From a virus, in the IMG/VR virus record IMGVR_UViG_3300015262_000025, positions 1-31,948 of that record: DNA of 31,948 bases. The stretch is one strand, 5' to 3'. The translations under genes and the position numbers were made by a program. Below are positions 1 to 31,948 of the stretch, piece by piece (position 1 is the first letter of the stretch; each line of letters opens with the position of its first letter). Below the pieces are notes generated by a model that worked only from the letters and a program-made list of their open reading frames with translations, did no database searches and had not been told where the DNA came from.

Positions 1-608
1 ACAAGCAGGCCCAGGCCGCGGCACGGAAGGAATTCGCCTCCGCACTGGAGACGCACGACGCCCAGATCGCCCGGCTGAATGGCCTGCTCGACGACAACGC
101 CCGGGCCCAGCGCGCAACGGAGGCCGTAGGCCAGGCCGATACCGAAATCGCCGGCCTGCGCGAGCAGCGCGCCGCACTCGATGTGCCGGCCAGTTCCCCG
201 CGCGGGCTGGCACTGGCGATGAACGAAGCCTTCCGGCCGCCGCCCGTGCCGCGCGTGCGCACTTCAGTGGAAGCGCCGCCGCGCGCCACCGGCAAGCAAA
301 TGTTGGCCGCCGCAGGCGAGTCGAGCACCACCCAGGCGCCAGCGGCCCGCCCCGCCGTTGCTGGCGAGCCTGCTATCAATTCAGGAAAAACGACCGAATC
401 GAGCACCACCCCCGACACCGCCGCGCTCGACCGCGCCGCATCCGAGGTGGCCGAACTGAACCCCGACCTCATGGTGCAACTGGAAGGTATGGACAAGCCG
501 GTGCGCGCGGCTGACTTGCTGGAACAGGTGAAGAAGGAAGCGGCCGACGAGGCGCGTGATAGCTCGCTCGTGGATGTGGCCGCGAATTGCTTCCTACGAA
601 GTAGCTGA
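1..608 (+). CDS. Virion protein, C-terminal part (left-truncated)
   Basis: An open frame runs in from the left edge (first full codon at base 3) to TGA at 606-608, giving about 201 residues. The first 60 or so residues are rich in Ala, Glu, Gln and Arg and look like a coiled coil. A Pro/Ala/Thr-rich linker follows, then a compact C-terminal segment with the pattern LLEQVKKEAADEARDSS. It lies just before a large ejection-type protein and the terminase, so I infer an internal virion or ejection protein. The N-terminus is outside the window and I do not recognise a specific family. An ATG at 183 is internal and unlikely to be the true start. Confidence 0.75.
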   Translation, partial: KQAQAAARKEFASALETHDAQIARLNGLLDDNARAQRATEAVGQADTEIAGLREQRAALDVPASSPRGLALAMNEAFRPPPVPRVRTSVEAPPRATGKQMLAAAGESSTTQAPAARPAVAGEPAINSGKTTESSTTPDTAALDRAASEVAELNPDLMVQLEGMDKPVRAADLLEQVKKEAADEARDSSLVDVAANCFLRSS

Positions 609-788
609 GGCCACGAGCATGACGACCGCCAGCACCGCCGCCGCGCCAACCATGAGGCCCATGACCTTCAGGTACGCCTTCGACGCTTCCCATGCGTCCT
701 GCCAGCGCCCACGCGCCGCCCAGGCCGACAGCGGGATCAGGGAAAACATCACGGCCAGGCCGCCGACGAACAGGAAAAAGGAGCGCAT
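594..788 (-). CDS. Small two-helix membrane protein encoded antisense in the late operon
   Basis: A 64-residue ORF on the opposite strand exactly fills the gap between two rightward virion genes. Its stop overlaps the end of the left gene by 15 nt and its ATG abuts the GTG start of the right gene. It has a hydrophobic segment at about residues 4-24, a short charged amphipathic stretch rich in Trp, Arg and Lys, and a second helix at about 42-62. Codons are GC-rich at third positions, as in real genes here, and the hydrophobic pattern is not what a shadow frame usually gives. No clear Shine-Dalgarno sequence precedes the ATG. The function is unknown; a membrane-acting protein such as an exclusion or lysis-timing factor is only a guess. 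Confidence 0.55.
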   Translation of the reverse strand: MRSFFLFVGGLAVMFSLIPLSAWAARGRWQDAWEASKAYLKVMGLMVGAAAVLAVVMLVASATS

Positions 789-3305
789 GTGAAGCCGAAT
801 TGTGTCACCGCCGTGCAGGAAGCGGCAAAAAAGCTGGGCCGGGCCGCACTTTCTCCCGCCCAACTGAAAGCCATCGACGACCGGATTAGCGCCACGATGC
901 GCCAGCTTGCGCGCACCGATCCCGAATGGCAGACCAAATCCACCGACCAGCGCGTGAGCGAAGCCGCACAGGAGGCCATGGCCGCCATTCAGGCCGAAGC
1001 CGCCCGGAAGGTGGAGAACGCCCAGCGCCAGATCCTGAAGACCGCAGCCACGGATTTCCGCATCACCGAGGGCATGGCCCAGTTCAAGGAGGGCCGCAGC
1101 CGAGGGCTTGTGAACGACATCGACCAGACCGGCCACTACATCAACGGCATCAAGCAGGAAGCCGTGGGCAACATGGTCAACCTGATGGAAGCCGCCAAGA
1201 CCGGCGAAGGTGCGGGGTTCGGCCGGCGCGTGATGATGTTCCTGTTCGACGCCGATAACCCGGTGATGACGCGCGACCTGGCGACCGAGATCTACCGCAA
1301 TGGCGACGGCAGCACCGGCAACAAGATCGCTACCGAGGGCGCGAAGGCTTACCTGAAGGTGATCGAGAACTTGCGCCAGCGCTTCAACAGCGCCGGGGGC
1401 GACGTGGGCCGGCTGGAATACGGCTACATCCCGCAGCCGCACGACGCCGGCAAGGTGCGCGGCGACGGCATCGCCACGGGCCGTGGCGCCTGGGTGGACA
1501 AGATCATGCCGCTGCTCGACCGCTCGCGCTACGTGCTGGAGGACGGCTCCCGCATGGGTGATGCCGAACTGCAGGGTGTGCTCGCCCGCGCGTGGGAAAC
1601 CATCGCCAGCGACGGCGCGAACAAGCGCGAGCCTGGCGTGTTCGCCGGGACCGGCGCCAAGGCCAACGCCGGCAGCGAGTCGCGCCAGATCCACTTCAAG
1701 GACGCCGACAGCTACATGGCCTACATGAAGGACTTCGGCACCGGCAGCATGTACGACGCGGTGATCGGGCACGTGGGCCGCATGGCGCGCGACATCGGGC
1801 TCATCGAGCGGTACGGCCCGAACCCTAACGCGCAGATGCGGATGCAATTCGACCTGGCCGACCGTGCGGACGGTGGGGTCAAGCGCGACTTCGGCCTGCG
1901 CCCGCAGAGCTACTGGGACCAGTTGAACGGCACGGCCGGCACGCCGCAGAGCGCCAAGCTCGCGCAACTCGGCACCGACGCGCGGAACATCCAAACCTTC
2001 GGCAAGCTCGGTTCGGCGGTGATCTCCAGCATCACCGACCTCGGAACCTTCGTCACGACCACCGGCTACAACAAGCTGTCGTACTGGGATGCCGTCTCCA
2101 ACATCGGCAAGAGCGCCGCGAGCAAGGACGCGCGCGACTTCATGACCACGCACGGGATCATTGCGGAATCGATGATCGGCGACATGAACCGCTGGACGGG
2201 CGACAACATCCGCCAGACGTGGAGCGGCCGGCTCGCCAACAGCACCATGAAGCTGTCCCTCATGAACGCCTGGACCGACACGCTCCGGCGCGCGTTCTCG
2301 CTCACGATGATGCAGGGCATGGCCCGCATGTCGAAAACCGAATGGGGCAAGCTGACTGAGTGGGACCGCACGCTGATGGAGCGCCGGGGCATCACGGAAT
2401 CGGATTGGTCCGTCATCAGCAAGGCGGAACTGACCCCGTTCGGCGGCAAGGACCACCTGACCCCCGAGGCCATCCGCGCCACTGGCGACGAGCGCTCAAA
2501 CGAGGTTGTCGCCAAGGTGCTCGGGCTGATCCAGGACGAGAGCGAATTCGCGGTGCTGAACCCCGACCTCGCCACCAAGACCATTGCGTCTGGCGGCGCC
2601 ACGCAGCGCGGCACTGTGCGCGGGGAACTGGCGCGCAGCGTCATGCAGTTCAAGAGCTTCCCCATCGCCATGGTGTCGCGCCACTGGCGTCGGATGCTCG
2701 AGACGCCCCAGGTGTCCGACAACAGCGCGCCCGCGCTTGGGAATCGTGTCGTCTATGCCGGTGCGCTGATGCTGACCACAACCGCGCTTGGCGCCATCGC
2801 GCTGCAGGCTAAGCAGATCGTGTCCGGCAAAGACCCCATCGACATGCAAGGCCCACACGCTGGCAAGTTCTGGGCCAAGTCGGTTGCGCAGGGTGGTGGC
2901 CTTTCCATCGTCGGCGACTTCCTGCTGAACGACCCGACCGACCAGCCCGGCGACTCGCTCGGCAACCTGACCAAGACTGCTGCCGGGCCGGCCATCGGCG
3001 CCGTGGGCGAACTGGCAACCAAGACGCTCACCAATGCCTACAAGGCCGCGAAGGGCAAGCCCACGCACGCTGCAGCAGAGGCGGTGCAGTGGGGCCGCGC
3101 GAACCTCCCGTACACCGGCATCTGGTATGCCAAGGCCGCTATCGACCACGCCGGCATGCACGCCTTGCAGGAGAACCTTTCCCCTGGTTACCTCGGGAAG
3201 ATGCAGCAGCGTGCGAAGAAAGACTTCGGCCAGGATTATTGGTGGAAGCCCGGCACAGGCGCCCCGGAACGCGCGCCCGACATGGCAAAGGCGGTGGGGC
3301 AATGA
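789..3305 (+). CDS. Large internal virion / ejection protein
   Basis: This is an 838-residue protein starting at GTG 789, preceded by AAGGAG at about 778-783; the ATG at 787 runs straight into a stop. The N-terminal ~100 residues are Ala/Gln/Glu-rich and helical. The middle contains a 'YGYIPQPHD' segment, and the region around residues 655-690 is hydrophobic. Size, composition and position directly before terminase match the internal core or ejection proteins of T7-like temperate podoviruses, which form the trans-envelope DNA channel at infection. The C-terminus overlaps the next start by 4 nt (ATGA), indicating coupled translation. The family assignment comes from context and general resemblance, not from a catalytic motif. 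Confidence 0.75.
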   Translation: MKPNCVTAVQEAAKKLGRAALSPAQLKAIDDRISATMRQLARTDPEWQTKSTDQRVSEAAQEAMAAIQAEAARKVENAQRQILKTAATDFRITEGMAQFKEGRSRGLVNDIDQTGHYINGIKQEAVGNMVNLMEAAKTGEGAGFGRRVMMFLFDADNPVMTRDLATEIYRNGDGSTGNKIATEGAKAYLKVIENLRQRFNSAGGDVGRLEYGYIPQPHDAGKVRGDGIATGRGAWVDKIMPLLDRSRYVLEDGSRMGDAELQGVLARAWETIASDGANKREPGVFAGTGAKANAGSESRQIHFKDADSYMAYMKDFGTGSMYDAVIGHVGRMARDIGLIERYGPNPNAQMRMQFDLADRADGGVKRDFGLRPQSYWDQLNGTAGTPQSAKLAQLGTDARNIQTFGKLGSAVISSITDLGTFVTTTGYNKLSYWDAVSNIGKSAASKDARDFMTTHGIIAESMIGDMNRWTGDNIRQTWSGRLANSTMKLSLMNAWTDTLRRAFSLTMMQGMARMSKTEWGKLTEWDRTLMERRGITESDWSVISKAELTPFGGKDHLTPEAIRATGDERSNEVVAKVLGLIQDESEFAVLNPDLATKTIASGGATQRGTVRGELARSVMQFKSFPIAMVSRHWRRMLETPQVSDNSAPALGNRVVYAGALMLTTTALGAIALQAKQIVSGKDPIDMQGPHAGKFWAKSVAQGGGLSIVGDFLLNDPTDQPGDSLGNLTKTAAGPAIGAVGELATKTLTNAYKAAKGKPTHAAAEAVQWGRANLPYTGIWYAKAAIDHAGMHALQENLSPGYLGKMQQRAKKDFGQDYWWKPGTGAPERAPDMAKAVGQ

Positions 3306-3652
3306 GGGAAGACCAGAAAATCATGCTCGCCGAGCTGTCCGAAAAGCTCGCCGATGTGTTCCTGCAGGAAGCCGATCCGGCCAACTGGAGCGGCGCCGGC
3401 AAGCTGCCAGTCGATCTCACGCGCGAGGAGCGCGGGGACCGCAAATGGGACAAGCAGAACGCGATGGCAACCGGTGGCGTGCTGCGGTACGTCATGGATG
3501 TGACCAAGGCATCACAGGACCGGGCGATTGACGACGATGCAGAGCAGGCCGAGCGAGACTCCGACCTCGACCGCCAGATCCGCGAGGCCGAGAAGCGCGC
3601 GACCTCGGCAATGAACCGCGTGCTGTCGAAGGCCAAGACCGGAGCCGAATGA
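3302..3652 (+). CDS. Putative small terminase subunit
   Basis: This 116-residue protein starts at ATG 3302, overlapping the preceding stop (ATGA), and its end overlaps the terminase large subunit start at 3649. It is highly charged, with a Glu/Asp/Arg/Lys-rich helical C-terminal half (about residues 75-110). T7-like phages encode the small terminase subunit directly before the large one, and this gene holds that place. I see no obvious helix-turn-helix, so the role in DNA recognition during packaging is inferred from synteny and size. Upstream in-frame ATGs lie inside the previous gene and were rejected. Confidence 0.6.
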   Translation: MREDQKIMLAELSEKLADVFLQEADPANWSGAGKLPVDLTREERGDRKWDKQNAMATGGVLRYVMDVTKASQDRAIDDDAEQAERDSDLDRQIREAEKRATSAMNRVLSKAKTGAE

Positions 3653-5262
3653 GCCGCAAGGTCAACTTCGGTACGTTCTTCGCCATCTGGGCCGAGGAGC
3701 GGCAATGGGACGTGCCCGATGTGCACTGGCGCGTGGTGCACTGGCTCGAGCATCGCGGCCTGCTGGCGGTGCTGCGGTGCTTCCGTGGCTTCGGCAAGTC
3801 CACCATCCTGGACCTGTACAACGCCTGGCGCTATTACGACGACCCGACCTATCGCATCCTGCTGCAGTCGGAGGCCGACCCCACGGCGTACAAGTCGAGC
3901 CGGAACGTTCAGCACATCCTCCGCAAGCACCCGCTCACGAAGGGCATGCTGCCCGACAAGCCGGGGCCGGTGGAGCAGTGGTGGGTGAATGGCGCGACCG
4001 ACGCGCGCAACGCGAGCATGTACGCCCGCGGCATCCTTTCCAACGTCACCTCCGCTCGAGCGGACGAATGCCAGAACGATGACGTGGAGGTGCCCCGCAA
4101 CATCGGCAACCCCGAGGCGCGCGAGAAGCTGCGCTACCGCCTTGGCGAGCAGACCCACATTCTGGTCCCCGGCGGACGGAAGCTCTATGTCGGCACGCCG
4201 CACACGCACGACAGCCTCTATGACGAGCAGGAAAAGCTCGGGGCCGACTGCCTGACCATCCGCATGTTCGCGCAGGAGCACCGCACGGAGAAGGCCGTGA
4301 TAGTGATCGACGCCGGCTTTGCGCCCGAGTACGTGTTCATCGGCATCGGCAAAGGCGCGCGCTTGATGGCGCCGGGCGTGGATTATTGGGTGGAGGGCGC
4401 GAAGATCCGCTTCGCCGCGCTACCCGAGGGGATGATCGACTGCTACGCCGGGTGCTCCTGGCCGGACCGCTTCAATCGTGCCGAGTTGGAGAAGCGCCGC
4501 CGCGAAACCCGCACGATCAACGAATGGGACAGCCAGTACCAGCTCCACAGCAAACCAATCGGTGAAGTCCGGCTCGACCCCGAGCGGATCATTCCCTACG
4601 ACCTCAAGCCCAAGCTCGCCACCGCGAACCGGCAGGCCGTGCTCACGCTCGGCAATGTGCGGATCATTAGCGCCGCGTGCCGGTGGGACTGCGCGCTGGG
4701 CAAGGTGGATGCTGACGCCTCCGCGATCTCGCTGGTGTACAGCGATGCAGCCGGCCGGCTCTACTGGCAGTTCGCCGTTGGCCTGACCGGCGACATCGAC
4801 GAGCAGTGCAACCAGGTGCGGAACCTAGTTCTCGAGTACCACATCCCGAGCGTTACCGTCGAAACCAACGGGCCGGGTGGGTTCGTCCCGCCGATCCTGC
4901 GCAAGCACCTCAAAGGGCAGGGCGGCAAGAAACCCCTGCCCGCAATCGTGTGCGGCGTCGTCGAGGACCACGCCAGCACGAACAAGAACAAGGACATTCT
5001 CGATGCCTTCGAGGCTCCGATGTCCATTGGCCTGCTGTGGGCGCACGTCGATGTGCTCGACGGCCCGCTGTGGGACCAAATGAAGGACTGGAACCCGGCC
5101 GTCAAAGAACAGCCGGACGATTACCTCGACTCTGGCGCGCGCGCGATCCGCGCCAACCCCGTACGAATTGGAAACGGTCAACTCGCCGGGATTCCGGCAG
5201 AGGCACGCGGTGCAATGTGGCGGCCAGATTCTGGCGTCCATGAAGTCACGCTGGAGGCCTAA
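3649..5262 (+). CDS. terL: Terminase large subunit, T7-like packaging ATPase/nuclease
   Basis: This 537-residue protein packages DNA into the prohead. An ATPase Walker A motif, RGFGKST, lies at about residues 46-52. A Walker B-type region containing NDDVEVPRN follows at about 143-151, as in T7 gp19-like terminases. The C-terminal half looks like the RNase H-fold nuclease: WD at about 346-347, a Glu in VETNGPGG at about 405, and an Asp in NKNKD at about 449 are the candidate metal ligands. It overlaps the genes on both sides (ATGA at 3649, stop/start sharing base 5262), so it is part of one late operon. The length is normal for the family. Confidence 0.93.
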   Translation: MSRKVNFGTFFAIWAEERQWDVPDVHWRVVHWLEHRGLLAVLRCFRGFGKSTILDLYNAWRYYDDPTYRILLQSEADPTAYKSSRNVQHILRKHPLTKGMLPDKPGPVEQWWVNGATDARNASMYARGILSNVTSARADECQNDDVEVPRNIGNPEAREKLRYRLGEQTHILVPGGRKLYVGTPHTHDSLYDEQEKLGADCLTIRMFAQEHRTEKAVIVIDAGFAPEYVFIGIGKGARLMAPGVDYWVEGAKIRFAALPEGMIDCYAGCSWPDRFNRAELEKRRRETRTINEWDSQYQLHSKPIGEVRLDPERIIPYDLKPKLATANRQAVLTLGNVRIISAACRWDCALGKVDADASAISLVYSDAAGRLYWQFAVGLTGDIDEQCNQVRNLVLEYHIPSVTVETNGPGGFVPPILRKHLKGQGGKKPLPAIVCGVVEDHASTNKNKDILDAFEAPMSIGLLWAHVDVLDGPLWDQMKDWNPAVKEQPDDYLDSGARAIRANPVRIGNGQLAGIPAEARGAMWRPDSGVHEVTLEA

Positions 5263-7403
5263 TGACTGTTCCCGCCCAAACACCGGTTTCCAACCACATT
5301 GGGAACGGTGTCACCACAACCTTCCCCTACACCTTCCTCCTGTACGACGAGTCCGACCTGACGGTGACGGTGGACAACGTGGTGAAGACCCTGGGCATCG
5401 ACTACACCGTGACGGGCCTGGACGAGGTGTCGGGCGGCAATGTCATCTTCACCGCGCCGCCCGCCTCGCTGTCGAGCGTGGCCCTGCTGCGACAGGTCGC
5501 GATCAAGCGCGACACCGACTATCAGTATTCAGGGGATTTCCAGTCGCCCACGGTGAACCGCGACTTCGACCGGCTGGTGATGATGATCCAGGACAGCGGC
5601 ATTGCGGTTGCCAACGCGCTGCGATTCCCCCCGGGTGACGCATCGGACGGCTTCCTCCCTGTTGCCGCCTTGCGCGCGCTCAACGTGCTCGGCTTCGATG
5701 CCGAGGGGGACATCGTTCTCGCCCCCACGGTTTCCGGCGATGCAACTGGGCTGACTCTGGCACTGGCGAGTGCCTCGACCCTGTTCCAGGGCGCCGCCAT
5801 GGTGGGCTACAACGGCGCGCTGACCTATGCGCCCGGCTCGATTGGCGCGCAGTTCAACGGCATCGAAAGCCTGTCGGATGCGGCCAAAGGGACGGCGCTG
5901 CTCGGGTACAAGATCAACGCCACAGGCGGCGTAGGCCGGAGCCTTTCGAACAAGCTGCGCGAGTTCGTGAGCGTCAAGGACTTCGGGGCCGTGGGCGATG
6001 GCGTGGCCGACGACACCGCAGCATTCCAGGCCGCCTTCAATGCGGCGAACAATGTCTTCGTCCCGAGCGGCACCTACAAGCTGACCGCGGGCCTGACGGT
6101 CACGAACAAGAGCTTCGCCTTGGTTGGAGCCGGAAAGAGCGGAACGAAGCTGCTATGGACCTCGGCGGTTGCCGCGGGCATTTCGATTGTTTCGAACACC
6201 GGCCTCGGTGGAGCGAATCGCTTTCCCTTCGCGATCCGCGACCTGACGCTTTCTGCTGGCGTTGCAAGCGCTGGTGTGGCGCTGCTGTTGACCTACACAA
6301 TCGCCGCCTCTGGCTTCGTATACACCGGCATCAATTCGATTTCACTCGATAACGTGGACATCCGCGGGGATGACTACTTCGGCGCCTCCCTGTACTACTG
6401 GACGACCGGCCTTCGAATGGTCAACACCGGCTCCGTGCAATCCAGCAAGCTTTGCATCATCGGCAAGCAGGGCGTAGCAGGTACGCGGGGCATTCACATC
6501 GAGGCGACCAACGGCCCGAACACTGCGTTCTTCTTCAACGATCTCGCAGTCACGTGGGTTGAAACCGGCATCGACATCCACAACAACACGGCTGGCGCGT
6601 ACACCATCGAAGGGCTGTACCTCAGCGACTTCGAACTGGTTGGGTGTGACCGCGGGATCTTCGCGCGCGGCGGGCCAGTGCATGCGCTGCGCCTCTCCAA
6701 CGGCCACGTGAACGGCGAGACGGCGGCGATTCAATACGACGCATCAGCCTTGGGCAGCACGACCTTTGGCATGACGAACTGCTACGTGCAGGTCGCAAAC
6801 CTATTCAGCGGGACGTTCAAGGCCGGCTCGGTAGTCGCGCTCGACCGGGTTCACTACTCGCAGATCCAGGGCTGCTACATCTCCGGCAAACCAGCGCCGT
6901 TCACGGTGGCTCAGAACGGGGTGGCATTTCTGAGCGCAGACCGGTGCAGCATCGACGGCTGCACGTTCGTGGACCTGAACGGAACCGGCGTCATCATCGG
7001 CAGCAACGGTGTGAACGGCGATTGCATCTTGACCCGAGCCGGCGAGATGAACACGTTCCGTGACGTCAACATCGAGGTGCAGGTTTCCGGGACGACCAAC
7101 GGCGGCGCCCGCGCGTTGCGCTCAGGGTCTGGGCTGGAAACCTCGGGGAAAGGCATCACCGAGCAATGGGGCTCTGCCGTGGTCACACTGAACGGCAGCG
7201 GCGATGCAAACATCACCCTGCCAGAGCCATTCCCCAACGCCATGTTTACCGCCGTTATTTGCAACGGCGACCCGACCGCATCAGGTTCCGCGGTGTTCTC
7301 GGTGAACCACGCGGCATCGACTGCATCTGTCATCAACTTTTCAGTTCGGCCAAATCCTGGCGCGGTGTCAGTGCGCGCCCAGTTCATCGCAAAGGGGCAC
7401 TGA
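5262..7403 (+). CDS. Tailspike with T7-fibre-like N-terminus and pectate-lyase beta-helix
   Basis: This 713-residue receptor-binding protein has at least two parts. Residues 1 to about 135 resemble the tail-attachment domain of T7-type fibres (a GNGVTTTFPYTF motif near the start and a Q(S/T)PTVNRDFDRLV-like segment). At about residue 237 a pectate-lyase superfamily entry motif begins (VKDFGAVGDGVADDT), followed by a parallel beta-helix pattern with repeated short strands to about residue 610. Such domains usually cleave or bind host surface polysaccharide. The last ~75 residues look like a small trimerisation or capping domain. The ATG shares one base with the terminase stop. Polysaccharide specificity cannot be read from the sequence. 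Confidence 0.88.
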   Translation: MTVPAQTPVSNHIGNGVTTTFPYTFLLYDESDLTVTVDNVVKTLGIDYTVTGLDEVSGGNVIFTAPPASLSSVALLRQVAIKRDTDYQYSGDFQSPTVNRDFDRLVMMIQDSGIAVANALRFPPGDASDGFLPVAALRALNVLGFDAEGDIVLAPTVSGDATGLTLALASASTLFQGAAMVGYNGALTYAPGSIGAQFNGIESLSDAAKGTALLGYKINATGGVGRSLSNKLREFVSVKDFGAVGDGVADDTAAFQAAFNAANNVFVPSGTYKLTAGLTVTNKSFALVGAGKSGTKLLWTSAVAAGISIVSNTGLGGANRFPFAIRDLTLSAGVASAGVALLLTYTIAASGFVYTGINSISLDNVDIRGDDYFGASLYYWTTGLRMVNTGSVQSSKLCIIGKQGVAGTRGIHIEATNGPNTAFFFNDLAVTWVETGIDIHNNTAGAYTIEGLYLSDFELVGCDRGIFARGGPVHALRLSNGHVNGETAAIQYDASALGSTTFGMTNCYVQVANLFSGTFKAGSVVALDRVHYSQIQGCYISGKPAPFTVAQNGVAFLSADRCSIDGCTFVDLNGTGVIIGSNGVNGDCILTRAGEMNTFRDVNIEVQVSGTTNGGARALRSGSGLETSGKGITEQWGSAVVTLNGSGDANITLPEPFPNAMFTAVICNGDPTASGSAVFSVNHAASTASVINFSVRPNPGAVSVRAQFIAKGH

Positions 7404-7404
7404 G

Positions 7405-7521
7405 ATGTTCACCTTGCTCCTTCAGTGCTACCGGGCCGGGCAGATCGAAGAGCCCGAGTGGCAGCAGCACCTTGCTGATCCGATGTTTGCAGCGTGGGTG
7501 AGGAAACATGGCACTCCCTGA
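7405..7521 (+). CDS. 38-residue conserved-type phage protein before holin
   Basis: This short gene starts at ATG 7405, two bases after the tailspike stop, and ends at 7521, overlapping the next gene by 14 nt. The product begins MFTLLLQCYRAGQ and is rich in Trp, Gln and Glu, with no membrane span. Similar tiny proteins of this form sit between fibre and lysis genes in many betaproteobacterial phages, from memory. The function is unknown. Confidence 0.6.
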   Translation: MFTLLLQCYRAGQIEEPEWQQHLADPMFAAWVRKHGTP

Positions 7522-7819
7522 TTTCGATGTCGTGGCGGCCAAACTCGCCGGCGTGGCCGGCTCGCTGGTGTCGATGCACTTCCTGCAGGGCTCTTGGCCG
7601 CAGCGCGTCAGTACCGCCATCTGTGGTGCGCTGATCAGCTTTTACGCAGCGCCCTACGTCTCTACCCGCGTCGGCATCCCTGAGGGCCTGGGCGGCTTCC
7701 TGTTGGGTCTCTTCGGGATGGCTATTGCCTCACGTCTCTGGGAGTGGGTTCAAACCACCCCCATTGCCGGCGTCTGGCAGATCGTCATCGACTGGCTCAA
7801 GAAAAGGGCAGGCGTTTGA
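7508..7819 (+). CDS. Small membrane protein, holin candidate
   Basis: This 103-residue protein has a probable short helix at about residues 12-28 and hydrophobic segments at about 30-50 and 58-78. It ends in a basic amphipathic tail (IDWLKKRAGV). It is the first of two adjacent small membrane proteins directly before the endolysin, the usual place for a holin that opens the inner membrane at lysis. No family-specific motif was recognised. It may instead be the antiholin, with the next gene as holin. The start at ATG 7508 follows AGGAAAC. Confidence 0.65.
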   Translation: MALPDFDVVAAKLAGVAGSLVSMHFLQGSWPQRVSTAICGALISFYAAPYVSTRVGIPEGLGGFLLGLFGMAIASRLWEWVQTTPIAGVWQIVIDWLKKRAGV

Positions 7820-7821
7820 TC

Positions 7822-8118
7822 ATGGAAAGCATCTTCATCACAGTGCACGCGGCCATTTCCGTTCTCTGCTGGTTCATCACCGCAGCCGGCGCGACCCTGG
7901 CCGTCTTCTCGAAACGGATCAACGACACCCTGACCGAGCGCATCGGCCTGGCTGCCATCTCCATCGGCGCCGTGGGCACCGGCTGCCGCATCGTGCAGGC
8001 CGGCTGGGTGTCCAACGGCGGTCTGTTCATCTCGCTCGCGCTGGCCTTCTACGTGTGCGCGGTGTTCTGGAAGCACTGGGAACGGGTTCCTGGCGGCGGC
8101 GCTGACAAGGGGCATTGA
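7822..8118 (+). CDS. Second small membrane protein, holin/antiholin candidate
   Basis: This 98-residue protein has three hydrophobic stretches, at about residues 4-29, 41-58 and 66-83, separated by short charged loops, and a hydrophilic C-terminus. Its stop shares the base at 8118 with the endolysin start. Three-helix architecture and position fit a class I-like holin. Together with the preceding membrane gene it could form a holin/antiholin pair. The role is inferred from topology and context only. Confidence 0.65.
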   Translation: MESIFITVHAAISVLCWFITAAGATLAVFSKRINDTLTERIGLAAISIGAVGTGCRIVQAGWVSNGGLFISLALAFYVCAVFWKHWERVPGGGADKGH

Positions 8119-8600
8119 TGAACTTCGACACAGCTTTTGACCGGCTCATCGGCCACGAAGGGGGCTATGCGAACAGCCCCTCCGATCCCGGGGGCGAGAC
8201 GATGTGGGGCGTCACCGAGCGCGTTGCTCGATCAAACGGCTACAACGGCTCCATGCGCGCCCTGCCGCGCGAGACGGCGAAGGCCATCTACCGCAAGCAG
8301 TACTGGGATGCCATCCAGGCCGACAAGCTGCCCGAAGCGCTGCGCTTCGAGGTGTTCGACGCAGCCGTGAATAGTGGCGTCAAGCAAGCCGTCATGTGGC
8401 TGCAGAGCCTGGCCGGCGTGGACCAAGACGGCGCGCTCGGCCCGGTCACGCTGGCAGCAGTTGCGCGGCTCGATGGCGCCAGCGCCGCGGCAGCGTACAC
8501 CGGCATCCGCCTTCTGTTCATGACCAACCTGACCACTTGGGGCATGTTCGGCCGCGGCTGGGCGCGCCGGCTGGCGTCGAACCTCAGGGCCATGGCGTGA
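8118..8600 (+). CDS. Endolysin, glycoside hydrolase family 108 muramidase
   Basis: This 160-residue peptidoglycan hydrolase has the family signature HEGGY at residues 13-17 (Glu14 is the expected catalytic acid) followed by SDPGGETMWGVT at about 22-33. The C-terminal half, with FEVFDAAVNSG and DGALGPVT motifs, matches the peptidoglycan-binding region usual in this family. There is no signal peptide, so a holin is needed for it to reach the wall. I chose ATG 8118 over an upstream TTG because it overlaps the previous stop. Its own stop overlaps the Rz start. Confidence 0.92.
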   Translation: MNFDTAFDRLIGHEGGYANSPSDPGGETMWGVTERVARSNGYNGSMRALPRETAKAIYRKQYWDAIQADKLPEALRFEVFDAAVNSGVKQAVMWLQSLAGVDQDGALGPVTLAAVARLDGASAAAAYTGIRLLFMTNLTTWGMFGRGWARRLASNLRAMA

Positions 8601-9046
8601 TTGCCTGGTTCCTCACCAACTGGAAACTCGCTGTCATGGCGGTCCTTCTGGCGCTGCTTGGCCTTCAGACCGTGCGCGTGGCTGGGCTGAAGCAAGACGC
8701 CGCGGACCAGCGCGCCGCCGCGGCCGAGGTCGCCAGCATTGCCGAGCGCGCGAACCGCACAAAAGAACAATCCTGGCAGGACGCCGCCACCCAATCCGCA
8801 AAGGCCAAAGATGAAGCTCTGCTCAACATTCACGCTCGCCTTGACGATGCTCTTGGCGAGCTGCGCAACCGTCCCCAGCGCCCCACAGGTGCAATGCCCG
8901 CGGCCTCCGGCGATGGGAAAGCAGGAACTGGGGCCGGAATTTATGCCGAGGATGCGGGATTTCTTGTCCGGGAAGCTGCCAGAGCCGACCAACTACGCGC
9001 TGCCCTTGGGGCGTGCTATTCCCAATACGACGCGCTGACTCGCTGA
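8597..9046 (+). CDS. i-spanin (Rz-like)
   Basis: This 149-residue protein starts at GTG 8597, overlapping the endolysin stop (GTGA). A single N-terminal transmembrane helix (about residues 8-26, LAVMAVLLALLGLQTV) precedes a long Ala/Glu/Gln/Arg-rich coiled-coil periplasmic domain. This is the architecture of inner-membrane spanins, which pair with an outer-membrane lipoprotein to disrupt the outer membrane at lysis. The o-spanin gene is nested within it in another frame, supporting the assignment. Confidence 0.85.
   Translation: MIAWFLTNWKLAVMAVLLALLGLQTVRVAGLKQDAADQRAAAAEVASIAERANRTKEQSWQDAATQSAKAKDEALLNIHARLDDALGELRNRPQRPTGAMPAASGDGKAGTGAGIYAEDAGFLVREAARADQLRAALGACYSQYDALTR
8811..9038 (+). 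CDS. o-spanin (Rz1-like) lipoprotein nested in Rz
   Basis: This 75-residue lipoprotein is encoded in a different frame wholly inside the Rz-like gene. It begins MKLC and has a hydrophobic signal followed by the lipobox LLASC, with the lipidated Cys at residue 18. A short mature part follows, with a Pro-containing segment and a charged middle. Length, lipobox and nested arrangement are typical of Rz1. I chose ATG 8811 because it places the signal peptide at the N-terminus; an in-frame ATG at 8739 would add a non-signal extension. Confidence 0.85.
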   Translation: MKLCSTFTLALTMLLASCATVPSAPQVQCPRPPAMGKQELGPEFMPRMRDFLSGKLPEPTNYALPLGRAIPNTTR

Positions 9047-9053
9047 GTGAGGG

Positions 9054-9341
9054 TTAGCCAGCCATTGCAGCGGCTGCGCGGCGGTTCCACTTGGCGACAA
9101 CCTCTTCCAGGGTATCGGCCGAAATCTCAGCGCCGCATCCGCCGTTGCACCCGGTGCAGTGCATCGCCATGCACCATTGGTCACCGGGTCTGCGCCCCTT
9201 GCGAGAGGAATACACCCGCCCCCAGTCCTCCTGGCGCCAGAATGTGCCGTTCGGGTAGAGCGTGTCGGTCAGATCGCCATCGTGGCGTTTGCCACAGAAC
9301 GGGCATGGCAGCAACCCAAGTTCTTTGCCAGTCAAGGTCAT
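9054..9341 (-). CDS. Restriction alleviation protein, Lar family
   Basis: This 95-residue protein has the Lar-type zinc ribbon: LLPCPFCG at about residues 10-17, a second Cys cluster (HCTGCNGGCGAE), and a C-terminal AVAKWNRR-like ending (here VAKWNRRAA). Lar proteins protect phage DNA by modulating host type I restriction-modification. I chose ATG 9341 because an AGGAGA/GAGGG ribosome site precedes it and the extension to 9446 has no family similarity. It is convergent with the spanin gene, 7 nt apart, and overlaps no terminator that I can see. Confidence 0.75.
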   Translation of the reverse strand: MTLTGKELGLLPCPFCGKRHDGDLTDTLYPNGTFWRQEDWGRVYSSRKGRRPGDQWCMAMHCTGCNGGCGAEISADTLEEVVAKWNRRAAAAMAG

Positions 9342-9379
9342 CCCTCTGTCTCCTGTTGGGTTGGCTGGGGTGGGGGCGG

Positions 9380-9715
9380 TCACAGACTGGTGATGATGTC
9401 GAAGATCATCGTGTCGGCAGCGACTTTGTCCACGGTTTTGATGCATCCGTCAGCGTCCAGTTCACCTTCTACAAAGCCGCCAGCGACAAGGGGCGTGTAC
9501 AGGTCGTACTCCCACCCGCTGTTCCCGAATGGCCGCTTTCCGCTAAACGACTCGCCTTCTGACCATACCGTCTCGAGCAACTTCTTCAGGTAGCCCTTGA
9601 TGGAAATGTCCTGGTCGAGATCCGAGCAGAAGAAAATGAAGTCGGCCGCCGACACGTCGCCGGTCTGGTCGGGGGCTTGGACGTACAAGACGCCATCAAC
9701 AGTCACTTTTGGCAT
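9380..9715 (-). CDS. Unknown phage protein upstream of lar
   Basis: This 111-residue, mildly acidic protein is preceded by AAGGAAA before its ATG at 9715. It starts MPKVTVDGVLYV and has alternating hydrophobic and charged segments that suggest a small alpha/beta fold, with no Cys cluster and no membrane span. It reads into the Lar gene, so the two probably share a transcript. They lie on the far side of the putative attP from integrase. I do not recognise the family. Confidence 0.65.
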   Translation of the reverse strand: MPKVTVDGVLYVQAPDQTGDVSAADFIFFCSDLDQDISIKGYLKKLLETVWSEGESFSGKRPFGNSGWEYDLYTPLVAGGFVEGELDADGCIKTVDKVAADTMIFDIITSL

Positions 9716-9785
9716 AGGTTTCCTTTTTCAGATATACCGACGCGCAGCCCGCGCCAGGGGGTGGCCAGTTGGCCTCAGATTCGTG

Positions 9786-9794
9786 CGGTAGGAA
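9786..9794 (+). repeat. CGGTAGGAA repeat, distal copy
   Basis: This is one copy of the 9-bp repeat that also occurs three times at 9964-9994, about 180 bp away across the AT-rich segment. It is a probable distal-arm integrase or accessory-protein site. Confidence 0.5.
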
Positions 9795-9963
9795 TGCGCA
9801 CGTAAGTGTTTGATTTCATTGAGTCGCAATGCATTGTTTGGGCTTGCTTTTTGATCCCTCGAAATTAGCCATTTCATTAACAGAATCAACAACTTAGGCT
9901 GTTTTAGGTGATATTCTCGGGCAGTATTTCCCATCACCCGGAAACCCGCATAGATGCTAGAGG

Positions 9964-9994
9964 CGGTAGGAATTCGGTAGGAAATCGGTAGGAA
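9964..9994 (+). repeat. Three CGGTAGGAA repeats spaced 11 bp apart
   Basis: Identical 9-mers lie at 9964-9972, 9975-9983 and 9986-9994. Each is offset by 11 bp, about one helical turn, so bound proteins would line up on one face of the DNA. The array ends one base before the integrase stop codon. Arm-type binding sites for the integrase N-terminal domain are the likeliest explanation. Confidence 0.6.
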
Positions 9995-9995
9995 C

Positions 9996-11084
9996 TCACC
10001 CGATTTTCACCTTCTTGAACTCGGCCCCGCGGTTGTTGGCGTAGAGGTCCGCGGAACTGTCTGCCAAGTGGCCGAGCAATGCCTTGGTATCCACGCCGCC
10101 CTGTGCCTGATACGAGCGCTTGCAGAGGCTGCGCAGCTCGTGGAAGGTCGGCAGGTTCTCGCCTTCGCCCAGCGCCTTTGCGACATATTCAGAAAATCGC
10201 ATGGTGACGGTGCTGAGGGACATTCTTTGTCCCGGCGAGCTTCGGCCCGTGTGCTCGGTCTGGTGAACCATGTACTGGCTGACGACGCCGGTTCTGCGGC
10301 ACACGGCGACGGCATCCTTCAGGCTCATCTTCATCGCTTCCGAGTAGAGCGCGAGGGGGATGGCGATCTTCACGATGCCCTGTGATTTCTTCGGCGCAAC
10401 CAGCAGGTAGTCATCCGCCACATCGGTGAACTTCAGCCCTGCAATGTCTTCGCGGCGCAACCCCGTGATCATCGCCAGCAGCGTTGCATTTCGGAGCCAC
10501 GGCGGCCCATCTTGCAGCACCGACCAGACCTTCTCGAAAGTGGCGGCCGTGAAGCGCTGGCGAACGACAGGCGTGCTTTTCGCCTCAGTCACCAAAGCCG
10601 GATTGGTTTCCATGTGGCCCTTGGTGACTGCGTTGCCAAAGGCTGAAATCAGGACCGCCCGGGCTACCTGAGCCGTGGGTGCCCCGCGCTTCTTCTTGAT
10701 TTCGTCCAGCGCCTTGGCTGTGTCCTTCACCGTCAGTCGGCCCAGCGCGAGGTCGCCCATCTCTTCGATGATGGCCTTCGACTTCGACCTGTAGCTTTTC
10801 AGGGTGTTCTTGGCCAGGGTCAACTCTCCAAGCCACTCTTCAAGCCATGCTCGAACTGTCTTGTCCTTCTGTTGCAGCCTGTCGATCAGGCGAGCTTTGC
10901 CAAGTTGCTCGGAGGCCCACAGATTGGCCTCGATGGCTTGCAGGCGAGCGTCAGCCAGCGACTTCCGGCCGATGGCGACGTACTTCTTCGTGAGCGGGTT
11001 GAACCACACGAAATAGCCCGGGCGCGATTCATGCAGGCCGGTAGGCCAATCCCGGCGCGGCCGGGCTCGTGGACGTGCTGCCAT
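9996..11084 (-). CDS. int: Tyrosine-family site-specific integrase
   Basis: This 362-residue recombinase has catalytic residues Arg210 (TGLRRED), His315 and Arg318 (HELRS), His339 (LLGHL) and nucleophile Tyr348 (SADLY). Residues 1-60 are basic with aromatic residues, like the arm-binding domain of lambda-type integrases, and 75-165 form the core-binding SAM-like domain. I chose ATG 11084 because it overlaps the xis stop by one base and gives the usual family length; the longer frame to 11540 runs through other genes. It is the last gene of the leftward operon and lies against the repeat array of the putative attP. Confidence 0.93.
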   Translation of the reverse strand: MAARPRARPRRDWPTGLHESRPGYFVWFNPLTKKYVAIGRKSLADARLQAIEANLWASEQLGKARLIDRLQQKDKTVRAWLEEWLGELTLAKNTLKSYRSKSKAIIEEMGDLALGRLTVKDTAKALDEIKKKRGAPTAQVARAVLISAFGNAVTKGHMETNPALVTEAKSTPVVRQRFTAATFEKVWSVLQDGPPWLRNATLLAMITGLRREDIAGLKFTDVADDYLLVAPKKSQGIVKIAIPLALYSEAMKMSLKDAVAVCRRTGVVSQYMVHQTEHTGRSSPGQRMSLSTVTMRFSEYVAKALGEGENLPTFHELRSLCKRSYQAQGGVDTKALLGHLADSSADLYANNRGAEFKKVKIG

Positions 11085-11287
11085 TACGCTGCTCGCAGTC
11101 TGGAAAGAAGGCTGCCGGATTGGACAACCTCGGTGATATGTTGGGCGTTCGGTTCGACATAGTAGGTGCGCCCGATCTTGATCGGAGTAGGGACAATCCG
11201 CCCCTGCCGCGCCCAGATGCGAAGCGTATTCTCGACGGGTGGGCGCTCGAAGTGCCGGGCGGCCCAATCGGTAAGTGTGACCTTCAT
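11084..11287 (-). CDS. xis: Excisionase (Xis-like)
   Basis: This 67-residue protein carries an MerR/Xis-type winged-helix pattern: TLTDWAARHF, then TLRIWARQGRIVPTPIKIGRTYYV. This resembles phage excisionases that bend DNA and direct integrase to excision. It ends at the integrase start, sharing one base, and begins overlapping the preceding gene by 4 nt. Size, motif and adjacency to int agree. Confidence 0.85.
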   Translation of the reverse strand: MKVTLTDWAARHFERPPVENTLRIWARQGRIVPTPIKIGRTYYVEPNAQHITEVVQSGSLLSRLRAA

Positions 11288-11562
11288 GTCGCACCACCCC
11301 CCTCTTGCCCCGAAGCGCCCCTGATGGCAGCAGCAAATGCCATTCGTGCGCCTTCGCCGATCTCGACTCGCCCGCCTTCCATCTTGCGTGGTGGTGCGCC
11401 GGACTCCACCACCTTGGCGGCGCGTTCTGTTGCCGCTTGGTAGAACAGCCAGAGCATGCGCGCTTCCTGCGAAGCGTAGATGTTCGCTGGCAGCAGGAAC
11501 GGCGCGGTGTCGATGCCGTGAAGGCCGGCCAACGCCTCAAAATCTTCGCGTAGTGGGCTCAC
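11284..11562 (-). CDS. Unknown early-operon protein (92 residues)
   Basis: It starts at GTG 11562, overlapping the stop of the 22-codon gene upstream (GTGA), and ends overlapping xis by 4 nt. The first 60 residues are helical with aromatic residues (MLWLFYQAATERAAKVVESG) and the tail is Gly/Ala-rich. No family is recognised. Tight packing on both sides supports real expression. Confidence 0.7.
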   Translation of the reverse strand: MSPLREDFEALAGLHGIDTAPFLLPANIYASQEARMLWLFYQAATERAAKVVESGAPPRKMEGGRVEIGEGARMAFAAAIRGASGQEGGGAT

Positions 11563-11627
11563 TTCGCCCCCTTTGCCGCCACCAGGGCAGCATCGATAGC
11601 CAGGGCGGCCTTTTGTTCGGTGGTCAT
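11559..11627 (-). CDS. 22-residue microprotein
   Basis: A 69-nt frame starts at ATG 11627, overlapping the stop of the 70-residue gene (ATGA), and ends at 11559, overlapping the next start (GTGA). The product is Ala/Lys-rich (MTTEQKAALAIDAAL...). Overlaps at both ends make it a credible coupled microgene or a ribosome relay between its neighbours. The function is unknown. Confidence 0.45.
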   Translation of the reverse strand: MTTEQKAALAIDAALVAAKGAK

Positions 11628-11836
11628 TCCGGGTCGTCCTCTTCTTCTGGTGACGGGTTCACCCGGTCGGCGAGCCGACGTAGGCGAGCGATCTCCCGCG
11701 TCAAGGCAAGCTCCACGCTGCCGTGGTGCTTCGGGTCCTTGCGGTACTCGTCGCTGAAGCCGGCGATCTCATTTGCGCGGCGGTCCAGGATCTCGGCGAC
11801 CTGGGCGCGCTCGAATGGCGACAGTTCGGCGCTCAT
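11624..11836 (-). CDS. Unknown charged helical protein (70 residues)
   Basis: ATG 11836 overlaps the stop of the 377-residue gene upstream. The product is rich in Arg and Glu, probably one or two amphipathic helices (EIARLRRLADRV), and ends in an acidic EEEDDPE tail. I chose this start over an ATG at 11908 because the extension lies inside the upstream gene and the overlap pattern matches neighbouring junctions. Confidence 0.65.
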   Translation of the reverse strand: MSAELSPFERAQVAEILDRRANEIAGFSDEYRKDPKHHGSVELALTREIARLRRLADRVNPSPEEEDDPE

Positions 11837-12966
11837 CCCGCATCCCCTGGTACAGCAGTGGGCGCGGTCTTGAGTTGGACAGCAATGCGCTCCAATGTTT
11901 CGATGCACACCGCGTTGAAGTTGCCGGACTTTGCATCGGCGATAACACCGAGCAGGTTGTAGTACGGGTCATCTTCGAGCGCCCAGGCCTGCTGCACGGT
12001 GGTGGGCTGGGTGAGGGCGGCAGCAAACCGCTCAAGCTGCTCGGGCGTGAAGTCGATTGACTTGCGGAAAGTTGGCGGCCAGATGGTGCGGCGCGCCGTT
12101 GTGACACCAACGATTTCCGCCAACGACAGTAGTTCATCAAGACTGCGGCCCGCCGCCTCGCTCGGAGCGGCCGGTATCGCGGCGGCAGGGGTGGCTGCGA
12201 GGGCGCGGCGTACATGGCTAAGCGCTTCGGTGTAGCCGGTGGCGTATTCCGCCGGGACCATGCCCACTACTGACTTCTGAAACACCCGCTCCAGACGCTC
12301 GATGGCTACTTGCCAAGAATCGCGAGTGCGCCCAGTTCCATTGCAGGCGCCGCACTCAATATCTATGGTTCGCCCATCGGAGCCACAGTCACCATCAATC
12401 CCTGTACCGCAGCAGTCTCGGCACTCGACCGCTGGCGCGGGATGGGAGAGGGCGGCGCAAAGACGCTTAATCCTGGCTAGATCAAACATGTAAAGTTGTT
12501 CGCCCTGTGTCGCCATCTCTGAAGCCTTGAAGCAGTGTTCGTAAGCTGATGCGCGGATCTGCTCATCCGTCACCTCACCCAGCGCTACCGGTGTTGCGGC
12601 GAGTTGGCCTCGGATTGCGTCGAGATTCTTGCCGATCGATTCGGCGTCGGCCGCTATTTGCCGCTGCTGTTCGACCATCGCAGCGGTGACGCGGGGTATC
12701 ACGGCGGGAGGGGTAGAAGGAATGACGACACGCGACCAGCCGGTAGTGTCTTTGCAATGGAAGCGCACATCGGTATCGCTCCAGACTTGGCCGTTCTGCG
12801 GGTTGTGCCAGTAGATTTGGCTCGGCTCGGCTTCGCCAGTATGGGAGGCAAGAGGCAGCACAGCCCGGCAGAACGCAGGGTAGTTCGGCATCTCGTGCGA
12901 GCCGTTCAGGTAGACGAAGGGCCGGCAGAACTCGTGCCACTCGCGTTCGGTCTTGTCATCCGCCAT
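11833..12966 (-). CDS. Unknown early protein with a DnaJ-type Cys-rich motif
   Basis: This 377-residue protein is preceded by GGAG. The N-terminal ~70 residues contain repeated Trp/Tyr/His segments (IYWHNPQNGQVWSDTD). At about residues 200-232 it has paired motifs CRDCCGTG and CGACNGTG, the CxxCxGxG zinc-binding style of DnaJ-like proteins. The C-terminal part includes FTPEQLERFAAAL and an Ala-rich helical region. It resembles mosaic early proteins of the Ea22 type found in many prophages, but I recognise no defined function. It overlaps the gene upstream by 11 nt. Confidence 0.75.
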   Translation of the reverse strand: MADDKTEREWHEFCRPFVYLNGSHEMPNYPAFCRAVLPLASHTGEAEPSQIYWHNPQNGQVWSDTDVRFHCKDTTGWSRVVIPSTPPAVIPRVTAAMVEQQRQIAADAESIGKNLDAIRGQLAATPVALGEVTDEQIRASAYEHCFKASEMATQGEQLYMFDLARIKRLCAALSHPAPAVECRDCCGTGIDGDCGSDGRTIDIECGACNGTGRTRDSWQVAIERLERVFQKSVVGMVPAEYATGYTEALSHVRRALAATPAAAIPAAPSEAAGRSLDELLSLAEIVGVTTARRTIWPPTFRKSIDFTPEQLERFAAALTQPTTVQQAWALEDDPYYNLLGVIADAKSGNFNAVCIETLERIAVQLKTAPTAVPGDAG

Positions 12967-13567
12967 GTCTATCTCCTTGGGCTTCTTGGGATTGGTGGGG
13001 TGCTGCGGCGAGCATTGCGCGGTAGATCACGGTGATGCTGTTCGTGACCGGGTATCGCGCCTGCTGGCCTGCAAACGTCATTGCATCGGTCGGCGTCGTT
13101 GGCACGAACTGCCACCCATCGGCCTCTCTCATCTCGGAGGCGGAGAGGGCGCGCTCAATGCCTTTCTTCAGCGTGTGAAAGTCGATGCCCTCGAAGATGC
13201 CGCCGTACTCGATGACCCGATCACAGGCCGCCAGACACGCATTCAGTGCAGAAGCCTCGCCCTCCTGCCTGCTGGCGGAGCGGAGACGGTCGAGTTCGGC
13301 GACTATGCCGGCGATGCTCTTTGGATTCGCGGCGACGATGAAGGCGGCGATCTTCATCGCAGCGGGGCTGTCGCTGTAGTTCTCGGTGTCTACCGTGATG
13401 ACTTCCGCCAGTCCTTCGTCTTCCCACGGATGGCCGATATGCACAACACCACCCCACTCTGTTTCTCTCGCTTCGATGAAAGCAGACTCCCAGCCGTCAG
13501 GGAAGTCAGCAAGCGCATCACGAATGGCCTGCTCGCCATCCAAGCATCCAACAGGTGCGGTGGTCAT
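12956..13567 (-). CDS. Ea22-like early protein
   Basis: This 203-residue protein contains the pattern DSPAAMKIAAFIVAANPKSI followed by AGIVAELDRLR. That is characteristic of the Ead/Ea22-like family encoded in the leftward early operons of lambdoid phages. The C-terminal half carries YRAMLAAAP, common in the same mosaic proteins. ATG 13567 overlaps the upstream stop by 4 nt. The molecular role of the family is not established. Confidence 0.7.
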   Translation of the reverse strand: MTTAPVGCLDGEQAIRDALADFPDGWESAFIEARETEWGGVVHIGHPWEDEGLAEVITVDTENYSDSPAAMKIAAFIVAANPKSIAGIVAELDRLRSASRQEGEASALNACLAACDRVIEYGGIFEGIDFHTLKKGIERALSASEMREADGWQFVPTTPTDAMTFAGQQARYPVTNSITVIYRAMLAAAPHQSQEAQGDRHGG

Positions 13568-13869
13568 GGAGTGGCTCCTGAGTAGTCGGGCGGGAACGAG
13601 GAACGCGCTTCGGCCCATTCGCGGACCTTGACAATGAGGGCGCGACGAGCGACCCGGCGCTGATGAGCATTGCCGGTGAACTCCTTGTCGTCCCAGTAGA
13701 TGTGCTCGGCGGTGTTGCACCACGGGCAAGGAATGTCGCCGCCACTGGACAGCGAGCCGCCCGGCTCATCGCAGGAATCCAAGTCCCACATGTAGCCGTC
13801 GATGCAGGTGCCGTCCGGGTAGTGCGCGCCGAACGTGGGCGCTTCGTAGTTGCAGCCGAGCCCGCTCAC
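13564..13869 (-). CDS. Unknown small protein with Cys pairs
   Basis: This 101-residue protein starts at GTG 13869 (GTGA overlap with the upstream stop). It has an acidic, Tyr/Trp/Asp-rich centre (GYMWDLDSCDEPGG) and a CPWC pair followed by a basic helical C-terminal third. The Cys residues could bind zinc. No family is recognised; small proteins of this style are common in betaproteobacterial phage early operons. Confidence 0.7.
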   Translation of the reverse strand: MSGLGCNYEAPTFGAHYPDGTCIDGYMWDLDSCDEPGGSLSSGGDIPCPWCNTAEHIYWDDKEFTGNAHQRRVARRALIVKVREWAEARSSFPPDYSGATP

Positions 13870-14192
13870 GATGTCTCTCCAGTAGCGACGAGGCTGCGAT
13901 TGGAGTAGTCGTCCTGCACGTCCCGAGCTTCGCGCCCAGTCGCTTTGCAGATCAGGTCGCGGAGGCGGCAGAGCTTCTGCTGACCCTTCATCGTGTGTCG
14001 GCCCGGCCAGTCGTTGTGGATGTCGGCGAGTTCGATGTACTGCGCCTCAACCTCGGCCAGCAATTCGCGCTCTACCGTCTCCCCAGAGCACCCAACAGAG
14101 GGAGCGCGGAAGATGGGTGTGAGCGGAACGCAGCCGTTCTTGCTGCAATGAGAGACGCACTCGCAGGCGTCACAGATGGCGTGGGTGGTCAT
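13866..14192 (-). CDS. Early protein with Cys-rich N-terminus and a C-terminal module shared with the 15945 gene
   Basis: This 108-residue protein begins with a Cys cluster (CDACECVSHCSKNGC), a possible zinc finger. Its residues from about 50 on share near-identical blocks with the protein at 15945-16286: ADIHN(D/E)WPGRH, GQQKLCRLRDLICKATGREA and VQDDY. The shared module is about 50 residues. The two proteins have unrelated N-termini, so this looks like domain duplication and shuffling within one operon. The function is unknown. Confidence 0.72.
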   Translation of the reverse strand: MTTHAICDACECVSHCSKNGCVPLTPIFRAPSVGCSGETVERELLAEVEAQYIELADIHNDWPGRHTMKGQQKLCRLRDLICKATGREARDVQDDYSNRSLVATGETS

Positions 14193-14201
14193 AGCGGGTC
14201 C

Positions 14202-14837
14202 TTATCCGGCGTGCTCGTCGGCGATTTGCTTGATGAGGGTTTCGAGGTAGGCGTTGGCCGACTCGACCTTGAACTTGATCCGGTCTTCCAGAGCCTTGTC
14301 GCGCGTGTACGGAACGCGGGTGACGCGCAAGAGCGGGTTGATGTGCTCCACGTCATGGATTTCCTCGCGCTCGTAGCCGATCAGTTCTTGGGGCGTGCTG
14401 ACCATGCAGTAGGCGATTTCGAACTGGTCAACATCCCAGAGCCACATGTACGTGCGCCCTTGCCATTCATAGTCCTTGTCACGGCCCGCCGCGGCAGTCA
14501 CCGGGAAGGTCGGCAGCGACCACGACGATTTCAGATCGATGATCTTGTCGCCCGTGAAAATGTCGCATTCGCCTGTCACCCAGTCATTGGTCTTGCGCTC
14601 GGTGTTCTTCACGTAGTCGGTGAAGAAAACGGAGTTGTAGAGCTCCAGGGACTGGGCTTCGACTTGCAGGCCCTTGTCGGTGTACTTGCTCGAAACCTCG
14701 TCGGTGTAGCCGTAGACGAACTCCTTGGCGATCTTCTCGAGTTCGGTCTTTGCGCCGACAGACAGCGGCTCGTCCTTGGCCTTCGCCTCGGTCATGATCC
14801 GGCTGATTGCCGACGCGCGGAACTTGAATGGCGTCAT
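14202..14837 (-). CDS. Putative recombination exonuclease (PD-(D/E)XK, YqaJ/lambda Exo-like)
   Basis: This 211-residue protein shows a PD-(D/E)XK nuclease core: a conserved Glu at about residue 60 in KGLQVE, Asp92 in TGECDIF, then D101-L-K103 in IIDLKSSW. A downstream YEWQGRTYMWLW segment contains the Gln seen in lambda Exo-type enzymes. Such nucleases resect double-stranded ends for phage annealing recombination. It overlaps the 171-residue gene upstream by 4 nt, and that protein may be its annealing or ssDNA-binding partner. I judge the nuclease fold likely and the recombination role inferred. Confidence 0.75.
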   Translation of the reverse strand: MTPFKFRASAISRIMTEAKAKDEPLSVGAKTELEKIAKEFVYGYTDEVSSKYTDKGLQVEAQSLELYNSVFFTDYVKNTERKTNDWVTGECDIFTGDKIIDLKSSWSLPTFPVTAAAGRDKDYEWQGRTYMWLWDVDQFEIAYCMVSTPQELIGYEREEIHDVEHINPLLRVTRVPYTRDKALEDRIKFKVESANAYLETLIKQIADEHAG

Positions 14838-15349
14838 GCTGTGGCAACCTCCGAGTGCTCGATGCGGTTGGCGAGGTTCGACAGCAGTTCAACCAGCTTG
14901 GCGTCCTGCTCTGGCGTCAGGTCGAACCCGCCGCGCAGCTTCTCCGAGGTGTACGCGCCGGCCTCGATCTGCTTCAAAGCCGCATCAAGGCGGGCGTCGG
15001 TGATCGGCTGTTTGCGGCGCTCGGCGACTTGCGGACGGATGCGCAGACACTCGACCGTCTCGCCGCCCATGCGGGTTGTCGTGGCGTACAGCGTGATCTT
15101 CTTACCGGCCCAGTCCTCGATGTAGACGCCGTACAGCTTGGCGATGGTCTTGCTGTTCGTGGCATTCAGGATGAACGGCTTGTTCTTCACGAGGTGGGCA
15201 ACGGTGCACTCTTCCTTCTTGCCGCCCGTGCCAGTGATCTGCTCGCGCACCACGTAGTCAATGGTCACGGTCAGGTCTTCGCCTTCGGGCAGGGAATACG
15301 CGCCGATGTAATCGGGGTTCATCAAGCGCTTCCAGTGTGTTTTGCTCAT
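14834..15349 (-). CDS. Conserved-type partner of the exonuclease; candidate ssDNA-binding/annealing protein
   Basis: This 171-residue protein starts MSKTHWKRLMNPDYIGAYSL. It has a beta-strand-rich first 120 residues with GKKEECTVAHLV, KPFILNATNSKTI and GKKITLYATTTRMG, ending in ECLRIRP, and then a helical tail. Proteins with this signature occur in many phages next to recombination nucleases, from memory, usually with no assigned function. Gene order with the exonuclease suggests a single-strand annealing or OB-fold binding role. That is inference: there is no visible similarity to Red beta, RecT or ERF. Confidence 0.65.
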   Translation of the reverse strand: MSKTHWKRLMNPDYIGAYSLPEGEDLTVTIDYVVREQITGTGGKKEECTVAHLVKNKPFILNATNSKTIAKLYGVYIEDWAGKKITLYATTTRMGGETVECLRIRPQVAERRKQPITDARLDAALKQIEAGAYTSEKLRGGFDLTPEQDAKLVELLSNLANRIEHSEVATA

Positions 15350-15357
15350 GATGGTTC

Positions 15358-15498
15358 TCAGCGAAAAAGAAGATGAATCCCCAGCGCCACAACCAGCGGA
15401 GCCACGACAGCAACGCAGATCGGCCAGAAGCGTGCAGGGCGGTTGTCTGACACCGGAGAGAACAGATAAGCGCCGTCTTCGTATTCGGGGTGGGTCAT
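15358..15498 (-). CDS. 46-residue membrane protein
   Basis: ATG 15498 overlaps the upstream stop by 4 nt. A hydrophilic N-terminal half (MTHPEYEDGAYLF) is followed by one hydrophobic helix near the C-terminus (ICVAVVAPLVVALGIHLLF). This is a single-pass small membrane protein of unknown role, adjacent to another such gene. Confidence 0.6.
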   Translation of the reverse strand: MTHPEYEDGAYLFSPVSDNRPARFWPICVAVVAPLVVALGIHLLFR

Positions 15499-15671
15499 GC
15501 AGTTCTCCAGATGACGATCAGAGCGAACGCGGCAACCACGTACATCACGCGCTGCCAGGTAGGAATCGGCTTGCGAGTTGCAAAGCCTTCGATGGCGACG
15601 GCATCCCGGCAAACATCGCGGGAGGTGCGCTGGTCGCGGGTGTAGCTAAGCGGGGTGGTCAAAAAGTTCAT
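15495..15671 (-). CDS. 58-residue membrane protein
   Basis: It starts at ATG 15671, one base after the upstream gene ends. A polar N-terminus rich in Arg and Thr precedes a single C-terminal helix (RVMYVVAAFALIVIW). It is coupled to the 46-residue membrane gene downstream, which has the same topology, so the two may act together. The role is unknown. Confidence 0.6.
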   Translation of the reverse strand: MNFLTTPLSYTRDQRTSRDVCRDAVAIEGFATRKPIPTWQRVMYVVAAFALIVIWRTA

Positions 15672-15672
15672 C

Positions 15673-15948
15673 TCAAGCCTCCGCAGCCCAAGCCGCCAGT
15701 TCGCGCAGCTTCGTTTCGTACATGCCGAGCAGCACATTGCCGATCAGCGCAGCATCACCAGAGCGAACAGCAGACAACAGCGCGTTGTCGCAGCACAGGT
15801 CGCCCAGTTCCATGGCGTTGAAGGTGCGGCGGTGGCGGCGCAGGGCTGCGTCGTAGTCGTCGCGGTACTGGTCGTCTGCGGCGTCGAAGGTGCGGTCGAG
15901 ATAGGCGGGGGCAGAATCCCGGCGCTCGATGTTGGGGAAGGCGTTCAT
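15673..15948 (-). CDS. Unknown helical early protein (91 residues)
   Basis: ATG 15948 overlaps the upstream stop (ATGA). The first half is acidic with many Asp, Tyr and Arg (FDAADDQYRDDYDAALRRH) and the second half is helical (ALIGNVLLGMYETKLRELAAW). No motif is recognised. Confidence 0.68.
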   Translation of the reverse strand: MNAFPNIERRDSAPAYLDRTFDAADDQYRDDYDAALRRHRRTFNAMELGDLCCDNALLSAVRSGDAALIGNVLLGMYETKLRELAAWAAEA

Positions 15949-16286
15949 GCTGCTTTCCCCTCTGCCTTGGCAAAGTTCCGATTGCCGTAGTCATCCTGCA
16001 CTTCTTGCGCTTCACGGCCAGTTGCCTTGCAGATCAGGTCACGCAGTCGGCAGAGCTTTTGCTGGCCGTCAGCCGAGTGACGCCCCGGCCATTCGTTGTG
16101 AATGTCGGCAAGAAAGATGTACTCGGATTCGACTGCCGCAAGCAGATCAGGGGCCGAGGCGATCAGGCGAGCGTTCGCTTCTTGCGGGAAGCCTCCAGAA
16201 ATGCATGGGAAGGCGACCATCCCATCGCGGTGCATCACGTTCATGTGCGCATCTACGCGCCAAGGCGCTGGCGTATGCATGATCAT
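15945..16286 (-). CDS. Ead-type early protein with the shared C-terminal module
   Basis: This 113-residue protein has an N-terminal part (HTPAPWRVDAHMNVMHRD, then ANARLIASAPDLLAAVE) of the style found in phage early 'ead' proteins. The C-terminal ~50 residues match the module in the gene at 13866-14192. I chose ATG 16286 because GGAG lies eight bases upstream and the start overlaps the preceding stop (ATGA); ATG 16280 is an alternative. The function is unknown. Confidence 0.7.
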   Translation of the reverse strand: MIMHTPAPWRVDAHMNVMHRDGMVAFPCISGGFPQEANARLIASAPDLLAAVESEYIFLADIHNEWPGRHSADGQQKLCRLRDLICKATGREAQEVQDDYGNRNFAKAEGKAA

Positions 16287-16447
16287 TTCGCTTGCTCCAA
16301 AGTAAGCCCAGCGCAATCGCCAAGCAGTTCACGAATCCGCTCTGCCTGCGCCAGTTCTTCACGAGTCGGAGGCGGTAGGCGAGGTTGGAAGCGGCCGTCA
16401 TAGATGGCCTCTTGCTCTAGGCTCAGTTCGTGGCGGGTGGTGGTCAT
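16283..16447 (-). CDS. 54-residue unknown protein
   Basis: ATG 16447 overlaps the stop of the gene upstream and the end overlaps the next start, both as ATGA. The product has an acidic N-terminal stretch (HELSLEQEAIYDGRF), a Pro-rich turn (PRLPPPTREEL) and a helical tail. Junctions on both sides make it convincing despite its size. No family is recognised. Confidence 0.65.
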   Translation of the reverse strand: MTTTRHELSLEQEAIYDGRFQPRLPPPTREELAQAERIRELLGDCAGLTLEQAK

Positions 16448-16770
16448 GACGACGCCTCCGCAGGCTGTGATGCCGCCCAGTTCATCAGCGCCAGAACCTG
16501 CGCCGCGTCACTGCGGTTCGTGACCTCCTGGCCGCCGAACTCTTCAGGCAGAGCGACCATGTCGCCCTTGTCGTTGAACACAGCGCACTCGGCGTTGTTG
16601 CTTCCCATGGCGCCGAGCCGAGCGTGGTGTGCGTCGGTGGATTCGCCGGGTTCGCGATAGGCGCTGTAGTTGTCGCAGTAGTTGCCATAGCCGAACTGAA
16701 CGCTGATGCCCCAGCCGTTCGGGAACGTGATCCCGAACCCTTTGCCTTGGGTGATGAAGAACGCCTTCAT
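16444..16770 (-). CDS. Conserved-type phage protein, 108 residues
   Basis: It begins MKAFFITQGKGFGITFPNGW, followed by a Gly/Tyr/Asn-rich strand region (VQFGYGNYCDNY). Its C-terminal half includes ECAVFNDKGDMVALPEEFGG. Proteins with this opening recur in betaproteobacterial and pseudomonad phage early regions, from memory, without known function. The start overlaps the upstream stop (ATGA). Confidence 0.72.
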   Translation of the reverse strand: MKAFFITQGKGFGITFPNGWGISVQFGYGNYCDNYSAYREPGESTDAHHARLGAMGSNNAECAVFNDKGDMVALPEEFGGQEVTNRSDAAQVLALMNWAASQPAEASS

Positions 16771-16973
16771 GCCGCACCCCCAGCCACCCCATGAGCCTTG
16801 AGAAACACGTCATAGGCGTGCGTGGCCTCGTCGGCGAGCTTGGTGTACACCTCGCCGTTGTCAGCGTTCAGCACCTGTGCAGCAGTGCCAGCGATCAGGC
16901 CGGCGTACACAGTCAGTTCGTTTTGCAGCCGCGGCGTCAGCGGCTTTTCGATGGAGGGCTTCTTAGTTGGCAT
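16767..16973 (-). CDS. First gene of the leftward operon, 68 residues, unknown
   Basis: GGAG lies six bases before ATG 16973. The product is basic at the N-terminus (MPTKKPSIEKP) and then helical and mildly acidic. As the promoter-proximal gene of the PL-like operon it holds the place of lambda N, and antitermination would suit that place. I see no strong Arg-rich RNA-binding motif, so I make no functional claim. Confidence 0.68.
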   Translation of the reverse strand: MPTKKPSIEKPLTPRLQNELTVYAGLIAGTAAQVLNADNGEVYTKLADEATHAYDVFLKAHGVAGGAA

Positions 16974-17006
16974 TCACTGCTCCGGGTTGGTTGGCGAGTG
17001 AATGAA

Positions 17007-17034
17007 GTATGGGCCGTCCCATACAAATGAACAA
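17007..17034 (-). promoter_or_regulatory. Probable leftward early promoter (PL-like)
   Basis: On the minus strand, TTGTTC (17029-17034) and CATACT (17007-17012) are separated by 17 bp. The -10 box begins in the last bases of one operator, the same geometry as at the rightward promoter. A start near 17000 leaves about 26 nt of leader to the ATG at 16973. The -35 box is weak. Confidence 0.5.
17009..17022. promoter_or_regulatory. Operator ATGGG-N4-CCCAT, left pair, proximal
   Basis: A perfect 5-bp inverted repeat with spacer CCGT overlaps the -10 region of the leftward promoter. It is identical in half-sites to the operators at the rightward promoter. It is a likely binding site for the repressor and the Cro-like protein. 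Confidence 0.75.
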
Positions 17035-17047
17035 TGGGTCAACCCAT
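17034..17047. promoter_or_regulatory. Operator ATGGG-N4-CCCAT, left pair, distal
   Basis: The same inverted repeat occurs with spacer TCAA, centred 25 bp from its partner at 17009-17022. It sits at or just upstream of the -35 region of the leftward promoter. Confidence 0.75.
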
Positions 17048-17117
17048 AGATTTACCGCAATTGTTTCAACGGATTCTGCGCATTCGATAGAGGGAGGCTA
17101 TGGCGCAGACGCAGAGA

Positions 17118-17136
17118 AGCCCGCACGCGGCGGGCT
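17118..17136. terminator. Hairpin after the immunity operon
   Basis: AGCCCGC and GCGGGCT form a 7-bp GC-rich stem with a 5-nt loop, 12 nt beyond the stop of the Rap1a-like gene on the minus strand. The sequence following on that strand is only moderately T-rich (TTCTCTGC). It would keep repressor-operon transcripts from reading into the leftward promoter. Confidence 0.5.
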
Positions 17137-17148
17137 CGTCAGAAAGGC

Positions 17149-17649
17149 TTACTTGCAGAGCGTTTTGATCGCGTCCGGGAGAACGGTGTCGTACTTCTCT
17201 TGCGCGCGCTCCGGGTGCATCGCCATGTAGTCGAGGTACGCCGGGATCACCTGCAGGATGGTGGCTTGAGCTGGTAGGCAGCGCGCCATCGGGAGAATCC
17301 ATTCAACCCGGCGAGTGAATGGTTCGACGCCTTGCAGGAAGACCGGGGAATCATGGACCAGCGCAGTGAATACACCCTGGTAGGCGCCCGCGCGCCAGCC
17401 ATCAAGGAAGGAAATCATCCGCACGACGCACGTAGCCTCGGCATCGTTCCGCGGCGCCTGGTCGCCGGTCACGCGTGCGCACGAGAGCGCCAACGAGGAC
17501 GCGCTCAGGAAGGCTGGTGCCTGCGGCTGGGCCGCCGCGAAGTTACTTGCGCATAGAGCGGACAACAATACTGCATGCCTGAGCGCTCGGGCTTTCTTTG
17601 CGAAGGCGCTTAGGAAGCGTTTCCCGCTCGACGCAGACCTTGTGCCCAA
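17149..17649 (-). CDS. Secreted Rap1a/Tai-immunity-like protein (start uncertain)
   Basis: The mature part shows the pattern of the Rap1a/Tai family: a conserved Cys (LALSCAR), then ATCVVRMISFLDGWRAGAYQG, MARCLPAQATILQVIPAYLDY and a C-terminal Ala-Leu-like run ending KTLCK. Upstream is a signal-peptide-like stretch (basic KKARALRH, hydrophobic AVLLSALCASN, then AAAQ), so export to the periplasm is likely. Family members neutralise periplasmic peptidoglycan-amidase toxins or are of unknown role. No in-frame ATG exists. I placed the start at TTG 17649; TTG 17568 is shorter but would lose the basic n-region. It overlaps the gene upstream and is probably expressed in the lysogen with the repressor. 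Confidence 0.6.
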   Translation of the reverse strand: MGTRSASSGKRFLSAFAKKARALRHAVLLSALCASNFAAAQPQAPAFLSASSLALSCARVTGDQAPRNDAEATCVVRMISFLDGWRAGAYQGVFTALVHDSPVFLQGVEPFTRRVEWILPMARCLPAQATILQVIPAYLDYMAMHPERAQEKYDTVLPDAIKTLCK

Positions 17650-17863
17650 GCAGGCAGTTGAAGCCGGCGGCAGCGGATGACACCGCCAAGTCGAGGTCTT
17701 CGGCGTATCGGCCGCACAACCCGATCTTGTCGGCGCCTTCACGGCTGGAGGCCAGATAGATGAATCCATCAAGTTCTCCCTGTTCTGCGCGTCGAAGCAG
17801 GAGGCGCAGAGTGTTTGCCACGCTGAGGTGGTTTTGGCTTTGTATCGGTACTGCGTTGGTCAC
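17543..17863 (-). CDS. Unknown protein downstream of repressor (106 residues)
   Basis: It starts at GTG 17863, or possibly GTG 17821, inside the 3' end of the repressor gene in another frame, an overlap of 53-95 nt. The centre has LRLLLRRAEQGELDGFIYLA followed by GRYAEDLDLAV. This resembles a widespread small phage protein pattern (helix, then GE-gl-yi strand) of unknown function. The C-terminal third is basic. It ends inside the 5' part of the Rap1a-like frame. Confidence 0.6.
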   Translation of the reverse strand: MTNAVPIQSQNHLSVANTLRLLLRRAEQGELDGFIYLASSREGADKIGLCGRYAEDLDLAVSSAAAGFNCLLGHKVCVERETLPKRLRKESPSAQACSIVVRSMRK

Positions 17864-18317
17864 TTTTCGAGCCCTTCTTTTCTGAAGTGCCAGGTATGTC
17901 TAGTTCGAGGTGTTTTCTTTTATTTGCAACCAATGTATCAGTCCGTACTACGTCGCGTATGGGCATTTCTCCCATTTTTTGTAAAGACGTGGAAACGTTT
18001 TCCACTCGCGGGTAGGCGGCTCGCAGCCCGCGCGCCGTAACGATCATGGCAATGCGGCCTTCATCATTAGTTTTGCGATAAAGGGTAAGAATTTCAGCCT
18101 CACCCTGACCGGTCGCCTGTTCGCCGAGCATGAGGTACTCCGCAGTTGTATCAAGGTGTTCGCATAAGGCCATCAGAACATCGGCTTTGAAGCCGGCGCC
18201 GTTCTCGATGTCGGAGATGACGGACTGATCCACGCCGACGAGTTTCCCTAGATCGCTCTGCCGAGCGAATCCTTTCGCCTTACGAAGATCCCGGACGCGA
18301 TTGCCAATAGTTTTCAT
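17769..18317 (-). CDS. CI-like transcriptional repressor without peptidase domain
   Basis: This 182-residue protein has an N-terminal HTH_3/XRE domain (residues ~5-62; recognition segment GVDQSVISDIENG). Only a ~115-residue basic, Ser/Pro/Lys-rich tail follows, with no S24/LexA-type Ser-Lys peptidase. It is divergent from a Cro-like gene across a 71-bp region with two operators, so it is the probable immunity repressor. A weak TAGGTT box six bases before the ATG suggests a maintenance promoter giving a leaderless or very short-leader mRNA. Induction probably does not work through RecA-stimulated self-cleavage. Confidence 0.82.
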   Translation of the reverse strand: MKTIGNRVRDLRKAKGFARQSDLGKLVGVDQSVISDIENGAGFKADVLMALCEHLDTTAEYLMLGEQATGQGEAEILTLYRKTNDEGRIAMIVTARGLRAAYPRVENVSTSLQKMGEMPIRDVVRTDTLVANKRKHLELDIPGTSEKKGSKSDQRSTDTKPKPPQRGKHSAPPASTRRTGRT

Positions 18318-18350
18318 GCGCGGAACCTAGCACCGCCATAGCAACAATGA

Positions 18351-18364
18351 ATGGGACACCCCAT
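18351..18364. promoter_or_regulatory. Operator ATGGG-N4-CCCAT, right pair, copy 1
   Basis: A perfect inverted repeat with spacer ACAC overlaps the -35 box of the rightward early promoter. It directly abuts the second copy. Confidence 0.8.
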
Positions 18365-18381
18365 ATGGGGCGGCCCATAAT
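18353..18381 (+). promoter_or_regulatory. Rightward early promoter (PR-like)
   Basis: GGGACA (18353-18358) and CATAAT (18376-18381) are spaced 17 bp apart and lie across two operators. The predicted start, about 18388, is one base before the Cro-like ATG. There is no Shine-Dalgarno sequence there, so the mRNA may be leaderless. Confidence 0.6.
18365..18378. promoter_or_regulatory. Operator ATGGG-N4-CCCAT, right pair, copy 2
   Basis: The same inverted repeat, with spacer GCGG, begins immediately after copy 1 (centres 14 bp apart) and overlaps the -10 box. Adjacent sites on slightly different helix faces suggest cooperative binding or competition between repressor and Cro. Confidence 0.8.
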
Positions 18382-18388
18382 ATCGGTC

Positions 18389-18592
18389 ATGAACTGGCCC
18401 GAACTCCTCCAAGACCTCCGCGCCGCTGACATGACGCAGGCGCAGATCGCGTCTTTCGCTGGCGCACACCAATCCACCATCAGCGATTTGGCGACCAAGC
18501 GCACGAAGGAGCCATCTTTCGAGATCGGCAACAAGTTGCTGACCTTGCACAAGCGCGTTCAGCGCCGCGCCAAGTCGAAGGCGAGGGCCTGA
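18389..18592 (+). CDS. Cro-like HTH regulator
   Basis: This 67-residue protein is mostly a helix-turn-helix (MTQAQIASFAGAHQSTISDLA) with a basic C-terminus (KRVQRRAKSKARA). It is the first gene right of the operator region and divergent from the repressor. Its likely role is early repression of the maintenance and early promoters at the ATGGG-N4-CCCAT sites. I chose ATG 18389 because the longer frame from 18347 would start inside the operators. Confidence 0.8.
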   Translation: MNWPELLQDLRAADMTQAQIASFAGAHQSTISDLATKRTKEPSFEIGNKLLTLHKRVQRRAKSKARA

Positions 18593-18595
18593 ACC

Positions 18596-18691
18596 ATGGC
18601 CGACCTCATCCCCATTGCCGCCGTCTTCGTCGCCATTGCAGTGCTGCTGTACGTGGTCATCGACGTTCTGCTCGACGACTACGCGGACTAG
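18596..18691 (+). CDS. Single-pass microprotein 1 (31 residues)
   Basis: ATG 18596 is three bases after the cro-like stop, with GAGGG upstream. The product is almost entirely one hydrophobic helix (AAVFVAIAVLLYVVI) with an acidic tail (DDYAD). It is the first of four such genes in a row. The function is unknown. Confidence 0.6.
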   Translation: MADLIPIAAVFVAIAVLLYVVIDVLLDDYAD

Positions 18692-18694
18692 GCC

Positions 18695-18799
18695 ATGAGC
18701 AACTTCCCTTTCGCCCTTCGCGTCTTTCTGGACGTGGTTGGCATTGTTCTGTTTGTGGCTGGGCTGGTTTATCTCGTTTCTCGTGACGACAAGGAGTGA
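18695..18799 (+). CDS. Single-pass microprotein 2 (34 residues)
   Basis: It starts three bases after microprotein 1 ends. One helix (VVGIVLFVAGLVYLV) is followed by a charged end (SRDDKE). The ribosome site is weak. It shares layout with its three neighbours. Confidence 0.58.
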   Translation: MSNFPFALRVFLDVVGIVLFVAGLVYLVSRDDKE

Positions 18800-18802
18800 T
18801 CC

Positions 18803-18901
18803 ATGACCTTCATCGAACTTGCCCTCGCCGCTGCCACTTCCGTTGGCGGCGTGCTGATCTTGTTGATGCTCCTGATCGACGCCTACGTCATGCGGGATTG
18901 A
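18803..18901 (+). CDS. Single-pass microprotein 3 (32 residues)
   Basis: It is preceded by AAGGAG, the best ribosome site of the four. One hydrophobic segment (SVGGVLILLMLLI) lies before the short tail DAYVMRD. Unlike a random ORF, it has consistent spacing of three bases from both neighbours. Confidence 0.6.
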   Translation: MTFIELALAAATSVGGVLILLMLLIDAYVMRD

Positions 18902-18904
18902 GCC

Positions 18905-19027
18905 ATGGACAACGACCTCTTCCTTGCCTTCATCGCCTTCTGGGGCGTGTTCGTCCTGCTGCCTTGCTATCTGGCTGGCAGCACCTGGATTGCTCGAGCT
19001 AACCAGCAGATCGGCGAGTGCGAGTAG
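18905..19027 (+). CDS. Single-pass microprotein 4 (40 residues)
   Basis: An acidic start (MDND) is followed by a helix with aromatic residues (LAFIAFWGVFVLLPCYLAG) and a polar tail. It is the last of the tandem microproteins and lies about 25 bp before the internal terminator. Confidence 0.6.
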   Translation: MDNDLFLAFIAFWGVFVLLPCYLAGSTWIARANQQIGECE

Positions 19028-19052
19028 GGCGGCGGTGTGTACGTGAACCATG

Positions 19053-19073
19053 GGACGAATCGTCCTTTTTTTT
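19053..19073 (+). terminator. Terminator inside the rightward early operon (tR1-like)
   Basis: GGACG and CGTCC form a 5-bp stem (extendable by one G-U pair) with a 3-nt loop, followed by eight T residues. It lies between the microproteins and the CII-like gene, where lambda has tR1. The stem is short, so termination may be partial. Confidence 0.6.
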
Positions 19074-19125
19074 GACTATTTCAACGAGTCATGACGGGAC
19101 AAATGAAATGCGGAGTGATGTTTCG

Positions 19126-19545
19126 ATGAACCAATACGAACTGACTGCTCGCCCTGACATGCAGGTGGTGGACCCCGCGCTGATCGCGCGCCAGCCGTCG
19201 ATGACCAAGGCCCTGCAGCTTTGCCAAACCTTGAGCGGCCTTGATGACAAGGCATTCCTCGGCCCCGGTGGCGTGGTGAAGGATGGCGCCCAGTGGTCCC
19301 GGATCATGGGCTCGGGCCAGCACAACTTCCCGCAGGACAGCCTGAACACCTTCATGGACAAGGCCGGGAACGAGGCTCCCTTGCTCTGGCTGCTGCACTC
19401 GCGTGGCTACGACATCACTTCCTTGCGCAAGCTCGAAACCGAGACCGAACGCGATCTGCGTTTGGCCCGCGAGGAAATCGCCCGTCTCCGCGCCGAGCGC
19501 GACGTGGAGCGCCGTCTGTTCCGTGATTTGAGGATCGCAGCATGA
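19126..19545 (+). CDS. CII-like phage regulator (putative)
   Basis: This 139-residue protein starts at ATG 19126 (GGAG about ten bases upstream); ATG 19108 is possible. The first half contains a helical DNA-binding-like region (ALQLCQTLSGLDDKAFLG, then DGAQWSRIMGSGQHNFP) and NEAPLLWLLHSRGYD. The second half is a Glu/Arg coiled coil. Proteins of this type occupy the cII position in many betaproteobacterial prophages. Its place just after a terminator in the Cro-side operon agrees, but activator function is inferred. Confidence 0.65.
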   Translation: MNQYELTARPDMQVVDPALIARQPSMTKALQLCQTLSGLDDKAFLGPGGVVKDGAQWSRIMGSGQHNFPQDSLNTFMDKAGNEAPLLWLLHSRGYDITSLRKLETETERDLRLAREEIARLRAERDVERRLFRDLRIAA

Positions 19546-19787
19546 ACCACGACATTACCCAAGCAATGTGCGACGACATGGATTCGACCGCCGACTGGGT
19601 GCACAGCGCCCAGTGCCCCTTCCCGACCATCGCCCACGCTATCGGCATCCCTCCCTGCCGTCCTCCCACGCTCTACCGGACAAAGGGTCTTGTCACACCC
19701 TACAGCCGCGGCATCTCGATTCCGAGCCGGGAGCAGGGGGAGGCGGACATGCACAGGCGCCATGCGCTCAAGAAGGGCGGCATCTGA
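19542..19787 (+). CDS. Unknown protein (81 residues)
   Basis: ATG 19542 overlaps the previous stop (ATGA). The product has an acidic start, a Cys/Pro-containing middle (PFPTIAHAIGIPPCRPP) and a basic end (MHRRHALKKGG). Its stop overlaps the next start. No family is recognised. Confidence 0.62.
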   Translation: MNHDITQAMCDDMDSTADWVHSAQCPFPTIAHAIGIPPCRPPTLYRTKGLVTPYSRGISIPSREQGEADMHRRHALKKGGI

Positions 19788-20071
19788 TGGACATGCACAT
19801 CGAAATGTTCGACAAGCCGCGCGCTCGAGCAACCGACCCCGAAACGAGCCACGCTGCAGCTGAGCGCGCCGGCCGGTTCGCCCAGAGCCACGCCGCCCGC
19901 ATCCTGGCCGTGCTGCGCAACGAAGGCGCCGGCACTGCCGAGCACATCTCCCGCTTCACCGGCCTGAGCATCGTTCAGGTGGATCGAAGGTTGCACGAGA
20001 TGCAGGCCAAGGGCCTCATCCGCACCACTGGCGCCGTGTACAACGGGTTCCGGGCTTGGGAGGCGATTTGA
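19787..20071 (+). CDS. Winged-helix DNA-binding protein (94 residues)
   Basis: It starts at ATG 19787, sharing one base with the previous stop. After an N-terminal DPETSHAAAERAG segment it has a wHTH pattern (AARILAVLRNEGAGTAEHIS, then TGLSIVQVDRRLHEMQAKGLI). Such small proteins often precede phage replication genes. A DNA-binding role is likely; the target is unknown. Confidence 0.72.
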   Translation: MDMHIEMFDKPRARATDPETSHAAAERAGRFAQSHAARILAVLRNEGAGTAEHISRFTGLSIVQVDRRLHEMQAKGLIRTTGAVYNGFRAWEAI

Positions 20072-20952
20072 CCCCCTGCCCGTCACCGATGACGCCCGCA
20101 GGTTGCGACCTGCGCGACTTTCCGCACACGCCGCTGTTCCGCTCGCGCCTGTTCGGCTCGTCGTTCCATGCTCGAGCAACCGATGGCGAGTGGCGCGCAG
20201 GCGTCACGCTCTGGCTGAAGTCGTGGGACCAAGTGCCAGCAGGCAGCCTGCCGGATGACGACATCGAGCTTTGTCGCCTTGCCGAACTCGCGCGCGACCT
20301 GAAGGCGTGGAAGAAACACAAGGCCGGCGCCCTGCGCGGCTGGGCGCTCTGCACCGATGGGCGCCTTTACCACCCCGTGGTGGCCGAAGGCGTGAACACC
20401 GCCATCGAAGCCAAGATCAAGCAACGCCTGAAGACGGCCAAGGCTCGCATCGGGGCGCTCGAAAAGCATCTCAAGGAAGCCGAGACAGACGCCGAGAAAG
20501 CGCGCATCACAGAAGAGATCAGGAAGGTTCAACAGACTCTGTCACAGGGTCTGTCACAGACTCAGTCACTTGATCCAAGGGAAGGAGAAGGGAAGGAGAA
20601 GGAGAAGGGACTTAATTCCGTACCTGACGGTACGGGCGCCAAAGCGCCGATGTCGCCCGACGAGATCATCTTCGGCTACGGGGTCACGTTGCTGACCAAC
20701 GCCGGAACGTCCGAGAAGCAGGCCCGATCCTTCCTCGGCGGCCTACGCAAGGGGCATGGCGATGCTGCCCTCATCGACGCACTGCGCGAATGCGCCAAGG
20801 CCCGCGTGATGCAGCCGCTCGAGTGGCTTGCTGCCGCGCTCCCGCCAGGCGCCATCGTTGCCAAACCGAATCGCCAAGAAGCCATCGAGCAGCGCAACCG
20901 CGAAGCCGCCGACCGCTGGGCCGACCAAGGAGAACCCCATGCTGCACACTGA
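20068..20952 (+). CDS. Replication initiation protein, YdaU/DUF1376-like
   Basis: This 294-residue protein starts at TTG 20068, five bases after GGAGG and overlapping the previous TGA. Residues ~20-110 match the YdaU-type N-terminal domain (WRAGVTLWLKSWDQVPAGSL, then LARDLKAWKKHKAGAL). A coiled-coil linker and a low-complexity segment (QTLSQGLSQTQS, then a Gly/Glu/Lys run) follow, then a C-terminal domain (ARSFLGGLRKGHGDAALIDAL). The analogy is to lambda O: N-terminal origin binding, and a linker whose DNA holds the origin. The next gene is a probable loader. Confidence 0.75.
   Translation: MTPCPSPMTPAGCDLRDFPHTPLFRSRLFGSSFHARATDGEWRAGVTLWLKSWDQVPAGSLPDDDIELCRLAELARDLKAWKKHKAGALRGWALCTDGRLYHPVVAEGVNTAIEAKIKQRLKTAKARIGALEKHLKEAETDAEKARITEEIRKVQQTLSQGLSQTQSLDPREGEGKEKEKGLNSVPDGTGAKAPMSPDEIIFGYGVTLLTNAGTSEKQARSFLGGLRKGHGDAALIDALRECAKARVMQPLEWLAAALPPGAIVAKPNRQEAIEQRNREAADRWADQGEPHAAH
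20529..20637. other. Candidate replication origin inside the replication gene
   Basis: Within the linker-coding part of the replication gene lie two CTGTCACAG repeats (20539-20547 and 20551-20559) and a related CTCAGTCAC at 20561. About 30 bp of nearly pure purine follows (from about 20577), then a perfect 7-bp inverted repeat, CCGTACC-TGAC-GGTACGG. Iterons within the initiator gene followed by a strand-asymmetric tract is the lambda-type origin layout. Confidence 0.5.
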
Positions 20953-21601
20953 CCGCCGCCGCTTTGCCGGCCTGTTCGCGGACGTGATGGCGTACTACCG
21001 CCAAGACGTTTCCGACTTCACCCAGAGCCTGTTCTGGACCGCCTGCGAGAACTTCGATTTCGAGCAGGTAGCCAAGGCCTTCGACCGCCACGCCAAGGAC
21101 CCGGAGCACGGCCAGTTCCCGCCGAAGGTCGCCGACCTCGTGCGCATCCTGCAAGGCACGCACACCGCTCGCGCGCAGCTGGCATGGGGAAAGGCGCTGG
21201 AGGCCATGAGCCGCGTCGGCGCCTACACCGATGTCGTCTTCGACGATCCGGCCATCCATGCAGCGATTGAAGACCTCGGCGGCTGGCCTAAGGTGTGCCG
21301 CACCGAAACCAAGGAACTGAGCTACCTGCAGCACCGTTTTTGCGAGTCGCACAAGGCGTACACGGGCCGCAGCACTTTCGAGTACCCGCGCCGCCTGGCT
21401 GGCGACCGCTCGCCGGATTACGAGTACGAGAAGAAGGGCCTGAAGCTGCCGCGTCCTGCACTGATCGGCGACCCCGACGCATGCAAGGCGGTCTACCAGG
21501 GCGGGAACGTCGCAGGCAAGACGGCCATCGGTTTCTCGTCGTTCGCGCAACTGGCTGCCGCCAGCGTGATGCGCCAGATCGAAACCACGGGAGAGCACTG
21601 A
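20939..21601 (+). CDS. DUF6475-like protein, probable helicase-loader type replication factor
   Basis: This 220-residue protein starts at ATG 20939 after AAGGAGA, overlapping the previous gene by 14 nt. The first half has the pattern YYRQDVSDFTQSLFW, FDRHAKDPEHGQFPPKVADL and VFDDPAIHAAIEDLGGWP, which I associate with a domain found after phage replication initiators. The place equals lambda P, so a helicase-loading role is plausible but not shown. The C-terminal third is a poorly conserved-looking linker. Confidence 0.68.
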   Translation: MLHTDRRRFAGLFADVMAYYRQDVSDFTQSLFWTACENFDFEQVAKAFDRHAKDPEHGQFPPKVADLVRILQGTHTARAQLAWGKALEAMSRVGAYTDVVFDDPAIHAAIEDLGGWPKVCRTETKELSYLQHRFCESHKAYTGRSTFEYPRRLAGDRSPDYEYEKKGLKLPRPALIGDPDACKAVYQGGNVAGKTAIGFSSFAQLAAASVMRQIETTGEH

Positions 21602-21783
21602 TGAGCCGCCGCCACGCCGCCACCCAGTTGCTTCGCCTCGGGCCGCTGACCCTGGGTGAGTTCGTGACCATCACCGGCTGGCCCTACAAGACCGCCCGCC
21701 AGACCATTTCCCGCCTGCTTGAGACGGGCCATATCTACTACCTCGGCACGCGTCCGCACGGGGTCTATGGAGCGTACCAATGA
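21601..21783 (+). CDS. Small winged-helix protein (60 residues)
   Basis: ATG 21601 shares a base with the previous stop and the end overlaps the next start (ATGA). A compact wHTH fits (LGPLTLGEFVTITGWPYKTARQTISRLLETG, a 31-residue stretch cited by its ends here: LGPLTL to LLETG), with a wing near HIYYLG. It is paired with another wHTH gene directly downstream. Confidence 0.7.
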   Translation: MSRRHAATQLLRLGPLTLGEFVTITGWPYKTARQTISRLLETGHIYYLGTRPHGVYGAYQ

Positions 21784-22325
21784 GCCAAGCCCTCGTTCTC
21801 CTGAACATGCTCGCCGAAGGCGCGCCCCTGACCGTCAACCAGATGGCGCAGCGTTCCGGCTACACCGTAGCCCAGACCCATGACGCCCTGCAATCGCTGC
21901 GCAAGCGCCAGGCCGTCAGCGCCATGGACACGCCCTACCAGATGACCAAGGAGGGCGCCGAGTGGCTGAGTTCGCACACGGCCCGCCTCGTCCGGCTGGA
22001 GAGGCAACGGGTGGAAGCCGCCGCAGCCAAGGCCGCGGTCGCCGCCAGAAAGGCCGCGCTCGAGCAGGCCGGCCGCGGCATCCCCGGCGTGCGCCCGATG
22101 ACCGATGCAGAGCGAGAGGCCGTCCGCGTCGCCCGGCTCGACCGTCGCCGTGAGAGGCGTCAACTTGATCGCCTCACCGCATCGGGCCGGCAGGAGGTGG
22201 AAGACGCTGATCTGCAGCTGGTGCAGAAGATCGTCGCCGCGCCGCTCGAATCCGATCCAATGATCTTGGGCATTGCTCAGCGTCAGCCAGCGCTTCAGGC
22301 TGCATGGGGAGCGATGCATGCATGA
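21780..22325 (+). CDS. Winged-helix protein with long basic helical tail (181 residues)
   Basis: Residues 1-65 form a second wHTH (LTVNQMAQRSGYTVAQTHDAL, in which TVAQTHDALQSL is the recognition region). A long Ala/Arg/Glu coiled-coil segment (about 68-140) and a short terminal region follow. The start overlaps the previous gene (ATGA). It could act with the 60-residue wHTH as a replication or regulatory accessory. No family function is known to me. Confidence 0.68.
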   Translation: MSQALVLLNMLAEGAPLTVNQMAQRSGYTVAQTHDALQSLRKRQAVSAMDTPYQMTKEGAEWLSSHTARLVRLERQRVEAAAAKAAVAARKAALEQAGRGIPGVRPMTDAEREAVRVARLDRRRERRQLDRLTASGRQEVEDADLQLVQKIVAAPLESDPMILGIAQRQPALQAAWGAMHA

Positions 22326-22570
22326 CGCTCGAGCAACACCTGACGCACCCCCTATCGCTGATGGAGGAATTCCCGGACGGATGGAAGGCGCACTGCTGGC
22401 ACCGAGCCAAGGAACTGGCGAAGCGCCCGGATCTGGCCGAACTGCCGTCGATGCTGGATGCGGCGATGCGCGCCCGCTCGGAGAAATCTACCCCGGAGCC
22501 GCCATGTACCGAACCTCCAGCGTCAACGAATGGCGTCCTGACATCGATCACATCGTCGGCGAGCAAGTGA
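22322..22570 (+). CDS. Unknown protein (82 residues)
   Basis: ATG 22322 overlaps the previous stop. The first 60 residues are helical with Trp and His (EFPDGWKAHCWHRAKELAKR) and the tail is Ser/Thr/Pro-rich. The 3' end overlaps the RMF-like gene by 67 nt in another frame. No family is recognised. Confidence 0.6.
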   Translation: MTLEQHLTHPLSLMEEFPDGWKAHCWHRAKELAKRPDLAELPSMLDAAMRARSEKSTPEPPCTEPPASTNGVLTSITSSASK

Positions 22571-22668
22571 AGGCTGCGAAAGCGGCAGGCCAGGACAAGG
22601 AATCGTGCCCGCATCCGAGCTGGACGGCTGGATGGTGGGCTTGGCATCGTGCTTGGGGGAAGTCATGA
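22504..22668 (+). CDS. Ribosome-modulation-factor (RMF/CrpP)-like protein
   Basis: This 54-residue protein is preceded by GGAG five bases before ATG 22504. It carries the pattern of small RMF-like proteins: a helix with Gly-x-x-Ala-Ala (EQVKAAKAAGQDKE), then CPHPSWTAGWWAWHRAW. In that pattern a Cys/Pro pair precedes W-x-x-GW. Cellular RMF dimerises ribosomes; phage and plasmid relatives are mostly uncharacterised. Its stop overlaps the next start (ATGA). Confidence 0.65.
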   Translation: MYRTSSVNEWRPDIDHIVGEQVKAAKAAGQDKESCPHPSWTAGWWAWHRAWGKS

Positions 22669-22898
22669 CGTTTGATTACCGACTGGTGCCGGAACTCAAA
22701 AAGGGCGGGCGCTACTTCGTTAAAAGCGGCGCAACGACGAAATTCAATCGAGGCTTTCCGCACAAGAAGGCTCTCGACGAGTGGTTCCTGATGCTTCAAG
22801 TGGTGGGACAACTTGATTGGCGCGCCGGAAGCGTGTTCCGCATCCGCGGAGTCCCGTCGGACCTCGTGATCGTGAACCGAATGGGAGAGGTGGCATGA
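22665..22898 (+). CDS. Unknown protein (77 residues)
   Basis: It overlaps its neighbours at both ends (ATGA junctions). It is a small, probably alpha/beta protein with basic and aromatic residues (FDYRLVPELKKGGRYFV; FRIRGVPSDLVIVN). No family is recognised. It lies directly before NinB. Confidence 0.62.
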   Translation: MTFDYRLVPELKKGGRYFVKSGATTKFNRGFPHKKALDEWFLMLQVVGQLDWRAGSVFRIRGVPSDLVIVNRMGEVA

Positions 22899-23305
22899 CC
22901 GAATCCCTGACCATCGAACTGCACAACCGCTCGCAGGCGTGGGCGGTCATCAAGGACCAGCTGTATCCGTTCCTCGCCCAAGTGCTTCAAGGAGGCCACC
23001 GCTGGGTGCTGACCATCGCCCCCCGCAAGCGCACCAAGGCCCAGAACAGAAGGTATTGGGGAAACGGTGTTCTCGCGCAGGTCGCTGCACAAGCCGCCAT
23101 CAACGGCCGCTTGTACAGCACCGAGACATGGCACGAGCAGTTCAAGCGCATGTTCATCGGCGTGGAGCAGTTGCCCAACGGCGACGTGATCGGCAAGAGC
23201 AGCACGGCGCTTTCGACGGTCGAGTTTTCGGAGTTCTGCACGCAGGTCGAGGCTTATGCGTGCTCGGAGTTGGGTGTGACGTTCTATGAATTGGAGGTTG
23301 CATGA
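22895..23305 (+). CDS. ninB: NinB recombination protein
   Basis: This 136-residue protein has the NinB signature: PRKRTKAQNRRYWG at about residues 43-56, AAINGRLYSTETWHEQFK, and SSTALSTVEFSEFCTQVEAYA near the C-terminus. NinB (lambda Orf) binds single-stranded DNA and can replace RecFOR functions in phage recombination. With the exonuclease of the leftward operon it indicates a lambda-like recombination toolkit. The length is normal. Confidence 0.9.
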   Translation: MTESLTIELHNRSQAWAVIKDQLYPFLAQVLQGGHRWVLTIAPRKRTKAQNRRYWGNGVLAQVAAQAAINGRLYSTETWHEQFKRMFIGVEQLPNGDVIGKSSTALSTVEFSEFCTQVEAYACSELGVTFYELEVA

Positions 23306-23481
23306 ACTGGAATTTTCCCGATCAGGTCTACCGCGCCGGATGGTTCCGCCTCTGGCCCCTCGGCCCTGGCATCACATGGACGAAAGAGCGCCCTCTGTTC
23401 AGCGAGAGGACCGGCGCCCGCAAGCCATTCGTCGTCATCAAAGGATGGCGGTTCTTCTTTGTGAAAGGGTGGAAGCAATGA
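23302..23481 (+). CDS. Trp-rich basic protein (59 residues)
   Basis: It overlaps NinB and the following gene (ATGA at both ends). The product is rich in Trp, Phe, Arg and Lys (GWFRLWPLGPGITW; KGWRFFFVKGWKQ), compact and basic. No membrane helix is obvious. The function is unknown. Confidence 0.6.
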   Translation: MNWNFPDQVYRAGWFRLWPLGPGITWTKERPLFSERTGARKPFVVIKGWRFFFVKGWKQ

Positions 23482-23711
23482 AGCAGGACTTCCCAAACAG
23501 CATGCCGCATTCAGAGATGCTCCTTCGCAAGGCCGCCATGCAGACCCCCGGCCGCAAACACCAGAAGCGCAAGGGCGTAAAGGCGACGGAGCGGGCGCGA
23601 TCCAATGCGCGCGGAGCCACGGCCGAGAAGAACCGCAAGTCGGCGGTGTTCCATGCGCAGGTGCGGGCCTACTGGCTCGGTGAGCGCGCGACCTACCCGG
23701 AGGCCGTATGA
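23478..23711 (+). CDS. Highly basic small protein (77 residues)
   Basis: ATG 23478 overlaps the previous stop. The central part is very rich in Lys and Arg (GRKHQKRKGVKATERARSNA), suggesting nucleic-acid binding, and the C-terminus is aromatic (VRAYWLGERATYPEA). It lies in the nin-like cluster between NinB and NinG. No family is recognised. Confidence 0.62.
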   Translation: MKQDFPNSMPHSEMLLRKAAMQTPGRKHQKRKGVKATERARSNARGATAEKNRKSAVFHAQVRAYWLGERATYPEAV

Positions 23712-23950
23712 AGCCGCGCATAAGGGTGGCGCATAAAGCCATCTTCATGGGGATGATCTATTTTTGGAGGGGCTATGAGTGCTTCGGAGGCGGGGAGTGT
23801 GGATGGGGTGACACGCCTCGTGCTGCATATGACACATGGATACGAGGCCGATACCAAGCAATGAATGTGCGGCTGCCAGACCAAGTTGTCGAGCAGTGTA
23901 CGTACCCGCGGGATCCAACGTTCTGGCAGCGCATCAAGCGGGCGTTCTGA
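23708..23950 (+). CDS. Unknown protein (80 residues)
   Basis: It overlaps the previous gene (ATGA) and shares its last base with the NinG start. It is a small aromatic protein with a Gly/Cys-rich segment (YECFGGGECGWGDTP) followed by RAAYDTW, a pattern I have seen in small phage proteins without known role. Confidence 0.58.
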   Translation: MKPRIRVAHKAIFMGMIYFWRGYECFGGGECGWGDTPRAAYDTWIRGRYQAMNVRLPDQVVEQCTYPRDPTFWQRIKRAF

Positions 23951-24510
23951 TGCTATCTGTCTCGCTCAAATCCAAGCCCTGCGGCCATTGTGGCTCGATC
24001 TTCACCCCTGCGCGCCCCATGCAAGCTGTGTGCTCTCCCATCTGCGCCGCTCGCAGCGTGAAAGCCAAGAACAGCCAGGAGCGCGCCCAGTTCAAGGAGC
24101 GCAAAGCAAAGCTCAAGCGCATTCCTGACCTCATCAAAGAAGCCCAGACGGCTTTCAACGCATTCATCAGGGAGCGAGATCGTGACCAACCATGCATTTG
24201 CTGCGGCAAGCCTCTCGGAGATGGCGACATTGGCGGTCGCTTTGACTGCGGCCATTACCGAAGCACCGGAAGCGCGCCACACCTTCGATTCGATGAACGC
24301 AACGCTCATGGACAAACGAAGCGCTGCAATCGATGGGGAGCCGGAAGAGCTGTGGACTATCGAATCGGCCTCATCCGCCGAATTGGTGTGGATGCTGTCG
24401 CTGCTGTAGAGGCTGACAACCGTGTGCACAAGTGGCAGCGGGACGAGTTGATCGCGATTCGGGCGGAGTACGTCGCGAAGCTGAAGGAGATGAAGAGGGC
24501 TCGGGGATGA
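23950..24510 (+). CDS. ninG: NinG recombination protein
   Basis: This 186-residue protein has an N-terminal Cys cluster (CGHCGSIFTPARPMQAVCSP), a basic helix (KAKNSQERAQFKERKAKLK) and a second zinc-type region (CICCGKPLG, then FDCGHYRSTGS with HG-x-x-KRCNRW). These are the hallmarks of NinG/Rap, an endonuclease that cuts branched recombination intermediates. The length is typical. Confidence 0.9.
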   Translation: MLSVSLKSKPCGHCGSIFTPARPMQAVCSPICAARSVKAKNSQERAQFKERKAKLKRIPDLIKEAQTAFNAFIRERDRDQPCICCGKPLGDGDIGGRFDCGHYRSTGSAPHLRFDERNAHGQTKRCNRWGAGRAVDYRIGLIRRIGVDAVAAVEADNRVHKWQRDELIAIRAEYVAKLKEMKRARG

Positions 24511-24590
24511 GCCGCCCTCGCTCTGCTATCCCGCCCGCGCGCGCGTTTTGGCCCATTCTATTTCACCCGGGTAAAAAAGGAAGCCTATGA
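24507..24590 (+). CDS. 27-residue microprotein linking NinG to the HTH gene
   Basis: ATG 24507 overlaps the NinG stop (ATGA), with GAGGG eight bases upstream. Its own stop at 24588-24590 overlaps the next ATG, also as ATGA. The product is basic and Pro-rich (MSRPRSAIPPARAFWP...). The exact fit at both ends suggests a translated relay or regulatory peptide. The function is unknown. Confidence 0.45.
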   Translation: MSRPRSAIPPARAFWPILFHPGKKGSL

Positions 24591-24847
24591 AGATCGACGA
24601 TACACCCGGTGTTTCGTGGTGGCATGTGGTCGTTGTGATGGAGCGCAGCGGCTACACGCACTCGGCCATTGGTGCGGCGATTGGCGTGCCGCGCACTACC
24701 GTGGAGGGGTGGAAGAACCGCAACGCCGAGCCTGGGCACGTGGACGGCGAGCGGCTGATTGCGCTGTGGCGCGTGGTGACGGGCAAGCCGCGGGATGACT
24801 TGCCGCTGAAGATGAGCCAGATCTTAAGCGCGGCGTGCTTTAAGTAG
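24587..24847 (+). CDS. Small HTH protein at the early/late junction
   Basis: This 86-residue protein starts at ATG 24587 with AAGGAAG upstream. A helix-turn-helix is visible (YTHSAIGAAIGVPRTTVEGW), followed by HVDGERLIALWRVVTGKP. It is the last gene before the structural block, where lambda encodes antiterminator Q. A late-gene regulator is plausible, and a DNA-recognition part of the packaging system is an alternative. Confidence 0.65.
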   Translation: MKIDDTPGVSWWHVVVVMERSGYTHSAIGAAIGVPRTTVEGWKNRNAEPGHVDGERLIALWRVVTGKPRDDLPLKMSQILSAACFK

Positions 24848-24849
24848 GC

Positions 24850-24865
24850 TGCCGGGATTCCGGCA
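24850..24865. repeat. TGCCGG-GATT-CCGGCA hairpin element, copy 1
   Basis: This 16-nt element with a 6-bp stem and GATT loop is identical to the copy at 30395-30410. Both precede structural genes that have strong ribosome sites. It may be a terminator stem, RNA-processing site or protein site. Confidence 0.55.
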
Positions 24866-24872
24866 TGAAGGC

Positions 24873-24894
24873 GGGGGACAGTGCGGCGTCCCCC
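24873..24894. other. GC-rich hairpin in the leader of the head operon
   Basis: GGGGGAC and GTCCCCC form a perfect 7-bp stem with an 8-nt loop, with no T-tract on either side. It lies between copy 1 of the 16-nt repeat and the CAGGAG ribosome site of the first head gene. It could stabilise or process the late mRNA. Confidence 0.5.
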
Positions 24895-24918
24895 AATCAA
24901 TCCTTCAGGAGCCGCACC

Positions 24919-25245
24919 ATGGGCCGTCGCGCAGCAGTCACCCCCGGAACCGATCCCCAACCTGGCACGCCGGAGGGCGATGAGCCCGAAGTCGGCGCGG
25001 CCCCTGTGGACTTCGCAGACGCCGACCTCCGCGAGATCGTGCGCAAGCAGGCCGCAGACATGGCCGACATGCGCGCCACCATCAAGGCGCTCGCGCGCAA
25101 CCAGATCGCCACAGCGCCGGCCGAGAAGGTCGAGTTGCCCGACATGGCCGATGTGGTCAAGACCAATCCCAAGGTCCCCGTGCTCTCGAAAGAGGGTTGG
25201 TTCGTGCCGTTGGTCCACCCGACCGACCGCATCGCGAAGGTCTGA
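24919..25245 (+). CDS. Unknown structural-region protein (108 residues)
   Basis: It starts at ATG 24919 after CAGGAG; an in-frame ATG at 24865 lies before the hairpin and ribosome site. A Pro/Gly/Glu-rich N-terminal third leads to a helical centre (DLREIVRKQAADMADMRATI). It ends in a segment VLSKEGWFVPLVHPTDRIAKV. It opens the head operon. A minor virion or assembly role is inferred from position. Confidence 0.65.
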   Translation: MGRRAAVTPGTDPQPGTPEGDEPEVGAAPVDFADADLREIVRKQAADMADMRATIKALARNQIATAPAEKVELPDMADVVKTNPKVPVLSKEGWFVPLVHPTDRIAKV

Positions 25246-25246
25246 C

Positions 25247-25453
25247 ATGTGCGGCGGCGGGGGCAGTGCCCCACCTCCTGCGCCTCCCCGCGTCGATCCG
25301 CAGAAAGCAGCGGCAGACGCAGCGGCAGAGGCTGCCAGCAAGGCGAATGCCGACTCGGCCGTGCGCCGTGAATCGCAGCGCAAGAGCGCACTCGCAACCG
25401 GCGCGGGCACATCGTCTGCGCTGTCGTACGGCAAGACAACCCTCGGGGCGTAG
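25247..25453 (+). CDS. Small MCGGGG-type phage protein (68 residues)
   Basis: The N-terminus MCGGGGSAPPPAPP and an Ala/Lys-rich helical remainder recall a short protein found before the portal gene in several T7-like and related phages. It starts one base after the previous stop and ends directly against the next ATG. The function is unknown. Confidence 0.65.
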   Translation: MCGGGGSAPPPAPPRVDPQKAAADAAAEAASKANADSAVRRESQRKSALATGAGTSSALSYGKTTLGA

Positions 25454-25609
25454 ATGAAGTTCACCGTCACTCTCGCGGACGCCACCACGCACGAGGTCGA
25501 GGCGCACACCTTCGACCCACAGCCGGGCATCGTCACATTCCTGAACGACACGCGCACGCCCGTGGCTGCGTTCAGTGGCTGGGTTGCCGTGCAGCAAAAG
25601 GCCGATTGA
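25454..25609 (+). CDS. 51-residue unknown protein before portal
   Basis: It begins immediately after the TAG of the previous gene and shares its last base with the portal ATG. The product is beta-rich (MKFTVTLADATTHEVEAHTF; GIVTFLND). No family is recognised. Tight packing on both sides supports expression. Confidence 0.6.
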   Translation: MKFTVTLADATTHEVEAHTFDPQPGIVTFLNDTRTPVAAFSGWVAVQQKAD

Positions 25610-27249
25610 TGACCGAAGCCGCCCAACAACTGGAACGCCGGTTCACGCAGTTGCAGACTCAACGGCTGCCGAACGAGACGCTGTGGCAGGAGGTGTTCAG
25701 CTACCTCGCGCCCGAGCGTGCGCTTGGCTGGTTCCAGAGCGGCATTCAAGACTCGGCCGGCACGCAGGCCCAAGCCCAGCGCGCCCGCATCTACGACTCG
25801 ACGGCCATCGACAGCGCCGAGGTGCTGAAGTCGAACATCGCCAGTTGGATGACCCCGGACAATTCCCTCTGGTTCGGCCTCGATGCCGGCCAGGAGGACG
25901 AGCAGGCGACCGCTTGGATGGATGGCGCCGCACGTTTCCTCTTCGAACATATCCACTCCGCAGGCTTCACCGCCGTGGCCGGTGAGTGCTACAGCGACAT
26001 CGTGCCCGCGGGCTGGTTCGTGCTGTACATCGACGAGGGCCGCGACGAGCAGGGCCGCCCAGTGGGTGGCTTCAACTTCGAGCAGTGGCCGCTGTTCCAG
26101 TGCTACGTGGCGAGCAGCAAGCCCGCCGGCCGCGTGGACACGATCTACCGCGTGTTTTCGCCCACCGTCGAGCAGGTCGTGGCCGAGTACGGCATCGACA
26201 AGGTGAGCGACGAGACGGCGAAGAAGTTCACCGATGGCAAGCTCACCGAGAAGGTGGAGATGCTGTGGGCCATCGAGCCGCGCCGCAAGGGTGCCTATGG
26301 CGCCAAGCTGGCGAAGAACATGCCCTTCCGCTCCTGCCACATGGAGCGCGCCAAGAAGCACATCGTGCGTGAGTCGGGCTACCACGAGTTCCCGTGCGCT
26401 GTGCCGCGCTGGCGCCTGATCCCTGGCACGCCCTATGCCACGGGCCTGGGCTCCAACGTGCTGCCGGACGTGAAGACCCTGAACGACATCATCCGCATGG
26501 AACTGATGAGCCTCGACCTGGCCATCAGCGGCATGTGGAAGGCGGTCGATGACGGCGTTCTGAATCCCAAGACCATCCGCATTGGCCCGCGCAAGGTCAT
26601 TGCCATGGCGAGCCTGGAGAGCATGGCGCCGCTCGAGACGGGGGCGAACTTCAACGTGTCGTTCTCCAAGGCCGACCAGTTGCGCCAATCCATCCGCCGC
26701 ACGCTGCTGGCCGACATGCTCACCCCACAGGGCGGGCCGGTGCGCAGTGCCACCGAGATTGCGCGCGACATGAACCAGATCCGCCAGTTGATGGCGCCGC
26801 TGGTGGGGCGCTTCCAATCCGAATTCCTTCAGGTGCTGATCGAGCGCTGCTTCAACATCGCCTTCCGCGCCGGTGCGCTCACCGAAGCGCTCGGCCCCGT
26901 GCCCGAAGGCTTACTGGAGGGCGATTACGTGGTGCGCTACATCAGCCCGCTCGCCCGCAGCCAGAAGATGGAAGAGGTCACGGCCATCGATTCCTTCATT
27001 GCCGGCCTGCTCGCCATGGCTGGCGCAACCGGCGACATGACCGTTCTCGACAACATCAAGATCGACCCGGCCGCCTACGAGAAGGGCAAGGCCCTGGGCG
27101 TACCCGGCAACCTCCTGCGTGGCCCCGACGAGCTCGCCGAGAAGCGCGACATGGACGCCAAGAACAAGCAGGCCGCACAGAAGCAAGTGCAGCAAGAACA
27201 GATCCAACAGCACGCGGCCACAACCGCCATCGACGCCTCTGTGGCATAG
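25609..27249 (+). CDS. Portal / head-to-tail connector, T7 gp8-like
   Basis: This 546-residue protein matches T7-type connectors. An N-terminal helical region (RFTQLQTQRLPNETLWQEVFSYLAP cited in part: LWQEVFSYLAP) and RARIYDSTAIDSAEVLKSNI are followed by an Asn/Trp-containing segment (DNSLWFGL). A long beta/alpha stem has TGLGSNVLPDVKTLN, and near residue 380 comes ATEIARDMNQIRQLM. The C-terminus is Gln-rich. The portal forms the DNA channel of the head and anchors terminase. ATG 25609 overlaps the preceding TGA. Confidence 0.9.
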   Translation: MTEAAQQLERRFTQLQTQRLPNETLWQEVFSYLAPERALGWFQSGIQDSAGTQAQAQRARIYDSTAIDSAEVLKSNIASWMTPDNSLWFGLDAGQEDEQATAWMDGAARFLFEHIHSAGFTAVAGECYSDIVPAGWFVLYIDEGRDEQGRPVGGFNFEQWPLFQCYVASSKPAGRVDTIYRVFSPTVEQVVAEYGIDKVSDETAKKFTDGKLTEKVEMLWAIEPRRKGAYGAKLAKNMPFRSCHMERAKKHIVRESGYHEFPCAVPRWRLIPGTPYATGLGSNVLPDVKTLNDIIRMELMSLDLAISGMWKAVDDGVLNPKTIRIGPRKVIAMASLESMAPLETGANFNVSFSKADQLRQSIRRTLLADMLTPQGGPVRSATEIARDMNQIRQLMAPLVGRFQSEFLQVLIERCFNIAFRAGALTEALGPVPEGLLEGDYVVRYISPLARSQKMEEVTAIDSFIAGLLAMAGATGDMTVLDNIKIDPAAYEKGKALGVPGNLLRGPDELAEKRDMDAKNKQAAQKQVQQEQIQQHAATTAIDASVA

Positions 27250-27258
27250 GGAACAATC

Positions 27259-29142
27259 ATGGCGTCTGGACTCACTCCTTCTGGCTGGGTCGTCGAGCCC
27301 GATGTGGTCGATGAGCGCGATGATCTCCCGCGCCTGACCGGCGCACAGATCACGGCACTGAATGCCCGCATTGCCGCAGGCTCCAAGGATTTCCCGGTGG
27401 GCACGAGCGTCATCCGAACCGATGACGGGATGCAACTGATGGTGCAGGGCGTTGGCACGTCCGCCGTGTTCGCTGTGATCGGCCTGGCGCCGGCATTGCT
27501 GGCTGCCGCTGGCGGAGCCGCACTCGTCGGCACGCTCGCCGACGGCACCGTACAAGCCGCCCTCGATGCAAAGGTCAAGACCGTAGACCTTGCTGCGGCG
27601 GGTGGGCTGGCAATGGCTGGGTATTCGCCACTTCAGCCTGACGCGGCGCCAATGACTTCTCTCGCCACGATGAGAGAAGTGCAGTTGAACAGCGCCCCAA
27701 CCGCAGCGCTCCCGAACATGGGAATTGTTGCGCAGAGAAACTGCACAGTGCTTGGAGACTCAATCTCTGAAGGCGCGTATGCACTCAACACATTCATGCA
27801 CGCCTGGACCCGCGTGTTTGGGCGGTGCTTCAATGCGGAAACTGGCTCTTCCAGCTATGGCTTTGAAAGCCTGCTCAACTTGGGGGCCGGCCCTACGCTC
27901 ACAACCAAAATCCACACTGTGCAGTTCACCGGAACCGCATGGACTGGTGTTGACAACGCATCGGACCCGGAGGTCGGACTCTACCCCACCGGGCAGGCAA
28001 TGCAGGCTGGAAGCTCGACCAGCAACATCACGATCACCGTACCGTCGTTCCAGAACCGGGCTCGGATTTACTACGCCAAACGCCCGGGCGGAGCTTCCTT
28101 CAAGGTCTATGTGAACCTCGTGGAGGTTGCCACGGTAGTGACAGACGGCCCTGCCGGCTACGACACGGTTGATATTGCGATGGTTGATAACGGCTACGGC
28201 GACAACGCGATCAACATCAATTCTCAGGCCGGGGCGGTCACGATCCGCATCATTGGCATCAGCTACATTGCCGCGACCGAAGAACCGGTGTTCAACAATT
28301 TCGGTCGATCCGGCCAGCGTCTTCGGTATGTCGGCGAGGGCGTCATCAGCAAGTTGATGCAGGAATCGGCTACTTGCATCGTGGCGCTTGGTATCAACGA
28401 CCAAGTAGACGCGGACACGGATGACACCTATTACACCGCGTTCATGCAGCGGATCACCTGGCTCACCACCTACGCCACGCTGTACGGGGTTCGCATGGTT
28501 GTGCCGGATTTCTGCTGGGCGGCGCCTCCTTCGAGTCGAACTCGCAAGGCGTTGCGCAAGCTCGCTGCTGACACGGGCGGCTTGTACGTTGACCTCCCTA
28601 GCGAGATCTTCAAGGGTCGTGAGTCACTGACGGTTGCGGAGCGCAACACCTACCTCGTCAGCACGTTGCAGATGTGGCAGGACCAAAGCCATCCTAACAA
28701 GTATGGGCACCAGTGGATTGCAGAGACCATCGCCAAGCGCATGGGCTTCACGGTTTCCTCAAAGGCGCGCGCGATCGCTTATCACGATTGGTGGATGCCC
28801 TTTGCGTTGACGCTTGCCTCCGCTGCGTACAACTACTTTCCAACGTCTTCCGGCCTGCTCTCTGGCTACCGAAGGAATGGCAGCGCCATCACTGTGAAGG
28901 CGTATGTGCATAAGTCTGCCAGTTCCTCCTTTCCTGCCGGCACCGTTGCTCTGGCGACTAGTTTCCGCACCAATTCTGAATTGACGGCGTTGCAGGGACT
29001 TTCAGGCGTCGCCGTGATCCGGCAAGACACTGGGGCAGTCGTTAGCACGATGACTATTTCATCGAGCGGACAAATCAGTCTTCAGGTGCAGGACGGCACT
29101 TGGGTGAATCAGCAGCAGTTTTCCGCGTCGTTGCCGCTGTGA
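27259..29142 (+). CDS. SGNH/GDSL-hydrolase virion protein, probable deacetylating tailspike
   Basis: This 627-residue protein has four SGNH blocks: GDS at 166-168, Gly349 in NNFGRSG, Asn380 in GIND, and D475-x-x-H478 in DQSHP. The catalytic Ser, Gly, Asn and Asp/His set is therefore complete. Residues 1-140 are an Ala/Gly-rich non-enzymatic domain that may anchor it to the virion. The last ~120 residues look like beta-strands of a carbohydrate-binding or trimer domain. Such enzymes in phages O-deacetylate host capsule or LPS. Its place between portal and scaffold genes is unusual. The substrate is not predictable. Confidence 0.85.
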   Translation: MASGLTPSGWVVEPDVVDERDDLPRLTGAQITALNARIAAGSKDFPVGTSVIRTDDGMQLMVQGVGTSAVFAVIGLAPALLAAAGGAALVGTLADGTVQAALDAKVKTVDLAAAGGLAMAGYSPLQPDAAPMTSLATMREVQLNSAPTAALPNMGIVAQRNCTVLGDSISEGAYALNTFMHAWTRVFGRCFNAETGSSSYGFESLLNLGAGPTLTTKIHTVQFTGTAWTGVDNASDPEVGLYPTGQAMQAGSSTSNITITVPSFQNRARIYYAKRPGGASFKVYVNLVEVATVVTDGPAGYDTVDIAMVDNGYGDNAININSQAGAVTIRIIGISYIAATEEPVFNNFGRSGQRLRYVGEGVISKLMQESATCIVALGINDQVDADTDDTYYTAFMQRITWLTTYATLYGVRMVVPDFCWAAPPSSRTRKALRKLAADTGGLYVDLPSEIFKGRESLTVAERNTYLVSTLQMWQDQSHPNKYGHQWIAETIAKRMGFTVSSKARAIAYHDWWMPFALTLASAAYNYFPTSSGLLSGYRRNGSAITVKAYVHKSASSSFPAGTVALATSFRTNSELTALQGLSGVAVIRQDTGAVVSTMTISSSGQISLQVQDGTWVNQQQFSASLPL

Positions 29143-29144
29143 CC

Positions 29145-29189
29145 ATGACCACCCTCCCCACCCAACCCGCTACGGCGGGTAACCAATGA
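29145..29189 (+). CDS. Possible 14-residue leader peptide
   Basis: A 15-codon frame (MTTLPTQPATAGNQ) starts two bases after the hydrolase stop, and its stop overlaps the next start (ATGA). No ribosome site precedes it. Within it ACCCGC-TACG-GCGGGT forms a 6-bp hairpin just before the next gene. It could be a leader or chance. Confidence 0.25.
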   Translation: MTTLPTQPATAGNQ

Positions 29190-29437
29190 CGCAACGTGAA
29201 ACCACGCCCGAACAGTGGGCCGAGATGTACCGCCAGATCTTCGAGGTGGACAAGCGCGGCGCAATGATCCTCGAGCACATGGTGCAGCGCTTCAGCCAGC
29301 CCGCATCGGTCGAGGGTGGAATCGACGCGGTGCTGAAGACCTACCACCGCATGGGCCAGCACAGCGTGGTGCAGCACTGCATTCAGATGATCAACAGGGC
29401 CAATTCAGTGCCCGACACCCAGGAGAACGACGGATGA
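29186..29437 (+). CDS. Bbp19-like structural-region protein (83 residues)
   Basis: This small helical protein has the pattern YRQIFEVDKRGAMILEHMVQRF (cited ends: YRQIF, ILEHM), which recalls the Bbp19 family encoded between portal and scaffold genes in temperate T7-like phages. It ends overlapping the scaffold start (ATGA). The molecular role of the family is unclear; a head-assembly factor is likely from position. Confidence 0.7.
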   Translation: MTQRETTPEQWAEMYRQIFEVDKRGAMILEHMVQRFSQPASVEGGIDAVLKTYHRMGQHSVVQHCIQMINRANSVPDTQENDG

Positions 29438-30318
29438 ACTTTGGAGCACGACATGTCTACATGGACGATCTTGCGGGAGCGGCTGGCGGCGGTGCTGGCG
29501 CAGGTGCCGATCCAGGCGCAGCCGGTGCAGCCACCACTCAACCGGGCGGCACGGCGGGCGCTGGCACGGCAGCAGGCGCAGGAGGCGATGCAGCGGGCTC
29601 GGCGCTGAGTGCCGGCAGCGAGTGGACGCCCCAATCCATCCCCGAGAAATTCCGCGTTGCCGGCGATGACGGCGAGCTCGACCTTGCCGCCAGCCTGCGC
29701 AAGGTGGACGAGCACCGCAGCGCGCTCGAGAAGCGCATGGGCACGGGCGACATTCGCCCAAAGTCGGCCGACGACTACAAGCTGCCGGACACCGATGTGT
29801 TCAAGGGCCTGCAACTGGACGAGGCTGGCGCCAAGGCATTCCGCCAGGAAGCCTTCGACATGGGCCTCACGCCCAAGCAGTACGAGGCCGTCATGGGCAA
29901 GTGGGCCTCGCTCGCGCCCGAGCTGGTGAACGCCGGCCAGGCCGAGACAGTCGAAAGCGCGGTGTCATCGCTGAAGGAAGTCTGGAAGGACGACTACAGC
30001 GCGAACATCAAGGAATCGTTCCGCGTGGTCAACCAGGTGGCCGAGAAGGCCGGCATCTCCTACGACGAGGTGGAGAAGGCCATCGGCAACAACCCCGTAG
30101 CCATCCGCCTGTTCGCAGCGCTGGGCGCCGAGATGCGCGAGGATGCCACTCCGGCCGCGGCCAATGGCGGCACCGGTGGCGGCGCACAGACCCGCTCCGA
30201 GTACGTGGCCGAGAACTGGCCCGCGTACAGCAACCCCCAAGACCCGAAACACAAGATGGTCACCGACCGCGCCGCCGCACTGGCCGCGCGCGAGAAGGGC
30301 AAGGACGTTTTCATTTGA
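29434..30318 (+). CDS. Scaffold / capsid assembly protein
   Basis: This 294-residue acidic protein has an extended Ala/Gly-rich N-terminus (about residues 13-60), then FRVAGDDGELDLAASLRKVD and a Lys-Pro-Lys-like SADDYKLPDTD segment. These are typical of T7 gp9-type scaffold proteins. The remainder is helical, with a charged C-terminus ending KGKDVFI that could bind capsid. It lies directly before the capsid gene. ATG 29434 overlaps the previous stop. Confidence 0.82.
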   Translation: MNFGARHVYMDDLAGAAGGGAGAGADPGAAGAATTQPGGTAGAGTAAGAGGDAAGSALSAGSEWTPQSIPEKFRVAGDDGELDLAASLRKVDEHRSALEKRMGTGDIRPKSADDYKLPDTDVFKGLQLDEAGAKAFRQEAFDMGLTPKQYEAVMGKWASLAPELVNAGQAETVESAVSSLKEVWKDDYSANIKESFRVVNQVAEKAGISYDEVEKAIGNNPVAIRLFAALGAEMREDATPAAANGGTGGGAQTRSEYVAENWPAYSNPQDPKHKMVTDRAAALAAREKGKDVFI

Positions 30319-30351
30319 GTGCGAGTCTCCTTGGTTGAGCGATCGACCTTC

Positions 30352-30383
30352 GCCCGGCCTTCGAAAGATCGCCGGGCTTTTTT
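30352..30383 (+). terminator. Terminator between scaffold and capsid
   Basis: GCCCGG pairs with CCGGGC across a 14-nt loop, followed by six T residues. This site, 34 nt after the scaffold stop, probably reduces but does not abolish read-through into the capsid gene. Confidence 0.65.
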
Positions 30384-30394
30384 GACTCTCATCC

Positions 30395-30410
30395 TGCCGG
30401 GATTCCGGCA
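30395..30410. repeat. TGCCGG-GATT-CCGGCA hairpin element, copy 2
   Basis: It is identical to the element at 24850-24865 and lies just after the terminator and before the capsid leader. Two identical 16-nt elements at comparable places, outside coding sequence, are unlikely to be chance. Confidence 0.55.
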
Positions 30411-30427
30411 CCCCTAAAACGGACATT

Positions 30428-30453
30428 GCATGCCACGGCCTCGCCTGGCATGC
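30428..30453. other. Capsid-leader hairpin
   Basis: GCATGCCA and TGGCATGC form a perfect 8-bp stem with a 10-nt loop. There is no T-tract, so it is probably an mRNA stabilising or processing structure in the 230-nt non-coding leader before the capsid gene. The rest of that leader shows only the ribosome site (TCAGGAG) near its end. Confidence 0.5.
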
Positions 30454-30548
30454 GAGATCACCGCCAAGCCCGCAGCAGCCAGCGATGCAGGCCCCGGTAA
30501 CGGGATCACCTGAAGGCGAACACCAGTTCATAACTTCAGGAGTGACCC

Positions 30549-31409
30549 ATGAGCGATACCGTAACCCGTCAGTTCGTCACGCAGTTCGACAGCGACCTGC
30601 GCCTGCTGGCCCAGCAAAAAGATTCCCGCCTCCGTAGCACCGTGTTCAACCGCGGCACCATCGAGGGCTCCAGCTTCACCATCAACAACCTGGACAAGGT
30701 CGAGATGGATGAAAACACCGTGCGCCACGGCGACACCATCTGGTCCGACATCGACCACACGGCCCGCACCGTGCCGATGCGCGACTTCTTCAAGGCTCTG
30801 CCGCTCGACCGCGCGGACATCCCGAAGATGAAGGTGAACCCCGTCACAGGCGGCCAGTACATGCAGCAGCTTGTCGCTGCGCGCAACCGCAAGATCGACG
30901 ACATCATCTTCGCCGCCGCGCTAGGCTCGATCAGCTCGGTGGACGGCTCGACCGGCCCATACACGCTGCCGGCCGGCCAGATCATCGCTGCCGGTGGTAC
31001 GGGCCTCACCAAGGCCAAGATCATCCAGGCGCGCTCGATCTTCCGCGCCAACGAAGCCGACGAGGAAGAACTGTTCTTCCTGTGGGACTCGCTGGCGATG
31101 ACCCAGATCCTGAGCGACACCACGCTCACGAGCGCCGACTACATGGCCGGCAAGATGATCCAGGACGGCAACGTCGCGGGCAAGTGGCTCGGCTTCACGT
31201 GGATTCCGTACGAGCGGACCACCGTGGCTGCTGGTGTTCACACCACCGCTGCGTACAGCCGCGATGCCATCCACTTCGGCCTCGGCTTCGAAGAAGGCGA
31301 CGTTGCAAAGCGCGCCGACAAGAAGAACAGCCTGCAAGTCTCCATGGCCGGCAGCTACGCCGCGGGCCGCCAGGACGAGAAGAAGGTCGTTCAGATCTCC
31401 TTCCAGTAA
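30549..31409 (+). CDS. Major capsid protein
   Basis: This 286-residue protein has a strong ribosome site (AGGAG) and its own long leader, follows the scaffold gene, and has an HK97-fold-like composition. Its N-terminal helix (VTRQFVTQFDSDLRLLAQQ) and a DRADIPKMKVNP segment are followed by a long spine-like helical region (QLVAARNRKIDDIIFAAAL). A C-terminal HFGLGFEEGDVAKRADKKN segment comes before the last strands. Size, place and leader indicate the main head subunit, although I cannot name a subfamily. Confidence 0.85.
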   Translation: MSDTVTRQFVTQFDSDLRLLAQQKDSRLRSTVFNRGTIEGSSFTINNLDKVEMDENTVRHGDTIWSDIDHTARTVPMRDFFKALPLDRADIPKMKVNPVTGGQYMQQLVAARNRKIDDIIFAAALGSISSVDGSTGPYTLPAGQIIAAGGTGLTKAKIIQARSIFRANEADEEELFFLWDSLAMTQILSDTTLTSADYMAGKMIQDGNVAGKWLGFTWIPYERTTVAAGVHTTAAYSRDAIHFGLGFEEGDVAKRADKKNSLQVSMAGSYAAGRQDEKKVVQISFQ

Positions 31410-31430
31410 TCACAGCACCGGAGAAACATC

Positions 31431-31889
31431 ATGGCTGAAGTCAACGTCACCCGTACCAAGCTGGCGCAAGTCGCCGGCACCAAGTCGCCCGCTGCATCGC
31501 TCAATGGCCGCCGCTGCGCGGTCATCGAAACCGCTGCTGTCTATGCGGCCCCGGCTCAGAACGACATCGCCGGCACGGAAATCTACCTGCCCAAGGGCGC
31601 CCGCGTGGTCCTGCCGGTCACGGTTTCGTGCGCCGCTGGTACTGCGTCGAGCACGCTGTCGGTGGGCATCCGCGATGCGGTCACGAAGGTGGCCGTCGAT
31701 GCGACCGCCATCGTGAATGCCGCCGCGATCAATGCCGCTGCCACCGCGCAGTTCAACACCGGCACCAAGCTCATCACGGGTCAAACCTACCTGATGCCGC
31801 AGGACGTGGAGATCTACCTGACCTTCTCGGGCGCTGTCGGCACCGCGAACCAGGCAATCCGCGTCGAAGTGGACTTCGTGGCCGGCTAA
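31431..31889 (+). CDS. Probable head decoration or minor head protein
   Basis: This 152-residue protein starts 21 nt after the capsid stop with GGAG upstream. It is Ala/Val/Thr-rich, with many predicted beta-strands (RVVLPVTVSCAAGTASSTL) and few charges. It is followed by a strong terminator, so it ends the head unit. A decoration role is inferred from abundance-type context and fold. Confidence 0.65.
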   Translation: MAEVNVTRTKLAQVAGTKSPAASLNGRRCAVIETAAVYAAPAQNDIAGTEIYLPKGARVVLPVTVSCAAGTASSTLSVGIRDAVTKVAVDATAIVNAAAINAAATAQFNTGTKLITGQTYLMPQDVEIYLTFSGAVGTANQAIRVEVDFVAG

Positions 31890-31910
31890 CCGGGGCGTGC
31901 CCCTGCAACC

Positions 31911-31941
31911 GAGGGGATGCTTCCGGGCGTCCCCTCTTTTT
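31911..31941 (+). terminator. Strong terminator after the capsid unit
   Basis: GAGGGGA and TCCCCTC form a perfect 7-bp stem with a 12-nt loop, then five T residues. It lies 21 nt beyond the decoration-protein stop, just before the right edge. Confidence 0.75.
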
Positions 31942-31948
31942 CGTTTCT

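Follow-up and report, generated by a model that had tools for sequence, protein, structure and literature searches.

Tandem single-helix microgenes behind cro in a temperate podovirus: conservation, variable membership and a candidate membrane-directed accessory role

The window analysed here is the whole 31,948-nt stretch of IMG/VR record IMGVR_UViG_3300015262_000025. Profile matches to a T7-type terminase, head-tail connector, capsid, integrase, holin and endolysin identified it as part of a temperate podovirus, and its terminase and the one encoded by Yersinia phage YeP4 were 60% identical. The immunity region has a divergent CI-like repressor gene and a Cro-like gene on either side of a PR-like promoter set in operator-like repeats. 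The Cro-like gene is followed by a row of four very small genes (m1 to m4, the array), an intrinsic terminator and a regulator gene in the position of cII (Table 1). Nucleotide searches of annotated phages with the array region and most of the window gave no matches. In YeP4, the cro-position gene is followed directly by a primase gene. Acidovorax phage Aval carries a related cro, but its slot shows no clear gene for a small membrane protein. The protein in the cII position was modelled by AlphaFold with a pLDDT of 84.8; its residues 25-93 resembled XRE-type HTH folds with a middling score (PrgX, Z 6.2, rmsd 2.1 over 64), and its PHROGs match was at E 0.01. A lysis cassette was considered for the array and rejected, as the holin and endolysin genes lie about 10 kb away.

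Table 1. Features of the immunity region and lysis genes, in window coordinates.
Feature	Position	Strand	Basis
Holin	7508-7819		phrog_2359, E 4e-10
Endolysin	8118-8600		phrog_315, E 6e-51
CI-like repressor, divergent	17769-18317	-	HTH_31/HTH_3 E 2e-8; phrog_8, phrog_4
Open frame antisense to array and cro	18314-19051	-	
PR-like promoter in operator-like repeats	18353-18381	+	9/12 consensus (shuffles mean 0.6)
Cro-like HTH gene, 67 aa	18389-18592	+	phrog_6831 E 6e-16; weak HTH_31
m1, 31 aa, MADLIPIAAVFVAIAVLLYVVIDVLLDDYAD	18596-18691	+	ORF list; L055 homologue 30/31 aa, 91/96 nt
m2, 34 aa, MSNFPFALRVFLDVVGIVLFVAGLVYLVSRDDKE	18695-18799	+	ORF list; same slot in L055, L033, L031, L036, L057, L027, L034
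m3, 32 aa, MTFIELALAAATSVGGVLILLMLLIDAYVMRD	18803-18901	+	ORF list; 97/99 nt with L055, 94/99 with L033
m4, 40 aa, last in array, MDNDLFLAFIAFWGVFVLLPCYLAGSTWIARANQQIGECE	18905-19027	+	Family alignment; ends all nine complete arrays
Predicted intrinsic terminator, tR1-like, closing the cro-array unit	19052-19075	+	Hairpin call
Imperfect 10-bp direct repeat, candidate operator of the downstream regulator	19096-19117	+	Read from sequence
cII-position regulator, 139 aa, HTH domain and long C-terminal helix	19126-19545	+	AlphaFold, fold match, phrog_2345

The four microgenes all start with ATG, share a single frame and occupy 432 bp. The first-pass annotation had described ORFs of 31, 34, 32 and 40 codons separated by 3-nt spacers and placed directly behind cro; the coordinates bore this out, the gap between the end of the cro-like gene and m1 also being 3 nt and the cro-like identity resting on the phrog_6831 match. 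The best 17-residue Kyte-Doolittle means were 3.0, 2.6, 2.4 and 2.5 for m1 to m4, respectively. Across the tabulated microgenes, the cores of the products were uncharged over 15-26 residues, and the net charges of the window products were -5, -1, -2 and -3. For m4, the AlphaFold model was one helix spanning residues 3-39 (pLDDT 84.7). Each product had also been described as one hydrophobic helix with a short charged end. The single-helix prediction was supported throughout; the short end did not hold for m4, which has a longer polar tail.

Short ORFs are common, and a GC-rich stretch might give rise to such frames by chance. Among forward-strand ORFs of 22-70 aa, the window has only six that reach a Kyte-Doolittle value of 2.0, four of them being m1 to m4. 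The tandem run of four hydrophobic small ORFs compared with a maximum of two (three cases) in 5000 dinucleotide shuffles of the region, and in 200 shuffles of the whole window the run never exceeded one. Together with the recurrence of the array in eight further contigs and one partial contig, and with the excess of synonymous change described below, these shuffles leave chance frames or a compositional artefact with next to no credibility.

Relatives were located by IMG/VR scans using the neighbouring genes and the microproteins; all are IMG/VR contigs, several of them incomplete. Besides the window, complete arrays of two to five members were found in the same slot in eight viral contigs, and one more array was cut by the contig end (L002). 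The order m1-m2-m3-m4 of the window recurred in L033 and L031. The other arrays read m1-m2-m3-m5-m4 (L055), m2-m3-m4 (L036 and L057), m1-m2-m4 (L034), mX-m4 (L029) and, in L027, a 168-aa gene followed by m3-like-m2-m4. This 168-aa gene (L027, 5205-5711) lies between cro and the microgenes with 0-nt junctions (TAAATG) on both sides and had no match in Pfam. In L033, two further small hydrophobic ORFs (43 aa and 55 aa) that share 4 nt were seen outside the array on the minus strand (561-856). The product m4 was the last member of all nine complete arrays, forms the clearest family by alignment and is regarded as a firm family, while m1-m3 are labels of slot and similarity. These three match one another weakly, and the window m1 and m2 were only 26-40% identical to the L033 proteins of the same label (40% for the m2 allele).

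Random frameshifts and stops in the related phages, which the first-pass annotation had named as evidence that would speak against real genes, were looked for and were absent. All 31 microgenes in the nine arrays (29-48 aa) were intact, a count partly conditional on detection since the frames came from ORF listing and translated search; the m4 and m2 matches from tblastn, a search that works on interrupted frames as well, were all intact too. The junctions from the cro-position gene through m4 measured 0, 3 or 6 nt in 32 of 32 cases, and those downstream of the array in the window were -4 and -1. At equivalent places, the stop codons varied (26 TGA, 3 TAG and 3 TAA), and in-frame readthrough into one multi-pass protein was therefore rejected as the principal interpretation. 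Other small membrane ORFs occupied the slot in more distant relatives that share the cII-type gene (L016, 27 aa; L015, 45 aa; L014, 57 aa; L009, 64 aa), which suggests that small membrane proteins are favoured at this very site.

Comparison of the closest arrays pointed to the exchange of single genes. L055 shared 95% (m1) and 98% (m3) nucleotide identity with the window, yet its m2, lying between these near-identical neighbours, was a different allele and was instead 95% identical at the nucleotide level to that of L031, as was its m4 (99%, with identical proteins). Similarly, L033 had an m3 close to the window (95%) and an m1 close to L031 (94%). These patterns indicate that units of about 100 nt were replaced between nearly identical neighbours. 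The flanking regulators were far more divergent: the cro-position genes fell into five groups without detectable mutual similarity (window-type, L055, L057, L034 and L029) and the cII-position genes into four (window and L036 as distant relatives; L033-type; L031; L055). The cro-position gene of L029 (4105-4338) matched the HTH families YdaS_toxin (E 5e-9) and P22_Cro (E 9e-7), indicating that there the whole regulator had been exchanged. As the array was kept while unrelated regulators were exchanged on both sides, it behaves as a module of its own, not tied to one immunity type.

This independence bears on a possible part in the lysis-lysogeny decision, in which the microproteins would, for example, act like CIII and occupy the FtsH protease that degrades the cII-position regulator. 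The array does lie just upstream of the cII-position gene in most cases, and CIII and SpoVM, two small helical peptides associated with the membrane, are FtsH inhibitors (PMC1838920). However, CIII has 54 residues and a charge-rich amphipathic helix, whereas the microproteins have uncharged transmembrane cores; the CIII family of Pfam was not matched by the window four at E up to 10 or by several relatives at E up to 1; and the array is retained while unrelated cII-position proteins are swapped. Such a tuning role is considered improbable.

The variable membership likewise bears on the idea that the products are subunits of one hetero-oligomeric membrane complex, built around m4 in a fixed ratio set by coupled translation. 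The constant presence of m4 at the end of the array, the uniform spacers and the tight coupling would suit such a complex. Against it, m1, m2, m3 and m5 are each missing from some phages and the order differs in L027, where the m3-like gene precedes m2, which makes a fixed assembly a poor candidate. More generally, members that come and go between phages speak against a joint role that is essential or obligatory.

Selection on the microgenes was assessed in eleven close pairs, in which pN/pS was 0.44. Substitutions at codon positions 1, 2 and 3 were distributed 40:15:40 (chi-square p 0.001, a value that is only indicative because the close pairs share some sequences and are not fully independent). 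Replacements at hydrophobic residues stayed hydrophobic in 21 of 28 cases (0.75 against 0.56 expected, p 0.055). Since second codon positions set hydrophobicity, their sparing and the hydrophobic replacements fit selection for a membrane helix over exact residues. The signal appears modest and comes from few sites; if read correctly, the array is an unusual example from nature of selection acting on hardly more than one transmembrane helix. Taken with the intact frames, m1 to m4 are very probably conserved real genes, and their conservation as genes is well supported.

The repressor strand was considered as well, since the functional product could be an overlapping gene or RNA on that strand and the sense microgenes its shadow. 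The in-register antisense frame was open in all nine arrays and reached about the cI start in seven of them; in three phages (the window, L036 and L027), its stop codon and the cI start codon share bases within the sequence ATGA. However, an open antisense frame of array length has a probability of about 0.43 at the codon usage of the genome, and at other genes here the antisense strand stays open for 435 and 569 codons. The pN/pS ratio was higher for the antisense frame (0.54) than for the sense frames, the antisense frame was broken inside cro in L031 and L029, and the conserved sense starts and Shine-Dalgarno (SD)-like sites have no antisense reason. An antisense product as the real object of selection is thus very unlikely.

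Signals for expression were then compared. The -10 element (CATAAT) ends 7 nt upstream of the cro ATG in the window, and such an element was found 6-8 nt before the start codon in the window, L027, L033, L036, L031, L055 and L057; the promoter layout was kept in L031, L055 and L057 despite unrelated sequence. With the -10 element so near the ATG, the cro mRNA is probably leaderless. Beyond m4, a hairpin with a T-run, differing in its stem, was present at +31 to +39 in L033, L027, L055, L057 and L002; the same test found no clear close terminator after the array in L029, L031, L034 and L036. Between the terminator and the cII-position gene, clear 10-bp-spaced direct repeats were seen in L014 (4959-4977) and L027 (6068-6086), and their sequence varied with the type of cII-position gene; the counterpart in the window was not picked up by the repeat tool. 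These repeats are likely the operator of the regulator.

For many microgene starts, the 3' end of the gene before contained an SD-like sequence, for example AAGGAG TGA TCC ATG. In ORF2 (AAGGAG) and, more weakly, ORF3 (GCGGGAT), the codons for the C-terminal charged residues double as this sequence, and translation signals may thus account for some of the charged end. One short early transcript with coupled translation would be the natural reading of these features, and early timing is what we infer from the order promoter-cro-array-terminator.

Annotation usually overlooks genes of such length. The microproteins had no significant match in Pfam, PHROGs, NCBIfam, PADLOC or the PDB, and no PADLOC anti-phage defence model was matched at E up to 1. 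Below cut-off, m2 gave HMM matches to MgtS (E 0.12) and CcoM (E 0.012), both far below the curated cut-offs. Translated searches (tblastn) with relatives of m4 gave no homologue in 50,697 phage records and, over phages and plasmids together, nothing convincing. The m4 profile had no match in about 800 bacterial genomes; this was a loose first look at a sample without a known positive, and the result therefore says little about hosts.

The size and hydrophobicity of the products would also suit small membrane peptides that arrest the host as toxins, whether of a type I-like or a membrane-depolarising kind. YohP, a 27-aa membrane protein of E. coli that lowers membrane potential and metabolism, offers a precedent (PMC12719787). 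On the other side, the window products all have a negative net charge, and the products overall are mostly acidic or neutral. Type I toxins known so far are mostly basic. No Rfam family was found in 18200-19300, although antitoxins of new families would escape such a search. A toxin role is accordingly regarded as unlikely.

The reading preferred here is that the microgenes encode early membrane-directed accessory proteins acting in superinfection exclusion or in modulation of the host or its defences, to which we assign a probability of roughly 0.5; the CIII-like, toxin, fixed-complex and antisense readings are each less likely. It fits best with the exchangeable slot, the variable membership, the independence from the regulators and the precedent of phage Fc02 discussed below. 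The microgenes would be cassettes of about 100 nt in one frame, running from cro to the terminator upstream of the cII-position regulator. Infection or induction would start their transcription with cro from PR, CI would keep them silent in the lysogen, and translation would pass from one to the next by reinitiation across the 0-6-nt spacers. The products are predicted to insert into the inner membrane, where they may modulate host membrane proteins or membrane-acting defences, or exclude superinfecting phages, and single cassettes would be swapped between phages. Such swapping is expected if the targets differ among hosts or rival phages, and the reassorting arrays suggest that the products act on the membrane of the host cell as infection begins. 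A point against the exclusion form of the reading is that exclusion usually pays most in the lysogen, a state in which PR is off.

A more tentative extension is a combinatorial system of swapped transmembrane-helix cassettes, in which m4 is the constant member and the others are effectors on differing membrane targets of hosts or rival phages. If true, the uniform 0/3/6-nt spacing would keep translation coupled whichever cassette was inserted. Single-helix genes that are conserved in tandem and reassort within the immunity region would amount to a compact store of membrane-targeting effectors. With four genes in 432 bp, the array is a well-delimited test set for studying what phages do to the host membrane during the first minutes.

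The first-pass annotation had named no described counterpart of the layout, and no such array was found in the open-access papers searched, subscription papers lying outside that coverage. Lambda CIII and SpoVM resemble the microproteins as small helical membrane-associated peptides, CIII also being expressed early, but they are amphipathic rather than transmembrane, are encoded by single genes and share no family match with the microproteins. YohP, MgtS and CcoM are likewise of about 30 residues with one helix and act via partner binding or on the membrane; they are, however, chromosomal stress or respiratory factors. The exchangeable accessory and anti-phage hotspots of temperate phages (PMC9122126) also combine a fixed slot with exchangeable cargo, whereas the cargo of the array is tandem single-helix genes of about 100 nt that are swapped individually.

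The nearest precedent appears to be gene 10 of Pseudomonas aeruginosa phage Fc02 / Ps56, which lies next after ner and confers superinfection exclusion, the Fc02 Gp10 protein being recovered in the insoluble fraction (PMC9936078). Fc02 also carries overlapping genes, olg1 and olg2, opposite ner and gene 10 (PMC9936078), and open frames overlap on the repressor strand in the window as well. In type phage B3, the gene after ner is ORF16, which is far longer than the microgenes; no equivalence to Fc02 gene 10 is implied. No microgene array is described for Fc02, and the activity of gene 10 has been demonstrated, whereas that of the array is proposed here. The likeness drawn here is one of position rather than of sequence: both gene 10 and the array lie directly behind the cro/ner gene in the early lytic operon, the array starting 3 nt behind cro and ending before the terminator.
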